Shown here: positions 1 to 64,000 of the stretch, piece after piece | How positions within the stretch are numbered: position 1 is the first letter of the stretch | Layout of the letters: each line of letters starts with the position of its first letter | Source of the DNA: Mangrovibacterium marinum | Lineage (GTDB): Bacteria; Bacteroidota; Bacteroidia; Bacteroidales; Prolixibacteraceae | Assembly: GCF_003046625.1 (NCBI RefSeq) | Contig: NZ_QAAD01000019.1 | Span: 1-64,000 of the forward strand | DNA length: 64,000 nt | Reading direction: 5' to 3' | Notes under the pieces: generated by a model | Told to the model about the DNA's origin: nothing | Seen by the model: the letters and a program-made list of their open reading frames with translations, nothing else | The model's database searches: none | Position numbers and translations under genes: made by a program

Positions 1-27
1 GTGGTCTGCTCAATAAAATAACTTAAA

Positions 28-68
28 CAGCCCGTCAATTCCATTTGAAAATTGACGGGCTGTTTTTT
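28..68 (+). terminator. Rho-independent terminator, plus strand
   Basis: A 13-bp stem (CAGCCCGTCAATT pairing with AATTGACGGGCTG) is followed by six T on the plus strand. It most likely ends a plus-strand gene lying left of the window, because the nearest gene inside the window is read on the minus strand and has its own terminator. Confidence 0.85.
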
Positions 69-131
69 GGGCTGCGTCATCGCCGAGACGCTTACAAAAA
101 AGTAGCCTGTAAAACTTCAGGCAAGGAACTT

Positions 132-169
132 TTCGAAAAAAGAAAAGGCTGTTCGCATTTGAACAGCCT
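132..169 (-). terminator. Rho-independent terminator for the GH31 gene
   Basis: Read on the minus strand, a 9-bp stem (AGGCTGTTC / GAACAGCCT, 6-nt loop) is followed by a T-rich tract. It lies 28 bp past the stop codon of the GH31 gene, so it is the natural end of that transcript. Confidence 0.8.
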
Positions 170-196
170 ATTCTGAGATCGAATATCCTTCGGGAT

Positions 197-3100
197 TTAG
201 AAGTTCACGGTATTGAGTTGTTTATCGATCAACAAACCGTTTTGAAGTTCCAGACCGAATGTAAAAGCCCGTTTGGCTTTAAACTGAATGGTCAGGATTG
301 TTCCGTCGCCCCGGAGCGCAGGCTGACCGCCAACATTCACAAAAGTGGGATACAACACCCGGTCGCCATTGGAATGCAAGCGATTGTAGGTCATATTATC
401 CATGCCTTTTGTGTTCATTGTTTTCACACCAACATATTCCAGATCACTCGGGCTGTACGGAATTGCGCAACTGAACGCATTAACGGCTTCCAGCTGACGT
501 CCCTCGACTTTAAGCTCCACAATCTCGCCCGCTTTATAGCTTCGCTTGGAAGCGTTCAGGTGCAACTCTCCGGCCAGCGTTCCCTCGTTCTGTGAGCTAA
601 CACCGCCATCCAGTTGAGTCGCGACATTGGAAATATCGTACGCATCAATCAATCCATTCTCATTGACATCACCGCGGCTAACATAGCCAAAATCACTGTC
701 ATCCTTGCGCAATCCGGTATAGTTCAGGTAGGAGGTCAGGTCGTTTGAATCGATTACCCCATCGCTATTGATATCCCCGGGCAGAAAGCTTTCGGTTCCC
801 GGAACTTTGAAGATATAAAGCTGCCGTCCGGATCCAAAATCACCGTAGGCCTTGTCAACCTCCATTTTCAGATAACGAGCTACCGGCTGATCTTTCAGTT
901 CGAATGTTTTCGGCTGATTATCGGCCTTCCACTCAAAACGCCCGGCGTCGGTCCAGTTTTCCTTATCCTTACTATACTGAAATGCCCCGGATTGAATAAT
1001 CCCGTTTCGTCCGCTCATACGGGGCAGATAAACAATCTTTTCAAGCTGGCTAACCGATTTCAGGTCGATGACCATGTCGAAGGGAACCGAATTCCCCGCG
1101 TAGTCGGTATGCATCATCGAATTTTCATCGAAATCGAACAGTCGGTTCAAGCCCTGTCCTCCCTGCATCTTCGCGGAACTAACTGCTGTTAGTCCTTTCA
1201 GCGCAAATTGCAGCGGATCGGCTTTGGTTTTGGCGGTAAAGTGAGTCCAGTCCGAGTGCCCGCTCTTGTTCACCGCACGAATTGAAAACTCATAAGTTGT
1301 TTCCGGCTCTAAGTTCTCAAACAGCAATTCGTTATCGGTGATGTTGGCATACAACATTCCCTGGAACTGAATCTCGTAGCAGTCGGCATTGGCTATCTTG
1401 TCCCAGCTTGGTGTCAGGCTATAGGCTGTGGCGTTTGAAGCCGACACTGCTGCATTTTTCACCTCTGTCAGCTCTCCTGTACTTTTCAACAGGCGGTCTT
1501 CCGACTCAAACGCATAGCCCTTAAACTGAAGGCTAATCCGGTTTTGGCTGATATCCGTTTTTTCAATCTTCACCATCAACTGCGGATTCCGAATCATTTT
1601 CACCTGCTCAAACTCCGATCCTGCCGTGGCAAAGCGGTTCATATCCGGCGCCGCATTGTAATAGTACACATTGGTACCCGCCTTAAAATCAGCCAGCGAA
1701 TTTACGCGCTTCAGCTTCACCTTTTTGTCGCCAATTGTTGCTGCAATTTTTCCTGGTTCGCGGCTTAGATTGATGCGCAACTCGGTTTCTTTTTCATTGA
1801 CAAAACCAGCAAAAGTGCCTTTTGCCGGCTCTACAACCAGCGACAGTTGATCGCCATTGAGCACCGACCCGATGCGGGTTTTCGTGTATTGCCCCTGCTG
1901 ATATGCGGTTGTCAGACCGTCGTCGTCGTATTCCACAAAGGACGATTGTCCCGAGGGATAAAACTCGTAAATTCGTCGTTGCCGGTCAATTTCGTTTACA
2001 TTGTTATTGGGATCCACCATCGGAATAATGGCGCCCATTTTCACAAATACCGGCAGTTTCCAGATGGGAGCTTCAAAGTTGTTGATGATCCGCCCCCCGG
2101 CATAAATTTCGCCGGTAAAATAATCCACCCAATTACCTTCGGGCAGGTAAATCTGGTTCCGAATATCGTTGCCCTCGCTGTCGGATTTGGTGTTCTGATA
2201 GATGGGAGCCACCAGAAAATCGGGGCCGAACATAAACTGATATTGCGTATTTTTCCCCAGCGTATAGGGGTTTTCTTCTTCTAAAAACATCGCCCGTATT
2301 GCCGGCATTCCATCCACAGCCTCGCGGGCCACCGTATAAGCATAGGGCAACAACTCCGATTTCAACTTCAGGTAATTGCGGTTGATCGATGTTGCCGGTT
2401 CTCCCAGGGCTTGCGGATATTTTTCGTTAGCACCCCAGCCGTCCATATTGAGTTGCATCAGGGTAAATGTTTTCCACTGAAAATCGCGGATATTAACAAT
2501 CGAATTTTTACCCCCGAAGATGCCATCCATATCGTTGGTAATATTGGGCTGGCCCGAGAGTCCCGACCCGATAAAGGTGGGGATATGAAAACGAATGTAC
2601 TCCCATTTTCCTCCGGTTTGGTCGCCCGACCAGATGGTGGCATAACGCTGTGTTCCAGCCCAACCATCGAGCGAAATAATGAACGGCCGAGCCTGATTGC
2701 CCTCTTTCTGCATGATTTCGGCCGCATCCTGCACGCCGTTCAGTCCAAACGAATAACCGGCGCCCACCCAGGCCACATCGGTTTTCAGAACACGCACACC
2801 GGCAACGCCCACTTCTTTCACAATATCGCGCTGCAAAAGCGCCTCCACCGTGTCGATGGGGTGAAGATCGGATTGCGTCCACAGTCCGATTTCAACACCA
2901 TGCCCGCGGGCATAATCGCCAAATTCCTTCAGGTTGGCAATGTTTCCGTCCAGGGTTGACGTTTGGCCGTAGCCGGCGCCATAACCATCATTGGGCAAAA
3001 TCCACCCCAGGGGCATGTCGTGTTCGGCATAGCGGTCCACAACAGCTCTGGCCGAAAACTGGTAGTTATTTTTCTCGCCATTCAGCGATTCTTTGATGCC

Positions 3101-4042
3101 TCCGTTCTCTTTTTGTGATTCGCGATAGCGTTTTCCGTCTTCAAACAGAATTCCGGCAGAATCTTCTTTCCAGTAATCGCGGTTGTAAGCATTCAGATGA
3201 CCTTCATAAAAACCGAATTTAGGAATCAACACCGGCTGTCCGGTCAACTGATAAAAATCGTTTAGCAAGGCCACCGCACCATCGCTGACCATAAAGAATA
3301 CGTCCAGATAGCCGGTATCGTGCGATAGCGCTACGCGGTTTTCGCCTTTAGCACCAAAGTTATAGTTTCCTTTGGCAAAGGTATAGGCCATAAAACCGTA
3401 ACCATTAGTGGACCAGAAAAAGGGCGTTGGCGACGCCACTCCACCATCCGTCCAGCTATTCTGATTTTCGATGGCAATAACTTTCCCTTTGTGCGAAAAA
3501 CGGCCGTTTTGCACACCTCCGCCATAGAAGTACTCGTTGGGTTGCTCACTCAATTGAAGTTCCACCTTGTCCTTCCCAAAAGCAATCGGGGCCAATGAGC
3601 GGACCACTGTTTTTCCGGTGGTGGTATTCTTCAACTCAAAAGTTGCGTTGGTCTTATCAAAAGTCAGTAAAACCGCAGAACTCTGAATGCTAACCGTGTT
3701 CCCGGCGTCTTTCAGCTGCAGTTCCAACACTGCTTTGCGAGGATTTTGAACTAAGATTTCGGCCGGAGGTTCCGCCTGTGGAGCTCTCAGTCCTTTGCCC
3801 CGGGGGTCCTGAAACATCCTGAAAATATTGTCCCCGTAAAAATCGATCACCATTTTCTGCTGATTGGAGAACTCGATTTCAACGGTTGTTGAATTGGTCT
3901 TTCGGGCTGTCAATACTTCAATTTGTTCCTGTCCCGAGCCCGTTTTCGCCGTTGTCTCATCCTGAGCAAAAGCCAGAGACGAGCTAAAAAACAGCCATGC
4001 AAACGCCAGGAATGCACCACTCTTCAATACTACTCTTTTCAT
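197..4042 (-). CDS. Secreted GH31 alpha-glycosidase with FnIII, F5/8C, dockerin and cohesin-like modules
   Basis: This is a large (1281 aa) exported retaining alpha-glycosidase of family GH31. Known GH31 activities include alpha-glucosidase and alpha-xylosidase; the substrate cannot be read from the sequence. Residues 1-26 form a signal peptide. The TIM-barrel catalytic domain spans roughly 250-690, with the likely nucleophile Asp in LKTDVAWVG (about residue 420) and the acid/base Asp in WSGDQTGG (about 472). A DUF5110-type beta domain follows, then a fibronectin III domain (about 870-935) and a discoidin-like F5/8C module (about 945-1085). Next comes a type I dockerin with two calcium loops (GDINSDGVIDSNDL and GDVNENGLIDAYDI, about 1087-1150). 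A cohesin-like beta domain (about 1157-1281) ends the protein. No T9SS tail is obvious. The gene is monocistronic, with its own terminator downstream. Family call is firm; substrate unknown. Confidence 0.93.
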   Translation of the reverse strand: MKRVVLKSGAFLAFAWLFFSSSLAFAQDETTAKTGSGQEQIEVLTARKTNSTTVEIEFSNQQKMVIDFYGDNIFRMFQDPRGKGLRAPQAEPPAEILVQNPRKAVLELQLKDAGNTVSIQSSAVLLTFDKTNATFELKNTTTGKTVVRSLAPIAFGKDKVELQLSEQPNEYFYGGGVQNGRFSHKGKVIAIENQNSWTDGGVASPTPFFWSTNGYGFMAYTFAKGNYNFGAKGENRVALSHDTGYLDVFFMVSDGAVALLNDFYQLTGQPVLIPKFGFYEGHLNAYNRDYWKEDSAGILFEDGKRYRESQKENGGIKESLNGEKNNYQFSARAVVDRYAEHDMPLGWILPNDGYGAGYGQTSTLDGNIANLKEFGDYARGHGVEIGLWTQSDLHPIDTVEALLQRDIVKEVGVAGVRVLKTDVAWVGAGYSFGLNGVQDAAEIMQKEGNQARPFIISLDGWAGTQRYATIWSGDQTGGKWEYIRFHIPTFIGSGLSGQPNITNDMDGIFGGKNSIVNIRDFQWKTFTLMQLNMDGWGANEKYPQALGEPATSINRNYLKLKSELLPYAYTVAREAVDGMPAIRAMFLEEENPYTLGKNTQYQFMFGPDFLVAPIYQNTKSDSEGNDIRNQIYLPEGNWVDYFTGEIYAGGRIINNFEAPIWKLPVFVKMGAIIPMVDPNNNVNEIDRQRRIYEFYPSGQSSFVEYDDDGLTTAYQQGQYTKTRIGSVLNGDQLSLVVEPAKGTFAGFVNEKETELRINLSREPGKIAATIGDKKVKLKRVNSLADFKAGTNVYYYNAAPDMNRFATAGSEFEQVKMIRNPQLMVKIEKTDISQNRISLQFKGYAFESEDRLLKSTGELTEVKNAAVSASNATAYSLTPSWDKIANADCYEIQFQGMLYANITDNELLFENLEPETTYEFSIRAVNKSGHSDWTHFTAKTKADPLQFALKGLTAVSSAKMQGGQGLNRLFDFDENSMMHTDYAGNSVPFDMVIDLKSVSQLEKIVYLPRMSGRNGIIQSGAFQYSKDKENWTDAGRFEWKADNQPKTFELKDQPVARYLKMEVDKAYGDFGSGRQLYIFKVPGTESFLPGDINSDGVIDSNDLTSYLNYTGLRKDDSDFGYVSRGDVNENGLIDAYDISNVATQLDGGVSSQNEGTLAGELHLNASKRSYKAGEIVELKVEGRQLEAVNAFSCAIPYSPSDLEYVGVKTMNTKGMDNMTYNRLHSNGDRVLYPTFVNVGGQPALRGDGTILTIQFKAKRAFTFGLELQNGLLIDKQLNTVNF

Positions 4043-4079
4043 GTTTATTTATATAGATTACGTTGGTTATTAGCCTTCA

Positions 4080-4114
4080 TAAAAAAACAGCTCATGAGTC
4101 TTCGCTCCGAGCTG
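4080..4114 (-). terminator. Terminator-like hairpin between queF and the GH31 gene
   Basis: On the minus strand a 6-bp stem (CAGCTC / GAGCTG) with a 15-nt loop is followed by seven T. It lies about 210 bp beyond queF and just upstream of the GH31 start. It could end the queuosine transcript or attenuate GH31. A second hairpin without a T-run (CTGTTTCGG / CCGAAACAG) lies at 4235-4269. Confidence 0.5.
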
Positions 4115-4322
4115 CAATCGACAGGACATAAAATAAAGTGAAAAGAATACACCGAACAATGACATTTTGCTTGTTTATGGCCAGTAATCCTATTTTTTAT
4201 GACTTTTCCCGATCTATTTCAGGACATAAGGCAACTGTTTCGGTAGCCCCCAGCGGACTGCCGAAACAGAAGAAAAGTGTCCGCATAACCAAAAAGATTG
4301 TTTTCGGTGCTGCGGTAACCGC

Positions 4323-4793
4323 TTAGCGGTTTGTAATTGTCTCGGGATTGAGATCGTGGTTTTGCATGCGATACCAAGCCAGCTCCTCGTATTTGGTGCC
4401 GACTTTGCCATAGTTGGCATAGGGATCGATGCTGATTCCTCCGCGTGGCAAAAATTTGCCCCACACCTCAATGTACTTGGGATCCATCAATTGAATCAGA
4501 TCCTTCATGATGATGTTGATGCAGTCTTCATGAAAATCGCCATGATTGCGGAAGCTGAACAAATACAATTTCAGCGACTTGCTTTCCACCATCTTTTCAC
4601 CGGGAATGTAGCTGATATAGATGGTTGCAAAATCGGGCTGCCCGGTAATGGGGCACAAGCTGGTAAACTCCGGTGCGTTAAACTTCACCCAATAGTCGTT
4701 CTGCGGATGTTTGTTATCGAATGTTTCCAACAGCTCGGGACTGTAATTAAATCCGTAGTTGGTTTCGCTTCCTAAATGTGTTAAGTTATCCAT
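4323..4793 (-). CDS. queF: NADPH-dependent 7-cyano-7-deazaguanine reductase (QueF, type I)
   Basis: QueF reduces the nitrile preQ0 to the aminomethyl base preQ1 with NADPH, the step before tRNA insertion in queuosine synthesis. At 156 aa it is the short unimodular type I enzyme. The catalytic Cys47 lies in [14 protein letters not shown] with the proton-donor Asp54. The family motif [15 protein letters not shown] (residues 70-84) and FHE (87-89), which binds the pyrimidine edge, are intact. It lies downstream of queC on the same strand but is separated by 251 bp of short repeats, so co-transcription with queC is plausible but not shown. Cytosolic. Confidence 0.96.
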
Positions 4794-5044
4794 CGTTGGT
4801 AAAATTTCAAATCACAAAATTCAAATTCCAAATTTCAAAGCACCAAGTTGTAAGCTACAAGTTGTAAGCTACAAGCTGTAAGTAACTTCATTGATCGTCA
4901 TTCAGTTGTCATCCCACGCAGGGAACACTGGGACTGCGACCGGTCACTGAATTCCAAATTTCAAACGCCACTATATGTCATTAGTGGTCATTGATCGTCA
5001 TTCAGTTGTCACCTCAGGCACGGAACACTGCCACTGGCGACTGA
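4794..5044. repeat. Short-repeat spacer between queC and queF
   Basis: No gene is seen here. Positions 4845-4886 are six tandem 7-bp units of the form AAGYTRY (AAGTTGT, AAGCTAC and so on). A segment of about 62 bp starting ATTGATCGTCATTCAGTTGTCA occurs twice (about 4889-4950 and 4990-5051) and runs slightly into the 3' end of queC. The AT-rich phrase CAAATTCCAAATTTCAAA also recurs. The heptamer periodicity matches the larger arrays elsewhere in the window. Confidence 0.7.
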
Positions 5045-5719
5045 TCACTGATCACTTTTATGCTTCTTTTTCAAAAGGTAACTGTCCAGCCCGTTTTTAC
5101 GAAGCTTACAGGAGGGGCAGTGTCCGCAACCATCGCCCACGATACCATTATAGCAAGTGAGTGTTTGCGTACGCACCAGGTCAAACACCTCCAGCTCATC
5201 CGATAATTGCCAAATTTCCTCTTTGTTCTTCCACATCAAAGGCGTGTGAATCTCATAAGGATAGTCCATCGACAGGTTCAACGTCTGATTCAATGAGCGA
5301 ACGAACTCATCGCGACAATCGGGATAGCCGCTGTAGTCGGCCTGCCCTACGCCGGTAACCAAATGATGGATATCCTTCGACTTGGCATAGATGGCCGCAT
5401 AAGTCAGAAACAACATATTACGTCCTTCCACCAAGGTGTTTGGCGGACGATCGGCCGGCTTCTCGGCTTCCACCTCCAGGTCCGGATTTGTTAAGGCATT
5501 ATCGGTGATCTGGCTCAACATATCCAGTTTCAGAATCCGCAGAGGCACCTGTGCCTCACGGGCTATCTTACTTGCAACTTCAAGCTCCAGCTTATGTCGC
5601 TGTCCGTAATCGAACGAGATGGCTTCCACCTCGTCAAACTCGCGGATGGCCCAAAACAGGCAGGTTGTTGAATCCTGACCTCCGGAAAAAACGACCAATG
5701 CTTTTCTCTTATCACTCAT
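5045..5719 (-). CDS. queC: 7-cyano-7-deazaguanine synthase (QueC)
   Basis: QueC converts 7-carboxy-7-deazaguanine to preQ0, using ATP and ammonia. The 224-aa protein opens with the PP-loop SGGQDS (residues 12-17). Its C-terminal zinc site has four cysteines (C189, C198, C201, C204, in [11 protein letters not shown]). Length and motif layout are standard. It starts 46 bp after the stop of the queuosine-precursor transporter gene on the same strand, so the two very likely share a transcript and the preQ1 riboswitch upstream. The product feeds QueF, encoded just downstream. Confidence 0.97.
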
Positions 5720-5765
5720 CAGCTTTGTTGTTTAGCAACGGCTCACCACTTGGGTAAGCGCTATT

Positions 5766-6446
5766 TTAAATCTGTTTTAAACGAAAAGGATTGTACGAGA
5801 CCTCCTCGTCGAAGGTGTCAATTCCTTCAATTTCCTTCACCTTGTTAACCACCAAAACCGTAAACGGCAGGATGATAATTTCGTAAGCTGTTTTCAGTAG
5901 CGCCTGGGTGAGCACCATACCGGCAATAACCGAAAGCGGGAAAACTCCGGCAAAAGCAATCGTGATGAAGATCAACGAGTCGGCTCCCTCACCGGCCAGC
6001 GTGGAGACGATGGCACGCAGCGAAAAACCCCGCCCCTTGGTCATCAACTTAAATTTACTCATCACATAAGCATTCAGAAACGAACCGGCCATATAAGCCA
6101 TCAGGCTGGCGAGCACCAGGCGAATGGAAGTTCCCAAAACAGTATGAAAAGCCTCCTGATGTTCGTAAAAGGGCGCTGCGGGAACGCCGATGGCCAAGGC
6201 AAAGAAAAATGCGGCCATCACATTCACCCCAAAACCAGCCCAAATAATCAGGCGTGCCTTGGCATAGCCCCACACTTCAGCAATTACGTCGTTAATAATG
6301 TAGGTTACAGGAAAAATTAACACTCCCGCCGGAGCCGACCAGGGCCCAACCATGATAATTTTCGTCGCTAAGATATTGGCGATTAACAAACTTGCAGCGA
6401 ACAAAACGCCGGTCAACAGGAATAATACAGATACTTTATTTCTCAT
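5766..6446 (-). CDS. Queuosine precursor transporter (YhhQ/COG1738, VUT family)
   Basis: An inner-membrane protein of 226 aa with about six hydrophobic segments, belonging to the VUT/YhhQ family whose E. coli member imports preQ0 and preQ1. Family-typical stretches are NILATKII near residue 25, the segment GPWSAPAGVLIFPVTYIIND and GEGADSLIFITIAFAG. It is the first gene of the group with queC. The start codon is four nucleotides past a candidate preQ1-I riboswitch and a -7 box TATCTTTG lies further upstream. Together these support both the start and the function: queuosine precursor uptake under feedback by preQ1. Confidence 0.92.
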   Translation of the reverse strand: MRNKVSVLFLLTGVLFAASLLIANILATKIIMVGPWSAPAGVLIFPVTYIINDVIAEVWGYAKARLIIWAGFGVNVMAAFFFALAIGVPAAPFYEHQEAFHTVLGTSIRLVLASLMAYMAGSFLNAYVMSKFKLMTKGRGFSLRAIVSTLAGEGADSLIFITIAFAGVFPLSVIAGMVLTQALLKTAYEIIILPFTVLVVNKVKEIEGIDTFDEEVSYNPFRLKQI

Positions 6447-6450
6447 CGAT

Positions 6451-6481
6451 CTTGTTTTTTACGTGGTTATCAAGAACACGT
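6451..6481 (-). promoter_or_regulatory. Candidate preQ1 class I riboswitch
   Basis: Read on the minus strand, a 5-bp stem P1 (ACGTG 6481-6477 with CACGT 6465-6461) encloses the loop TTCTTGATAAC. It is followed by an A6 run and CAAG (6454-6451). The loop bases CTTG (6474-6471) can pair with the tail CAAG, giving the H-type pseudoknot with A-rich third loop that defines preQ1-I aptamers. From memory, the loop resembles the B. subtilis aptamer, with a compensatory UAG/CUA to UUG/CAA change, and the UAAC and AAAACAAG parts resemble the T. tengcongensis aptamer. C6466 would be the ligand-specifying C. The pseudoknot ends four nucleotides before the transporter ATG, where a ribosome would bind, so translational repression by preQ1 is the likely mode. 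Confidence 0.82.
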
Positions 6482-6496
6482 GGTTAATAACGAGCG

Positions 6497-6504
6497 CAAA
6501 GATA
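6497..6504 (-). promoter_or_regulatory. Promoter -7 box for the queuosine transporter/queC genes
   Basis: TATCTTTG on the minus strand matches the Bacteroidota -7 consensus TAnnTTTG. It lies 16 bp upstream of the riboswitch, so transcription would start just before the aptamer. No clear TTTG -33 partner is seen. Confidence 0.45.
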
Positions 6505-6850
6505 ATTGATTTTAAGGAATGCACTGCGACAAGGATCACTTTAAAGAGCATGGATAACATGAAAAGTACGACGATACAAGGAGATTAGTGACAAGCCGGC
6601 AGCATCCGCCACACCTGACAACAGCCATACTTTACCTTGCAACCTTTTCGGACCGATTGTCAATTTGCCCCAAATTGAAATGCCTTCTTGCCCGGCTTCC
6701 TCTAAACGCCAAGGTTAACTGCCCCACAAGTCGCCTGATAATAAGCAGTCGTCTGACAAAAATTACTACTTTTGCATCAGTATGCAATGAGTACGTTCTT
6801 TCCCCGGAAGGGAAGCTCTTGGCAACATCTAATTTAGTTCCGCATTTTTT
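6505..6850. other. Intergenic region upstream of the helicase
   Basis: No gene is supported between the riboswitch promoter and the helicase; small ORFs here on both strands lack recognisable content. TACTTTTG at 6767-6774 is a plausible plus-strand -7 box for the helicase. The leader contains a short hairpin (TTCCC 6800-6804 with GGGAA 6810-6814). Confidence 0.5.
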
Positions 6851-8080
6851 ATGAAGTTTCACGAGTTCGACCTACACGACGATATTTTAGATGCCCTTTA
6901 TGATATGGGCTTTGACGAAGCAACAGTAGTACAGGAAAACACCATCCCCTTGATTTTGGAAGGGCACGACCTGATTGGCTGTGCACAAACCGGAACCGGC
7001 AAAACAGCCGCATTCATGCTGCCCATTATCGAAAAGGTAGCTCAAAAATCGGCCGGAGCGACCCGTGCCCTGATTATTGTCCCCACCCGGGAGCTGGCCA
7101 TCCAGATTGAACAACAGGTACAGGGCTTTTCCTACTATGCCGGCACCACCTCCTGTGCAATTTACGGCGGTGGCGATGGCAAAGAATGGGAAGAACAACG
7201 CAAAGCACTGGAAGACGGCGTAGATATTGTTGTGGCCACACCGGGCAAGCTGATCTCATTTATCGACAACGAAATTGCCAATCTGAAGCAGGTTGAGTAC
7301 GTGGTTCTGGATGAAGCCGACCGCATGCTCGACATCGGCTTTCACGACGATATTATCCGCATTTTCAGCCACCTGCCCGAGCAACGGCAAACCCTCATGT
7401 TTAGTGCAACCATGCCACCCAAAATCCGACAACTGGCTGCCAAAGTGCTGAAAGATCCGAAAGAATTTGCCTCAGCCATCAGTAAACCGGCCGAAGGGGT
7501 ATTGCAAGCCGCCTACGTGTGTCACGAAGCTCAAAAGCTACCGCTTATTCAGCAGCTGATTACCGGCAAAGATGATTGCCAAAGCATCATCGTCTTCAGC
7601 TCGACCAAGCGCAAGGTAAACCTGATTGTAAAGGCTTTACAGAAGAAAAACCTGGATGCCCAGGGCATTTCGTCGGACCTGGAACAAAAAGAACGCGAGG
7701 AAGTGCTGATGAAATTCCGGGCCCGCCAAACCCGTATTATTGTGGCCACCGATGTGCTAAGCCGCGGTATCGACATTAAAGACATTAACCTGGTGGTCAA
7801 TTTCGATGTGCCGGGTGATGCCGAGGATTATGTACACCGAATTGGACGTACTGCACGGGCGAATACCACCGGTATCGCACTTACTTTTGTGAATGAAGAC
7901 GACATGTACAAGTTCCAGCAAATTGAGGAACTGATCGGCAGTGAAGTGTTCAAAGCTCCCCTGCCTCCGGAATTGGGCGAAGGACCGGAGTGGAAAGTTA
8001 TTCAGCGGAAGAAAAAGAAGAAAGGCAACTTTAAACGCAATAATCGGCCAAAAGGAAATCACCGGCAACCCAAAAAGTAA
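6851..8080 (+). CDS. DEAD-box ATP-dependent RNA helicase
   Basis: A 409-aa ATP-dependent RNA helicase that unwinds structured RNA, typically in ribosome assembly, RNA decay or cold adaptation. All core motifs are visible: a Q motif near residue 27 (VQENTIPLIL), AQTGTGKT (I), PTRELA (Ia), VATPGK (Ib), DEAD (II), SAT (III), RGIDI (V) and HRIGRTAR (VI). The C-terminus is a short, very basic tail (KKKKKGNFKRNN and onward), typical of RNA-binding extensions in RhlE/CshA-like enzymes. It stands alone on the plus strand, followed by a strong bidirectional terminator. Assignment to a particular subfamily is not possible here. Confidence 0.95.
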   Translation: MKFHEFDLHDDILDALYDMGFDEATVVQENTIPLILEGHDLIGCAQTGTGKTAAFMLPIIEKVAQKSAGATRALIIVPTRELAIQIEQQVQGFSYYAGTTSCAIYGGGDGKEWEEQRKALEDGVDIVVATPGKLISFIDNEIANLKQVEYVVLDEADRMLDIGFHDDIIRIFSHLPEQRQTLMFSATMPPKIRQLAAKVLKDPKEFASAISKPAEGVLQAAYVCHEAQKLPLIQQLITGKDDCQSIIVFSSTKRKVNLIVKALQKKNLDAQGISSDLEQKEREEVLMKFRARQTRIIVATDVLSRGIDIKDINLVVNFDVPGDAEDYVHRIGRTARANTTGIALTFVNEDDMYKFQQIEELIGSEVFKAPLPPELGEGPEWKVIQRKKKKKGNFKRNNRPKGNHRQPKK

Positions 8081-8085
8081 AATAA

Positions 8086-8107
8086 CGGTTCAGTCGCGAC
8101 TGAACCG
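8086..8107. repeat. Perfect 22-bp palindrome after the helicase gene
   Basis: Two 11-bp arms (CGGTTCAGTCG and its complement) abut with no spacer, five bases after the helicase stop codon and immediately before the terminator. It may be an extra hairpin in the 3' end of the helicase mRNA or a protein-binding site. Confidence 0.7.
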
Positions 8108-8114
8108 ACCGAAT

Positions 8115-8156
8115 AAAAAAGAGCAGTGAAATTTAAGATTCCACTGCTCTTTTTTG
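8115..8156. terminator. Bidirectional terminator between helicase and acyl-CoA synthetase
   Basis: The stem GAGCAGTG / CACTGCTC is flanked by six A on the left and six T on the right. It can therefore stop transcripts from both convergent genes. Confidence 0.9.
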
Positions 8157-8188
8157 TTTCGGCCTGTTTCGCGGCCGTCTTATGGCGG

Positions 8189-9841
8189 TTAAATCAGCTC
8201 CACACCCTGTTCGCGGAGCATCTGTACGCCGAGATCTTTCAGCTTATACTTTTGTATTTTGCCGCTGGCGGTCATCGGGAAACCATCGACAAACAAAACG
8301 TATTTGGGCACCTTATAGCGGGCTATTTGTCCGCGACAAAATTCCTGAACCTCTTCCGGTGTGAGGCTATGCCCGTTTTTCAGCTTAATAAATGCACAAA
8401 CCTGCTCGCCGTATTTGGGGCTTGGAATACCAGCCACCTCTACGGCTTCAATCTGCTCCATTTTAAACAGGTAGTTCTCAATCTCGCGCGGGTAAATATT
8501 CTCGCCGCCGCGAATAATCATATCTTTAATACGACCGGTGATGCGGAAAAAACCATCCTCGCCACGCACCCCCAGGTCGCCTGAGTGCAACCAGCCGTTT
8601 TCATCGATGGCCTTGCGGGTAGCCTCTTCGTTTTTGTAGTAGCCTTTCATAACATTGTAGCCACGACAGCACATTTCGCCCTGCACATTGTCGGGGCATT
8701 CCTCGCCCGTCTCCGGATCGAGAACAGCAACCTCAACATTGGGAAACTCAAAGCCGACAGTGGTAGCACGAAGCTCCGGCGAGTTGTGCGTTCGCGTGGC
8801 GGTCATCCCCGGCGACGATTCGGTCAGGCCATACACGCTGATCACATCCTTCATATTCATCTTATCCATCACCTGCCGCATGGTCTCAATCGGACAAAGG
8901 GCTCCGGCCATAATACCGGTTCGGAGGGTCGACAAGTCGAACATGTCGAACATCGGGTGATGCAACTCGGCAATAAACATGGTTGGCACGCCGTACAAGG
9001 CCGTACATTTTTCCTTTTCCACCGAGGCAAGCACCATCAACGGGTCGAAATCCTCGGTGATGACCATGGTTGCTCCGTGCGTAACAACGGCACACAAGGC
9101 CAGCACGCAACCAAAGCAATGGAAAAAAGGCACACACACCAGCAAGCGCTCCGCCGAGGTGTAACGCATACATTCGCCCGTTGCCTTGCCGTTATTCAGG
9201 ATATTATGATGAGAGAGCATCACTCCTTTGGGGAAACCGGTTGTTCCCGAGGTGTATTGCATATTCACCACATCGTGACAATTCACGCGTACCTTCATCT
9301 CTTCCAGTTCCAGGTCGTCCAGATGGCTTCCCAGCAGCATCAGCTCCGCAGTATTGAACATGCCGCGGTGCTTCTCCGGCCCGATAAACACCACATTTTT
9401 CAGCTCGGGAAACTTTGGAGAACGCAGCTCACCACGCGGTTGATTTTTCAATTCCGGCACCAGCTCAAAAATCATGTTCACGTAGTCGCTATCGCGGTAA
9501 TTGCCAATCATGCAAAGGGTATGGATATCGGCATCGTGCAGCAAATACTCCAACTCCGCCATCTTGTAGTTGGTATTAATGGTCACCAGTACGGCGCCAA
9601 TCTTAGCCGTGGCAAACATAAAAGTCAGCCAATCGGGCACATTATTGGCCCAGATACCCACTTTATCCCCCTGTCCTACGCCGATATACATCAGTCCTTT
9701 GGCCAATTGGTCGACCCGCCGGTTAAACTGGCTGTAGGTGAATCTCAAATTGCGGTCGGGATAAACCATAAACTCCTGTTCGGGAGTCTCGAATGCATAT
9801 TTCTCGAGGATGCCTCCTAACGTATAATCGATTAACTGCAT
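8189..9841 (-). CDS. AMP-binding acyl-CoA synthetase (FadD/ACS-like)
   Basis: An adenylate-forming ligase of 550 aa that activates a carboxylic acid, most likely a fatty acid, to its CoA thioester through an acyl-AMP. Motifs in order: the P-loop [12 protein letters not shown] (A3), YGLTESSP (A5), GWLHSGDLG (A7), [20 protein letters not shown] (A8) and the catalytic lysine motif [11 protein letters not shown] (A10) near the C-terminus. The order and length fit medium/long-chain acyl-CoA synthetases rather than acetyl-CoA synthetase. The XRE-cupin regulator gene ends 28 bp upstream on the same strand, so the two form an operon and the regulator may sense the substrate or product. Exact chain length is unknown. 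Confidence 0.9.
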
Positions 9842-9869
9842 GCTAAAGGTTTAAAGATGTTTGAGCAAA

Positions 9870-10445
9870 TCAGAAAGGGGTATACACCACCACCAGCACC
9901 TTGGCTTTTTGCGTGGTTGCCGCGTGAACGTTATGCATCACAATCGAGTCGAGATAGATGCTGTCGCCGGCATTCAGCTGATAAAGTTCCTTGCCGTAAT
10001 TAATTTCGATCTGCCCCTCGAGCACATAAATAAACTCTTCGCCTTCGTGGGTCGACAGCTTGTAGTCTGAGTGTTGCGACGGCTCTATTTCCACAATAAA
10101 GGGTTCCATATTGCGGCCGGCTTTGTCGGCGGCCAACGAGAAAAAATTTAAATGCTCGCGCGAACCATTTTCTTCGGAAGTGAAACGCACTCCTTCGGCA
10201 GGCTTACCGTTGCGCACAACTACCGGCCCCAGATGATCGGTATCATCCAGAAATGTTCCCAAACGGACCCCTAAAGCCCTTGCAATTTTAATCAAAGGCG
10301 ATAAGGACGGTATGATGGCCTCTTTCTCAATCTTCTCGATTTGTGCCGCAAGCAAGCCACTACGTTCGGCCAATTCTTCCAGACTTAAATTTTGATTTGA
10401 TCGCAATTGTTTAATCTTCGATCCAAGGTTATTTTCTCCGGTCAT
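9870..10445 (-). CDS. XRE-family transcriptional regulator with C-terminal cupin
   Basis: A 191-aa regulator with an N-terminal helix-turn-helix of the XRE/Cro type (residues about 9-65: IKQLRSNQNLSLEELAERSG) joined to a single cupin barrel (about 115-188, with HEGEEFIYVLEGQIE and the second cupin motif GDSIYLDSIVMHNV). This architecture is common in regulators that sense small carbon or amine metabolites. It is the first gene of an operon with the acyl-CoA synthetase. A canonical promoter lies just upstream. Autoregulation and control of fatty-acid activation are reasonable inferences only. Confidence 0.93.
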   Translation of the reverse strand: MTGENNLGSKIKQLRSNQNLSLEELAERSGLLAAQIEKIEKEAIIPSLSPLIKIARALGVRLGTFLDDTDHLGPVVVRNGKPAEGVRFTSEENGSREHLNFFSLAADKAGRNMEPFIVEIEPSQHSDYKLSTHEGEEFIYVLEGQIEINYGKELYQLNAGDSIYLDSIVMHNVHAATTQKAKVLVVVYTPF

Positions 10446-10472
10446 ATCGTGGTTTTTCTAACTAGTAAGCAA

Positions 10473-10503
10473 CAAAATTAGCTTTATTTTGAAAGTGCCC
10501 AAA
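10473..10503 (-). promoter_or_regulatory. Bacteroidota-type promoter of the XRE-cupin operon
   Basis: On the minus strand TTTG (10503-10500) and TAATTTTG (10480-10473) are separated by 19 bp. This is an exact match to the -33/-7 consensus TTTG-N19-TAnnTTTG. Confidence 0.75.
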
Positions 10504-10729
10504 ACAGAGCCCACTCTTTTCGAACATCGTAAAAAGAAACTATCAGGCACTCCAACGCAACTAGCGGGACACAATAAGCACAAACAACAATAGCCCCTGG
10601 ATAATTTTCAGGGCATCCCCTTGTTCTGTTTATCAGAAGTTGTCGCGAGCCGATCGCCATCGATAAAAGAAAGAAGTCACCCCAGAACATCTTTGGCCTT
10701 TGCCTTGATCGGCATTCACAGAAAACGAA
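10504..10729. other. Intergenic stretch without a supported gene
   Basis: This stretch lies between the XRE promoter and the minisatellite. I see no conserved coding content; the ORFs that cross it are open mainly because the adjacent 42-bp repeat is a multiple of three. Confidence 0.5.
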
Positions 10730-10925
10730 GAGCCGTGTCAACTTTGAAAAAGCGAGAAAATCCCCAAAGTGGAGTCGTGTCAACTTTGACAAAGCAAGAA
10801 AAACCAAAAAGTCGAGCCGTGTCAACCTTGACAAAGCAAGAAATACCAAAAAGTGGAGCCGTGTCAACTTTGTCAAAGCATGAAAAACCCAAAACTGGAG
10901 CCGTGTCAACTTTGACAAAACGAAA
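10730..10925. repeat. 42-bp minisatellite, five units, each with an inverted repeat
   Basis: Units start at 10730, 10772, 10814, 10856 and 10898, exactly 42 bp apart; the last is incomplete. Each contains TGTCAA-N2-TTGACA or a variant with one or two changes. Units 2, 3 and 5 are perfect palindromes in the arms, while units 1 and 4 each have one altered base. Because 42 is divisible by three, reading frames stay open on both strands and give repetitive polypeptides (such as AVSTLTKQEKPKS). No ribosome-binding site or homologous domain supports translation. Confidence 0.85.
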
Positions 10926-10963
10926 AAAAAACAAAAGGGGATTGATTTTCGGATATCCTGTTG

Positions 10964-11002
10964 TTCGGGTTGTCGTTGTTCTCATTAGTTGTCGGTCTAA
11001 AA
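10964..11002 (-). repeat. Partial family B dispersed repeat
   Basis: The segment resembles the central GTTGTCG-rich part of family B in reverse orientation (GTTGTTCGGGTTGTCGTTG and a following AGTTGTCGG). It is short and diverged. Confidence 0.4.
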
Positions 11003-11117
11003 CGCCATCAACAAGCAAGAAGGTCGTTCGATCAATGTCAAAAAGTTGGGAGTCGGCGGCCTGGTTTCATCGAGTATTCACATTCTAAAATGCTATAAAG
11101 AAAAGAAACAGAGTGAT

Positions 11118-11606
11118 GTTTCTTAAGAGGCCGAAATCAAACGGAAAGCTTCCTGCAATCCCGGAGGGATGCAATTTGGGTAGCTTAACGACGACAGAGG
11201 GAAATTCCGTCCCGTACGGGACGGGAGAATCTTCGTGTTATCGTTTGTACTACCCAAATTATACCGTTTTACAGGCTAATTTGTGCTCTGAAATAGGACA
11301 GTATAATGCCGATAGACTGAAAAAGGAGCATAGGAACGAAGTGATAGGATGCGACACTTTTGAAGCTAATCGGTATTGAATGGCTAAAGCCATTGCTGAA
11401 AGAGTAAAAACCCGTCCGGTAGGACAAAAGTTCCGAATTAATCAAAAGTGGGCGAGAAAAAAAGCAGTCGGGTTTAGAACAACGTTCACCAACACAGGTT
11501 TGCTACGAAATGAGTCGTTGCTTCAGATTCAATCGCAGTCGCCATTGAAGGCATCCCCGATGCGCCTACCGCAGGCAGGCGCATCACCCGAAGGGACTTT
11601 CACCGA
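11118..11606 (-). repeat. Family A dispersed intergenic repeat, copy A3
   Basis: Read on the minus strand this begins TGAAAGTCCCTTCGGGTGAT. It continues with stretches shared with copies A1 and A2: GTAGCAAACC, then TCCTACCGGACGGGTTTT. It ends with the part shared with A4 and A2 (CATCCCTCCGGGAT and CGTTTGATTTCGG). It carries a GC-rich hairpin (GCGCCTGCCTGCGGTAGGCG). No coding content is credible. Confidence 0.7.
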
Positions 11607-11635
11607 AAAGAGGCCTCCTGTACAGAAGGCCTCTT
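11604..11635 (-). terminator. Terminator of the glycogen phosphorylase gene
   Basis: A 9-bp stem (AAGAGGCCT / AGGCCTCTT) is followed on the minus strand by a short T-run, 25 bp past the glgP stop codon. Confidence 0.7.
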
Positions 11636-11659
11636 GCTATTAATTTATAACCCGATGGC

Positions 11660-14185
11660 TTACAACCACCGCAGATATTTAAAATCCTGCCGATGCGGCA
11701 AATCCTCGTTTTTCGGATACATGCGCAACCCGTAGTTGTACGAACCCGGATCCATCAGGGTAATCTCGAGGCCATAGCAGGTCACCGAGCCCTCGGCCTT
11801 TTCAGCTTCAAACTGCAGGGTTTCCACCAGTTCCATCTGCCCGTTTGTGCCCACCGAGGTGATCACCATTTCCAGGCCGATGTCGTCGGGCGAAAGTGTC
11901 TTCAGATCAAGCACCACTTTGGCCGGGTAGCTTTCGCCAATTTTCAGTGCATTGGTAATGCCGTCCGAAAGCTGGATATCCACCACTTCAATCTGGTTCC
12001 AGGCTGTCGCAACTTTATCTTTCCAGGCCACCAGTTCGCGGGTCATCTTAAAGTCGTTGGCCAGCAAGTGGAGGTAACGGCTTGCCTGCGGGTCGTAAAA
12101 ACGATCCTGATAATCGCGAATCATGCGCGTTGTGGTAAAATTGGGTGCTACCTGACCAATGGTATTTTTCACCACTTTGATCCACTCTTCGGAATAGCCC
12201 TTTTCGTTCTGTTCGTAGTAGGTTGGAATGATCTCGTGGTCGAAGATATTATAAATCGTGTCGGCATCCAGCTCATCCTGCAAGTCCTGAACATCGTAAG
12301 TGCGTTCCATCGGCAAAGCCCATCCGGAACCTTCCTTATACCCTTCAACCCACCATCCATCGAGTACCGAGAAGTGAATGGTACCATTCATCACCCCTTT
12401 CTCGCCACTGGTGCCCGATGCTTCGAGCGGACGGGTAGGCGTGTTCAACCAGATATCGACACCCTGCAACAACACTTTGGCCAGGTTGATATCGTAGTTC
12501 TGCACAAAAATGATCTTGCCGATAAATTCGGGGCGTTTGGAGATTTCAACAATGTATTTGATCAGATCCTGCCCTGCTTTGTCGGCCGGGTGAGCCTTAC
12601 CGGCAAAGATAAACTGCACCGGTCGCTCGGGGTCGTTCACAATCCGCGACAACCGATCCAGGTTCCGGAACAACAGGTGTGCCCGTTTGTAAGTGGCAAA
12701 ACGACGGGCAAAGCCAATGGTCAGCGCATTGGGGTCGAGACGATTCAACACTTCCGAAATCAACTTCGGGTTTTCGTGTCGTTTAATCCAGCTGTCAGCA
12801 AAACGCACTTTGATGTAGTCAATCATCTTTGCTTTCAGTTGTTTTTTCATCTTCCAGACTTCCTCGTCGGGCACTTTGTAGATTTTGTCCCACAAATCGG
12901 AGTCGAGCTGATTTTCAACAAACGAATCACCGAAATATTTCAGATGTAGTTCTTTCCATTCTTTGGCAGCCCAGGTCGGATAATGCACCCCGTTGGTCAC
13001 ATAACCGATGTTGAGCTCCTCGGGCAGAAATCCTTCGTACAAATCTTTTAAGATATCTTTGGACACCTCGCCGTGCAACCAGCTCACCCCATTAATTCCC
13101 TGCGACATATTAGCCGCCAGGAAACTCATATTGAAGTGATCTTCCTCGGGCTTTGCTTTTCCAAGCATGATAAAATCGTCCCAGCTGAGTCCGATTTTCG
13201 CAGCAAACGAGCCCATGTAGCCTTGAAACAGATCCTTGTAAAAGGCATCGTGTCCGGCCGGAACCGGCGTGTGGGTTGTAAACAAGGTTGAAGCACGAAC
13301 CAGCTCTTTAGCCTGAGCAAAAGTCAGTTTGTGCTCGGCCATAAAGTCTTTAACCCGCTCCAGGCCAATCATGGCAGCATGTCCTTCGTTACAGTGATAA
13401 ATCTCCGAATCGTATCCCAACTTACGCAGGGCGCGAATCCCCCCAAGGCCGAGCAACATCTCCTGCTTCAGGCGGTTTTCGTTATCACCTCCGTACAGGT
13501 GGTGGGTCACAAAACGATCGTCTTCCCGGTTTGCATCGTAGTCGGCATCCAGCAAATACAAGCTTATACTACCGATTTTCACTTCCCACAAACGGGCTTT
13601 TAGCATGCGGCCGGGCAATTCGACCGCCACCTCAACCCAGTTTCCGTTTTGATCCAAAGCCGGCTGAACGGGCACTTTATTAAACTGCTGTGCGTCGTAG
13701 TTGGCCATTTGATCGCCGTGAACGGAGATGGTTTGTTTGAAGTAGCCGTAACGGTAGAGCAAGCCCACCGCTACCAGGTTTACTTTCGAGTCGCTGGCCT
13801 CTTTCAGGTAATCGCCGGCCAGGATCCCCAAGCCGCCGGAGAAGATTTTTAAACTGTCGTGCAAGCCATACTCCATACTGAAATAGGCAATATGCGGACC
13901 GTTTAAGTCTTTTCGATCGCCGAGATACTTGTGCAAGTGCGTGTAAACAGCATTCATTTTATTTACAAACACATCATCGCCTTCCAATTCCAGAAAACGT
14001 TGATAGCTCACCTTATCGAGCAAGTCGATGGGATTATGTGCAGTCTCTTCCCAAATTTCGGGATCAATTTGTTCAAATAATTCTCGGGCATCGGTATTCC
14101 ATGCCCACCATAAGTTCCTGCTTACCTCTTTCAGAGGCGCTAACTTTTCCGGGATGTTTGATTCAACAAACAACTTTTTCCACAT
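11660..14185 (-). CDS. glgP: Alpha-glucan (glycogen/maltodextrin) phosphorylase, GT35
   Basis: It releases glucose-1-phosphate from the non-reducing ends of alpha-1,4-glucan. The protein starts with the DUF3417-type N-terminal domain (residues about 10-110, ending before YFSMEYGLHDSLKIFSGGLG) that marks the short prokaryotic GlgP subgroup. The pyridoxal-phosphate region is SGTSGEKGVMNGTIHFS (about residue 590-605), with the Schiff-base lysine in GEKG. The ATG at 14185 (MWKKLFVE) is chosen; a GTG four codons upstream (14197) is an alternative. It is the last gene of the minus-strand glycogen cluster, 139 bp after GH57, with its own terminator. Breakdown of the stored glycogen is the likely job. 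Confidence 0.93.
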   Translation of the reverse strand: MWKKLFVESNIPEKLAPLKEVSRNLWWAWNTDARELFEQIDPEIWEETAHNPIDLLDKVSYQRFLELEGDDVFVNKMNAVYTHLHKYLGDRKDLNGPHIAYFSMEYGLHDSLKIFSGGLGILAGDYLKEASDSKVNLVAVGLLYRYGYFKQTISVHGDQMANYDAQQFNKVPVQPALDQNGNWVEVAVELPGRMLKARLWEVKIGSISLYLLDADYDANREDDRFVTHHLYGGDNENRLKQEMLLGLGGIRALRKLGYDSEIYHCNEGHAAMIGLERVKDFMAEHKLTFAQAKELVRASTLFTTHTPVPAGHDAFYKDLFQGYMGSFAAKIGLSWDDFIMLGKAKPEEDHFNMSFLAANMSQGINGVSWLHGEVSKDILKDLYEGFLPEELNIGYVTNGVHYPTWAAKEWKELHLKYFGDSFVENQLDSDLWDKIYKVPDEEVWKMKKQLKAKMIDYIKVRFADSWIKRHENPKLISEVLNRLDPNALTIGFARRFATYKRAHLLFRNLDRLSRIVNDPERPVQFIFAGKAHPADKAGQDLIKYIVEISKRPEFIGKIIFVQNYDINLAKVLLQGVDIWLNTPTRPLEASGTSGEKGVMNGTIHFSVLDGWWVEGYKEGSGWALPMERTYDVQDLQDELDADTIYNIFDHEIIPTYYEQNEKGYSEEWIKVVKNTIGQVAPNFTTTRMIRDYQDRFYDPQASRYLHLLANDFKMTRELVAWKDKVATAWNQIEVVDIQLSDGITNALKIGESYPAKVVLDLKTLSPDDIGLEMVITSVGTNGQMELVETLQFEAEKAEGSVTCYGLEITLMDPGSYNYGLRMYPKNEDLPHRQDFKYLRWL

Positions 14186-14324
14186 AGGTACTTCCACAAC
14201 ACGTCTTTTTTAACATTCAAGGCAACGCGGCCCCTCCCTACTTTGGCTTGTTCATACAGCATTAGCCAAAGCAGGGGCAGCACCTTCCGGCAAAAGCCGG
14301 CGTCACTTCAAATAAGGTTTAACA

Positions 14325-15695
14325 TTAATCCTTCTTGACAGATTTAGTCGCGGTCTTTTTTGGCTTATTGGTTCCCGGCTTGCTGGTCCTGTTCTTTTTG
14401 GGTTTGCCGGTTGTTAAATTCTTCAACTCAAGTTCATATTTTCGGAGCTTTTCGTCCTTTTCTTCTAACAATTTATTTAAAGCCGCAATTTCTTTTTCTA
14501 TCTTACTCTCAGGAACAAAACTATTTAAACGAAGTTCAAAATCGCTCAAAACATTCATATAATTAATAAAAGCTTCATAAGGGCTTTCGAAAGGATTATA
14601 GGTTCGCTGAGCGTTTCCGTCGGTAAAGAAACGGGTATTCATATAATAAAAATGATTGCAGGCTTGCAGGTATTCCCAGTCTTTCACCAGTTCGGCATCG
14701 GTAACAGTTTGCATCCGGGGCTGAAGCTGGTACAGCTTATCAAAAGCTTCCTGCTGCAATTCGTTGCCAAGCCACACCGACAGGTCGCGTTCTTCGTTCG
14801 ACCAGGCAATAGGATGCGACACCTCAACCGCAGCAACCGGCTGAAGCTTATCGGCAACTTCGCCAGGCGTTGCAAAGCAGAAATTAGTCTTCTTAAAAAC
14901 AGCCTTGGGCAGCTCTTCCAAAAATTTGAAGATTCCCGACGATTCGGGTTGAAAACCGCCCAACGCATCGTAATCGAGAAACAGGTTAATCACCTCGTCC
15001 TTGGGTTCATCATCCATCCAGCTCGCGAACTTCTCAGGTGTCAGCGGGTATTCGCTCCAGGCTTGGTTTGAAAAGCGGAAGGACAGGTCGTCGCTCAGCT
15101 GAAAGTTACGCATCAGCAGCTTCAGACGCGGATTGGCCGCACTGCAATACAGATAATTCGGCGACTTCCACCCCAAAACATGCTTGGCTCCTTCGGTCAG
15201 CATGGCTTTAAAGCCCATCTGAGCAGCCAGGTCTCCAATCTCGTCGGAGTAAATTTTTTCGGAATTACACAAAACCGTCGGGCGCTGGCCAAAATACTGT
15301 TCCATCAGGTCCTGATGTTTTTTGACCTGTGCCTTGAACTGCTCTGCGTCTTTCAAACAAACCAGCGAGTGGGCATAAGGCTCAGCTAGAAATTCAACCT
15401 GCCCGGTTTCGGCCAACTCGACGAAGGAATCCAGCAACTCGGGAGCATACAGCTCGAACTGCTCCAGCGCCGGGCCGGAGATGGTAAAACTAACTTTAAA
15501 CTTATTTTTATATTTATTGATTAATGCCAATAAAATTTTATTTGCCGGCAAATAGGCATGATCAGCCATTTTTCGCAGGATGGTTTCATTGGAATAGTCA
15601 TCGTAATAGTAATGATCATTCCCAATATCGAAAAACCGATATCGGCGAAAGCGAAAAGGTTGATGAATCTGAAAGTTTAGACAAATGGCTCTCAT
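14325..15695 (-). CDS. GH57 family alpha-amylase-like glycosidase
   Basis: A 456-aa intracellular glycoside hydrolase of family GH57, a retaining family with amylase, 4-alpha-glucanotransferase and branching activities. The N-terminus ICLNFQIHQPFRF is the family's His-X-Pro signature (HQP, about residue 11-13). The likely nucleophile is E146 in VLCNSEKIYS, and DYDALGG near residue 243 is the likely acid/base region. After the catalytic domain comes a helical, probably coiled-coil segment (EKEIAALNKLLEEKDEKLRK), then a Lys/Pro/Thr-rich tail that is probably disordered. No signal peptide is seen. It lies 24 bp downstream of the glycosyltransferase gene, in the gene order known from Bacteroides glycogen loci. 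It may process linear glucan; the activity is not decidable here. Confidence 0.9.
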   Translation of the reverse strand: MRAICLNFQIHQPFRFRRYRFFDIGNDHYYYDDYSNETILRKMADHAYLPANKILLALINKYKNKFKVSFTISGPALEQFELYAPELLDSFVELAETGQVEFLAEPYAHSLVCLKDAEQFKAQVKKHQDLMEQYFGQRPTVLCNSEKIYSDEIGDLAAQMGFKAMLTEGAKHVLGWKSPNYLYCSAANPRLKLLMRNFQLSDDLSFRFSNQAWSEYPLTPEKFASWMDDEPKDEVINLFLDYDALGGFQPESSGIFKFLEELPKAVFKKTNFCFATPGEVADKLQPVAAVEVSHPIAWSNEERDLSVWLGNELQQEAFDKLYQLQPRMQTVTDAELVKDWEYLQACNHFYYMNTRFFTDGNAQRTYNPFESPYEAFINYMNVLSDFELRLNSFVPESKIEKEIAALNKLLEEKDEKLRKYELELKNLTTGKPKKNRTSKPGTNKPKKTATKSVKKD

Positions 15696-15719
15696 ATTTT
15701 ATTTCATTTTAAAACGTAG

Positions 15720-17006
15720 TTAATCCAAAGCTTTAATATAGACTTCGCGGACGTCCTTGGCCGACTTACGCCATTGCAGGCTGTCGACCTCCTCTTTTCC
15801 GTACTTTTTGAAGGTATTCCACAGTGCGGGATAGTTCAGCAATCCGTAAATGGCATCCGCCATGGCGTGGGTATCCCAATAATCAATTTTGATGGCGTAG
15901 TTCAGGATCTCGGACACCCCCGACTGGTTTGAGATGATCACCGGCACGTTGGACTGCATGGCTTCGAGGGGTACAATTCCGAAGGGTTCCGAAACCGAGG
16001 GCATCACAAACACGTCGCTCATCCGGAACATATCGAACACATCGTCGCCCTTTAAGAAGCCGGTAAAATGAAAGCGGTCGGAAATCTTCAGCGCGGCAGC
16101 CCGGCGAACCATCGCATCCATCATATCGCCACTACCAGCCATCACAAAACGAACATTATTCATCTTTTTGAGCACCAGATTGGCTGCTTCAACAAAATAT
16201 TCAGGTCCTTTCTGCATGGTTATCCGCCCCAGGAAGGTGACAATTTTTTCATCTACGCCTTTCTTGAGCTTCACCTTTTCCTGTTCGCTTACCGGCTCCA
16301 CCGCGTTGTACACGGTAGTCACCTTCTCCGGATCGATCCCGTATTTTTCGATCACAATACGCCGCGTAAGATTACTTACGGTGATAATCTGATCGGCGGC
16401 ATCCATCCCCCGTTTTTCAATTTCGTACACGCTGGGGTTCACACTTCCTCCACTACGGTCGAAATCGGTTGCATGAACGTGGATCACCAAGGGTTTACCA
16501 CTCATCTCTTTGGCGGCTATTCCGGCCGGATAAGCCAACCAGTCGTGGGCATGAATTAAATCGAACTCACTGTCGCGGGCAATCACCTCGGCCACCAGTG
16601 AATACTTGTATATTTCGTGCAGCAGATCGGCGCCATACTTTCCGGAAAACTCGAGCTTTCCCTCCTCGGTGGTTTCCACAAAACGGGTTTTCTCGGTATA
16701 TTTTTTACTGCTAAGTTTCCAAAATTCCTCGGGATCGACATAAGGCACCATGCCGGATTCGACCTCGTAATAGTCAATTTTGGTTTGAAGGTCTTCAAAA
16801 TGCACTTCCTTGCGGGTTAACGGGACATTATTCGCCCCGATCAACTCCATGCTTGATTGATCTTCATCGCCATACGCTTTGGGAACAACAAAGGTCACCT
16901 CAACATCCTTCAATTCGGCTAAGCCCTTTGTTAGCCCGTAACAAGCTGTTCCCAAGCCCCCGGAGATATGCGGAGGAAATTCCCAACCAAACATCAAAAT
17001 TTTCAT
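15720..17006 (-). CDS. Glycogen synthase-like glycosyltransferase (GT4/GT5 fold)
   Basis: A GT-B fold glycosyltransferase of 428 aa. The N-terminus MKILMFGWEFPPHISGGLG carries the nucleotide-sugar binding GGLG loop typical of starch/glycogen synthases and GT4 enzymes. The C-terminal E-X7-E motif is in EPFGIVPLEAMQ. It sits between the debranching enzyme (33 bp) and GH57 (24 bp) genes. In related Bacteroidota this position is held by the glucan-elongating enzyme, so it probably transfers glucose from UDP- or ADP-glucose to glycogen. Donor and exact acceptor are inferred from context only. Confidence 0.85.
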   Translation of the reverse strand: MKILMFGWEFPPHISGGLGTACYGLTKGLAELKDVEVTFVVPKAYGDEDQSSMELIGANNVPLTRKEVHFEDLQTKIDYYEVESGMVPYVDPEEFWKLSSKKYTEKTRFVETTEEGKLEFSGKYGADLLHEIYKYSLVAEVIARDSEFDLIHAHDWLAYPAGIAAKEMSGKPLVIHVHATDFDRSGGSVNPSVYEIEKRGMDAADQIITVSNLTRRIVIEKYGIDPEKVTTVYNAVEPVSEQEKVKLKKGVDEKIVTFLGRITMQKGPEYFVEAANLVLKKMNNVRFVMAGSGDMMDAMVRRAAALKISDRFHFTGFLKGDDVFDMFRMSDVFVMPSVSEPFGIVPLEAMQSNVPVIISNQSGVSEILNYAIKIDYWDTHAMADAIYGLLNYPALWNTFKKYGKEEVDSLQWRKSAKDVREVYIKALD

Positions 17007-17039
17007 AAGTCATCAAGTAATAGTGAGTTAAACAATCTG

Positions 17040-18986
17040 CTATGCATTAAAATCAACAAGAAGACCAATTGAACGAGTGACCGAGGCAACGCTCCAGGCC
17101 TGCGACACAGCCCCTTTGGCCAAATGCGGCGGGTTGCCGTTGTACATCTCCGAGATGGAACCAATACAATGTTCGGTCATATCACCCTCAAAATCTTCCA
17201 ACATCCGTTTAAGCACGTGGATGCCTCCGCGTTTGTGCACATTCAGATAGGCTTCCGCGAAAAACTGAACCAACCAGGGCCAGGCTGCTCCCTGATATAT
17301 GACCCGGTTTCGCTGCACCACACTTCCGGTTACAATTCCCTCATAGTCGGGACTCTCCGGGCTCAACGAGCGCAAGCCCCGAGGGGTGAGCAACTGTTGC
17401 TTGGCCACACTAAGCACACACTTTTGCTTTTCCCGGTCAAGCGGGCTGTACTCCATAGCCGCTGCAATAACCATATTCGGTCGCACCGTCCAGTCCTTAT
17501 CAGTACTGTTAACCGAGTCGGCCAGATAAGCCTCTTCATCACTCCAGAAAGCTTCAGTGAACGACTTGGCAATAAGCGCCGGCATTGGCGCCCATTGCTC
17601 TATGAAGGTGCTATCGTGGGCTACTTCGGCCAGCTCCAAAGCAAAACATACGGCGTTATACCACAGCGCATTCACCTCAACAGGCATCGACAGGCGTTTC
17701 ACCACAGGTTCTCCGTCAACCACCGAATCCATCCAGCTTAATGGTAAATCCGTCCGGTCAGATCCAACCAATCCGTTGGGATACATCCGGATACCGTAGT
17801 CGGTACCGTTTTTATAGGCATTCAGGATGTCGGTCATCTGCTGGCCATATTTCAGCCAGATAGAGCTGCCGCACTTTTTGTAGCGACAGAGTTGCTGAAC
17901 GGCCCAAAAGAACCAGAGAGACACATCCAGACTTGCCGATCCGTCCTCCGGTCTGCCGGTAAACTTCGGGAAAAGTCCGTTTTTCAATCCTTTCAGCTGC
18001 GTATCAATCACCTGCTCAAAGGTTTCAGGATCGTCAAAAGAGAGCGTTAAGCCCGGCAGCGCCACGAAGGTCTGACGGGTAACACCAGTATACCAAGGAA
18101 AACCAGCGATAATATCAACTTCATTCTTATCACGAACAATAAACTGCTGCGCCGAATTTTTCAAGCAATTCAAAAAAGAAGTCCGAGGGACACGTTTGGA
18201 CGATTCTTTGGTAAACTTAGCCTTCAGCGATCCGGGCTTAACCGCGTTTGTTGATGCTGAAAAGATGATGCTCTCGCCCTTTTTAATGGCAAATTCGAAG
18301 TATCCGGGCACATACAGATCTTCCTGACAGTCGAATCCACGCTCCCGCTCCTTCTGATACTCGATCCGGTTATACCAGTGGGGCACAGGCACAAAATCGG
18401 CCTGTTTGGACAGTTGCATATTTAAAAACGGGTAGCCTTCGTAAAGCTTCATTTTAATGCCTTTATCCACCGGGATATATTTTGTATCGGCGTACATATT
18501 GGCTTTACTCAGCTCATGAATACTGCGGAAGGCCAGAAAAGGCTTCAGACGCAATGTTGTCGGAGAATTGGCTTCAACCAGGGTATACCGAATCAAGGCC
18601 TGCTCTTCGTTCTCAACCAACAGCCGCTCCTTGGTCAGCACAACACCGCCCACACGCCAGGTAGTCTTCGGCACATATTCAGCATCGAAATCACGGATAT
18701 ATTTGTGGCCTTTGGGTTCGTAATGGTCGCCTTCGTACTTGTGAATGCCCAGGTTAAATTCGGCACCATGCTGGATTACTGTTTCGTCGAGCGAGGCGAG
18801 CAGCAGATGCTTGTCGCCCGCCAGCCCTTCAATAGGCGAAATAAGGATACCATGATACTTGCGGGTGTTACAACCGGCAATCGTGGTACTCATATACGAA
18901 CCTGACCGATTGGAGCGAATAACTTCCCGGTTGAGAGAATACTCCAGATTGACCAATTTAGTTTTATCAAATTTAAGATAACTCAT
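17040..18986 (-). CDS. Glycogen debranching enzyme (amylo-alpha-1,6-glucosidase, GH133-like)
   Basis: A 648-aa enzyme that hydrolyses alpha-1,6 branch points of glycogen. The N-terminal half (to about residue 270) is the all-beta GDE_N domain, with the signature SNRSGSYMSTTIAGCNTRKYHG. The C-terminal half is the (alpha/alpha)6 GDE_C barrel, containing SLDVSLWFFWAVQQL and the late motif YQGAAWPWLVQFFAEAY. It heads the tight GDE-GT-GH57 unit. Its own promoter-like -7 box and a palindromic operator candidate lie in the 117-bp gap upstream, so this sub-operon is probably regulated separately from glgB and the GSCFA gene. Confidence 0.94.
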   Translation of the reverse strand: MSYLKFDKTKLVNLEYSLNREVIRSNRSGSYMSTTIAGCNTRKYHGILISPIEGLAGDKHLLLASLDETVIQHGAEFNLGIHKYEGDHYEPKGHKYIRDFDAEYVPKTTWRVGGVVLTKERLLVENEEQALIRYTLVEANSPTTLRLKPFLAFRSIHELSKANMYADTKYIPVDKGIKMKLYEGYPFLNMQLSKQADFVPVPHWYNRIEYQKERERGFDCQEDLYVPGYFEFAIKKGESIIFSASTNAVKPGSLKAKFTKESSKRVPRTSFLNCLKNSAQQFIVRDKNEVDIIAGFPWYTGVTRQTFVALPGLTLSFDDPETFEQVIDTQLKGLKNGLFPKFTGRPEDGSASLDVSLWFFWAVQQLCRYKKCGSSIWLKYGQQMTDILNAYKNGTDYGIRMYPNGLVGSDRTDLPLSWMDSVVDGEPVVKRLSMPVEVNALWYNAVCFALELAEVAHDSTFIEQWAPMPALIAKSFTEAFWSDEEAYLADSVNSTDKDWTVRPNMVIAAAMEYSPLDREKQKCVLSVAKQQLLTPRGLRSLSPESPDYEGIVTGSVVQRNRVIYQGAAWPWLVQFFAEAYLNVHKRGGIHVLKRMLEDFEGDMTEHCIGSISEMYNGNPPHLAKGAVSQAWSVASVTRSIGLLVDFNA

Positions 18987-19060
18987 AAGTTTCAGACTTT
19001 AGGCCTAAAAGTTTTACAATCGTAACTATTATCAGGAATTAATCAGGGGGTGATACTATA

Positions 19061-19068
19061 CAAAAATA
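19061..19068 (-). promoter_or_regulatory. Promoter -7 box before the debranching enzyme gene
   Basis: TATTTTTG on the minus strand matches TAnnTTTG and lies about 75 bp upstream of the start codon. The -33 position is occupied by a palindrome instead of TTTG. Confidence 0.5.
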
Positions 19069-19082
19069 GCGAAATATTTTTG

Positions 19083-19098
19083 AATGAACCGGTTCATT
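19083..19098. promoter_or_regulatory. LacI/GalR-like operator candidate (AATGAACC-GGTTCATT)
   Basis: A perfect 16-bp palindrome with a central CG, the usual form of LacI-family operators. It overlaps the -33 region of the debranching enzyme promoter, just past the stop codon of the GSCFA gene. A bound regulator there would be expected to affect RNA polymerase binding and so the GDE-GT-GH57 unit. Confidence 0.6.
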
Positions 19099-19103
19099 AT
19101 TGT

Positions 19104-20126
19104 TCATTGTTGCTCACATCCGTTCAGTTCCTGTTGAAAATATTCTTTTTCCCTGTCTAAGTTAAGCGAAGGGAAATTTATTATTAACTGGTTTATTTTA
19201 TCGATATGCTGTGTTAAGAACTTAACATATCCGGGAATATCCTTGCGAAAAGGACGATGGGCAACTGCTTTCCTCAGTTTTCCGATCTGCACCATCAGCC
19301 GGTGCGCCTCCTGACTAAGCAGCACATCGCTGAATTTGCCCCAGATATGCTCCACGGCAACCGGCGACAAATGCACTAAATCCGGGGCATAGAAGCGATA
19401 ATCCCGCAATTCGTCCATCACAATTTCGTAGGATGGAAAATAGTTGAAATGCTGCTTCCCGAAGGCTGCTGCCAACTGATCGAGCGCCAGCAACAAGGTC
19501 GATTTACTCAGCTGATTTCCATGCGCAGTATCCTTCAGGTGACGAATCGGGCTGACCGTTGACAGAAACTTCAACTTTGGGTTAAATTTCTGTAAACATG
19601 TTAACAATTCGGTAAATTCGCCTACAATTTGCTCCTGCGACAAGCGATAACGATGAAAATCGGATGCCGGAAACTTATGGCAATTCGCCACCGGGCCGGC
19701 TGCCTCTTTGCGTTCGTACACCCAGGACGTGCCCCATGTTAAAATCAGATAGTCGGCCTCTTTCAGAAAATCGTGTCCCAGTTGCAGTTGCTCATTCATT
19801 GCCGCCAGTGCTTCGTCGGCTGACGATGCGGAGTAACGGCTGTGAAAATCGAAGCTTCCCCACACCCCATTGTGTTCAAACAAATCGGCTTTACAATAGG
19901 GCTTGGGATCCATCAAACGGCGGAGGCTTGCCGCAATCGACAGGGGATTATAAAGAATGCCAAAAGGATTGATCAGCGTTTGAAATTTAAGCCCGGCCAT
20001 GATTTCACCAATATTTTCGGTAAAACACGAGCCCATAAACAGAATCTTGTCCTTATAACCAATCTTCCACGCATAATTCTCCAACTCAACGTCGGTAAAA
20101 TATCTGTTCATCCCTTCAGTCGTCAT
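19104..20126 (-). CDS. GSCFA domain protein
   Basis: A 340-aa protein of the GSCFA family, an SGNH-hydrolase-like family of unknown specific function, common in Bacteroidota. The name-giving motif GSCFTENIG is at residues 32-40, followed by NPFGILYNPLSIA. LILTWGTSWVYER and a late SYEIVMDELRDYRFYAPDLVHLS segment (with DLVH, resembling the DxxH block) support an esterase-like fold. Its ATG follows the TAA of the branching-enzyme gene with no intervening base, so translation is probably coupled. That places it in glycogen or sugar metabolism by context, but substrate and reaction are unknown. Confidence 0.9.
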   Translation of the reverse strand: MTTEGMNRYFTDVELENYAWKIGYKDKILFMGSCFTENIGEIMAGLKFQTLINPFGILYNPLSIAASLRRLMDPKPYCKADLFEHNGVWGSFDFHSRYSASSADEALAAMNEQLQLGHDFLKEADYLILTWGTSWVYERKEAAGPVANCHKFPASDFHRYRLSQEQIVGEFTELLTCLQKFNPKLKFLSTVSPIRHLKDTAHGNQLSKSTLLLALDQLAAAFGKQHFNYFPSYEIVMDELRDYRFYAPDLVHLSPVAVEHIWGKFSDVLLSQEAHRLMVQIGKLRKAVAHRPFRKDIPGYVKFLTQHIDKINQLIINFPSLNLDREKEYFQQELNGCEQQ

Positions 20127-22139
20127 TTATCGTACTCGTTTAAATGCTTGCTTTTTCAACACCATGGCTGTTCTGGCCGGGAGATACAAATTCAGATAAT
20201 GCTGACTTGTCAACCCACCCGAAGGCTTGGTATAATAAGTCATACTGTGGTCGATCCGTCCTTGTCCGCCAAAGCGATCTTCATCGGTATCGAACAGGAT
20301 CTTCCATTTCGAAGCTTCAAGCGGAATGCCATAACCGGTAAACGACTGTACCGGATTGAAATTAAACACCAGCAAATAATCGCCCCGCTGGAAAGCCAGA
20401 ATTTGGTCTCCCTTATTGTCAAAGCGGTGGTACACTTCCGGAATGTTCAAAACATGATGATCCTGAATCCAGTGAATCATTTCGCGATCGAAATCGGCCA
20501 GCCAGTGAAAGCGCAGTTCTTTGTCTTCAGCGATGCTCCATAAACGGCGGGCATGCTTAAAGGACCAGTTATTGCCCTCGCGCGGAAAGTCAATCCACTC
20601 GGGGTGGCCAAACTCGTTACCCATAAAATTGAGATACGAGCCACCGGCCGTTGCCGCTGTTATTAAACGAATCATTTTATGCAAGGCAATACCGCGGTCA
20701 ACAGTCATATTGGGCTGATCCTTGCGCATACTGAAATACATTTCTTTATCAATCAGGCGGAAGATGATGGTTTTGTCGCCCACTAGCGCCTGGTCGTGCG
20801 ACTCGGCATAGCTCACCACTTTCTCGTCCATCCGCTTGGAGGTTAGTTCGTAGAAAATTTGCCCGACATCCCAGTTTTCATCGGCCACCTCTTTAATTAG
20901 TTTAATCCAGAAATCCGGCACGCCCATCGCCATACGGTAATCGAAGCCAAGCCCGCCATCGGCCAATGGACTAGCCAAGCCTGGCATTCCGCTCATCTCT
21001 TCGGCAATCGACAAAGCTTTCGGATTGATTTCGTGGATCAATTTATTGGCCAGGTAGAAATAGGTGGTTGCCTCAACATCCACATTGGCGTTGTAATAAT
21101 CGTCGTAACCGGTAAATGCTTTTCCCAGTCCATGATCGAAATACAACATACTGGTCACCCCGTCGAAACGGAAACCGTCAAATTTAAACTCCTCGAGCCA
21201 CCAGCGTATATTGGAGAGCAGAAAGTGCAGCACTTCGTTTTTTCCGTAGTTAAAACAATAGGAATCCCAGGCAGGATGCTCGCCTTTTCCGCCATCGTGG
21301 AAAAACTGATAACGGGTACCATCATAGCGGCCCAGCCCTTCGTTTTCATTTTTCACCGCATGCGAGTGCACCAGATCCATAATCACGGCCAGGCCCATAC
21401 CATGAGCTTCATCAATCAGGGCTTTCAACTCATCGGGCGTGCCAAAACGCGAGGAAGGTGCAAAAAAGCTGGACACATGATAACCAAAGCTGCCGTAATA
21501 CGGATGCTCGGGAACAGCCATCAGCTGAACAGTATTGTAACCTGCCGCCTTTATGCGGGGCAACACCTGCTCGCGAAACTCATTATAGCTGTGTACCCTT
21601 TCTTCTTCGCCAGCCATACCGACGTGACTTTCATAAACCAGCGGGGCATCGTCGCCACGACTAAAATCCGGATTTTTCCATTGATAAGTCTGCTCCGGCC
21701 CCCAGACCTGTGCGCTAAACAACTTGGTGGTGTCGTCCTGAACGGCACGATTCACCCAAGCGGGGATGCGGGTTCCCTGTCCACCATCCCATTCAATATG
21801 AAAGGCATAAAGATCGCCGTGCTTTAACTGGTCATGTCCGAGTACCAACTCCCAATTGCCATTGCCCACCGACTGAAACCGGTAAGCCTCCTCCTTTGCC
21901 CAATGATTGCATTCACCAATCAGGTAAATCGCCGTTGCGTTGGGCGCCCAGTCGCGAAAAATCCACTGATCATCCGTGCGATGCAGGCCGTAATAATTAT
22001 AGCCGTTGGCAAATTCGCGCAAGCTTTGTCCCTGCGTCAATTCGTTTTCTTTTTGTATTGCTTCCTGGTAACGCGAAAGGATAACCTGGCTGTGTACCTT
22101 CAGCCAGGGGTCGTTCTCGATTAGTTTTAAGGTTTCCAT
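20127..22139 (-). CDS. glgB: 1,4-alpha-glucan branching enzyme (GH13)
   Basis: It introduces alpha-1,6 branches into glycogen by moving short alpha-1,4 chains. It is about 670 aa and resembles the eukaryotic-type (GBE1-like) branching enzymes. A CBM48-like N-terminal domain carries WIFRDWAPNATAIYLIGECN. The GH13 catalytic residues are Asp in GFRFDGVTSM (about 324), Glu in SIAEEMSG (about 379) and Asp in AESHDQALVGDK (about 448). NEFGHPEWIDFPREGN is another family motif. The start is placed at ATG 22139 (METLKLIEND) rather than an in-frame upstream codon whose extension looks non-coding. It is the first gene of the glycogen cluster. Confidence 0.96.
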   Translation of the reverse strand: METLKLIENDPWLKVHSQVILSRYQEAIQKENELTQGQSLREFANGYNYYGLHRTDDQWIFRDWAPNATAIYLIGECNHWAKEEAYRFQSVGNGNWELVLGHDQLKHGDLYAFHIEWDGGQGTRIPAWVNRAVQDDTTKLFSAQVWGPEQTYQWKNPDFSRGDDAPLVYESHVGMAGEEERVHSYNEFREQVLPRIKAAGYNTVQLMAVPEHPYYGSFGYHVSSFFAPSSRFGTPDELKALIDEAHGMGLAVIMDLVHSHAVKNENEGLGRYDGTRYQFFHDGGKGEHPAWDSYCFNYGKNEVLHFLLSNIRWWLEEFKFDGFRFDGVTSMLYFDHGLGKAFTGYDDYYNANVDVEATTYFYLANKLIHEINPKALSIAEEMSGMPGLASPLADGGLGFDYRMAMGVPDFWIKLIKEVADENWDVGQIFYELTSKRMDEKVVSYAESHDQALVGDKTIIFRLIDKEMYFSMRKDQPNMTVDRGIALHKMIRLITAATAGGSYLNFMGNEFGHPEWIDFPREGNNWSFKHARRLWSIAEDKELRFHWLADFDREMIHWIQDHHVLNIPEVYHRFDNKGDQILAFQRGDYLLVFNFNPVQSFTGYGIPLEASKWKILFDTDEDRFGGQGRIDHSMTYYTKPSGGLTSQHYLNLYLPARTAMVLKKQAFKRVR

Positions 22140-22549
22140 AGTTGTCTGCGTTTTTTCTAAAGATAGACAATTACAGCTAGCCAACGGTGCGACGATCCGG
22201 GATTTAATCCATATTTTAGGACATCTTCAGACAAACTTCACATTCGAATCTTCATGTATTTGCCACAATTTGCGGAATGGAACACACCAGCATATTATAA
22301 ACTTAAGGCCACATTATCAATCTAAGACAGCGAGACAGAAGCTTCTGGCATAACGACAGAAAACACAGATGACTCCGGGGAATCACCACCAGGAATGAAA
22401 GTTTAGGATTCTTTCAACTATACTGTTGTCGTTGTTTTCACAAGTTGTCGGGTTGTCGTTCCACCTCTAGTCAAAAACAGTTATTGGCATGGTGCCTTAG
22501 CACCTCTGCGGAGTAGACTTTCACAGAAAAGCATCCTACAACAAACAAA
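22140..22549. other. Intergenic region between glgB and queG
   Basis: It holds a weak minus-strand -7-like box (TATCTTTA at about 22158-22165) for glgB and, at 22370-22525, a full family B repeat. No gene is seen. Confidence 0.5.
22370..22525 (-). repeat. Family B dispersed intergenic repeat, copy B1 (full length)
   Basis: Read on the minus strand it runs from AAGTCTACTCCGCAGAGG through ACTAGAGGTGGAACGACAA and GTGAAAACAACGACAACAG to TTCATTCCTGGTGGTGATT and CCCCGGAGTCAT. It shares its whole length with copy B3. The central part has tandem GTTGTCG-type words; the end carries the inverted repeat GATTCC/GGAATC (one change in this copy). Confidence 0.8.
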
Positions 22550-23482
22550 TCAATCCTCCGATTCGAGGAACTTCAGGTTGCGCATCAGCCCGCTGTATTT
22601 GGTTCGTTTTACGGCCGACTTCCGAAAAAGCCGGGAGAAGAGTGCCTCATCCATCGTTTGCCATTCCTGGCGGGTCAGCTCCATCAGCCGTGGAGGTGGA
22701 TCGAAAGCAGCTTCGTCGTGCGGCTCGGCTTTCAGATTCCAGGGGCACACATCCTGGCATATATCGCAACCAAAAACCCGATCGTTGAATTGGCCTTTGA
22801 GAGACTCATCAATCTCGCCGCGCTGCTCGATGGTTTGATACGAAATACATCGCCGGGCATCAACCACATAAGGCGCAACAATGGCCTTTGTCGGACAAGC
22901 ATCGATGCAACGCGTGCAGTTTCCGCAATGATTGCTGACCATTCGCTCATCCGGCTCAAGCTCCAGATCGATCAGCAACTCGCCAATAAAGAAAAAGCTG
23001 CCATGCTCCACCGAAATCAGGTTGGTATTTTTTCCGATCCAGCCCAGGCCGGCGCGCACGGCCCACGCCTTATCCAACACGGGGGCCGAGTCGACAAAAG
23101 CGCGTGCATTGCAAGGAGCGACGGCCTCATGAATGAAGGCCAGAAGTTCTTTCAACTTATCCTTCAACACAAAATGATAATCGGTACCGTAAGCATATTT
23201 CGAGAGAACGGGCGCCTGCGGATCAAGCTGCTTCTCTTTTGGGGAGTAATTCAGCAGAACCGAAATCACCGATTTGGTACCTTCATGTAACAACCGCGGA
23301 TCGAGGCGCTTTTCCCGGTTGCGCGCCATATATTCCATCTCGCCGTTCATGCCTTCGGCCAACCAACGTTCCAACCGATCCTTTTCGCCAGTCAGATAAG
23401 TTGCCGCTGAAATACCGCAGGCCAAAAATCCCAATTCAAGGGCCTTCCTTTTTATTTTTTCTCGTTGTTCTCGCTTATCCAT
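22550..23482 (-). CDS. queG: Epoxyqueuosine reductase (QueG)
   Basis: QueG carries out the last step of queuosine synthesis, reducing epoxyqueuosine to queuosine on tRNA with a cobalamin cofactor and two [4Fe-4S] clusters. The 310-aa protein has the cobalamin-binding N-terminal domain with VDSAPV (Asp131 is the likely proton donor). Cluster ligands are C186, C189, C192, C196 (CGNCTRCIDACP) and C239, C242, C246 (CDICQDVCP). It lies 16 kb from the other queuosine genes of the window and beside Fe-S assembly genes on the same strand, but a terminator separates it from them. Confidence 0.96.
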   Translation of the reverse strand: MDKREQREKIKRKALELGFLACGISAATYLTGEKDRLERWLAEGMNGEMEYMARNREKRLDPRLLHEGTKSVISVLLNYSPKEKQLDPQAPVLSKYAYGTDYHFVLKDKLKELLAFIHEAVAPCNARAFVDSAPVLDKAWAVRAGLGWIGKNTNLISVEHGSFFFIGELLIDLELEPDERMVSNHCGNCTRCIDACPTKAIVAPYVVDARRCISYQTIEQRGEIDESLKGQFNDRVFGCDICQDVCPWNLKAEPHDEAAFDPPPRLMELTRQEWQTMDEALFSRLFRKSAVKRTKYSGLMRNLKFLESED

Positions 23483-23494
23483 CAGTCAACAAGG

Positions 23495-23522
23495 TATAAA
23501 AAAACCCGGGTTATCCGGGTTT
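23495..23522 (-). terminator. Terminator of the sufE/SufT-like operon
   Basis: An 8-bp stem (AAACCCGG / CCGGGTTT) is followed on the minus strand by a run of seven T in total. It lies just downstream of the SufT-like gene and upstream of queG. Confidence 0.85.
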
Positions 23523-23553
23523 ATATCTGAAAGCTTTCCATTGCTGTCTTTCG

Positions 23554-23859
23554 TTAAAAGAAACCTAACTCGAGGCGGGCTTCTTCACTCATCATCGACT
23601 TATCCCAGGGCGGCTCGAAGGTCAGCTCCACATGAGCATCTTCAACCCCCTCAACAGCTAAGGCGGCCTGCCGGGCATCTTCAACCAGCATATCGGCCAC
23701 CGGACAACCGGGAGCAGTCAGGGTCATCACAATGTTGGCTTTGTTGTTTTCGTCCACATCCACATTGTATACCAGCCCCAGGTCGTATATATTAACCGGA
23801 ATCTCCGGATCGTAAACATCTTTCAGTTTCTCGATAATCAGATCTATTCTCTTATCCAT
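23554..23859 (-). CDS. SufT-like / MIP18 family (DUF59) Fe-S assembly protein
   Basis: A 101-aa single-domain DUF59 protein. Family members (SufT, PaaD, MIP18) help deliver Fe-S clusters. Family motifs are visible: VYDPEIPVNIYDLGLVY (residues 15-31) and LTAPGCPVADML (about 47-58), with the conserved Cys of the APGCP segment. The C-terminal EPPWDKSMMSEEAR motif is the usual end of SufT-type proteins. It follows sufE after 12 bp on the same strand, so the pair is an operon. This supports a role as an accessory of the SUF system whose core genes lie at 32-39 kb. Confidence 0.9.
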   Translation of the reverse strand: MDKRIDLIIEKLKDVYDPEIPVNIYDLGLVYNVDVDENNKANIVMTLTAPGCPVADMLVEDARQAALAVEGVEDAHVELTFEPPWDKSMMSEEARLELGFF

Positions 23860-23871
23860 ATTGCCTTTCTC

Positions 23872-24294
23872 CTATTCTGAAATCTTCTTATAAGCAACAG
23901 CGTATAACTTGATTTGTTTGATCATGGCCACCAGTCCATTGGAGCGTGTTGGCGACAAGTGTTGTTTCAAGCCGATGTCGTCGACAAAATGCAGATCGCT
24001 GCCCAAAATTTCGTCCGGCGTACGTCCCGACACAACACGCAACAACAGGGCTACCAGGCCTTTTACAATCACTGCATCACTTTCGCCGCGGAAATAAAGC
24101 TTACCATCCTTCATCTCCGGCAACAGCCATACCCGGCTTTGGCAGCCTTTAATCACATACTGGTCGTTTTTATCTTTCGCGTCCAGTTCGGGCAAGTCGT
24201 TGCCCAACTCAATCAGGTAACTATATTTGTCCATCCAGTCTTCATAGATCGAAAACTCATCGTTTATTTCCTGCTGGATTTGCTCAATGGTCAT
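23872..24294 (-). CDS. sufE: SufE family sulfur acceptor
   Basis: SufE accepts persulfide sulfur from the cysteine desulfurase SufS and passes it to the SufBCD scaffold. The 140-aa protein has the acceptor Cys51 in VIKGCQSRVWL, followed by the typical RGESDAVIVKGLVALLL helix and the late LSPTRSNGLVAMI motif. It is the first gene of a two-gene operon with the SufT-like protein. Its partner SufS is encoded about 8 kb away. Confidence 0.95.
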   Translation of the reverse strand: MTIEQIQQEINDEFSIYEDWMDKYSYLIELGNDLPELDAKDKNDQYVIKGCQSRVWLLPEMKDGKLYFRGESDAVIVKGLVALLLRVVSGRTPDEILGSDLHFVDDIGLKQHLSPTRSNGLVAMIKQIKLYAVAYKKISE

Positions 24295-24463
24295 AATTCA
24301 AAATTTTACTACATAATGCGATGGTAAATGTCGCAAAAATTTCAGCCCGCCCAAGCGATCAGTTCTTTTCGGTCCGAAGAATTAAAGAAAAGACAAGAAA
24401 AGCCTTCTTTCATTGAATAATTCTAAATTACAGGCAGACGTCGCAGTAAGGACTTATTTTTCT

Positions 24464-24471
24464 TAATTTTG
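24464..24471 (+). promoter_or_regulatory. Promoter -7 box for rubrerythrin
   Basis: TAATTTTG matches TAnnTTTG and lies 41 bp upstream of the rubrerythrin ATG. No clear -33 TTTG is present. Confidence 0.45.
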
Positions 24472-24512
24472 ATAGTGTAGAAAACCAAGAATTAACCTTT
24501 AAATAATTACAG

Positions 24513-25085
24513 ATGAGTTTAAAAGGAACAAAAACCGAGCAGAATCTGCTGAAAGCTTTTGCCGGTGAATCGCAAGCAAAAAACCGCTATGAATTTTTTG
24601 CCAAACAAGCCCGCAAAGAAGGACTGGAACAAATTGCGGCTCTTTTCGAGGAAACAGCCATCAACGAACAAGCCCATGCCAAGCGCTTTTTCCGCTTTTT
24701 GGAAGGTGGCATGGTTGAAATAACAGCCAGCTATCCGGCCGGCATGATTGGCACCACGCTGGAAAACCTGCAAGCAGCCGCCGACGGCGAAAATGAAGAA
24801 TGGACAGAGCTATACCCCGAGTTTGCCCGCATTGCCGAGGAAGAAGGCTTCAAACAAATTGCGACTGTCTTTAAAACAATTGCAAAAATTGAAAAACACC
24901 ACGAAGAGCGCTACCGCACCCTGTGCAAAAATCTGGAAGAAGGAAAAGTGTTTGAACGCGAAGGAAAAGTAACCTGGAAATGCCGCGTTTGCGGGTTCCT
25001 GCACGAATCGGCCCGCCCACCCAAAAAATGCCCGGCCTGCGAACACGAACAGGCCTACTTCGAAATTGAAGCTACAAACTATTAG
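24513..25085 (+). CDS. Rubrerythrin
   Basis: A 190-aa non-haem di-iron peroxidase that reduces hydrogen peroxide in anaerobes. The N-terminal ferritin-like four-helix domain has the iron-ligand glutamates in [30 protein letters not shown] and [14 protein letters not shown]-terminal rubredoxin-like domain has two Cys pairs (CRVC and CPAC, spaced as in [20 protein letters not shown]) for a single iron. The gene is alone on its strand with a promoter box and terminator. It suggests an anaerobic or oxygen-sensitive lifestyle with peroxide defence. Confidence 0.96.
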
Positions 25086-25093
25086 CAAATACA

Positions 25094-25126
25094 AAACCGG
25101 GCCGCTAAAAGCCCGGTTTCTTTTTT
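25094..25126 (+). terminator. Rubrerythrin terminator
   Basis: The stem AACCGGGC / GCCCGGTT is followed by TCTTTTTT on the plus strand, directly after the rubrerythrin stop codon. Confidence 0.9.
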
Positions 25127-25130
25127 AGCC

Positions 25131-25190
25131 GAAAGTCTACCACACCAGAGGCACTAAAGCGCAATAACTGGTTTTGATTAGAGGTGGAAC
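25131..25190 (+). repeat. Partial family B repeat, copy B2 (5' half)
   Basis: It matches the first 60 bp of family B (AAAGTCTACCACACCAGAGG to TTGATTAGAGGTGGAAC). It then breaks off exactly where the GTTGTCG-rich core would begin. It lies between the rubrerythrin terminator and the next gene. Confidence 0.75.
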
Positions 25191-25365
25191 AGCATCAGAG
25201 CCATTGGATAATCTACCGGATTGGCTCATGGCGTACATCAACTGTCATTGCAACTTAAGCCATTTTACCTGCGGAGTATTCGTGAAAATTTGCCAAATTG
25301 ACAGCTGTTCGTGTGGCCGTTGGCAAACCGGTCGCTGGCACATACTTTGTCGCAACACAAAAGTT

Positions 25366-25593
25366 ATGAGACTGAAACAATTTTTACGAAAACACAAATG
25401 GCAGATCGCCGGACTTAGCATCGGCCTGCTGGCCGGATACCTGTACTGGTACTTTGTGGGTTGTACATCGGGCAGCTGCCCCATCCAGGCAAACTGGCAC
25501 ACCAGCACACTCTATGGCGGTGTACTCGGCTACCTGGTGAGCGATTTGAAAAAGAAACCCCAGGATAAAAAAGACAACAATGGAACAATTTAA
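25366..25593 (+). CDS. Small membrane protein, DUF6132 family
   Basis: A 75-aa protein with two hydrophobic segments (WQIAGLSIGLLAGYLYWYFV and a second around LYGGVLGYLVSDL) separated by a short loop with two cysteines (GCTSGSCPI). It ends in a Lys-rich cytosolic tail. The composition and CTSGSCPI motif match the DUF6132 family, of unknown function, often found near thioredoxin-like genes. The start is placed at ATG 25366; an upstream in-frame ATG would add about 64 residues that overlap a dispersed repeat. Its end overlaps the thioredoxin start by 14 bp, so the two are co-translated, hinting at a redox role for the paired cysteines. Confidence 0.75.
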   Translation: MRLKQFLRKHKWQIAGLSIGLLAGYLYWYFVGCTSGSCPIQANWHTSTLYGGVLGYLVSDLKKKPQDKKDNNGTI

Positions 25594-25879
25594 GCAACTA
25601 ATCAGCGGGAGCACCCCCGTTTTGGTCGACTTTTTTGCAAGCTGGTGCGGCCCCTGCAAAACCATGGCTCCCATTCTGCAACAACTGAAAGGCCAGCTGG
25701 GCGAGCATGTCCGAATCATTAAAATTGATGTCGACAAAAACCCGGCACTGGCGCAGCAATTTCAAATTAGAAGCGTCCCCACGCTGAAGCTTTTCCACAA
25801 CGGACAGGTGAAATGGACCGGCAGCGGCGTGATCCAGGCCGACCAGCTGAGCTCGATCATCCGCTCGGTGGCAAGTTGA
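25580..25879 (+). CDS. Thioredoxin
   Basis: A 99-aa single-domain thioredoxin, a cytosolic disulfide reductase, with the active site WCGPCK (Cys23 and Cys26) and the cis-Pro segment SVPTLKLF. No signal peptide. It is slightly short, as in many secondary thioredoxins. The start overlaps the DUF6132 gene by 14 bp. No terminator is obvious before the restriction-modification genes, which begin 155 bp downstream with their own promoter. Confidence 0.95.
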   Translation: MEQFKQLISGSTPVLVDFFASWCGPCKTMAPILQQLKGQLGEHVRIIKIDVDKNPALAQQFQIRSVPTLKLFHNGQVKWTGSGVIQADQLSSIIRSVAS

Positions 25880-25997
25880 ACAAACAGCTTAATGCAGCGC
25901 TGCCGGGAAGCTACGAAAAGCCTATAAATACGCGCTTTAAACGAATCAACAACCAGCGGAAGTTTACGAATAGCCCAGTTGACTTCACGTGAGGGGT

Positions 25998-26030
25998 TTT
26001 GTCGTGACTCATAAAGATTAGTTACATTTG
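25998..26030 (+). promoter_or_regulatory. Promoter of the restriction-modification genes
   Basis: TTTG (25998-26001), 21 bp spacing, then TACATTTG (26023-26030). The -7 box ends only four bases before the ATG at 26035, so the transcript would begin at or near the start codon. Confidence 0.6.
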
Positions 26031-26034
26031 TAGC

Positions 26035-27636
26035 ATGACAGATTTGGTAAAAAAATATCCTTCTCCCTCCGGGTTCGCCGAAAAAATAGCATTCGAGTAT
26101 GCTCAAAAAACGACAAATGCACACAAAAAAGAAGCCGGGCAATTCTTCACTTCAAAACAAATCGCTGACTACATGGGAAGTTGGGGCAGTTCCAAATCCG
26201 ACAAGGTATCAATTCTTGATCCGGGTTGTGGCACTGCCATTTTATCATCTGCATTAATTGAAAGTTTGGTCAACAAATCACCTCTTTTAAAAGCAGTTAA
26301 GTTAACTTTATTTGAAACAGATGAAGCCCTGATCCCTGAGCTACAAAAAGTAACTAGATTCCTAAGCAAGTGGTTAAGCGAAAGAGGTGTTGATCTAACA
26401 ACGAGGATCTGTCAATCGGATTTCATCCTTGAAAATTCATCGGTATTCCGCACCGGCTCATTATTTGTAACAAGCGAAATAGAATGCTATGATTACATTA
26501 TCTCGAACCCTCCCTATTTTAAAATCTCCAAATCGGACAAAAGAGCAGTTGTGGCTAAGGATCTGGTTCATGGGCAGCCCAATATCTATTCGTTATTCAT
26601 GGGGGTATCTGCTAAACTACTGAAACCCGACGGAGAGTTAATCTTTATCACTCCCAGAAGCTTTGCGGCAGGCAACTACTTCAAAGCATTTCGTCAAGTT
26701 TTTTTCAAGGATGTTAGCCTGGCGGCCATTCACATTTTTGAGTCCCGAAACAAGATGTTTAAGAATGACAATGTACTCCAGGAGAACATCATCATCAAAG
26801 CAACAAAACAAATTAATACGCAAATAAAAATAACCACTTCCGAATGCGAGCAGGGGTTAACCAGCCCCACTGAACGATTCTTCGACACCGAAGCACTAAT
26901 AGACTTAAAATCGGAAGATAAGGTGCTTTTTATTCCATCGAACGAAAATGAAGAGAAAGCAATCAAGCTTTTTAAAAGCTGGAAAAACGCGTTAACGGAT
27001 TACAACATTAACATATCAACTGGCCCGGTTGTCGCATTTCGATGTAAGCAGTTTTTAAAAGAAGATGGTGAGATAAATACAAGTTATGCACCATTGATCT
27101 GGCTGCATAACATTAAAGAAATGGAACTTGTTTATCCGCTCAAAAAAGGAGGAAAAGAGGGATTGATTGCAATTTCAGAAGAAAGCCAAAAAGTATTGCT
27201 CCGTAATAAAAACTATATCCTGATTCGACGTTTTAGCTCGAAAGATGACAAAAGCAGACTCGTGTGTTGTCCCTACTTTGCATCATCTTTTGATTCCGAA
27301 ATGATTGGCCTCGAAAATCACATTAATTATATCCATCGTCCTGGCGGAGAACTATCCGAAAATGAGATCTGGGGCATATCCGCACTATATAACAGCACCT
27401 TGTTTGACACCTATTTCAGAACTTTTAACGGGAACACACAAGTAGGGGCCACCGAACTTAAACAAATAAAAATGCCACTCTTGGAAGACATAATCCGGAT
27501 CGGGAGTAAAGTCAAAAAGCTGAAAATACCGAATAAACAAACGATCGACAAGATTATTCACGAAATACTTAACTCAACCACTCATGTCGAAAATCATAGA
27601 AGCACAGGCGATTTTAAAAGCATTGGGGTTGCCTGA
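26035..27636 (+). CDS. Type II DNA adenine methyltransferase (PstI/BsuBI type)
   Basis: A 533-aa N6-adenine methyltransferase that protects the host against the endonuclease encoded next to it. Motif I (AdoMet binding) is ILDPGCG at residues 60-66. The catalytic motif IV NPPY is at 158-161, followed by a target-recognition region without known signature. The N-terminal KEAGQFFTSKQIADYM (about 32-47) is typical of the N6-adenine class that acts with PstI-like enzymes. The gene is visibly more AT-rich than its flanks, which suggests transfer. Its 3' end overlaps the endonuclease by 53 bp. If specificity follows family precedent the target is CTGCAG; the sequence alone does not prove this. Confidence 0.92.
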   Translation: MTDLVKKYPSPSGFAEKIAFEYAQKTTNAHKKEAGQFFTSKQIADYMGSWGSSKSDKVSILDPGCGTAILSSALIESLVNKSPLLKAVKLTLFETDEALIPELQKVTRFLSKWLSERGVDLTTRICQSDFILENSSVFRTGSLFVTSEIECYDYIISNPPYFKISKSDKRAVVAKDLVHGQPNIYSLFMGVSAKLLKPDGELIFITPRSFAAGNYFKAFRQVFFKDVSLAAIHIFESRNKMFKNDNVLQENIIIKATKQINTQIKITTSECEQGLTSPTERFFDTEALIDLKSEDKVLFIPSNENEEKAIKLFKSWKNALTDYNINISTGPVVAFRCKQFLKEDGEINTSYAPLIWLHNIKEMELVYPLKKGGKEGLIAISEESQKVLLRNKNYILIRRFSSKDDKSRLVCCPYFASSFDSEMIGLENHINYIHRPGGELSENEIWGISALYNSTLFDTYFRTFNGNTQVGATELKQIKMPLLEDIIRIGSKVKKLKIPNKQTIDKIIHEILNSTTHVENHRSTGDFKSIGVA

Positions 27637-28519
27637 AGCACAACAAAACGAAATTGCAGCCTACACATTACTCGCCTTGTGCAACATTACTGAAAAAGAT
27701 AAATGGTCACACGCTTATCGGGAAAGCCATGGGATATCAAAAGGCATCATGCGCTTTATTTCAGATAACTATAAAAAAGAATACGCGCCAAATACCCGAG
27801 AAACTTTTAGAAGGCAAGTACTGCATCAATTTGTACAAGCAGGCCTTGCAGTGTACAATCCGGATTTACCGAATTTACCGGTAAATAGTCCGCTTGCTCA
27901 TTATGCCATTTCCGAAATAGCCTTAAAAACAATTAAGGCTTACAAGAGTCGAGACTGGAATAAAGCACTAACGGTGTTCTTCGCTGAAGTTGAAACCCTA
28001 AAAAAGCAATATTGCAAAGAGCGGGAACTATCACGAATTCCACTAAGTTTATCCGATGGAAGGATTCTAATGCTATCTCCGGGAAGACACAACGAGGTTC
28101 AAGCTGCTATCGTAAATGAATTTGCTTCTCGTTTCGCGCAAGGCTCACATCTCCTATACCTCGGTGATACCGAAAAAAAAGACCTGCATACCGATCATGA
28201 AACACTTGAGCGAATAGGTGTTTCACTTACAACACATAGTAAATTACCCGATGTAGTGATCTACCATGAAGAAAAAAACTGGTTGTATCTGATCGAAGCA
28301 GTCACCTCTCATGGACCAATGACACCTAAACGAATCGTAGAACTAGAAGAGCTATTAAAAGACTGCAGTGCCGGAAAGATCTATGTTTCCGCCTTTCCTG
28401 ACTTTATGGAATTCAAAAAGCATACAAACGAAATAGCATGGGATACCGAAGTCTGGATTATGGACTTCCCGGAACACATGATTCACTTCAATGGAGATCG
28501 CTTTCTGGGTCCCAGATAA
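27584..28519 (+). CDS. BsuBI/PstI family type II restriction endonuclease
   Basis: A 311-aa restriction endonuclease, close in size to PstI (about 326 aa). The N-terminal region looks like the family's helical DNA-binding domain (LLALCNITEKDKWSHAY). The C-terminal nuclease domain holds the PD-(E)xK-like core: LPDVVIYHEE followed by LYLIEAVTSHGPM. This combination is the hallmark of the BsuBI/PstI family, known to cut CTGCAG. A CTGCAG site lies inside the gene (28363-28368), so the methyltransferase must act early. Low GC like its partner. Specificity is inferred. Confidence 0.92.
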   Translation: MSKIIEAQAILKALGLPEAQQNEIAAYTLLALCNITEKDKWSHAYRESHGISKGIMRFISDNYKKEYAPNTRETFRRQVLHQFVQAGLAVYNPDLPNLPVNSPLAHYAISEIALKTIKAYKSRDWNKALTVFFAEVETLKKQYCKERELSRIPLSLSDGRILMLSPGRHNEVQAAIVNEFASRFAQGSHLLYLGDTEKKDLHTDHETLERIGVSLTTHSKLPDVVIYHEEKNWLYLIEAVTSHGPMTPKRIVELEELLKDCSAGKIYVSAFPDFMEFKKHTNEIAWDTEVWIMDFPEHMIHFNGDRFLGPR

Positions 28520-28680
28520 CAACGCACATCTCCTATTGTAACGTTTTTTTATTCGACAGAACACACATTGAGAAAACACACAACACCACTAATCCCCGGC
28601 GCAAATCCCCGCCCAATGATAAAGACCGGCCAACTCGCAGGCAGGAAGCGCGTAAATCGAGGCCCCACAAAAAAGCAAAC

Positions 28681-29511
28681 ATGAAGAGCCATCCCTTCTA
28701 TTTTATAATTCTCCTGCTACTGTCGTCGGCCTGTAACAAACAAACCGTGCCGCGCGATACCGGCAAGCTTGATTTTGAGCAAGTTGCTCCGGGAAAGCTG
28801 ACTGACCGCAAGCTCCGCGAGCTATGGCCCGGATCAAGACTGCTTTGCGGCAAAAAAGATTTCATCTTTTATCGACTGGGAATTGATCAACATCCGCTAT
28901 CAATTCAGGAAGAAAACAACAAGCATTTTCTGGAAGTCAAGATCCCGGCTCACCACTTCGGACCGATTACCGGAGCTCAATGGTCGCTGCCCGTCGCCCC
29001 TGCTGACGAATACTTTTTATCCTACAGTGTCCGTTTCAACGATCACTTCAACTTTGTAAAGGGCGGCAAGCTCCCCGGCCTGGCCGGAGGAACAGCAAAC
29101 ACGGGAGGTCATGTTCCCTCGGGTTACGACGGCTGGAGTGCGCGCATGATGTTTTGGGAAAACGGAAAACTAAGCTACTACCTCTACTATCCGAAACAAT
29201 CAGGTCGCTGGGGCGAACGCCTCTACCTCACAACTCAATCGGGCGATACCCTTCAGTTGCAAAGCGGGAAATGGCATCGCATTACACAACACATCCGCAT
29301 GAATGAGCCGCAACAGGCCGATGGCTTGCTGGAGGCCTGGGTTGATGAGCAACTGGTATTTTCGGCGAACAATATACTGTTCCGGAAAGCCCCGGAACTG
29401 CAAATTGACCAAATTCTGTTTAGCGTGTTTATGGGAGGCGACAATTTAAGTTGGACTTCCGACAAAGATCAATACATTTGTTTTGACAACTTTGCCGTTT
29501 ACACCCGCTAA
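28681..29511 (+). CDS. Lipoprotein with polysaccharide lyase 14-like domain
   Basis: A predicted outer-membrane or surface lipoprotein of 276 aa. The ATG at 28681 gives a lipoprotein signal with lipobox LSSAC (Cys about residue 18); the longer upstream reading frame has no such signal. The mature part resembles the PL14-type jelly-roll fold of alginate/glucuronan lyases: FVKGGKLPGLAGG, then GYDGWSARMMFWENGKLSYYLYYP, and late LFSVFMGGDNLSW. Active residues are not assignable with confidence. It is the first of three plus-strand genes with an MBOAT acyltransferase and an SGNH-like protein, so it probably binds or cleaves the polysaccharide those proteins modify. Confidence 0.8.
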   Translation: MKSHPFYFIILLLLSSACNKQTVPRDTGKLDFEQVAPGKLTDRKLRELWPGSRLLCGKKDFIFYRLGIDQHPLSIQEENNKHFLEVKIPAHHFGPITGAQWSLPVAPADEYFLSYSVRFNDHFNFVKGGKLPGLAGGTANTGGHVPSGYDGWSARMMFWENGKLSYYLYYPKQSGRWGERLYLTTQSGDTLQLQSGKWHRITQHIRMNEPQQADGLLEAWVDEQLVFSANNILFRKAPELQIDQILFSVFMGGDNLSWTSDKDQYICFDNFAVYTR

Positions 29512-29526
29512 ACCATCCCGGAAACT

Positions 29527-30951
29527 ATGCTCTTTAATTCGATTGAATTTGTGCTCTTTTTCCCAATCGTCCTGCTGCTATACTGGTTTGTTTTCAACCG
29601 GCTGTCGCCCCGTGCCCGCAATCTGTTTCTGATTGCATGCAGCTACCTTTTCTATGCCTGGTGGGATTATCGCTTTCTGTCCTTAATTATCCTAAGCTCG
29701 CTAGTTGACTATTACTGCGGAATCCAAATTGAAAAAAACAGAGAACACCCGTCCAAACGAGCATTCTTATATCTAAGCATCCTGATTAATCTTGGCATCC
29801 TGTTTTTCTTTAAATACCACGGCTTTTTCATTTCTGAATTGCTCCTGCTATTGAACTCCCTCGGGATGCATATTCACCGCTCAACGCTCTCGATCATGCT
29901 CCCCATTGGGATTAGTTTTTACACCTTCCAGACGATGAGCTACACGATTGATGTTTACCGCAAACAGATCAAGGCAACCCACGATCTGCCGGCATTTCTG
30001 GCTTTCGTCTCCTTTTTCCCGCAGCTTGTAGCCGGCCCCATCGAGCGAGCCCGGCACTTGCTCCCGCAATTTCGTGCGAGCACTGTATTCAACTATCAGC
30101 TTGCCAGCAACGGCTTCAGGCAACTGCTGTGGGGATTGTTCGCCAAAATTGCCGTGGCCGATTCTGTGGCGCCTGTTGTGGATCATATTTTCTCAAACTC
30201 GGCGACCATGAGTGCAAGCTCGCTGGCTGCCGGAGCAGTACTGTTCAGCCTTCAGATTTACGGAGACTTTGCCGGCTATTCAAACATTGCAATCGGCACT
30301 GCGGCCCTGCTGGGCTTCGACCTGATGCAGAATTTCAATGTTCCCTATTTTTCCAGGAATATGCGCGAGTTCTGGACCCGATGGCACATCAGCCTGTCGT
30401 CCTGGTTTCGCGATTACCTGTATATTCCACTGGGAGGCAACCGCCGATCGCGCTTACGGCACCGCATCAATGTAATGGCAACATTTCTGTTAAGTGGACT
30501 TTGGCATGGTGCCAACTGGACTTTTCTGGCTTGGGGAACGCTACATGGAATAATCTACCTGCTGACCTACCCTTTTGCCAGAAACACCCGGAACGAAGCG
30601 CCCCAAATCAGGCAGCTCCCAGCAATCGCCATCACCTTTGGCCTGGTATGCTTCACCTTCATTTTTTTTCGGGCCGAAACAATTGCACAAGCCGCCCGCT
30701 ACATTGCCCGAATGATGACTTTTAGCAAAGGGCTGTTGGTCACCGATTTCATATCGTCGAGGCAACTTCTCAGTGCCACCGTATTCCCGGCAATTTTAAT
30801 CGGAACAGAATGGCTGCAACGCCACAAAAAGCATGGCCTCGACCTGAGCAGCACTCCCTCCCTTGTTCGGCATCTAAGCTATTACCTGCTTATAAGCGCC
30901 ATCTTGTTCTGCTTCCAGTCAGAGCGTATCTTTATTTACTTTCAATTTTAA
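29527..30951 (+). CDS. MBOAT family O-acyltransferase (AlgI-like)
   Basis: A polytopic membrane protein (474 aa, about ten hydrophobic segments) of the MBOAT family. AlgI-like members move acetyl groups across the membrane for O-acetylation of exported polysaccharides such as alginate or cellulose. The conserved catalytic histidine lies in LSGLWHGANWTFLAWGTLHG (about residues 318-337). FWTRWHISLSSWFRDYLYIPLGGN is also family-typical. It begins 15 bp after the lipoprotein stop, and an SGNH-like gene follows 3 bp after its stop, a tight operon. The acetylated polymer is unknown, as no polymerase is encoded nearby. Confidence 0.93.
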   Translation: MLFNSIEFVLFFPIVLLLYWFVFNRLSPRARNLFLIACSYLFYAWWDYRFLSLIILSSLVDYYCGIQIEKNREHPSKRAFLYLSILINLGILFFFKYHGFFISELLLLLNSLGMHIHRSTLSIMLPIGISFYTFQTMSYTIDVYRKQIKATHDLPAFLAFVSFFPQLVAGPIERARHLLPQFRASTVFNYQLASNGFRQLLWGLFAKIAVADSVAPVVDHIFSNSATMSASSLAAGAVLFSLQIYGDFAGYSNIAIGTAALLGFDLMQNFNVPYFSRNMREFWTRWHISLSSWFRDYLYIPLGGNRRSRLRHRINVMATFLLSGLWHGANWTFLAWGTLHGIIYLLTYPFARNTRNEAPQIRQLPAIAITFGLVCFTFIFFRAETIAQAARYIARMMTFSKGLLVTDFISSRQLLSATVFPAILIGTEWLQRHKKHGLDLSSTPSLVRHLSYYLLISAILFCFQSERIFIYFQF

Positions 30952-30954
30952 GCT

Positions 30955-32058
30955 GTGAAAATCCTCTACCGTATCCTACAAATCATCCTCCTCCCCCTGG
31001 CGATTATCGGCACAATCAACTATGCTGTTGATCCGGACTATACGCTGCGTAAAGATTACATCGGGCCGCTAAGCCAGGCGTTGATCAATCAGAAAGCCAT
31101 TGCGGGCCCGGTGAACATCAACTCGCGCCTGCTGAAAAAGGAATGGATTTCCGCTATGCGCAACAACCCCAACGTCCTGGTCATCGGCTCGAGCCGAACA
31201 TTATCCATCAGCAAGGACTGCTTTCCCGGCTCTGCCTTTTTCAACGCGTCGGTCACAAATTGCAGTCTACCGGACATGTATGCCTTCATCGAGCTTTTCG
31301 ACCGCAAAGGACAACTGCCCGACACCATCCTTCTAGGAACCGACCTCTGGTTATTCGGCGATGCCTTTCAGGAGGTCCGCTGGCTCAATAACCGGGAAGC
31401 CACCCTCGAGCTGATGAAAAAGACCATGAACGGGCAAAAGGTCACACTACCATCAGCATGGTTGTTGAAAAAAGAATGGTTGAAGGAATTATTTTCGGTC
31501 AGCTACCTGATCCGATCGCTGCGTCTGCGGGAGAAGGCCGAGCAATTTACCATTGAAGATTCGGTAAGCTCCCCCAAAATGATGATCCTCCCCGACGGCA
31601 GCCGCTACATTCCACCGGCATTCGTTTCCCGGTCGCAAGAGGAAACAAAGAAAAAAGCACGCGCTTACTTTTACACCAGTCCAGATGAGCAATTCCGGCA
31701 GCTCTCGGCTGAGGCTACAGAACGCTTCGAAAGGCTTATCGATTATCTTCGGGAGAAAGGCTGTCAGGTGTTCCTCTATATTCCGCCATACCATCCAACC
31801 ACCTACCAGTTGCTTGCCGGGACTGCCAAAACATCCGGCATAATCGATGCTGAACGTTATGTCCGGGCGATTGCCCGCGAGAAGCAAGTTGCATTGATTG
31901 GCGCCAGCGACCCCGCGGCCCTGGGATTGAACGGCGAGCAATTTTACGATGGTGTGCACCTGCGCGCCAAAGCGCTGGATAGCCTGATCACCACCGGTTT
32001 CACAAAAAAACAGTCTGTTAGCTCAGCATCGTCACCAGCTTTTTCAGCGCTGCAATAA
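30955..32058 (+). CDS. SGNH-like protein, probable AlgJ/AlgX-type acetyltransfer partner
   Basis: A 367-aa protein with an N-terminal membrane anchor (IILLPLAIIGTINYAVDPDYT) and a periplasmic part with an SGNH-hydrolase-like layout. Block I is VLVIGSSRTLS (Ser at about 79-80); near the C-terminus YDGVHL supplies a DxxH pair (Asp about 332, His about 335). MBOAT proteins of the AlgI type usually act with such a partner, which transfers the acetyl group to sugar. It starts with GTG at 30955, three bases after the MBOAT stop. The last 41 bp overlap the sufS 3' end on the opposite strand, so the C-terminal residues are probably dispensable. Confidence 0.75.
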   Translation: MKILYRILQIILLPLAIIGTINYAVDPDYTLRKDYIGPLSQALINQKAIAGPVNINSRLLKKEWISAMRNNPNVLVIGSSRTLSISKDCFPGSAFFNASVTNCSLPDMYAFIELFDRKGQLPDTILLGTDLWLFGDAFQEVRWLNNREATLELMKKTMNGQKVTLPSAWLLKKEWLKELFSVSYLIRSLRLREKAEQFTIEDSVSSPKMMILPDGSRYIPPAFVSRSQEETKKKARAYFYTSPDEQFRQLSAEATERFERLIDYLREKGCQVFLYIPPYHPTTYQLLAGTAKTSGIIDAERYVRAIAREKQVALIGASDPAALGLNGEQFYDGVHLRAKALDSLITTGFTKKQSVSSASSPAFSALQ

Positions 32059-33238
32059 ACTGATCAATTTCATCCTGGGTGTTGTAAACGCCAAAGGAAA
32101 TCCGGATGGTTCCCGAAACCTGGTAGTGTTGCATCACCGTATCGGCACACAGGCGCCCCGAGCGCACAGCAATACCCATTTTATCGAGCATGGTACTCAG
32201 ATCGAACGAGTGAATACCTTCTACATTGAAAGTGATCACCCCCGACTTATCGGGTTGTGTTCCGTAAATCGTCATTCCCGGAATTTCCATCAGTTTCTCG
32301 GTGGCATAGTTCAGCAACCGATGTTCGTGTTCGGCAATGGCAGCAATGCCCAGATTCTCTAAATAGGCGATAGCTTCGCCAAAGGCGATCACGCCGGTAA
32401 TGTTGGGGGTACCGGCTTCAAACTTATAGGGCAGCTCGTTGTAGGTCGTCGCTTCGAAGCTCACTTCCGAGATCATTTCGCCTCCTCCCTGGTAAGGCGG
32501 CATTTGATCCAGCAATTCCTTTTTGCCATAGAGCACACCAACACCGTTGGGACCAAACATTTTATGAGCCGAAAATGCGTAAAAATCAGCATCCAGCGCC
32601 ACTACATCTACCGGCAGGTGATTCACCGCCTGGGCACCATCAACCAAAACTTTCACCCCCCGGGCATGGGCTTTTTCAATGATCTTCTGAACCGGGTTGA
32701 CCGTCCCAAGGGTATTGGCGACCTGACAAACAGCCAGCAACCGGGTTTTTTCGTTGATCAGCTCATCAAGCTTTTCAATCATCAGCCGCCCGGCATCGTC
32801 GAAGGGAAGAACACGTACTTGGGCTCCCTTGCGGGCGGCCATCATTTGCCAGGGAACAATATTAGCGTGGTGTTCCATCTCGGAAACAATAATCTCATCA
32901 CCTTCGTGAATAAAAGCCTCGCCAAAGGAAAAAGCCACCAGGTTGATACTTTCCGTAGTTCCCTTGGTGAAGATGATCTCCTCGCGATAGCCCGCATGAA
33001 TGAAGGCCTTCACCTGATCGCGCACCGCTTCGAAATCGAGCGTTGCCTTGTCGGCCATATAGTGCGCCCCGCGATGAATATTCCCGTAATACTGCAGATG
33101 TAATTGCTCTTCCTTTTTCAACACAGCCAACGGCTTTTGCGACGAAGCAGCACTATCCAGGTAGATCAAAGGTTTGTTGTAAACCTGCTGTTCCAATACC
33201 GGAAAATCTTTTCGAATACGGGCAATATCTAATGTCAT
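32018..33238 (-). CDS. sufS: Cysteine desulfurase SufS
   Basis: A PLP-dependent group II cysteine desulfurase (406 aa) that takes sulfur from cysteine and gives it to SufE for Fe-S assembly. The Schiff-base lysine is K226 in SAHKMFGP and the persulfide Cys is C364 in RSGRLCADTVMQHY. TKGTTESINLVA and the HHANIVPW PLP-stacking motif are intact. In most Bacteroidota it follows sufD directly; here a lipoprotein gene lies in between and ends in its own terminator, so sufS needs a separate promoter. None was identified with confidence in the 33239-33429 stretch. Confidence 0.97.
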   Translation of the reverse strand: MTLDIARIRKDFPVLEQQVYNKPLIYLDSAASSQKPLAVLKKEEQLHLQYYGNIHRGAHYMADKATLDFEAVRDQVKAFIHAGYREEIIFTKGTTESINLVAFSFGEAFIHEGDEIIVSEMEHHANIVPWQMMAARKGAQVRVLPFDDAGRLMIEKLDELINEKTRLLAVCQVANTLGTVNPVQKIIEKAHARGVKVLVDGAQAVNHLPVDVVALDADFYAFSAHKMFGPNGVGVLYGKKELLDQMPPYQGGGEMISEVSFEATTYNELPYKFEAGTPNITGVIAFGEAIAYLENLGIAAIAEHEHRLLNYATEKLMEIPGMTIYGTQPDKSGVITFNVEGIHSFDLSTMLDKMGIAVRSGRLCADTVMQHYQVSGTIRISFGVYNTQDEIDQFIAALKKLVTMLS

Positions 33239-33429
33239 TTTCTTCTTCTTTTTAAGCTGAAATACAAAGCTAGCAATTTTTCACGGAGCAGTTCGACTTC
33301 CCCTTTGCCTTGCCCGCGGATTAACACAAACATGATACGTCGGGAGGCTGAAATGCAGGAGACGCAGTGAACAATTGTTGCGGCAACAAGCCTAAAACGG
33401 GCCAAATACTCCGAGCTTCCGGCATACAA

Positions 33430-33458
33430 AAAAATCCACCCTCATCGGATGGATTTTT
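33430..33458. terminator. Terminator of the LVIVD lipoprotein gene
   Basis: The stem AAAAATCCA / TGGATTTTT (11-nt loop) carries T-runs on both strands. It lies 22 bp beyond the lipoprotein stop codon and upstream of sufS. Confidence 0.75.
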
Positions 33459-33480
33459 CGAGCTATGAGCTATGAAGCTA

Positions 33481-35145
33481 TTATTTTACATTTCCGCCCT
33501 GATCAACGAAATCGCCAATGATCTCGCCGCCTTTGTTCACTTTCACTGTTCCGGTTACATAAACCGAGCTATTGTCGCCAACAAATTCGAGCGAACCACC
33601 CGAGTTAATGTTCAGGTTTCCGTAGATGACCAGTGAGCCATCCACAATCATCTTATCGTTGATGTTGATCACATTGCCATTTCCACTACCGATGGACAGC
33701 GAACCGATCATCACAAACTCGCCGCCCGAGTTCACATTTACATGCGTAGAAACCGCCAGCGAACCACACCATATCAGCTGATCGCCGACATTCAAACCGC
33801 CAAGCGTAGCGGTTCCCGAATAGGCCTGAGGTTCGTTGCCATTAATGTTCAGCCAGCTGCCCCCGGTATAGGCCGGATAACTACTGCAAGTATATTCTCC
33901 TTCATCGTCCGCCTGGCTTTCTGAAATCTGAAGAATCTTCAATCCTCCGGTTCCGTCAGCTACAAAGATGTAACCATCACCAGTAGCCACATAGTTAGCC
34001 GATCCGTCGAGACTTAAAGCGCCCAGCCCGGTAGGTGCCGTCAGGTCGGTTCCCTTCAGGCTGTAAACCACAACTCCGGCAGCCCCTTCGGCCATGAAAA
34101 TATGCTCATTGCTGGTGGTTACCGCATTGCACACCAAATCCGACGGATCGATGTTTTCATCATCAACAGTGGTCATCGGCAGCTTGTTGATCACTGTTCC
34201 GTCGACGAGGCTGTAAATACCAACACCATCAAAACCTTCGGCTACCAGCAGTTGATTATCGTAAAAATCAATTGTCCGTTTCGCTTCGGCAACATCCTCG
34301 GGCAGATCGATGGTCAGGCTCTCCGTCATCGACGAAAGCTCGTACACGCGAATACCGTCCGCACCACTTAACAGCACCAGCTTATCACCATCAATTCCCA
34401 CGGCTCTCAAATCGTCGGCAACAACGCTATCGCCGGCGGCATCGTTGGTTAGTGCAAATGAAGCCAGAGCCCCCTGAAACCCCGAAACCGCGTAGTAATA
34501 GCTATCACCGACGGCCACATCGGTTCCCGTGGTACCTGCCAGCTCCAGATAGCTAATATCGTCGGAGAGCATTGCGCCATCAAGCGTCATTTTGGCTAAA
34601 ACCGCCGGACTGCTCACGCCCTCGTAAGCATCCACATCGCGGGCTCCGGCCATATACAGCAGGCCCTCGTGGATGGCTATTGCACTGATTTCCATATTGG
34701 GAAACTCAACCTCCATCGCCAACTGCGGCAAGCTTGGGTCCGATACGTCAATCAGGTCGATTGCCCCGCGGTAAGCATCACCACGCAGGTTATAACTTAC
34801 GTAAGCATAATTTCCATCAACCACAACGTGGGTTGCCTGCACCTGGACCCCGTCAATAGTCGGAGCCGACACTTCGCCGACCAGGCTCAGCACAACATCG
34901 CTGGCCACATCCGAGTCCACCAGCGCCGATTTAGTCGTCACCGTCTCCTCGTTAAAAAAGCCATCGGGCATAGCTGCCATATCGCGCCCGGCCACAACCT
35001 TTGCTCCGGCAGTGGTCAAACGTCCTTCCAGGCCGGAAACTTTCACAACAACATTTTCTGATTTCAGCTCATTCGACTCGTCGTCCTGACAAGCTGACAC
35101 AAACAGTACAAGCAGGGCCAGGCCCCACAACTTCATCTTTTTCAT
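33481..35145 (-). CDS. LVIVD-repeat surface lipoprotein
   Basis: A 554-aa exported lipoprotein: signal with lipobox FVSAC (Cys19), then an acidic Ser/Asp-rich mature start. Residues about 85-410 form a beta-propeller-like series of LVIVD repeats (for example GNYAYVSYNLRGDAYRGAID and IDVSDPSLPQL). The C-terminal 120 residues contain short GSL-type strands (GSLSIGSGNGNVININ and later GTVKVNKGGEIIGDF), suggesting a right-handed beta-solenoid cap. LVIVD proteins are surface-exposed in Bacteroidota but their role is unsettled. The gene splits the SUF operon between sufD and sufS and is bounded by terminators on both sides. Confidence 0.85.
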   Translation of the reverse strand: MKKMKLWGLALLVLFVSACQDDESNELKSENVVVKVSGLEGRLTTAGAKVVAGRDMAAMPDGFFNEETVTTKSALVDSDVASDVVLSLVGEVSAPTIDGVQVQATHVVVDGNYAYVSYNLRGDAYRGAIDLIDVSDPSLPQLAMEVEFPNMEISAIAIHEGLLYMAGARDVDAYEGVSSPAVLAKMTLDGAMLSDDISYLELAGTTGTDVAVGDSYYYAVSGFQGALASFALTNDAAGDSVVADDLRAVGIDGDKLVLLSGADGIRVYELSSMTESLTIDLPEDVAEAKRTIDFYDNQLLVAEGFDGVGIYSLVDGTVINKLPMTTVDDENIDPSDLVCNAVTTSNEHIFMAEGAAGVVVYSLKGTDLTAPTGLGALSLDGSANYVATGDGYIFVADGTGGLKILQISESQADDEGEYTCSSYPAYTGGSWLNINGNEPQAYSGTATLGGLNVGDQLIWCGSLAVSTHVNVNSGGEFVMIGSLSIGSGNGNVININDKMIVDGSLVIYGNLNINSGGSLEFVGDNSSVYVTGTVKVNKGGEIIGDFVDQGGNVK

Positions 35146-35184
35146 TTTACTAAGTCCTTTTTATGTAGTTAATTCAGCGTATTT

Positions 35185-35215
35185 CAAAAAAAAGGAACCG
35201 CAAAACAGTTCCTTT
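35185..35215 (-). terminator. Terminator of the sufBCD operon
   Basis: The stem AAAGGAAC / GTTCCTTT is followed on the minus strand by a T-run, 21 bp past the sufD stop codon. It separates sufD from the downstream lipoprotein gene. Confidence 0.85.
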
Positions 35216-35235
35216 GTTTATTCTTCATGAACGCC

Positions 35236-36597
35236 TTAAGCGTCACAATTATTGCATTTTCCCAGTTCTCCCTTCAGGCGTTTTTCCACCAGTTCGTCAA
35301 TCCGATCGCGCAGTGGCTCAATTCGGATTTCCTGAACAACTTCGTGTGCAAACGCATTCATCAGCATCATCCGTGCATCAGCTTCACCGATACCGCGCTG
35401 ACGCATGTAGAATAAGGCGTCCAGGTCGATTTGACCAACCGTAGCACCGTGGCTACACTTCACATCGTCGGCATCGATAATCAGCTGAGGCTTGGTATTC
35501 ATTTTAGCCGTGTCGGTCAACAACACATTGTTGTTCCGCTGAAAGGCGTTGGTTTTTTGCGCATCGCGGGCTACATGAATACGCCCGGTGAAAGCTCCCA
35601 CGGAGTCTTCATCCAACACATTTTTATACAACTGATTGCTCAGGCAATTGGCCTGGTTATGCTGAATGTTGGTGTAATTGTCAACATGCTGACGCTTATC
35701 GGTAAACGACATTCCGTAAACATTGGCTTCGGCATTTTCGCCGTCCATACTCACCAACAGGTTATTGCGGATTAAACCGCCATGCAGACTGGCAACGCCG
35801 GACATCAAATTCGATTTCTCACCCAATTTGAAGAAAACCGAGTTGATGGCGTTGGATTTATTATTTTGATTCTGCACGGCGTAAACATCAACCACTGCCC
35901 GATCGCCCACAAAAACCTCCGTAACGCTGTTGCCCAGGCACTCGCTTGAGGTAAGAGTATGGTCGCAAAAAATGACCTTCGCCTCGCTGTTGGCACCGGC
36001 AATAATCAGGTTTCGCTGGGTTGAGAAGACAGCTTCCTGCGCGCGGGTGAGGTTGATCACCTGTACCGGTTTTTCAAACTTCACATTCTCCGGCACATAC
36101 ATGAAAAATCCATCTTGTGCAAAAGCGGTATTCAGCGCTACCAGCGGATCGTCCGACAAGGCAGCCTGCCGGTTCAGGTAGTTCTCCAGCAGTTCCGGCT
36201 GTTCGTTGGCCACTTGCTTCAAACTCCCTACAACTACGCCATCAGGCAGACCTTCCAGCTGTTTGTTGCGGGCATAGTACCAGCCATTCACCAGCAGAAT
36301 AGTGTAGGTATCCAGCTGCGGAACATCACAACGAAAAACTTCGTTCAGGTCAACATCAACTTTCTCGTATTCAAAAATGTGACGATATTCTTTTCCGAAA
36401 ACACGTTCGAGATTGGTGTATTTATAGTCCTCGTTTTTGAAGCCGGGGACTCCTTGCTGCTCAAAGCGTTTGATGGCAATATCACGCATCCGGTTCAGGA
36501 CGGGCGAAGAGCCCTGATCGAGCGTGCTGCGGTTGACCTGATAAAGCTCGCTGTATTTTTCGCTCACAGCTTTCTTATTGATTAACGTTTGAGTCAT
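35236..36597 (-). CDS. sufD: Fe-S cluster assembly protein SufD
   Basis: SufD (453 aa) pairs with SufB on the SufBC2D scaffold that builds Fe-S clusters. The N-terminal helical part is followed by the beta-helix core, and the C-terminus has the family block ADDVKCSHGATVGQID with the conserved Cys-His pair, then FYMRQRGIGEADARMMLMNAF. An HDLR-type helix ending with RIDELVEKRLKGEL closes the protein. Its start lies two bases after the sufC stop; B, C and D are one operon. A terminator follows. Confidence 0.97.
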   Translation of the reverse strand: MTQTLINKKAVSEKYSELYQVNRSTLDQGSSPVLNRMRDIAIKRFEQQGVPGFKNEDYKYTNLERVFGKEYRHIFEYEKVDVDLNEVFRCDVPQLDTYTILLVNGWYYARNKQLEGLPDGVVVGSLKQVANEQPELLENYLNRQAALSDDPLVALNTAFAQDGFFMYVPENVKFEKPVQVINLTRAQEAVFSTQRNLIIAGANSEAKVIFCDHTLTSSECLGNSVTEVFVGDRAVVDVYAVQNQNNKSNAINSVFFKLGEKSNLMSGVASLHGGLIRNNLLVSMDGENAEANVYGMSFTDKRQHVDNYTNIQHNQANCLSNQLYKNVLDEDSVGAFTGRIHVARDAQKTNAFQRNNNVLLTDTAKMNTKPQLIIDADDVKCSHGATVGQIDLDALFYMRQRGIGEADARMMLMNAFAHEVVQEIRIEPLRDRIDELVEKRLKGELGKCNNCDA

Positions 36598-36599
36598 GT

Positions 36600-37349
36600 T
36601 TATGCAAATTCTTTTTTAATCCAGTCGTAACCTTTTTCTTCCAACTCCAGTGCCAGCTCTTTTCCGGCCGACATGACAATCTTCCCGTTATACAGCACGT
36701 GCACAAAATCGGGCACAATATAATCGAGCAGACGTTGGTAGTGCGTAATTACGATGGCTGAGCGCTCGGGGCTCTTCAGGGCATTGACTCCTTCGGCAAC
36801 AACGCGAAGGGCATCGATATCCAAGCCGGAGTCTGTCTCATCCAGGATAGCCAGTTTGGGTTCCAGCATTGCCATCTGGAAGATTTCATTTTTCTTTTTC
36901 TCGCCTCCCGAGAAGCCTTCGTTTACCGAACGGTTCGTCAACTGGGAGTCCAAATGAAGCATTTCCTTTTTCTCGCGCATGAGCTTCAAAAACTCACCGG
37001 CGGTCAGGGGTTCCTGTCCTTTAAACTTGCGATGTTCGTTTACCGAAGCCTTCAGAAAATTAACCATCGGCACACCTGGTATTTCCACCGGATACTGAAA
37101 GCTCAGGAACAAGCCCATGCGGGCCCGATCCTCGGGAGCCATATCCAACAGGTCCTGGCCCATGAAGCTGACCTCTCCTTCGGTAATTTCGTAGCCTTCG
37201 CGACCAGTTAATACATTGCCCAGCGTACTTTTCCCGGCACCGTTTGGTCCCATGATGGCGTGAATCTCGCCCGGCTTAATCTCCAGATTCAAGCCGTTTA
37301 ATATTTGTTTTCCCTCAACTGAGGCTTTTAAATTCTTTATTGTTAACAT
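36600..37349 (-). CDS. sufC: Fe-S cluster assembly ATPase SufC
   Basis: The ATPase of the SufBCD complex (249 aa), an ABC-type subunit that is cytosolic, not a transporter. The Walker A motif is GPNGAGKST (residues 35-43), the signature FSGGEKKKNEI, and Walker B LAILDETDSGLD. The D-loop and SufC-typical length are normal. It lies 59 bp downstream of sufB and two bases before sufD. Confidence 0.98.
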   Translation of the reverse strand: MLTIKNLKASVEGKQILNGLNLEIKPGEIHAIMGPNGAGKSTLGNVLTGREGYEITEGEVSFMGQDLLDMAPEDRARMGLFLSFQYPVEIPGVPMVNFLKASVNEHRKFKGQEPLTAGEFLKLMREKKEMLHLDSQLTNRSVNEGFSGGEKKKNEIFQMAMLEPKLAILDETDSGLDIDALRVVAEGVNALKSPERSAIVITHYQRLLDYIVPDFVHVLYNGKIVMSAGKELALELEEKGYDWIKKEFA

Positions 37350-37408
37350 ATCGTATAAGTTCCAAATTTCAAGTTTAAAAATCCAATTTCCTTATGGAGG
37401 CAACCAGC

Positions 37409-38854
37409 CTAGCCCACGCTTCCTTCCAGACTGATCTGCAACAGTTTTTGTGCTTCAACAGCAAACTCCATCGGCAGCTTATTCAATACCTCTTTGGCAT
37501 AGCCGTTCACAATCATACCAATGGCATCCTCGGTTGAGATACCCCGCTGGTTACAGTAGAAGATCTGGTCTTCACCAATTTTCGAGGTGGTAGCTTCGTG
37601 TTCAATAATCGACGACTTATTGGCCACCTCAATATAAGGAAAGGTATGTGCCCCGCAGGTCGATCCCAGCAGCAGCGAGTCGCACTGCGAAAAGTTCCGG
37701 GCGTTGGTTGCTCCAGGCATCACTTTCACCAGCCCGCGGTAAGCGTTGTCGCTTCGTCCGGCCGAGATACCTTTCGACACGATGGTACTTTTGGTGTTTT
37801 TACCAATATGGATCATTTTGGTACCGGTATCGGCTTGCTGAAAGTTGTTGGTAACAGCCACCGAGTTAAACTCGCCGACCGAATTATCGCCCATCAAAAT
37901 ACAGCTTGGGTACTTCCAGGTGATCGCTGAACCGGTTTCAACCTGAGTCCAGCTAATTTTAGACGATTCGCCCCGGCAAATACCGCGTTTGGTCACAAAG
38001 TTGTAAACCCCGCCTTTGCCGTTTTTATCGCCCGGATACCAGTTTTGAACCGTTGAATATTTCACGTCAGCGCGATCCATGGCAATAATCTCAACAATGG
38101 CCGCGTGCAGCTGGTTTTCATCACGCATCGGGGCAGTACAGCCCTCCAGGTAACTCACCTTGCTGTCATCGTCGGCAACAATCAGCGTCCGCTCAAACTG
38201 CCCGGTTCCGGCTGCATTGATCCGGAAATAAGTCGACAATTCCATCGGACATTTCACCCCCTTAGGAATGTAACAGAACGAGCCGTCGGAGAACACGGCC
38301 GAGTTGAGTGCGGCAAAAAAGTTATCGGTAACGGGAACGGCCATGCCCAGGTACTTTTGGACCAGGTCAGGATGTTCTTTCACCGCATCGGAGAAGGAAC
38401 AAAAAATAATGCCTTTCTCGGCCAGCGTTTCCTTAAAGGTTGTTTTCACCGATACACTATCGATAACGGCATCCACGGCAACACCTGACAGAATTTTTTG
38501 TTCCTCCAGCGGAATACCTAATTTATTGAAAGTTTCCAGCAACTCCGGATCAACCTCGTCCAAACTTTCGTACTGGGGCTTTTTCTTGGGAGCCGCATAA
38601 TAAATAATGTCCTGGAAGTCGATCTTCGGGATCTTCAAATACGCCCAATCCGGCATCGGCATTTTTTGCCATTTGCGAAAAGCCTCCAAGCGAAAATTCA
38701 ACATAAATTCCGGTTCTTCCTTCTTCGCGGAGATCGCCCGAATAACGTCTTCATTCAGCCCTTTCGGCAGCGTTTCCATGTCGAAATCGGACACAAAGCC
38801 GAACTCATATTCCTTCGACGTTACTTCGTGCAATATTTTATCTTGTTCTTCCAT
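37409..38854 (-). CDS. sufB: Fe-S cluster assembly protein SufB
   Basis: The main scaffold subunit of the SUF system, 481 aa, on which the nascent cluster forms. Family segments are clear: [57 protein letters not shown] and the C-terminal [20 protein letters not shown], which includes the conserved Glu/Cys positions. It is the first gene of the suf operon. It faces thiL across a 138-bp divergent promoter region with a -7 box on each strand. Confidence 0.98.
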
Positions 38855-38919
38855 ATTCTATTCCTCAATTTCTGTGACTGTATAACAATCAAGCATTCGG
38901 CATGTTTAAACTATTATTG

Positions 38920-38947
38920 CAAAGATAGACAAGTAAGCTTATTTTTG
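38920..38947. promoter_or_regulatory. Divergent -7 boxes for sufB and thiL
   Basis: TATCTTTG on the minus strand (38927-38920) points to sufB. TATTTTTG on the plus strand (38940-38947) points to thiL. The boxes are back to back, 12 bp apart, so the two transcripts may compete for polymerase. Confidence 0.55.
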
Positions 38948-38992
38948 CATTTTGAATGCATAATTCACACTTCAACATCTGATATTTAAAAA

Positions 38993-40039
38993 ATGGATAA
39001 TAAAAAAGCAACTCCTGTTTCCACCCTGGGTGAATTTGGATTGATTCATCACCTGACCGACAAGATTGAACTGCAAAATGCCAGCTCCCTGAAGGGCGTT
39101 GGAGACGATGCTGCCGTGCTGGACTATAAAAGCAAGCAACAAGTGGTAACCACCGATTTATTGCTCGAGGGCATCCATTTCAACCTGATGTACGTTCCCC
39201 TGAAACACCTGGGATATAAAGCTGTAGTTGTCAACCTGTCGGATGTTTATGCGATGAATGCGACTCCCCGCCAGATCACTGTTTCAATTGCGCTGTCGAA
39301 CAAGTTTTCGGTTGAAGCCATCGATGAGCTCTACGAAGGCATTCAGCTGGCCTGCGACAAATACGGCGTGGATTTGGTTGGCGGCGACACCACCAGCTCA
39401 CTGACCGGTCTGGTGATTAGTATAACGGCCTTAGGCGAAGTGGACGAAGGTCAGGCAGTGTACCGGAACGGCGCTCAACTGAACGATCTGGTGTGCGTAT
39501 CGGGCGACCTGGGTGGTGCCTATATGGGGCTTCAACTGCTGGAGCGCGAAAACGAAGTTTACAAGGTAAATCCGCAGGAACAACCCCAACTGGAAGGTTA
39601 CGACTACATCCTGGAGCGGCAGCTGAAACCGGAAGCCCGCCCCGACATTCTCAAAGCCTTGCAAAAACTGGAGATTAAACCAACGGCCATGATCGACCTG
39701 TCGGACGGCCTGTCGTCGGATCTGATGCACATCTGCACCCAGTCGAATGTAGGCTGTATGATCTACGAGGAAAAAATTCCGCTCGATTACCAAACCAAGC
39801 GTTTTGCCGATGAGCTGAGCATCAACCCACTGGTGGCAGCACTGAATGGCGGCGAGGATTACGAGCTCCTTTTCACCATCCCTATTGCCGACCACGAAAA
39901 GATTAAGAATGATCCCGACATCACCGTCATCGGCCACATCTGCGAGGCCGACAAAGGCCTGAACCTGGTAACGGGTATGGGATCGACCATCGAGCTGCAA
40001 GCGCAGGGCTGGAACCACCTGAAGAAAAACGAAGAATAA
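38993..40039 (+). CDS. thiL: Thiamine-monophosphate kinase
   Basis: ThiL phosphorylates thiamine monophosphate to the active cofactor thiamine diphosphate with ATP, the final step of thiamine synthesis. The 348-aa protein carries GVGDDAAVLDY (residues about 36-46), TTDLLLEGIHFNL, the metal/ATP-binding VGGDTTSS and the late MIDLSDGLSSDLMHI and GGEDYELLFT motifs. It is slightly longer than the E. coli enzyme (about 325 aa). It stands alone, with a promoter box shared divergently with sufB and a strong terminator. Confidence 0.96.
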   Translation: MDNKKATPVSTLGEFGLIHHLTDKIELQNASSLKGVGDDAAVLDYKSKQQVVTTDLLLEGIHFNLMYVPLKHLGYKAVVVNLSDVYAMNATPRQITVSIALSNKFSVEAIDELYEGIQLACDKYGVDLVGGDTTSSLTGLVISITALGEVDEGQAVYRNGAQLNDLVCVSGDLGGAYMGLQLLERENEVYKVNPQEQPQLEGYDYILERQLKPEARPDILKALQKLEIKPTAMIDLSDGLSSDLMHICTQSNVGCMIYEEKIPLDYQTKRFADELSINPLVAALNGGEDYELLFTIPIADHEKIKNDPDITVIGHICEADKGLNLVTGMGSTIELQAQGWNHLKKNEE

Positions 40040-40057
40040 CAAACGATAAGCACTACT

Positions 40058-40098
40058 AAAACGACTTCCGCCACCATGCCGGAGGTCGTTTTTTTTTG
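40058..40098 (+). terminator. thiL terminator
   Basis: The stem ACGACTTCCG / CGGAGGTCGT (one G-U pair) is followed by a run of T on the plus strand. It lies about 20 bp past the thiL stop codon. Confidence 0.85.
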
Positions 40099-40100
40099 TA

Positions 40101-40256
40101 AAAGTCTACCACGCAAAGACACTAGGGCACAATGTAAATAACTGGTTTTGATTAGATGTGGAACGACAACCCGACAACTTTTGAAAACAACGACAACAGT
40201 CTAATTGATAAAACCCTAAACTTTCATCACTGTTGGTGATTCCCCGGAATCATGTA
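40101..40256 (+). repeat. Family B dispersed repeat, copy B3 (full length)
   Basis: Runs from AAAGTCTACCACGCAAAGAC through TTAGATGTGGAACGACAACC and TGAAAACAACGACAACAG to GGTGATTCCCCGGAATCATG. It is full-length relative to B1, in the opposite orientation, and is followed at once by family A copy A1. Confidence 0.85.
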
Positions 40257-40266
40257 GGTTTTTTCT

Positions 40267-40620
40267 GAAAGTCTCTTCGGGTGATGTGGTTTCCAAACCG
40301 CATCTGGGATGTATTGAATAGGGGTTCAGCTTCAACCGGTAGCCAGGCTTCTTTTGTAGCAAACCAGCGCTGATGAGAGTTGCCCAAAAACTGGCTGTTT
40401 TTCACCCCTACTTTTGCGCAATTCGGATATTTTGTCCTACCGGACGGGTTTTCATCTTTGGCTTGCCCCAAAGACGAAACAGAAAACGCAAGGCTTATTT
40501 TTATCTTCAGGTGTCAGCTTCCGAAAGCTAAGTTCAGCCGGGTGATCTCCTTCTGTCGGCGGAGCTTCCCGGATTCACTAAGCTTCCGGTTCACCTCTCA
40601 CCATCGATAAAAAGTAGGCC
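40267..40620 (+). repeat. Family A dispersed repeat, copy A1
   Basis: Starts GAAAGTCTCTTCGGGTGATG and ends GATAAAAAGTAGGCC. Shared internal anchors are TTTCCAAACCGCA, GTAGCAAACC, TCCTACCGGACGGGTTTTCA, CGGAAAGCTAAGTTCA (or a close variant), GGAGCTTCCCGG and TTCACTAAGCTT. No ORF of any credibility and no terminal inverted repeat are seen. Confidence 0.8.
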
Positions 40621-40679
40621 GGTCCCGCTCCGAACGAGCTTCCGTCCTCTCTTAAATGCCTTCTGCTGTCTTCCACCAC

Positions 40680-40716
40680 TTTCATTCCTATTGGTGATTC
40701 CCCGGAATCATGAAGG
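40680..40716 (+). repeat. Partial family B repeat, copy B5 (3' end)
   Basis: TTTCATTCCTATTGGTGATT and CCCCGGAATCATG match the 3' end of family B, including the inverted repeat GATTCC/GGAATC. Confidence 0.7.
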
Positions 40717-41072
40717 TTTTTTGCCGCAGATCGCCGGGTATTCGGACGGATTGATGGGTTGAAGGATCGAAGGATTGATGGGTTGAGGGGTTGAGGGACC
40801 AGCAACCAGCAACTCGCCAGCCTGAAAGGTCAGGTCAACTCAGCCCGGGATAGAACACCTCCACACCACCTTTCGATGTTGGGAAAAGCGCCGATGCTAC
40901 TGACTATGAATTTCCAATAACCAATATTCAAGATCGAATAACCAATTGAGACGCTCTGTGGAACTTTGTGTCTTCTCCGCGTCCTCCGCCTTTTCGTATT
41001 TTAACCACAAAGGCCCTAGAGGAGACACAAGACTTGCCCGATTCATCGGGAGCACGCAAAGAGGACAGATGG
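40717..41072. repeat. Octamer, reversed 191-unit fragment and mixed dispersed repeats
   Basis: There is no gene. About 40747-40797 has 8-bp-period words of the GATTGAAG/GATTGATG type. About 40815-40897 is a diverged reverse copy of the 191-bp unit seen at 61-62 kb (its complement reads CGGCGCTTTTCCCAACATC, then CCCGGGCTGAGTTGACC and CCTTTCAGGCT). Around 40908-40960 is the phrase ATAACCAATTGAGACGCTCT, which recurs at 57.7 kb. Confidence 0.6.
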
Positions 41073-41130
41073 AACCAGCAACCAGCAACCAGTAACCAGT
41101 AACCAGTAACCAGTAACCAGTAACCAGCAA
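41073..41130 (+). repeat. Heptamer array AACCAGC/T, about 8 copies
   Basis: Tandem 7-bp units AACCAGC or AACCAGT fill 58 bp. The complementary strand reads as an open frame rich in LLVTGYW, which is a repeat artefact, not a protein. Confidence 0.9.
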
Positions 41131-41162
41131 TAAAAAGAGGTTACCAACCGGCAACCTCTCTC
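41129..41162 (-). terminator. Terminator of the lipid A operon
   Basis: The stem AGAGGTT / AACCTCT is followed by TTTTTATT on the minus strand, 27 bp past the lpxA stop codon. Confidence 0.8.
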
Positions 41163-41188
41163 TTTCATATTTCTATTTCAAACGGCAA

Positions 41189-41971
41189 TTAGTCCGGGAA
41201 ATAACCCCGGATGATGCCACGTTTGGAATCTTTCACAAACATCAGAATCTCATCGCGTTCGGGAGTCGCCGACATTTCAGCTTCGATAATCTCGATCGCC
41301 TGAGTGGTATTCAAGCCTTTCTGATAGATATACCGGTAAATTTCCTGCACATCGCGAATTTGATCGTTATTAAAGGCACGACGACGCAAACCAATCGAGT
41401 TGATGCCCACATACGAAAGCGGCTCACGGCCAGCCTTCACAAACGGAGGCACATCCTTACGCACCAGCGAACCGCCGGAGATCATGACATGGGTACCAAT
41501 ATGCACAAACTGGTGCACAGCCGACATACCACCGATAATCGCCCAATCGTCAACAGTAACCTCACCGGCCAGCTGGGTGCTGTTAACCAGGATGACGTGG
41601 TTACCAACAAGACAATCGTGTGCTACGTGCACATAGGCCATAATCAAACAATTGCTGCCGATAACGGTCTTACCACGCGCGGTAGTTCCGCGGTTTACGG
41701 TTACACATTCGCGAATGGTAGTATTATCGCCAATTTCAACAGTTGTATATTCGCCTTTAAACTTTAAATCTTGCGGAACGGCTCCGATTACAGCGCCCGG
41801 GAAGATCCGACAGTTTTTCCCGATACGTGTTCCGGGCAAAATGGTAACATTGGAGCCGATGCGTGTACCTTCTCCAATAATAACATCCTTGTCAACGGTA
41901 ACAAATGGCTCAATAACCACATTGTCGGCCACTTGCGACTCGGGATGTACGTAAGATAATGGTTGTTTCAT
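41189..41971 (-). CDS. lpxA: Acyl-ACP--UDP-N-acetylglucosamine O-acyltransferase (LpxA)
   Basis: LpxA adds the first acyl chain to UDP-GlcNAc, the first step of lipid A synthesis. At 260 aa it is of normal size, made of hexapeptide repeats forming a left-handed beta helix (IIGEGTRIGSNVTILPGT and onward). The catalytic His lies in MAYVHVAHDCLVGNHV, and GVIGAVPQDLKF-like sequence (here GAVIGAVPQDLKFKGE) is the family marker. The C-terminal helical part is present. It follows lpxC/fabZ by 21 bp and ends the operon. Confidence 0.97.
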   Translation of the reverse strand: MKQPLSYVHPESQVADNVVIEPFVTVDKDVIIGEGTRIGSNVTILPGTRIGKNCRIFPGAVIGAVPQDLKFKGEYTTVEIGDNTTIRECVTVNRGTTARGKTVIGSNCLIMAYVHVAHDCLVGNHVILVNSTQLAGEVTVDDWAIIGGMSAVHQFVHIGTHVMISGGSLVRKDVPPFVKAGREPLSYVGINSIGLRRRAFNNDQIRDVQEIYRYIYQKGLNTTQAIEIIEAEMSATPERDEILMFVKDSKRGIIRGYFPD

Positions 41972-41992
41972 TTTCTATTGTTTCAGTCTTTT

Positions 41993-43381
41993 TTAGTTTT
42001 TAACAATTTGCGCCATAAACTCGCCCTCTGCAACTAAAGTCTTGCCAACATAGCATAAACCTTTCATATTTGCAATACCTCTTCGGATTGGGCTCGTGAG
42101 TGTTATCTTGAATATCAACGTATCTCCCGGCACTACTTTCCTTCTGAACTTCACATTATCCACCCGGATAAAGTAGGTTGAATATTTTTCTTTCTTACTA
42201 TGCAATACATAAAGTCCTCCGCACTGGGCCATGGCTTCAATGAGCAATACACCCGGCATAACCGGCTCTTCCGGGAAATGGCCGGCAAAAAAAGGCTCAT
42301 TCACCGTCACATTTTTCACACCAATGATGGAGTCGTCTGTGATCTCGGTAATCTTGTCGACCAGCAGAAACGGGAAGCGATGCGGAAGCGCTTCTTTAAT
42401 CTGATTGACATCCATCACCGGTTGAATTTCGGGATCGTATCCCGGAATCTGATTGCGTTTGCTGTTTTGGTATTCCTTCTTCAGCAGCTTGGCAAACTGG
42501 GTATTCACCCCATGCCCCGGCTTGGTAGCAATAATGCGTCCTTTAATACGAACACCGGCTAATGCCAGGTCGCCAATCACATCCAGCAGCTTGTGCCGCG
42601 CACACTCGTTTTCGAACTGCAGATCCAGGTTATTCAGGATCCCGGAGTCTTTCTGTACCTCTACCCGCTTGTGATTAAACAAGTCGGCCAAACGATCCAG
42701 CTCTTCCTGCGACACCTGTCGATCCATGATCACAATGGCATTGTCCAGGTCGCCGCCTTTAACCAGGTTATGCTGAAGCAGAAACTCCAGCTCGCGCAGA
42801 AAAACAAAAGTCCGGCAGGGAGCAATCTCCCGGGCAAAATCGGCCATGCTGTCCAGCGCTGCAAACTGATTGCTCAGTACGCTCGAATCGAAAGCAATCA
42901 TCGCATTCACCCGATAATCGTCATCAGGCAGGGCAATCAACTCCGATCCGGTTTTGGGATCGCGATAAACAATTTTTTCTTTGATCTCAAAACAGACACG
43001 CTCAGCATTTTGCTCAACAACGCCTGCTGCTTCTATCGCCTCCACAAACGGACGGGCACTGCCATCCATAATCGGCATTTCCTCATTATCGATTTCAATG
43101 AGCACATTATCCAGGTCCATGCCAACAAGGGCGGCCATGGCATGCTCAATGGTACTCAGGCGAGCCCCGTCTTTCTCCACCACTGTTCCCCGCGAAGTGT
43201 CACCAACCAAATTGGCATCAGCCTCAATGATCAGCTGACTGTCCAGGTCAACACGTTTAAACTTGAATCCGTGATTTTCGGGTGCCGGTTTAAAAACCGC
43301 CGTGACCACACAGCTTGTATGCAGGCCTTTCCCACTAAGCGTAAACTCCTTAGCGAGGGTCTTTTGTTTCTGTATCATCAT
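41993..43381 (-). CDS. lpxC/fabZ: Bifunctional LpxC deacetylase / FabZ dehydratase
   Basis: A 462-aa natural fusion. The N-terminal part (about 1-300) is the zinc-dependent UDP-3-O-acyl-GlcNAc deacetylase LpxC, the committed step of lipid A synthesis, with STIEH (H80) and the [14 protein letters not shown] segment providing zinc ligands. The C-terminal part (about 315-462) is the hotdog-fold beta-hydroxyacyl-ACP dehydratase FabZ, with [11 protein letters not shown] and the active His in [11 protein letters not shown] and Glu in IEAMAQ. The fusion is typical of Bacteroidota, so it is a good taxonomic marker here. It couples fatty acid chain supply to lipid A production. Confidence 0.98.
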
Positions 43382-43395
43382 TCTTATTCCGAAGT

Positions 43396-44442
43396 TTACT
43401 CTTCGTTTAATTTAGCTTTCAATGCTTTCAATTCTTTCTGTAATTGTTCCACAGTAGTTTTCAGCTCCGGCAAGCGGCGCGTAACCACAAAGGCTTTCAG
43501 AGCGCGGTCGTGATCCATCGCCGGTGAGCCCAGCAAGGTCTTTCCGTCTTTCACATTATTGGTAATACCGGCCATTGCCCCCAGAGTTACCCGGTCGCCA
43601 ATGTTCAGGTGTCCGGCAATGCCAACATGTCCGGCAACAATACAGTTTTTTCCAATCTTGGTCGATCCGGCCACACCGGTCATCGCAGCCATAACGGTAT
43701 TTTCGCCAACTTCACAGTTGTGTGCAATCTGAATCTGATTATCCAGTTTGGCACCCTTGCGAATAATCGTCGAGCCCATGGTTGAACAGTCGATGGTGGT
43801 ATTGGCACCAATCTCCACATCGTCTTCAACAATAACGTTGCCCACCTGAGCAATCTTTTTGTACGATCCGTCGGGCGTTGGTGCAAAACCAAAACCATCG
43901 GCACCAATTACAGCACCGGCATGGATAATACAATTGTCACCAATAACACAGTCGTCGTAAATTTTTGCACCCGAAAAGATGATGGTATTGACACCAATCC
44001 TAACATTATTACCAATGTAGGCTTGCGGATAAATTTTCGATCCGTCACCAACGGTCGCATTTACGCCAATATAAGCGAATGCACCGATATAGATATTATT
44101 TCCCACCGTAGCTGTTGAATCGACAAAAGCAGGCTGTTCAACACCAAACTTTTGAGGTTTGGCCTGTTGATACAGGTCCAGTAAAGCAGCCATCGACTGG
44201 TAAGGATCTTCCACCCGGATGAGTGTACACTTAACCGGTTTTTCCGGTTTGAATTCATTTCGAACCAACACAATTGATGCCTTGGTATCGTAAATGTATT
44301 TCTCGTATTTTGGGTTAGCTAAAAAAGCCAGGGTTCCCGGCTTTCCGTCTTCAATTTTAGAGACATTATTCACGCTAACATTTTCATCGCCCTCGATTGT
44401 ACCTTGCAGAAAATCAGCGATGGTGATTGCTTTAAATTCCAT
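43396..44442 (-). CDS. lpxD: UDP-3-O-(3-hydroxyacyl)glucosamine N-acyltransferase (LpxD)
   Basis: LpxD adds the N-linked acyl chain to UDP-3-acyl-glucosamine, the third step of lipid A synthesis. The 348-aa protein has the N-terminal uridine-binding domain ([20 protein letters not shown]), hexapeptide repeats ([20 protein letters not shown] and more), the catalytic His in [16 protein letters not shown] and a C-terminal helix. The start is ATG 44442 ([12 protein letters not shown]); an upstream in-frame ATG would overlap the HD gene and add non-conserved residues. It lies 37 bp after the HD gene and 14 bp before lpxC/fabZ. Confidence 0.95.
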
Positions 44443-44479
44443 ATTTTTATTCTTGGAGCGCTGCAAAAATAGGTTTAAT

Positions 44480-45730
44480 TTACCTAATGTCCAATTCTTT
44501 CGGATAGCACACAAAATATTTCCGAACTGTGTGCGCCAACCCTGACAAATTAATATCAGAAGCCTCGTTTATCTCACAAATTTTACCGTCTTTCTGCAAA
44601 ATATTGATGCGATTATCACCGGCCGCATAAGCATTGTTGGTAATGGAGTCGTGAACCAGAAAATATCCCATCTCCGAATCATCCACCTGAAAGCGGGCTG
44701 ATATCCCCTTCCTAATTACAGTTAATTCACTATCTGTAAACTCCTTATCCTGCAATTTAATCCGATACAACCGGCGGTTAATCAAGCAAGACGACAGATA
44801 AGCCAAAATCGGATCCTTTTCGTATTGCCATTGTTTTATGGATGCAATAACATCGTCGTCCTCGAGACTTGCAAAAACCGATAACAAGGGACGACCAAGG
44901 AAATTCTCACCTTCCCGCAGTTGCTCCAGCGTAACCTTATTCTCCAGGAAGACCGATAAGGCGGGGGTCGCAAACAACCGAACGCCCGACAGCGACAGCT
45001 CCTTGGCCCGTTTCAACACATTCACCAATAAAAATTCGGCCGACAGCACCGTCTTATGCAGATAAACCTGCCAGTACATCAGCCGCCGGGCAATCAGAAA
45101 TTTCTCAATCGAATAGATTCCTTTGGCTTCAACAACCAGTTCATCATTGCGAACATTCAACATGCGGATAATCCGGTCCGATCCAATCACCCCTTCAATG
45201 ACGCCGGTAAAAAAACTATCGCGCCGCAGGTAATCCAGGCGGTCAACATCCAACTGGCTGGCCACCAACTGGTGCAAAAATCGCTTCGGGTATTCGTTCT
45301 TAAAAATCCGGATAGCCATCGACAAACGACCGTCGAACTGCCGGTTTAAATCCTCCATCAGCAGCACCGAGATATCTTCATGCACCAAGCCCTCTACAAT
45401 AGAATACTCCAGCGCATGCGAGAATGGCCCGTGCCCGACATCGTGCAACAAAATAGCCACCGTCACCGCTTCGGCCTCCTCCTCGCTAACATCGACCCCC
45501 TTGATACGCAGGTCGTTGATTGCCGAGCGCATCAAAAAAACCGCTCCTATGGCGTGCTCAAAACGCGTGTGATTGGCGCCCGGAAAAACAATGCACGACA
45601 AACCGAGCTGCTTAATCCGTCTTAACCGCTGAAAATAGGGATGTTCGATCAGGTCGAAAATCAACTCCGACTGGATGGTGATAAATCCGAATACCGGATC
45701 ATTAATAATCTTCTTCTTGTTTATCTTCAA
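44480..45730 (-). CDS. HD domain phosphohydrolase (SAMHD1/dGTPase-like)
   Basis: A 416-aa HD-domain protein of the SAMHD1/COG1078 group, which degrades dNTPs or related nucleotides. Metal-binding motif: the R in HTRFEHAIG, then the HD pair in [15 protein letters not shown] (H at about 120 from this start). [14 protein letters not shown] supplies the distant Asp. The start is given as TTG 45730 ([17 protein letters not shown]); a longer ATG-initiated frame exists, but a -7 promoter box (45763-45770) would lie inside that extension. It is the first gene of an operon with lpxD, lpxC/fabZ and lpxA, an arrangement seen in other Bacteroidota. Confidence 0.9.
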
Positions 45731-45762
45731 ACTACTGAAGTATTCGTGAATGAAATATGCTT

Positions 45763-45770
45763 CAAAAATA
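45763..45770 (-). promoter_or_regulatory. Promoter -7 box for the HD/lipid A operon
   Basis: TATTTTTG on the minus strand, 33 bp upstream of the chosen TTG start. No TTTG is found at the usual -33 distance. Confidence 0.45.
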
Positions 45771-45841
45771 GAAAAACTTTTCGTTCCTGTTCCGAGCTGC
45801 ATTTGAACAAAAACATTCCTGAAAACCAAAAACTTCGGGAT

Positions 45842-45872
45842 TTTGTAGTTTCAAAGCTTTTTTATATTTTTG
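45842..45872 (+). promoter_or_regulatory. Promoter of the rimP-nusA-infB operon
   Basis: TTTG (45842-45845), 19 bp, then TATTTTTG (45865-45872), an exact Bacteroidota consensus. The expected transcript start is a few bases later, about 60 bp before the rimP ATG. Confidence 0.8.
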
Positions 45873-45898
45873 CGTCGACAAATCAGATCATCCACAGG

Positions 45899-45921
45899 AT
45901 AGGGGACCGAAAGTCCCCTAT
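45899..45921 (+). promoter_or_regulatory. 9-bp hairpin in the rimP leader
   Basis: ATAGGGGAC / GTCCCCTAT with the loop CGAAA, wholly inside the 5' UTR predicted from the promoter above. It is not followed by a proper T-run, so it is not a clear terminator. It may stabilise the mRNA or bind a regulatory protein; I assign no function. Confidence 0.6.
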
Positions 45922-45938
45922 TTTATTAGCCATACCAA

Positions 45939-46400
45939 ATGATTGACAAAAGCAAAATCATTACTTTAATTGAAGAAAAGCTAACTGAAGACCAATTTAT
46001 TGTCGAGGTTGAAGTTAGCCCGGCTAATCAGATTTCAGTCCTGATAGACAGCGACAAAGGAATCTCCATCGACGACTGCATAACCATCAGTCGCCAAATT
46101 GAGGGCAACCTGGATCGCGAAGAAGAAGACTTCGAACTGCAAGTTTCGTCAGCAGGTCTGGGATTGCCGTTTAAAGTTTTCCGCCAGTACGTTAAAAATA
46201 CGGGGCGCGAGATTGAAGTGGTCTTGAAAGACGGACAAAAACTGGAAGGGATTTTAAAGAGTGTTCAGGAAACCTCCTTCGAGCTTGAAACGTCAAAGAA
46301 AGAAAAAGTTGAAGGCAAAAAGAAAAAAGAACTCGTTACCCGAGTGCACACCATTGCTTTCGACGATGCGAAAACAGTAAAAAATATTATAAAATTTTAA
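45939..46400 (+). CDS. rimP: Ribosome maturation factor RimP
   Basis: RimP assists 30S subunit maturation. The 153-aa protein has the N-terminal alpha/beta domain (IEEKLTEDQFIVEVEVSPANQISVLIDS in short stretches, then ISIDDCITISRQIE) and the Sm-like C-terminal barrel (GREIEVVLKDGQKLEGIL, VSSAGLGLPFK). It is the first gene of the conserved rimP-nusA-infB operon, in the usual bacterial order. nusA starts 12 bp downstream. Confidence 0.96.
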   Translation: MIDKSKIITLIEEKLTEDQFIVEVEVSPANQISVLIDSDKGISIDDCITISRQIEGNLDREEEDFELQVSSAGLGLPFKVFRQYVKNTGREIEVVLKDGQKLEGILKSVQETSFELETSKKEKVEGKKKKELVTRVHTIAFDDAKTVKNIIKF

Positions 46401-46412
46401 AACCGGGGCAAG

Positions 46413-47648
46413 ATGGATACGATTAATCTTATCGATACCTTTTCCGAATTTAAGGACCTGAAAAATATTGACCGGGTCACAATGATGAGTGTTCTCGAGG
46501 ATGTTTTCCGTAATGTTTTGCAAAAAACTTACGGCACCGACGAAAACTTCGACATCATTATTAACATTGATAAAGGTGACTTTGAAATCTGGAGGAACCG
46601 GACGGTGGTAGCCGACAACGAAATTACCGAGCCCAACCTTCAAATTACGTTGAGCGCAGCCAAAAAAATCGACGAAGATTACGAAATCGGTGAGGAAGTT
46701 ACCGACGAAGTAAAATTGCACGAATTTGGGCGTCGTGCGATCTTAAACCTGCGTCAGAATCTGGCCAGCCGGATTTTGGAATTGGAAAAAGATCATATCT
46801 ATAATAAATATAAGAGCAAAATCGGCGACATTGTAACCGGTGAAGTCTATCAGGTCTGGAAAAAAGAAATCCTGATTCTGGATGACGAAGGCAACGAGCT
46901 GCTGTTACCCAAACAGGAACAAATTCCTTCGGATTACTTCCGCAAAGGCGATGCCCTGCGTGCCGTGGTCTACAAAGTTGACCTGCGCAACAACAGCCCG
47001 GTCATCATCCTGTCCAGAACATCACCGGTATTCCTGGAACGCTTGTTCGAATTGGAAGTACCCGAGATCTTCGACGGACTGATTACCATCAAAAAGATTG
47101 TCCGCATTCCGGGCGAACGCGCCAAAGTGGCGGTTGAATCCTACGACGAACGCATCGACCCGGTTGGTGCCTGCGTAGGGATGAAGGGATCGCGTATTCA
47201 CGGTATCGTGCGGGAGTTGAGAAACGAAAACATCGACGTGATCAACTACTCAACCAACCAACAACTATACATCCAGCGCGCACTGAACCCGGCAAAGATC
47301 TCGAGCATCAAACTGCACGAAGATCTGAAACGCGCCGACGTATACCTGAAACCGGACGAAGTGTCCTTAGCGATTGGTAAAGGTGGCTTAAACATTCGAC
47401 TGGCCAGCCAACTGACCGGATACGAAATTGACGTGTACCGCGAAATGGTGCCCGACGAAGAAGATGTTAACCTGGACGAATTTGCCGACGAAATCGAAAG
47501 CTGGGTGCTCGACGAGCTTAAAGCCATTGGTTGCGACACTGCCAAAAACGTCCTTACCATGAGCCGTACCGACCTGGTTAAACGAACAGATCTGGAAGAA
47601 GAAACCATCGACGAGGTGCTGCGGATTCTTCGTTCTGAGTTCGAGTAA
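46413..47648 (+). CDS. nusA: Transcription termination/antitermination factor NusA
   Basis: NusA binds RNA polymerase and nascent RNA and adjusts pausing, termination and antitermination. The 411-aa protein has the N-terminal polymerase-binding domain (about 1-130), an S1 domain (GDIVTGEVYQVWKKEILILD), and two KH domains with CVGMKGSRIHGIVRELRNE and EVSLAIGKGGLNIRLASQLTG. A short C-terminal segment (about 350-411) with DLVKRTDLEEETIDEV remains. It lacks the acidic repeat extensions of the proteobacterial protein, normal for this phylum. Confidence 0.97.
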   Translation: MDTINLIDTFSEFKDLKNIDRVTMMSVLEDVFRNVLQKTYGTDENFDIIINIDKGDFEIWRNRTVVADNEITEPNLQITLSAAKKIDEDYEIGEEVTDEVKLHEFGRRAILNLRQNLASRILELEKDHIYNKYKSKIGDIVTGEVYQVWKKEILILDDEGNELLLPKQEQIPSDYFRKGDALRAVVYKVDLRNNSPVIILSRTSPVFLERLFELEVPEIFDGLITIKKIVRIPGERAKVAVESYDERIDPVGACVGMKGSRIHGIVRELRNENIDVINYSTNQQLYIQRALNPAKISSIKLHEDLKRADVYLKPDEVSLAIGKGGLNIRLASQLTGYEIDVYREMVPDEEDVNLDEFADEIESWVLDELKAIGCDTAKNVLTMSRTDLVKRTDLEEETIDEVLRILRSEFE

Positions 47649-47760
47649 GAGTTGATGTAAAATTCACCTTTTGCCTGTCAGGTTTTAAATAAATTGAGTA
47701 AAATTGCAGTGTTTTTGAGCCCCGGCTCGAAACCGCTTTTAAAAATAAGAGATTGGGTTT
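47649..47760. other. nusA-infB spacer
   Basis: A 112-bp gap inside the operon, without a terminator or clear promoter box. It contains a short inverted repeat around GAGCCCCGGCTC (47718-47729). Confidence 0.4.
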
Positions 47761-50700
47761 ATGACAATTGGCAAGAAAAATACGCGACTGAATAAGGTAG
47801 CAAGAGAATTTAACGTGGGTATTCATACCATTGTTGAGTTCCTCCATAAGAAGGGATTTGACGTGGACAACAACCCCAATACCAAAATTCCGGACGATGC
47901 CTATCATCTTCTGGAAAAGGAATATAAGAATGATATTTCTCTGAAAAAAGAAGCAGACAACATCAACTTACGCAGTCAGCGAAACAAAAAAGAAACCATC
48001 ACTTTGGACGACGTACAGGACGACAGTAAGGAGGATTCGTCGGAGGAAGATGATTTCCAACAGGACGAAATCCGCATTACCGACCATAGCAGTTCGAAGC
48101 AAGATTTGCCAATTAACAAACCCAAGAAGCAAGAACCGCAAGCGGAACCGACCAAGACGTACAGCACGCCATTGGAAAAACCCAAAATTTTAGGAAAAAT
48201 CGACCTTGACGCTGCCAAGAAGCCGAAAAAGGAAGAACCAGCCCCAGCCAAAGCTCAAGAAGAAAAGCCGGCTGAAGCGCCTAAAAAAGAAGATAAAACA
48301 GTAGAGCTCCCGAAAATGCCAAAAACGGAAACAGCTGCTCCCCCAAAAGCAGAACAGCCAGCCGCCAAAGCACCGGAAGCCAGCCCGGAAAAAGCCGATG
48401 CTCCCCAAAAAGAGGAGGAACAGCCCAAACCGGCAGAAACGGAACAAATGCCAACCAATATACCAAAAGTAGAAGAAGTGAAGGTTGTCGGAAAGATCGA
48501 CCTTTCCAGCATCAACCAAAAAACTCGACCAACTAAAAAGTCGAAAAAACAAAAAGAAGACGAACGTCGCGAGCGCGAAAAACAAAAGCGTCAGGCTCAG
48601 GGAGGCAACAAAGCCAACCAGGCTGGTGACTCTAAAACGCCCGAACACCGCTCCAATGTCAACCGTCTTTCCGGTCCAACCGTTGTTGGAAAAATTGACC
48701 TCCCCGACAAGCAAGGACGAAGCGGCGGTCAGGGTCAAAACCAACAAAGCGACCAAAAGAAAAAACGTCGTCGTATTCAAAAAGACGGACCCGGAAAAAT
48801 TGCTGTGGGTAACAAACAGCAAGGCGGCCATCCCCGACCGGGCGCTCCCCGGCCTAAAAAACGACCGATTAAAACAGAGGTTAGTGAAGAAGATGTACAA
48901 AAGCAAATTAAAGATACATTAGCTCGTCTGACCTCCGGAAAAGGAAAATCCAAAGGATCAAAATACCGTCGCGACAAACGACAAGCAGCCAGCGATAAAG
49001 CAGCCGCTGAGTTTGAAAAACAGTCGGCCGAAAAAAATATTCTGAAAGTAACCGAGTTTGTGTCGGTTGCTGAACTGGCTACCATGATGGATGTCGGGGT
49101 CAACGATGTGATCTCAACCTGCATGAGCCTGGGCTTATTCGTATCCATCAACCAACGCCTCGATGCGGAAACAATGTCGGTTGTTGCCGATGAGTTTGGC
49201 TTTAAAGTTGAATTCGTCAGCGCCGATATCATCGAAGCCATTGAGGAAGAAGATACCGAGCCGGATGAAGTTCACCCACGAGCTCCGATTGTTACGGTGA
49301 TGGGACACGTTGACCACGGTAAAACATCGTTGCTCGACTACATTCGTAGCGCCAACGTAATTGCCGGTGAGGCCGGAGGGATCACCCAGCACATTGGGGC
49401 ATACAACGTAACTCTCGAAAGTGGTCGCCGAATCACCTTCCTGGATACACCGGGTCACGAGGCCTTTACAGCCATGCGTGCTCGTGGTGCTCAGGTAACC
49501 GATATTGCCATCATCATTGTTGCCGCCGACGACGACATCATGCCGCAAACCAAGGAGGCCATTAACCACGCTCAGGCAGCTGGTGTGCCCATTGTTTTTG
49601 CCATCAACAAAATTGATAAGCCGGGCGCGAACCCCGAGAGAATCAAAGAAGGACTGGCTCAGTTAAACTTCCTGGTTGAAGAATGGGGTGGAAAATACCA
49701 ATCGCAGGATATTTCAGCCAAACAAGGAATTAACATCGAAGAGCTGCTCGAAAAAGTATTGCTCGAGGCCGAGATGCTGGAACTGAAAGCCAACAAAGAG
49801 AAACGTGCCACAGGTGCTATTATCGAATCGTCGCTCGACAAAGGGCGCGGTTATGTGGCCACCCTGCTGGTTCAAAACGGAACCTTACGCCAAGGCGATA
49901 TTGTGCTGGCCGGACAATACCACGGTCACGTAAAAGCCATGTTCAACGAGCGTAATCAACGTATTCAGGAGGCAGGTCCTTCCGAACCGGTGATCATCCT
50001 GGGTCTCGACGGAGCGCCACAGGCCGGTGATAAGTTCAACGTCATGGAGAACGAACGCGAAGCACGTCAGATTGCCAACAAACGCGAACAGCTGGCCCGC
50101 GAACAAGGCTTACGTACGCAGAAACATATTACCCTCGATGAGATCGGCCGTCGTATTGCTATCGGTAACTTCCAGGAACTGAACCTGATTGTGAAAGGTG
50201 ACGTGGACGGATCAATCGAAGCACTTTCCGACTCACTGATCAAGCTGTCGACCGAAGAGATTCAGGTGAATGTTATTCACAAAGCTGTGGGTGCAATCTC
50301 CGAATCGGATGTCATGCTGGCCACTGCTTCCGATGCCATCATCGTCGGCTTCCAGGTGCGTCCTTCCGTTCAGGCTCGCCGTGTTGCCGAGAAAGAAGAA
50401 GTGGATATCCGCCTGTACTCAATCATCTATGATGCCATTGAAGAGATTAAATCGGCCATGGAGGGTATGTTATCACCCGAAATTAAAGAAGAGATCGTTG
50501 GTACCGCCGAAGTACAGGAAACCTTCAAGATTACCAAAGTTGGTACGGTTGCCGGTTGTATTGTACGCGACGGAAAAATCATCCGTACAGCAGCCCACAA
50601 AGTTCGGGTTATTCGCGATGGCATCGTGATCTATACCGGAACATTAGGCTCCCTGAAACGCTTTAAAGACGACGTCAAAGAAGTGGCCAAAGGTTACGAA

Positions 50701-50790
50701 TGTGGTCTGAACGTGGATGGCTACAACGACATCAAAATTGGCGATATGATTGAAACCTTCCAGGAGGTTGAAGTGGCCAAGAAATTGTAA
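47761..50790 (+). CDS. infB: Translation initiation factor IF-2
   Basis: IF-2 is the GTPase that places initiator tRNA on the 30S subunit and promotes subunit joining. At 1009 aa it is of the long form. Residues about 1-60 are the helix-turn-helix IF2_N domain ([17 protein letters not shown]). Residues 80-410 form a long charged linker rich in Lys, Pro, Glu and Gln. A second IF2_N-like segment ([17 protein letters not shown], about 438) precedes the G domain. G1 is GHVDHGKTS (about 514-522), G3 is DTPGHEAF and G4 is NKID. Domains 2-4 complete it. The 3' end carries its own terminator. Confidence 0.98.
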
Positions 50791-50811
50791 GAAATATTTC
50801 ACATCGCATAC

Positions 50812-50846
50812 AAATCCGGTTCTTTCGAGAATCGGATTTTTTTTTG
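50812..50846 (+). terminator. infB terminator
   Basis: The stem AATCCG-G-TTCT / AGAA-T-CGGATT closes a TTCG tetraloop and is followed by nine T on the plus strand. It ends the rimP-nusA-infB operon. Confidence 0.9.
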
Positions 50847-51229
50847 CAAGTCCCTTCGGGTGATGCGCCTGTCTGCGATAGACAGGATTTCCAAACCGCA
50901 CCTGGGATGCTTTGAATGTCGATTCAGCTCCAATCAGGAGCCACGACTCATTTGGTAGCAAACCTGAGCTAATGGGCTCTGTTCCAATCCTTGCTGCTTT
51001 TTCGATTTCTACTCTTGATCCAAAAGGAACCTTGTCCTACCGGACGGGTTTTCATTTTTGTAGTGACACAAAAACGAAACAAAAAGGTCATGGCTGATTT
51101 TTATCTGCAACCGCTATCTTCCGGAAAGCTAAGTTCAACCGGGTGATCTCCAATCCGGCAGCTGCCGGAGCGGAGCTTCCCGGGTTCACTAAGCTTTTCG
51201 TTTGATTTCGGTCACGATAAAAATAGGCC
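50846..51229 (+). repeat. Family A dispersed repeat, copy A2
   Basis: Starts GCAAGTCCCTTCGGGTGAT and ends CGATAAAAATAGGCC. It shares with A1 the anchors TTTCCAAACCGCA, GTAGCAAACC, TCCTACCGGACGGGTTTTCA, GAAAGCTAAGTTCA, GGAGCTTCCCGG and TTCACTAAGCTT. It differs by two small hairpins (GCCTGTCTGCGATAGACAGG and a GCAGCTGC-centred one). Confidence 0.85.
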
Positions 51230-51290
51230 AACCGGTTCCCAACTTTTTCTCATTGATCAGAAGACCTTCTTGCTGGTTGATAGCGTTTTG

Positions 51291-51386
51291 GATGACAACC
51301 CGACAACTTGTGAAAACAACGACAACAGCATCGTCGAAAAAAACCTAAACTTTCATCCCTGTTGGTGATTCCCCGGAATCATGTAG
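51291..51386 (+). repeat. Partial family B repeat, copy B4 (3' two thirds)
   Basis: GATGACAACCCGACAACTTG to GGTGATTCCCCGGAATCATG match family B from its GTTGTCG-rich core to the end. The first 60 bp are missing, complementary to what is left in copy B2. Confidence 0.8.
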
Positions 51387-51516
51387 TTTTTTTTTGAAAA
51401 TCGCGGGACACCACGATGCCACGCCGCCGGATCATCAACTGACTCTGGTGATGTATTGTTCGACAACCACGACAACTGAAAATCCAAAACGGAACGATCT
51501 CCTATGAGACGGGCTC

Positions 51517-51692
51517 TCATTTTTCAGCAATGGCTTTAGCCAATTAATTTAGGAAGCACGAAAGACGACAAAAAGATTGTACCGTCCTGTACGGCAAGGA
51601 ATTTTGCACAGGGATGACGTTAAGCTCCCCAAATAGTATCCCTCCGGGATCGCAGGCAGCAATTGCTGCGCCTATCACCGTCGATAAAAGTA
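51517..51692 (+). repeat. Partial family A repeat, copy A4
   Basis: TTTCAGCAATGGCTTTAGCC matches copy A3. TCCCTCCGGGATCGCAGG and CGATAAAAGTAGGCC match the 3' part of the family. It lies downstream of B4, giving the order A2-B4-A4 in this gap. Confidence 0.65.
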
Positions 51693-51748
51693 GGCCTGCC
51701 GCATCACAACGCCTTCAAATCATCAGCTACATCACCACAAGTCCGGGC

Positions 51749-51781
51749 AAAAAAAATCCCCGTAAGCAAAGCTTCGGGGAT
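51749..51781 (-). terminator. gcvH terminator
   Basis: The stem ATCCCCG / CGGGGAT is followed on the minus strand by a run of eight T. It ends 24 bp past the gcvH stop codon. Confidence 0.9.
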
Positions 51782-51804
51782 CAGAAAATATAGCATTTTT
51801 TCGC

Positions 51805-52185
51805 TTAAGCTTCCAACATAGCTTGATAAGCTGCGGCATCCATCAAATCGTCCAGCTGAGCAGCATCTTCGATTTTCAACTTGATCATCCACCCCTCGCC
51901 ATAAGCATCTTTGTTGATTAACTCAGGGCTATCTTCCAGCGCCTGGTTAAACTCCAGGATCTCGCCGCCAACAGGCATAAACAAATCCGACACTGTTTTT
52001 ACAGCCTCAACAGTACCAAAGGTCTCGCCCACTTCAAGCGTCTCGCCGACGGTTTCTATTTCAACAAAAACGATATCACCCAACTCTCCTTGCGCAAAAT
52101 CGGTGATACCAACAACGACTGTATCGCCTTCAACACGAACCCACTCGTGTTCTTTCGTATACTTCAAATTTTCAGGAAGATTCAT
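51805..52185 (-). CDS. gcvH: Glycine cleavage system H protein
   Basis: GcvH carries the aminomethyl group on its lipoyl arm between the P, T and L proteins of glycine cleavage. The 126-aa protein has the lipoyl domain with the modified lysine K63 in [16 protein letters not shown], and the family N-terminus [13 protein letters not shown]. The ATG at 52185 ([15 protein letters not shown]) is the proper start; a longer frame adds 12 unlikely residues. No other gcv gene lies in the window, so the complex is encoded elsewhere. Confidence 0.97.
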
Positions 52186-52401
52186 AATTGCAAATTTCTT
52201 TGTTTTGTTCAAAAGTAACACATTTTTCTTTAAAAAACCTGTAACAAAATCAGCTGTTGTAAAAAGTCACCGATAAAATAGAAAATTTCAAAAAACATCA
52301 ACCCAAACGGAAGCTTGCCGATTGATGCTCAGAAATCAACAACCCGGAATCAGCAAAAATCATCAGAACTTTATTATTTTGCAGGCATTAATTTTTCAAC
52401 T

Positions 52402-52824
52402 ATGTTTTCAATTGAAATAAAGACGCTGGAGGATCTTCCGAAGGTCGCCAAAGCGTTTATCGAGACCTTTAAAGATGAGCGTCTATTCGCCTTCTACGGG
52501 AATATGGGAGCCGGCAAAACCACCTTCATCAAGGCACTGTGCCGCGCTATGGGGTCCACCGACAACATTACCAGCCCAACCTTTGCCCTGGTGAACGAAT
52601 ACGATACGCAATTGCCGGAGAAAATTTATCACTTCGACTTTTACCGCGTCAAAGACATGACCGAGGCCATGGACCTGGGCTTTGACGATTATGTGGAGAG
52701 TGGCAACTATTGCTTTATGGAGTGGCCCGAGCGCATCGAACGGCTGCTGCCCGATCATCTGGTTGAAGTAAAAATTGAAGAAACAGGCCCGACAAGCCGA
52801 TTGCTGACAGCCAATATCATCTAA
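52402..52824 (+). CDS. tsaE: tRNA threonylcarbamoyladenosine biosynthesis ATPase TsaE
   Basis: TsaE is the P-loop ATPase needed by the TsaBD complex to make t6A37 in ANN-decoding tRNAs. The 140-aa protein has Walker A GNMGAGKTT (residues 33-41), SPTFALVNEY and YHFDFYRV with the family's conserved aromatic and Asp residues, and FMEWPERI near the end. The ATG at 52402 (MFSIEIKTLEDLP) is used; an upstream frame extension is not conserved. It sits 53 bp before the alanine dehydrogenase gene, a pairing typical for Bacteroidota. Confidence 0.96.
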   Translation: MFSIEIKTLEDLPKVAKAFIETFKDERLFAFYGNMGAGKTTFIKALCRAMGSTDNITSPTFALVNEYDTQLPEKIYHFDFYRVKDMTEAMDLGFDDYVESGNYCFMEWPERIERLLPDHLVEVKIEETGPTSRLLTANII

Positions 52825-52877
52825 CAATTTGGCCATCTTAAGCAGAAAAACTAACTTGGTACGATAAGTTGCAAAAC

Positions 52878-54086
52878 ATGACAGATCAAGAGCACAAAGG
52901 CGGCTTGGCAAGTTGGTATATGCCGCAGGAAGAAATGCTGGAAATACGCCGAAAGGGGAAAAAAATTACCATTGGTATTCCCTCCGATTTCGACAAGGTG
53001 GAAGCCCGCGTACCCCTCACGCCCGAAGCTGTGGAGCTTCTGGTATCGTACGGGCACGAAATTTTTTTAGAAACCAACGCCGGGAAAGCCTCCAGCTACT
53101 CCGACGAAGAATACCGCAATGCCGGGGCAATCGTGCTCGAAAAAAGAGCCGACATCTTTCAATGTGATATTATCCTGCGCGTCTCCCCTTTCGACGCTGA
53201 GGATATCAATCTTCTCAAAGGAAATCAGACGCTGATCTCGAATATGCAGCTAAACACGCACTGCATGGAATCGATTCAGAAACTGATGCGTAAAAAAGTT
53301 ACGGCCATCGCCTACGAATATCTGGAGAACGAAGATCATTGTCTGCCGGTGGTGCAGTTGATGAGCCAACTGTCGGGAGCCAGCTCCATCATGATTGCCA
53401 GCGAATACCTGAGCAACTCGCGCAACGGTAAAGGCGTGTTGCTGGGTGGAGTAACCGGTATTTCCCCCACCGAGTTGGTCATACTGGGAGCAACCACGGC
53501 CGGCGAATTTGCAGCCCGCGCAGCCATTGGCCTGGGGGCACACGTAAAAATTTTCGATAACGACATCTTCAAATTGCGCAAGCTGGAGGAAAAACTAGGC
53601 CACCAGGTGTTTACCTCGGTACTCTACCCCAATGTATTAAAGAAAGCGCTGAAGTCGGCCGATGTGGTACTGGGAGCCATGTCCATGAACTCGGCCCCCT
53701 TCTTCCGGGTGTCCAAAGAGATGGTTGCCAAAATGAAAAACGGATCAGTCATCATCGACCTGAATGTGAGCCAGGGAGGCTGCTTCGAAACCAGCCGCTG
53801 CACCGACCTGAAAAACCCAACCTATGTAGAAAACGGCATCGTCCACTTTTGCGTGCCCAATATTGCCTCGCTGGTTGCCCGCACAGCATCTATTGCCCTG
53901 AGTAATGTGCTCGCTCCGATTATCATTTCTATCGGCGAGATCGGAGGCATCCCCAACTACATCAAATCGACCAAAGGTTTCCGAAAGGGAATCTACATCT
54001 ACAACGGTATCCTGACCAACAGCGACCTGGGCGAAAAACTCAATATGCCATCCAAAGATATTGACTTGCTGCTGGCCGTGTTTTAG
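52878..54086 (+). CDS. Alanine dehydrogenase (AlaDH/PNT family)
   Basis: A 402-aa NAD-dependent dehydrogenase of the alanine dehydrogenase/transhydrogenase family, expected to interconvert alanine and pyruvate plus ammonia. The N-terminal substrate domain has IGIPSDFDKVEARVPLTPEA and the VSPFDAEDINLLK segment. The NAD-binding Rossmann region contains LVILGATTAGEFAARAAIGL, where the usual GGG is replaced by GATTAGE, as in the Bacteroidota branch of the family. VIIDLNVSQGGCFETS is the late family motif. It has about 35 extra N-terminal residues compared with classical enzymes. ATG 52878 is chosen over TTG 52869. A function as alanine dehydrogenase is likely but not proven. Confidence 0.85.
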   Translation: MTDQEHKGGLASWYMPQEEMLEIRRKGKKITIGIPSDFDKVEARVPLTPEAVELLVSYGHEIFLETNAGKASSYSDEEYRNAGAIVLEKRADIFQCDIILRVSPFDAEDINLLKGNQTLISNMQLNTHCMESIQKLMRKKVTAIAYEYLENEDHCLPVVQLMSQLSGASSIMIASEYLSNSRNGKGVLLGGVTGISPTELVILGATTAGEFAARAAIGLGAHVKIFDNDIFKLRKLEEKLGHQVFTSVLYPNVLKKALKSADVVLGAMSMNSAPFFRVSKEMVAKMKNGSVIIDLNVSQGGCFETSRCTDLKNPTYVENGIVHFCVPNIASLVARTASIALSNVLAPIIISIGEIGGIPNYIKSTKGFRKGIYIYNGILTNSDLGEKLNMPSKDIDLLLAVF

Positions 54087-54455
54087 ATTGAATGATTGAT
54101 GGACTGACGGATTGATGGATTGATGGACAAATCGAAGGAGTGAAGGATTGAAGGATTGAATGCCTGATGAACCAGCAACCAGCAACCAGTAACCAGTAAC
54201 TAGTAACCAGCGACTAGCAACCAGCAACCAGTAACCAGCAACTAGTAACTAGCAACCATTAACAAATCGCCCGTTCTTGTTTTACCCGCTGACTCCCTAA
54301 AGAGAGAACCAACAAGGACTAACAACCAGCAACCAGTTGAAGAAAACGCCAGCCTGAAAAGCCAGGTCAATTCAGGCTGCTAAGCCCATCACTGTACTCT
54401 TGGCTATTTTGTCTCACTACTCACGACTCAAGACTCAAGACTCACGACTCATCCC
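54087..54455 (+). repeat. Composite repeat block 1 (octamers, heptamers, hairpin D, heptamers)
   Basis: In order: 8-bp words around GATTGATG/GATTGAAG (54090-54165); 13 heptamers of the AACCAGC/AACCAGT/AACTAGT kind (54170-54260); hairpin element D1 (54273-54319); a fragment of the 191-bp unit (about 54358-54412, with CAGGCTGCTAAGCCC and CTCTTGGCTATTTTGTCTC); then degenerate ACTCAAG/ACTCACG heptamers (54413-54452). No gene is present. Confidence 0.85.
54273..54319 (+). repeat. Hairpin element D, copy D1
   Basis: A 47-nt inverted repeat: outer stem GTTCTTGTT / AACAAGGAC (one G-U pair) and inner CTCCCT / AGAGAG (one mismatch). Copies D2 and D3 have perfect stems. Confidence 0.75.
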
Positions 54456-56393
54456 CTACTGCACCAAGATCATCATCGAGATGGCAGGAACCTTTACCGC
54501 CTGCACCTTCACTTTGCGGATGCCTTCCAGCGCTATGTGGTTTTCCTCAGCCAACACGGTCCAGCCGGCGTCGTTGGGCAGATCAAACTGAAAAGCTTCT
54601 TTTCGGGCATTAAAGATAAACTGCATTTTCCGCCATCGTTTTTCCCCCGGATAGTCTTCAATGCGGTAAGTTACAACCCCCATCCGGTAGTCGGACGAGA
54701 ACTTCAGGTGCTCGCGAATCAGATCGGAGCTTTCCATACGCAAAGCCGGCAAATCCTTACGCAGCCGTATCAAATCGCATACATAGCGAAACACATCTTC
54801 ATACTTTTTCTTGCGCGACCAATCGAGCTGGTTAATGCTGTCGGGCGACTTATAGGTATTGTGCTCGCCATTTTTTGAGCGGCAAAATTCAGAGCCTCCG
54901 TGAATAAAGGGAATCCCCTGCGAAGTAATCACCAAGGCCAAAGCCAGCATCTGCATCTTCCGGATTTCGGCATCCGTAGCATCGGGACAGCTGTTGACAA
55001 GCTTATCGTAAAGGGTAAAATTATCGTGACAGGACACATAGTTCACCGTCTGCCAGGGTTGGCGTGCCCAGGCAAAAGCCGACTCTCCCACATAGCTGTA
55101 CACAATCTGCGGATGATAACAGGCCGCTACAATGCCAAATTTGATCGACTCCTCGTGATACAAGCGGCCACTGACAAAGCCCTGGCCGGTGCCGTCGAAA
55201 TTATTTCCTTTCAGGGCATCGCGAAAGTCATCGTTAAAGCAGGCCACCCGCTCCAGTTGGGAGATATTGCGTTTCACAGCCCGCATATTTTCATCCATCG
55301 GGCTACGGTCGGCCGTCCATCCTTCACCGTACATCAAGATCCCCGGGCGCAGCTTATCGAGTGCCAGCCGAACGGCATACATGGTTTCCAGGTCGTGCAC
55401 GCCCATGAGGTCGAATCGGAAGCCATCAAAATGAAATTCCCGGGCCCAATACAATAGCGAGTCGATCATGTACTTACGCGCCATTGCCCGTTCCGAGGCA
55501 AACTCATTGCCGCATCCCGAAGCATTGGAAAAAGTTCCCGAGCGCGTTTGCCGGTAATAGTATCCCGGCACCGTTTGGTTAAACCACGAACGACGAATCA
55601 GCCCCGTATGATTATACACCACATCCATCACCACTGCGATACCGGCCTTATGCAGGGCAGCTACCAACTGTTTCAGCTCCTTAATTCGGGCAATCGTATC
55701 GGGATTGCTGGCATAACTTCCTTCGGGCGTGTTATAATTCAGTGGATCGTAGCCCCAGTTGTACTTTTTCAGCGGTTTGGTTTCGCCAACAGTCCAAAAG
55801 TCGAATACCGGCAACAGGTGTACATGCGTGATGCCCAGCTCTTTCAGATGATCTACCCCCGACGACAGCCCCTCGGCAGTACGGCAGCCCTCCTCGGTAA
55901 AGGCCAAATACTTGCCCTTGTTAGTCATCCCCGAGTTGGCAGCCACCGAAAAATCGCGCAGATGAATCTCGTACAACACGGCGTTCACAGCATTTTCGCA
56001 GGCAACAGGCCGATCATCATTCCAGTCCTCAGGGTTGGTCTCCGCAGGGTCGAAGAATAAGCCACGGCGCCCGTTAATCCCCACCGCTCGAGCATCAACT
56101 CCGGGAGTTTCATTCAGCCACTCTCCATCGTTCACCCGGATGGTATAATACAGGCCTTTGAAATGCCCTTCGCGCTCCAGTGCCCAGCATCCATGCTCTT
56201 CGGCGTGCATCCAGTAGCGGTGCAACGATTTTCCGCCCAAACTCTTGCGAAAAACTAGAAACTCCACCTTATGAGCCGTTGGAGCCCACACCCGCGCCTG
56301 GAAACCGGTCTCCGTCAAGCGAACACCCAAGTCGTCGCCCCCATACCAGGGGTAGGCTGAAAAATCAATATGGTTAAATCGCCAATCACGCAT
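54456..56393 (-). CDS. pulA: Type I pullulanase (GH13_14)
   Basis: Type I pullulanases cut alpha-1,6 linkages in pullulan, glycogen and limit dextrins. The 645-aa protein has a CBM48-like N-terminal domain (about 15-115), the pullulanase signature YNWGYDP (about 215), and GH13 catalytic residues Asp in GFRFDLMGVHD (about 326), Glu in LMYGEGW (about 354) and Asp in VSCHDNF (about 454). It has no signal peptide, so it acts inside the cell on storage glucan or imported oligosaccharides. It lies 7 bp after a small membrane protein gene. Together with the GH133-like enzyme it gives the cell two debranching activities. Confidence 0.95.
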   Translation of the reverse strand: MRDWRFNHIDFSAYPWYGGDDLGVRLTETGFQARVWAPTAHKVEFLVFRKSLGGKSLHRYWMHAEEHGCWALEREGHFKGLYYTIRVNDGEWLNETPGVDARAVGINGRRGLFFDPAETNPEDWNDDRPVACENAVNAVLYEIHLRDFSVAANSGMTNKGKYLAFTEEGCRTAEGLSSGVDHLKELGITHVHLLPVFDFWTVGETKPLKKYNWGYDPLNYNTPEGSYASNPDTIARIKELKQLVAALHKAGIAVVMDVVYNHTGLIRRSWFNQTVPGYYYRQTRSGTFSNASGCGNEFASERAMARKYMIDSLLYWAREFHFDGFRFDLMGVHDLETMYAVRLALDKLRPGILMYGEGWTADRSPMDENMRAVKRNISQLERVACFNDDFRDALKGNNFDGTGQGFVSGRLYHEESIKFGIVAACYHPQIVYSYVGESAFAWARQPWQTVNYVSCHDNFTLYDKLVNSCPDATDAEIRKMQMLALALVITSQGIPFIHGGSEFCRSKNGEHNTYKSPDSINQLDWSRKKKYEDVFRYVCDLIRLRKDLPALRMESSDLIREHLKFSSDYRMGVVTYRIEDYPGEKRWRKMQFIFNARKEAFQFDLPNDAGWTVLAEENHIALEGIRKVKVQAVKVPAISMMILVQ

Positions 56394-56400
56394 GATTCAT

Positions 56401-56922
56401 TCAGTTTTTGCGGAAACGAATATACTTGCTGGTATAGTTCTGTCCGGATGAGTCTGCCAGCACAACTCGTGCCTTTCGAAATAAGCCGAGCGCCGGGTCA
56501 TGTTGATGGAAAACAGCTAATTTGATCTGAAGTTCATACTCCCGGCCATTTTCCAGCCGTAAAGGATACTGTTCTGCTCCCCGGGCTCCTTTCAGCTTGA
56601 ATTTTCGCCGCTTCAATCCTTTGCAAAACTCCAGCACCGGAGCATCAAAATCGACCGTCTTCCCGCTTTGATTGACAAGAAATAAGGTTAACACCTCCGG
56701 CTGATCTCCCTTATTGGCAATCAGGTGAACTTCCGGCCGCTTTCGCTTCGGCTTCTTCATGCCAGTCAGCTTAGGAGCAAAAGCTGCTCCGAGCAGTCCC
56801 AGAACGACCGCCAGTGCAAGCGACCAGAAAACATACAACATATAGCCATCGGGCTGTACCTGTCGTGCTCCGAAACTGCAAACCGGAACCATCAGGGCCA
56901 ATATCAAAAATGTTTTTCGCAT
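56401..56922 (-). CDS. Small membrane protein of unknown function
   Basis: I do not recognise the family. The 173-aa protein has a signal-peptide-like start (MRKTFLILALMVPVCSFGA) and a second hydrophobic segment (YVFWSLALAVVLGLLGAAF). A very basic stretch (MKKPKRKRPEV) follows, then a soluble domain of about 110 residues with predicted beta character (LTLFLVNQSGKTVDFDAPVL). The second part resembles beta-sandwich accessory domains, but there is no secure match. ATG 56922 is chosen because upstream residues lie in repeat sequence. It precedes pullulanase by 7 bp, so the two are co-transcribed. Confidence 0.6.
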   Translation of the reverse strand: MRKTFLILALMVPVCSFGARQVQPDGYMLYVFWSLALAVVLGLLGAAFAPKLTGMKKPKRKRPEVHLIANKGDQPEVLTLFLVNQSGKTVDFDAPVLEFCKGLKRRKFKLKGARGAEQYPLRLENGREYELQIKLAVFHQHDPALGLFRKARVVLADSSGQNYTSKYIRFRKN

Positions 56923-57834
56923 TATTTTCGCATCAATACAACAAATGTAAAAAAAGTGATCGGATGTTGGGGTTGACGGATTGAAGGATTGATGAACCCG
57001 CAACCAGAAATAATTTACAATTTAGCGATTTACCATTGACCATTGGAAGAAGTCACAGTCGAAGTCACAGTCGAAGTCACAGTCACAGACTACTGGATTG
57101 TTGGATTTTCAGATTGCTGGACCGATGGACGAATTGAAGGAATGAAGGATTGACTGAGTCTCAGTCTCAGTCTCAGTCGCAGTCTCAGTCGCAGTCTCAG
57201 TCGCAGTCGCAGACTACTGGATATTCGGATTACTGGATTGACGGAAAAATTGAAGGAATGAAGGATTGATGAACCAGCAACCAGCAACCAGCAACCAGCA
57301 ACCAGCAACCAGCAACCAGCAACCAGCAACCAGTAACCTGTAACCAGCAACAAATCGCCCGTCCTTGTTTTTCCCTCTGACTCCCTAAAGGGAGAACCAA
57401 CAAGGACTAATAACTTAAGCCTCAAGCTTCACGACTCACGACTCAAGACTCAAGACTCACATTTCACCCCGCCGGGGTATTTCTCGGCGATCCTCGGGGT
57501 CTTCTTTGCGCCCTTAGCGGTTAAATTTACTGGATTGCCGGACTCTCGGATTGTTGGATATCGGACTAACGACAAATGACAATCATTGACAACTCAAGAC
57601 TCAATCCTCAATTGCGACGGTGCTTTTTCCAACATCGCGGGATCGGCAGGGGGATTTTCTTTGAATTTCCAATAAACAATATTCAATATTGAATAACCAA
57701 TTGAGACGCTCTGTGGAACTCTGCGTCTTCTTTGCGCCCTTAACGGTTAAATTTACTGGATTGCCGGACGACTATCGATGACAACAAATGACAACTTCTA
57801 TCTCGTTGCTCGCCACTCCCGACTCATCCTAAAT
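56923..57834 (+). repeat. Composite repeat block 2
   Basis: No gene. In order: element E (57010-57050, ATAATTTACAATTTAGCGAT); three 12-bp units GAAGTCACAGTC (57049-57084); ACTACTGGATTGTTGG-type words; 6-bp units AGTCTC/AGTCGC (57156-57212, about nine); octamers; 11 heptamers AACCAGC (57272-57350); hairpin D2 (57361-57407); degenerate ACTCAAG heptamers (57416-57462). Then come repeated phrases CTTCTTTGCGCCCTTARCGG (twice) and a fragment of the 191-bp unit (57610-57655). Confidence 0.85.
57361..57407 (+). repeat. Hairpin element D, copy D2
   Basis: A 47-nt element with perfect outer stem GTCCTTGTT / AACAAGGAC and inner stem CTCCCT / AGGGAG around AA. Confidence 0.85.
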
Positions 57835-58584
57835 CTAAAAATCGAGGGCTTCTTTCAGATTTTTGTAGCCCGACTTACTCACCTTCAGCTTGGTTTTATC
57901 TTTCAGAATAACCACGTACGACTCTTTCTCATACTGCTGGATCTCCTCGATTTGCGACACCCGTACAATATAGGATCGATGAATACGAATAAACTCGTGC
58001 GGATCCAGATGGCTCTCGAAAAACTTCATGGTGTTTTGCTTCATCTGCCGCCCTTCATCGGTATAAATCAGAACATAATCGTCCATCGACTCAATATAGC
58101 GAATCTGCTCGATGGGGATGATGTGAATCCGGTGCCGGTCTTTCACCACGACCCGATCCAGGTATTCCTCATCGGCATACTCACTCAAACGGCTGATGCG
58201 TTGACTCTGCTCCTGTGCCTGTCCGCGACGCTCCACGACTTTATCGATGGCGGCGCACATCCGCTCTTTCGAAAACGGCTTCAACAGATAATCTATAGCG
58301 TTGATCTCGAAGGCTTTCAGCGCATACTGGTCGTAGGCCGTGGTGAAGATGATTTCGGGCTTGTGATCCAACAGCTGCAACATCTCGAAACCTGTGATCT
58401 TGGGCATCTGAATATCCAGGAACACCAGGTCTGGCTTCAACTCATTAATTTTTTGAACTCCTTCGAAGCCATTCTCGCATTCACCAATCAGTTGCACCTT
58501 CTCGTGGCCTTTCAGGTACGATTTTAACAGGTCGCGAGCCAGTTCTTCATCGTCAACCAGCAGTACGTTTAATTTTTCATTCAT
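57835..58584 (-). CDS. LytTR-family response regulator
   Basis: A 249-aa response regulator with an N-terminal receiver domain (residues about 5-120; phosphoacceptor D57 in LVFLDIQMP; acidic pair D11-D12) and a C-terminal LytTR DNA-binding domain (about 148-245, with YIESMDDYVLIYTDEGRQ and HRSYIVRVSQI). It is the last gene of a four-gene minus-strand operon with a LytS-type sensor kinase, a LiaF-like protein and a small membrane protein. The sensor gene ends 7 bp upstream. Targets are not visible in the window. Confidence 0.96.
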   Translation of the reverse strand: MNEKLNVLLVDDEELARDLLKSYLKGHEKVQLIGECENGFEGVQKINELKPDLVFLDIQMPKITGFEMLQLLDHKPEIIFTTAYDQYALKAFEINAIDYLLKPFSKERMCAAIDKVVERRGQAQEQSQRISRLSEYADEEYLDRVVVKDRHRIHIIPIEQIRYIESMDDYVLIYTDEGRQMKQNTMKFFESHLDPHEFIRIHRSYIVRVSQIEEIQQYEKESYVVILKDKTKLKVSKSGYKNLKEALDF

Positions 58585-58591
58585 GGTCCGT

Positions 58592-59632
58592 TTATTTTTG
58601 GGGAAGCATTAATTCTACTTTAAAACGTGTTTTCAGGTCGCTCACCTGCAACAGCCCCGGGTTACCGTAAATCAGTGCCAGCCGCTGACGGATATTGCGC
58701 AAGCCGATCCCTTCACCCTTATGCTTCTTACTTTTCGGATCGTACTCATTTTCAATGCTAATCCGGAAGAAGCCCTGCGCCGGCTCACAACTCATCACAA
58801 CATCCACCGGTTCTGTAGCCTCGTAAACACCATATTTAATGGCATTTTCGAACAAAGGCTGCAAAATCATATTGGGTATTCGAGCATTCAGGCATTCTTC
58901 CGAAACCCGAAAAACAGGGTTCAGCTTTTTACCGAAACGTATTTTTTCAATCCCAAGATACAGTTTGATATGATCCAGTTCATCCCGGAGGGCCACTTTT
59001 TCTTCGCGATTGTGTTGCAGCGAGTAACGCATAAACGATGACAGGTTAATCACCATCTCCTGCGCCTTTTCGGGGCTGCTCATGGTTAAGGAGGAGATGC
59101 TGTTCAAACTATTAAACAGAAAATGGGGATTGATCTGCGACTTCAAGGCATTCAGCTCGGCATCGCGAACCAGCATCTTCATCTCCGCCTCACGTTTAAT
59201 ACGGTCTCTCAGCGAGTTATAATAATTCACCGCATAAAAAAACACCACATAACCGGCATATAATAAGTAGCCGGTAAGCACCTTGGAGGGCAGCGATCCC
59301 CAAATAAAATTGACATGACTTTGCTCAACCATCTTAATAAAAATGTAGCTTAGGTAAAGCCAGATGGCATTCATGATAGAGGCCGCCACAAAGTGAAAAA
59401 GAATGTTCTTGAGCCAATCGTTTTCGTCCAACCGGTTATATTGAATGATAAACCAGATGCTGGATCCCATAATCGGGTAAAGGATGAAGATCACAAAGGA
59501 ATCGATGACGGCCAGATGGTAGCTGATGTCGTACCAAAAAGCCTGGATCAAAAAATTCAGCACGCCAATGACCAACCAAAAAACGATATAGTAGATACTC
59601 AGCAGGCGGTTATTGAGGAAGGGATGCTTCAT
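58592..59632 (-). CDS. LytS-type sensor histidine kinase
   Basis: A 346-aa sensor kinase with four hydrophobic segments in the first 140 residues, no periplasmic sensor domain, and then the His_kinase domain. The phosphorylated His is H170 in SQINPHFLFNSLNS, and the ATP-binding N box is in ILQPLFENAIKYGV, followed by GEGIGLRNIRQRL. It pairs with the LytTR regulator encoded 7 bp downstream and follows the LiaF-like gene by 5 bp. With so little outside the membrane it probably senses membrane state or a neighbouring protein, as in LiaFSR-like systems (inference). Confidence 0.95.
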   Translation of the reverse strand: MKHPFLNNRLLSIYYIVFWLVIGVLNFLIQAFWYDISYHLAVIDSFVIFILYPIMGSSIWFIIQYNRLDENDWLKNILFHFVAASIMNAIWLYLSYIFIKMVEQSHVNFIWGSLPSKVLTGYLLYAGYVVFFYAVNYYNSLRDRIKREAEMKMLVRDAELNALKSQINPHFLFNSLNSISSLTMSSPEKAQEMVINLSSFMRYSLQHNREEKVALRDELDHIKLYLGIEKIRFGKKLNPVFRVSEECLNARIPNMILQPLFENAIKYGVYEATEPVDVVMSCEPAQGFFRISIENEYDPKSKKHKGEGIGLRNIRQRLALIYGNPGLLQVSDLKTRFKVELMLPQK

Positions 59633-59637
59633 AGCCG

Positions 59638-60348
59638 CTAAACGTGTTTGATTTCGACCCCGCCAAACAGCGTAATTCCCTTAATGACCACCGTTTTGGC
59701 CGGATCCAGCTGCCCCTGTTGGAAACTGTCGCCCCGCTTATCGGTAAAAGCGCCGAAGATGGTGGTTATCTCGTTGCGCACATTCCAGTCGGGTGGTACT
59801 TTCAGCCCCGTGCCACCAAACAAACAGGTACAATCGATCACTGCTCCCTCGGGCGCCAGTCCGGCTTGCCGAAAATCATATTCAATACCGCCAAACACCG
59901 AGGTGGAACGTCCTCCTCGCAATTGCTTGGAAGTGATGAAAATCTCGCGTCCGCCAAAGATGACAAAGTCATCAAACTCGTCGAATGTCTTCCCTTCAAC
60001 GCCATGATACAGCTGCCGGTGTCCTCCGCGCTGCCGGTACACCAGGGCAACGCCCACCAGCACGAGCAAAGCCGGCCAGTACACGCGCCGAAGCTCATAA
60101 GGAACATCAAAAATCTCGGGAAGGATAAAAAATGTTCCCACACCGATTAGAATAATGCCTTTGACCTGACTACCGTTTCGCAACATGATGGCACCGATGG
60201 CAATCAACAACATCTGCCACGAAATCAGGATGTCCGTCAAGCTCCAAGGGATCAGGTTTAACCGTTGTAGCATTAAAATAGCCCCTACGGCAATAAAAAT
60301 CATCCCCACATAAAAACCTTTATTTGCTCTTTGTTCCATGTTCTTCAT
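59638..60348 (-). CDS. LiaF-like transmembrane protein
   Basis: A 236-aa membrane protein with four hydrophobic segments (GMIFIAVGAILML, ISWQMLLIAIGAIML, GIILIGVGTFFIL and VYWPALLVLVGVALVY) and a soluble C-terminal part from about 125. That part has repeats of the form VFGGIEYDF, CLFGGTGLKVPPDW and LFGGVEIKHV, the LiaF/DUF2154-like cell-wall-stress domain. In Firmicutes LiaF restrains a sensor kinase; here the kinase gene follows by 5 bp, so an analogous role is reasonable but unproven. Confidence 0.85.
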   Translation of the reverse strand: MKNMEQRANKGFYVGMIFIAVGAILMLQRLNLIPWSLTDILISWQMLLIAIGAIMLRNGSQVKGIILIGVGTFFILPEIFDVPYELRRVYWPALLVLVGVALVYRQRGGHRQLYHGVEGKTFDEFDDFVIFGGREIFITSKQLRGGRSTSVFGGIEYDFRQAGLAPEGAVIDCTCLFGGTGLKVPPDWNVRNEITTIFGAFTDKRGDSFQQGQLDPAKTVVIKGITLFGGVEIKHV

Positions 60349-60387
60349 TTTTCAATCCTTCCACATCAAGCACTTCAATTCTCAAAT

Positions 60388-60789
60388 TTAAAATAAACTT
60401 TTTAGCAGCACCACCCCAATAACGATGAGGACCACCGGAAAGAAGACCACCATCAGCACACCTGGAATTGCCAAATCGGGCAATAAAAACAACAGGGCTA
60501 TCAGCACCACCAATCCCCCCACCTTCCGTCGTCCGCTAACCAACAACAGACCGGTAATAACCAACAAGATCGGCAACAGATAGTCGCCCAACTTAGTACT
60601 TAAAAAATGATAAATTTCATACAGGGTGTCCCGGAAGAACTCCCAACCAGGCAGGTAGGCTCCCAGCCCGGTCTCCTTCGCAATCCAATAGAGCCCAACA
60701 ACGATGAAGATAATCCCCAAGGCTGCACCGCCACTCTTCCGCTCCTTCTCCCCCTCGGGCTGCTGCTTTTTCCATTCCGGATGATCCAT
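60388..60789 (-). CDS. Small four-helix membrane protein (LiaI/DUF5668-like)
   Basis: A 133-aa protein with a charged N-terminus (KKQQPEGEKERKSG) and hydrophobic segments AALGIIFIVVGLYWIA, YLLPILLVITGLLLV, GLVVLIALLFLLP and VVFFPVVLIVIGVVLL. The glycine-rich hairpin helices recall the LiaI/DUF5668 group that often precedes LiaF-like proteins. It is the first gene of the operon. TATTTTTG at 60822-60815 (minus strand) and AAGGA eight bases before the ATG are the visible control signals. Confidence 0.7.
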   Translation of the reverse strand: MDHPEWKKQQPEGEKERKSGGAALGIIFIVVGLYWIAKETGLGAYLPGWEFFRDTLYEIYHFLSTKLGDYLLPILLVITGLLLVSGRRKVGGLVVLIALLFLLPDLAIPGVLMVVFFPVVLIVIGVVLLKSLF

Positions 60790-61217
60790 ACGACTTCCTT
60801 TTTAAATTTTCATTCAAAAATAGCCCATTTCTTTAGGAACAGTCATCGCCGATCGGTCAAATAAAGCAGCGAATCGGTAAACGGATCGAAGGATGTTTGG
60901 ATTGATTGAAGGATTGAAAGAAGTCGCAGCCAGTGATAATTTACAATTTAACGATTTACCATTGACAATTGGAAGAAGGCACAGCCAGGGATAATTTACA
61001 ATTTAACGATTTACCATTGACGATTGGATGAAGGCACAGTAGACGGATTACTGGATTTTCAGATTGAAGGATTGAATGCCTGATGAACCAGCAACCAGCA
61101 ACCAGCAACCAGCAACAAATCCCCCGTCCTTGTTTTTCCCTCTGACTCCCTAAAGGGAGAACCAACAAGGACTAGTAACTCAAGCCTCAAGCTTCAAGTC
61201 TCAAGACTCAAGACTCT
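60790..61217 (+). repeat. Composite repeat block 3, upstream part
   Basis: Contains, in order: the -7 box TATTTTTG of the LiaF operon (minus strand, 60815-60822); two copies of element E (from 60936 and 60990, exactly 54 bp apart); GGATTACTGGATTTTCAG and octamers; four heptamers AACCAGC (61086-61115); hairpin D3 (61126-61172); and ACTCAAG-type heptamers (61178-61217). No gene is seen. Confidence 0.85.
61126..61172 (+). repeat. Hairpin element D, copy D3
   Basis: Same 47-nt hairpin as D2 with perfect 9-bp outer and 6-bp inner stems, again right after an AACCAGC array. Confidence 0.85.
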
Positions 61218-62000
61218 ATTGCGGCGGTGCTTTTTCCAACATCACGGGATTGGGAGGGGATACTTTCCCCGGGGTGCCATTCCCTTCGGTCATTTGCCCC
61301 TAGCTGAATTAAGTTAGCCTTTCAGGCTACTAACCCCCACGCTGTGCTCTTGGCTATCTTGTCTCATTACTCATTACTCAAGTCTCATTACTCACGACTT
61401 AAGACTCTATTGCGGCGATGCTTTTCCCTACATAGCAGGATTGGGAGGGGGTACTTTCCCCGGGGTGCCATTCCCTTCGGTCATTTGCCCCGGGCTGAAT
61501 TAAGTTAGCCTTTCAGGCTACTAACCCCCTCGCTGTGCTCTTGGCTATCTTGTCTCATTACTCAAGACTCATGTCTCATTACTCCCGACTCAAGACTCTA
61601 TTGCGGCGGTGCTTTTTCCAACATCGCGGGATTGGGAGGGGGTACTTTCCCCGGGGTGCCATTCCCTTTGGTCATTTGCCCCGGGCTGAATTAAGTTAGC
61701 CTTTCAGGCTACTAACCCCCTCGCTGTGCTCTTGGCTATCTTGCCTCAATACTCAAGTCTCATGTCTCATTACTCACGACTTAAGACTCTATTGCGGCGG
61801 TGCTTTTTCCAACATCGCGGGATCGGGAGGGGGTACTTTCCCCGGGGTGCCATTCCCTTCGGTCATTTGCCCCGGGCTGAATTAAGTTAGCCTTTCAGGC
61901 TACTAACCCCCTCGCTGTGTTCTTGGCTATCTTGTCTCATTACTCATTACTCATTACTCAAGTCTCATTACTCAAGACTCACGACTCCCGACTCAAGACT
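61218..62000 (+). repeat. Four tandem 191-bp units
   Basis: Units begin ATTGCGGCG at 61218, 61409, 61600 and 61791; the first three are exactly 191 bp and the last about 210 bp because its heptamer tail is longer. Each has a conserved GC-rich body (GGTGCTTTTTCCAACATCGC, CTTTCCCCGGGGTGCCATTC, TTAGCCTTTCAGGCTACTAA) and a tail of degenerate TCATTAC/TCAAGAC heptamers. The body holds a small hairpin (AGCCT/AGGCT). No reading frame is conserved as a protein. Confidence 0.92.
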
Positions 62001-62033
62001 GCCACTAACCACGGGCTGTCCTGCTTTCCCGGA

Positions 62034-63731
62034 CTACTTACCCTGCATCTTGGCCCAGGTATCGCGCAGTGGAGCAGTCCGGTTAAAGACCAGCTTATCG
62101 GAGCTTGTATCCGGATCGACATTGAAATAGCCCAGTCGCTCGAACTGGAACGAGTCCAGTGCTTTGGCATCTTTCACGAAGGGCTCCACATAGCAATTAT
62201 CCAGCACCTCCAGCGAATCGGGGTTCAGAAATTCCAGAAAATCTTTATCCTTATGTCCGTCGGGCTCCTCGTCGCTGAACAAACGATCGTACAGGCGCAC
62301 TTCGGCTTTTACATTCTCCGTTACCGACACCCAGTGCAGGGTTGCTTTCACCTTGCGTCCGTCGGGCGAGTTACCACCGCGCGATGCCGGATCGTAAGTA
62401 CAACGCAGCTCGACAACTTCTCCGTTTTCGTCCTTCACCACCTCGTTACAGGTAATGAAATAGGCATAGCGCAAGCGCACCTCTTTGCCGGGTGACAAAC
62501 GGAAGAATTTGCGCGGCGGGTTTTCCATAAAATCATCGCGCTCAATATAAATCTCCCGGGTGAAGGGAACTTTACGCGTGCCTGCGTCCGGATTTTCAGG
62601 GTTATTCACCGCATCCAGCTCGTCCACCTGCCCTTCGGGGAAGTTGGTAATCACCACTTTCAACGGATTCAACACACCCATCACACGCTGTGCATGCTTA
62701 TTCAGGTCTTCGCGAACGCTGTGCTCCAGCAGGGCTACATCAATCACCCCATCCACCTTGGTAACACCGATACGCTCGGCAAAATTACGAATCGATGCCG
62801 AAGTATAGCCCCGACGACGCAAACCACAGATGGTCGGCATACGGGGGTCGTCCCAACCGTTCACATAGTTTTCCTTCACCAGCTGCAACAACTTGCGCTT
62901 ACTCATCACCGTATAGGTCAGGTTTAAGCGGGCAAATTCAATTTGTCGTGGCCGGTAATCCGAATCTTTCAGCTGATCGATAAACCAGTCGTACAACGGG
63001 CGGTGCACCTCAAATTCGAGCGTACAAACCGAATGGGTAATCCCTTCCCAGTAGTCGCACTGGCCATGTGCAAAGTCGTACATCGGGTATACGCTCCATT
63101 TGTCACCGGTACGGTGATGAGGAGTCTTCATGATCCGGTATATAATCGGATCGCGCATGTGCATATTGGGAGAGGCCATATCAATTTTGGCGCGCAGTAC
63201 GCGTTCGCCTTCGTTAAACTCTCCCGCTTTCATGCGTTGAAAAAGATCCAGGCTCTCGGCTACCGGTCGGTTGCGGAAAGGGCTTTCCGTTCCGGGGCGT
63301 GTTGGCGTTCCTTTCTGACTGCTGATGGTCTCCGCATTCTGATCGTCAACGTAGGCTTTCCCCTCCTCAATCAGCCGGACGGCAAAATCATATAACTTCT
63401 GAAAATAATCCGAGGCATAAAACAGACGGTCTCCCCAGTCGAAACCTAACCAACGCACATCCTCCATGATTGAGTCAACATACTCGGTATCTTCTTTCGA
63501 GGGGTTGGTATCGTCGAAACGCAGGTTGGTAATCCCGTTGAATTTCTGAGCAGTCCCGAAATTCAGGCATATCGACTTGGCATGGCCAATATGCAGATAG
63601 CCATTGGGCTCGGGCGGGAAACGCGTATGCACCATTCCTCCGTTCTTACCGGCTTTAATTTCTTCTTCAATAATCTGGTGAATAAAATTCTTCTTGACCA
63701 CCACTTCTTTTTCAGGACTATTTTCACTCAT
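62034..63731 (-). CDS. glnS: Glutaminyl-tRNA synthetase
   Basis: A class I aminoacyl-tRNA synthetase of 565 aa that charges tRNA-Gln directly. The HIGH motif is in [15 protein letters not shown] (about residues 40-54) and the KMSKS motif appears as [24 protein letters not shown] and [17 protein letters not shown] are GlnRS-specific rather than GluRS. The C-terminal anticodon-binding beta barrels are complete. Its 3' end faces the 191-bp tandem repeat block with no obvious intrinsic terminator in the remaining gap. Confidence 0.97.
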
Positions 63732-64000
63732 ATATCAGACTTATCTATATTCTACTTCGATCATCACACATTGGCCACGCAAAAGCAAAAAACGAACATC
63801 GTATGCGGGAGCGTTTTACTGCACATTCGTCATCGCCATACGAATCAACCAGGCTCCTTGCAGCCAATTAAAGACAAAAGTATAAAATGATTCCGCACAA
63901 AAGCTTTTCAAGCCCGCGAAAATTAAACATCTTAAAAAGAAAAATTAATTTTACAGACCAAACAAAGCACTCATATTTAAAATGAAATAGGATGGATCTA
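63732..64000. other. Upstream region of glnS, window end
   Basis: No gene is supported. TACTTTTG on the minus strand (63882-63875) matches the -7 consensus and may be the glnS promoter, with a leader of about 140 bp; no properly spaced -33 box is seen. Confidence 0.4.

Follow-up and report, generated by a model that had tools for sequence, protein, structure and literature searches.

The queuosine genes yhhQ, queC and queF follow one another on the minus strand of the 64,000-nt stretch of Mangrovibacterium marinum DNA analysed here (the window), and the short leader in front of them raises the question of whether it is a ligand-responsive RNA and, if so, how it would act on the genes downstream. 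A sequence-only reading had proposed a preQ1-I riboswitch acting on translation. We compared this proposal with known aptamers, with the leaders of related genomes and with covariance models, and found that most of it stands, that some of its wording has to be tempered, and that relatives of the element in gut and rumen bacteria are arranged in a manner that the single copy does not reveal.

A pseudoknot in the leader of a queuosine operon

On the minus strand, positions 6481-6451 can be read directly as a 31-nt H-type pseudoknot (Table 1); its stem, loop, A6 run, CTTG/CAAG pairing and coordinates had been given exactly to the base by the earlier reading. Written as DNA, the minus-strand leader runs ...TATCTTTG CGCTCGTTATTAACC ACGTG TTCTTGATAAC CACGT AAAAAA CAAG ATCG ATG. 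The position of the element four bases before the ATG of a YhhQ-type transporter, with queC behind it, was likewise confirmed by protein family matches (TIGR00697 and QueC), and queF, which had gone unmentioned, follows. The gene order yhhQ-queC-queF is found again in relatives, and a DEAD-box helicase gene lies at 6851 in the opposite orientation. The genome also contains tgt and a queD-family protein, so that a pathway that uses preQ1 is at hand.

Table 1. Features of the leader and operon in the window, and yhhQ leaders of relatives that carry several aptamers
Feature	Position	Strand	Remarks
P1 5' strand ACGUG	6481-6477	minus	Partner is 6461-6465; P1 covaries order-wide
Loop UUCUUGAUAAC, 11 nt	6476-6466	minus	First U, CUUG and terminal AC invariant
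P2 5' strand CUUG, within loop	6474-6471	minus	Read from sequence
Specificity C, last loop nt	6466	minus	Directly 5' of P1 3' strand
P1 3' strand CACGU	6465-6461	minus	Pairs with ACGUG; covariation
A-rich L3 linker, A6	6460-6455	minus	Aligned with B. subtilis and T. tengcongensis A-rich linkers
P2 3' strand CAAG	6454-6451	minus	Pairs with loop CUUG 6474-6471 (pseudoknot)
AUCG spacer	6450-6447	minus	Followed by AUG at 6446
Bacteroidota-type -7 promoter element TATCTTTG (TAnnTTTG)	6497..6504	minus	Read from sequence
yhhQ/QPTR, queuosine precursor transporter, 226 aa	5766..6446	minus	Pfam Vut_1 2e-48; TIGR00697 1.3e-33
queC, 7-cyano-7-deazaguanine synthase	5045..5719	minus	Pfam QueC 9.6e-79; TIGR00364 2.7e-77
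queF (QueF-II), preQ1 synthase	4323..4793	minus	TIGR03139 2.5e-52
Three aptamer units (L123, L125, L127, L128, L130, L131, L132, L133, L134, L135, L138, L139, L146, L152, L157)	Within ~120 nt before yhhQ
Two aptamer units (L115, L122, L124, L126, L136, L142)	Within ~120 nt before yhhQ

Judged by pseudoknot architecture, conservation, covariation across the Bacteroidales and the queuosine genes that it accompanies, the element is very probably a preQ1-I (class I) riboswitch of type II that forms almost the entire 5' UTR of the yhhQ-queC-queF operon and is proposed to place it under ligand control. The G-C pair at the floor of the binding pocket (G6477-C6465) and the specificity C (C6466) are both invariant in 67 leaders, and the P1 3' strand is preceded by AC and not UC (AAC, 6468-6466), which is the rule for type II (PMC11625349). 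The A6 linker ends in A before the P2 3' strand and is nearly invariant among relatives, and the aptamer lies in the leader of genes for queuosine synthesis and transport. In a MAFFT alignment with the aptamers of T. tengcongensis (Tte) and B. subtilis, whose sequences come from PMC10639078, the closing G, the first loop U, the P2 G and C, the specificity C and the A-rich linker coincide; gaps fall in both the loop and the linker, and the register was therefore checked by eye. Minimum free energy folding of the leader was unremarkable (z = 0.40) with a method that does not model pseudoknots, as is expected for so small an aptamer whose pseudoknot lies outside the folding model.

The same alignment bears on the identity of the ligand, which might be preQ0, alone or together with preQ1, if the aptamer is matched to a transporter that possibly prefers preQ0. 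E. coli YhhQ imports preQ0, the affinity of the Tte type II aptamer for preQ0 is 17-fold below that for preQ1 (PMC10622847, PMC5372724), and the operon includes queC, whose product makes preQ0. On the other side, queF, which converts preQ0 to preQ1, is part of the same operon, class I aptamers prefer preQ1 wherever the cited work measured both ligands, and the binding-pocket positions are unchanged in the alignment; we consider preQ0 an unlikely ligand here.

A preQ1-I riboswitch at this locus is of an already known kind, since a review lists the Bacteroidota among the phyla with class I riboswitches of types I and II (PMC11625349) and the link between yhhQ and preQ1 riboswitches was published earlier (PMC5372724, PMC10622847); the single element adds nothing new in kind. 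The sequence-only reading had held that the element gives experimental support for the substrate of the transporter, and this has to be reworded as evidence from regulatory context for an association already in print.

Detection and conservation across the Bacteroidales

A descriptor of architecture only, taken from the known preQ1-I layout (5-bp P1, loop U...C, A-rich linker and 4-bp P2), matches one site on both strands of the window, namely 6481-6451, and 100 simulated windows gave 2 matches in all, or about 0.02 expected per window. The match to Rfam model RF00522 that had been foretold did not materialize: nothing was found at the site by the gathering cut-off (39 bits, which the element does not reach), at E <= 10 on 181 nt or in a genome search. 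None of 20 related leaders was detected by RF00522 either, so the model misses the whole lineage and Rfam silence at this site, a limit of the library model, says little. A genome search with RF00522 passes in only 1 of 14 control genomes, and published preQ1-I riboswitches exist in both E. coli (PMC10622847) and B. subtilis (PMC11625349); the RF00522 score is a library threshold and no defining property of preQ1-I.

Two further models were used. R1 holds 31 aptamers, among them that of the window, and its score at the window is therefore not independent; R2 holds 21 aptamers from leaders of Bacteroidaceae and Prevotellaceae only, with nothing from the family of the window. R2 assigned the site 42.3 bits on the window (E = 7e-9; next match, E = 3.1) and returned it as the sole site in the whole genome (E = 5.0e-7), where no second riboswitch was found below E = 0.18, the next best value. 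The element is a single unit and the sole copy in the genome in searches with both models. The preQ1-I identity first read from the letters thus holds by the R2 score, by alignment with known aptamers and by covariation.

Leaders for comparison were gathered by way of the transporter protein and not of the RNA. In the Prolixibacteraceae (Sunxiuqinia, Mangrovibacterium, Draconibacterium, Maribellus and relatives), the element is present in all complete leaders among the closer homologues that were examined. Over 67 related leaders, the majority base has a mean frequency of 0.95 within the aptamer, 0.80 over the first 60 coding nucleotides and 0.44-0.52 upstream. Within the aptamer, the positions that vary freely are loop nucleotide 2 and three nucleotides of L2; the modelled P1 and P2 pairs show no variation in the family of the window. 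Compensatory changes in the second helix, which had been claimed from the outset, are accordingly found in other Bacteroidales families but not within the window's own, where P2 is invariant. Across the order, P1 covaries from U-A to A-U and from C-G to A-U, and P2 from U-A to C-G and from U-A to G-C, giving P1 variants CGAG/CTCG and AGAG/CTCT and P2 variants CCTG/CAGG and CTGG/CCAG in which both strands change together; the pattern is the same when the window's family is left out. Pairing was observed in 98.8% of pairing cells, a figure biased upward by alignment rows that were partly picked with a descriptor requiring P1 and most of P2; shuffles gave 87.3%, and slid versions never exceeded 57%.

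These patterns also bear on a different reading of the leader, as a DNA operator or protein-binding element in place of an RNA aptamer, which could draw on the near invariance of P1 CGTG/CACG in the family and on the CACGTG palindrome in the window. We find it barely credible, given that the promoter element precedes it in all of the leaders, that P1 and P2 each switch sequence on both sides together, and that the invariant unpaired positions of loop and tail match those of preQ1-I.

With R1, matches occur in 18 of 396 genomes of a class-wide sample, and all matches better than 1e-3 fall in the order of the window; order-wide, 82 of 392 genomes match at E <= 0.05, of which those near 0.01-0.05 may include chance. 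Elsewhere in the Bacteroidales, the aptamer precedes queC (L184, L185 and L198) and a queD-like gene (L183), and L181 has a weak match before queC, apparently a diverged copy at the edge of detection. The leaders of L172-L177, before yhhQ, carry a Bacteroides-side variant, CGTGTATTCTAGAACACCACGTAAAAAACAGG, in which P2 requires an A-A mismatch, somewhat as in the sequence from T. tengcongensis, where P2 may be incomplete. No recognizable aptamer precedes yhhQ at L110, L119, L121 or L145, all from Bacteroidales; L145 retains CGTGTCCTTGATAACCAC and looks like a decayed copy. Outside the Bacteroidota, the search gave one candidate only, L109 (Fibrobacterota; record titled Fibrobacteres), in which a near-identical aptamer lies 45-75 nt before a yhhQ-like start, farther from the gene than in the Bacteroidota; horizontal transfer with a different expression platform is possible.

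An upstream hairpin abutting P1 (P0), which had seemed frequent on visual inspection, was rejected as a general feature after folding against shuffles: the mean p was 0.47, only 14 of 99 cases reached p <= 0.05, and the window has no such hairpin. A strong hairpin directly 5' of P1 was seen in some families (L189, L192, L193, L195, L197, L198, L210 and L212).

Predicted control of translation initiation

All 67 of 67 leaders have a motif TAnnTT(T/C)G in the 60 nt that precede P1, compared with 10 of 199 control windows, and in all 67 the promoter element TAnnTTTG lies 12-26 nt before P1. The distance from the last P2 base to the start codon is 2-5 nt in the family and 4 in the window. Taken together, the promoter element and this spacing make the aptamer approximately the entire 5' UTR. 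Only four bases separate aptamer and AUG, leaving no space for a terminator, and this argues for translational control. A Shine-Dalgarno-like core is absent from 66 of the 67 leaders, that of the window included, and the usual masking of a Shine-Dalgarno sequence is therefore excluded.

We suggest that the riboswitch most likely blocks translation initiation directly, a mechanism read from the layout of the leader. In this scheme, preQ1 would pair with C6466 and stabilize P2 (CUUG/CAAG); the closed P2 would sequester the A-rich tail, which spans -14 to -5 counted from the AUG; and this region, as the stretch on which ribosomes would have to load in leaders devoid of a Shine-Dalgarno sequence, would become unavailable for initiation. 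Plentiful preQ1 would then repress the genes for the transporter and for biosynthesis. Transcription attenuation has a precedent in the preQ1-I type II riboswitch of B. subtilis, which regulates transcription (PMC11625349), but is very improbable here, with 2-5 nt between P2 and start codon in all family relatives and with the sole terminator-like match on the minus strand (6411-6395) inside the yhhQ coding sequence and at about shuffle level. Direct blockage of initiation would make the leader a test case for translational control by a riboswitch where there is no Shine-Dalgarno sequence, and a 2024 review of preQ1 (PMC11625349) sees a challenge for the future in riboswitches that lack canonical expression-platform signals. 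Both this mechanism and the preference for preQ1 over preQ0 are predictions.

Tandem arrays in relatives and comparison with known systems

At 21 loci of the genome collection, from gut and rumen Bacteroidales, multiple aptamers precede yhhQ, with three units at 15 loci and two at 6 (Table 1); the counts include the middle units of L131, L133 and L138, the last of which has a shortened tail. In the commonest array, unit 1 reads CGAG-loop CCUG-CUCG-CAGG, unit 2 CGUG-...-CACG and unit 3 CGAG-loop CUUG-CUCG-CAAG, with zero linker bases between units and the AUG a few bases beyond the last of them. Most arrays share zero-length linkers and alternating P1 sequences. P2 of the middle unit is often incomplete (CCAG/CCAG), and ligand binding by middle units is only putative. 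The array junction was present in 11 of 301 genomes surveyed of that family, all from one genus group, in which they make up 11 of about 21 sampled. Other matches to the tandem pattern look like chance in GC-rich coding DNA and were set aside; only the T-N-A-rich matches are real. A tree of the transporters groups 20 genes with arrays in a single clade (100/100 support), and the gene of Prevotella L115, with two units 18 nt apart, lies outside it, so that L115 looks like a second, separate doubling.

A 2022 survey of 44,270 genomes listed preQ1-I among the classes not found in tandem (PMC9481103), and in the later literature searched, which included few subscription papers, we found no report of tandem preQ1-I; priority is not certain. 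We think it probable that the Bacteroidota harbour a type II lineage that is invisible to Rfam and lacks Shine-Dalgarno sequences, that one clade of gut and rumen Bacteroidaceae/Prevotellaceae within it has expanded to two or three aptamer units that abut ahead of yhhQ, usually linkerless and with P1 and P2 differing from unit to unit, and that these are the first tandem preQ1-I riboswitches, with a steeper response to preQ1.

The single element allows regulation and function to be assigned to a queuosine operon of a phylum in which the standard RNA library sees nothing, and sequenced marine and gut Bacteroidota carry the switch unlabelled. Through the arrays, preQ1-I would join the stacking classes; its units, at about 30 nt, are among the smallest natural aptamers, a size that makes cooperative control directly testable. 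Set beside the tandem riboswitches already described (PMC9481103), it is the relatives of the window, stacking two or three aptamers per leader, that are comparable, whereas the window has its one. The E. coli preQ1-I riboswitch of type III, also before yhhQ (PMC10622847), resembles the element of the window in the family of its target gene and in its translational position directly 5' of that gene, but has a buried AAGG Shine-Dalgarno sequence and a pyrimidine-rich loop, neither of which the window possesses. With the type II element of B. subtilis, the window has in common the layout of the loop (UUCUAG.. against UUCUUG.. in the window), the C before the P1 3' strand and the A6 linker; the B. 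subtilis element controls transcription, in contrast to an element that ends 4 nt before the AUG. In comparison with the type II element of T. tengcongensis, the window has a full CUUG/CAAG P2, a different P1 sequence and no Shine-Dalgarno GG buried in the tail, and the two share a 5-bp P1, AC before the P1 3' strand, an A-rich linker, a CAAG P2 3' strand and translational control, which in the window is predicted.
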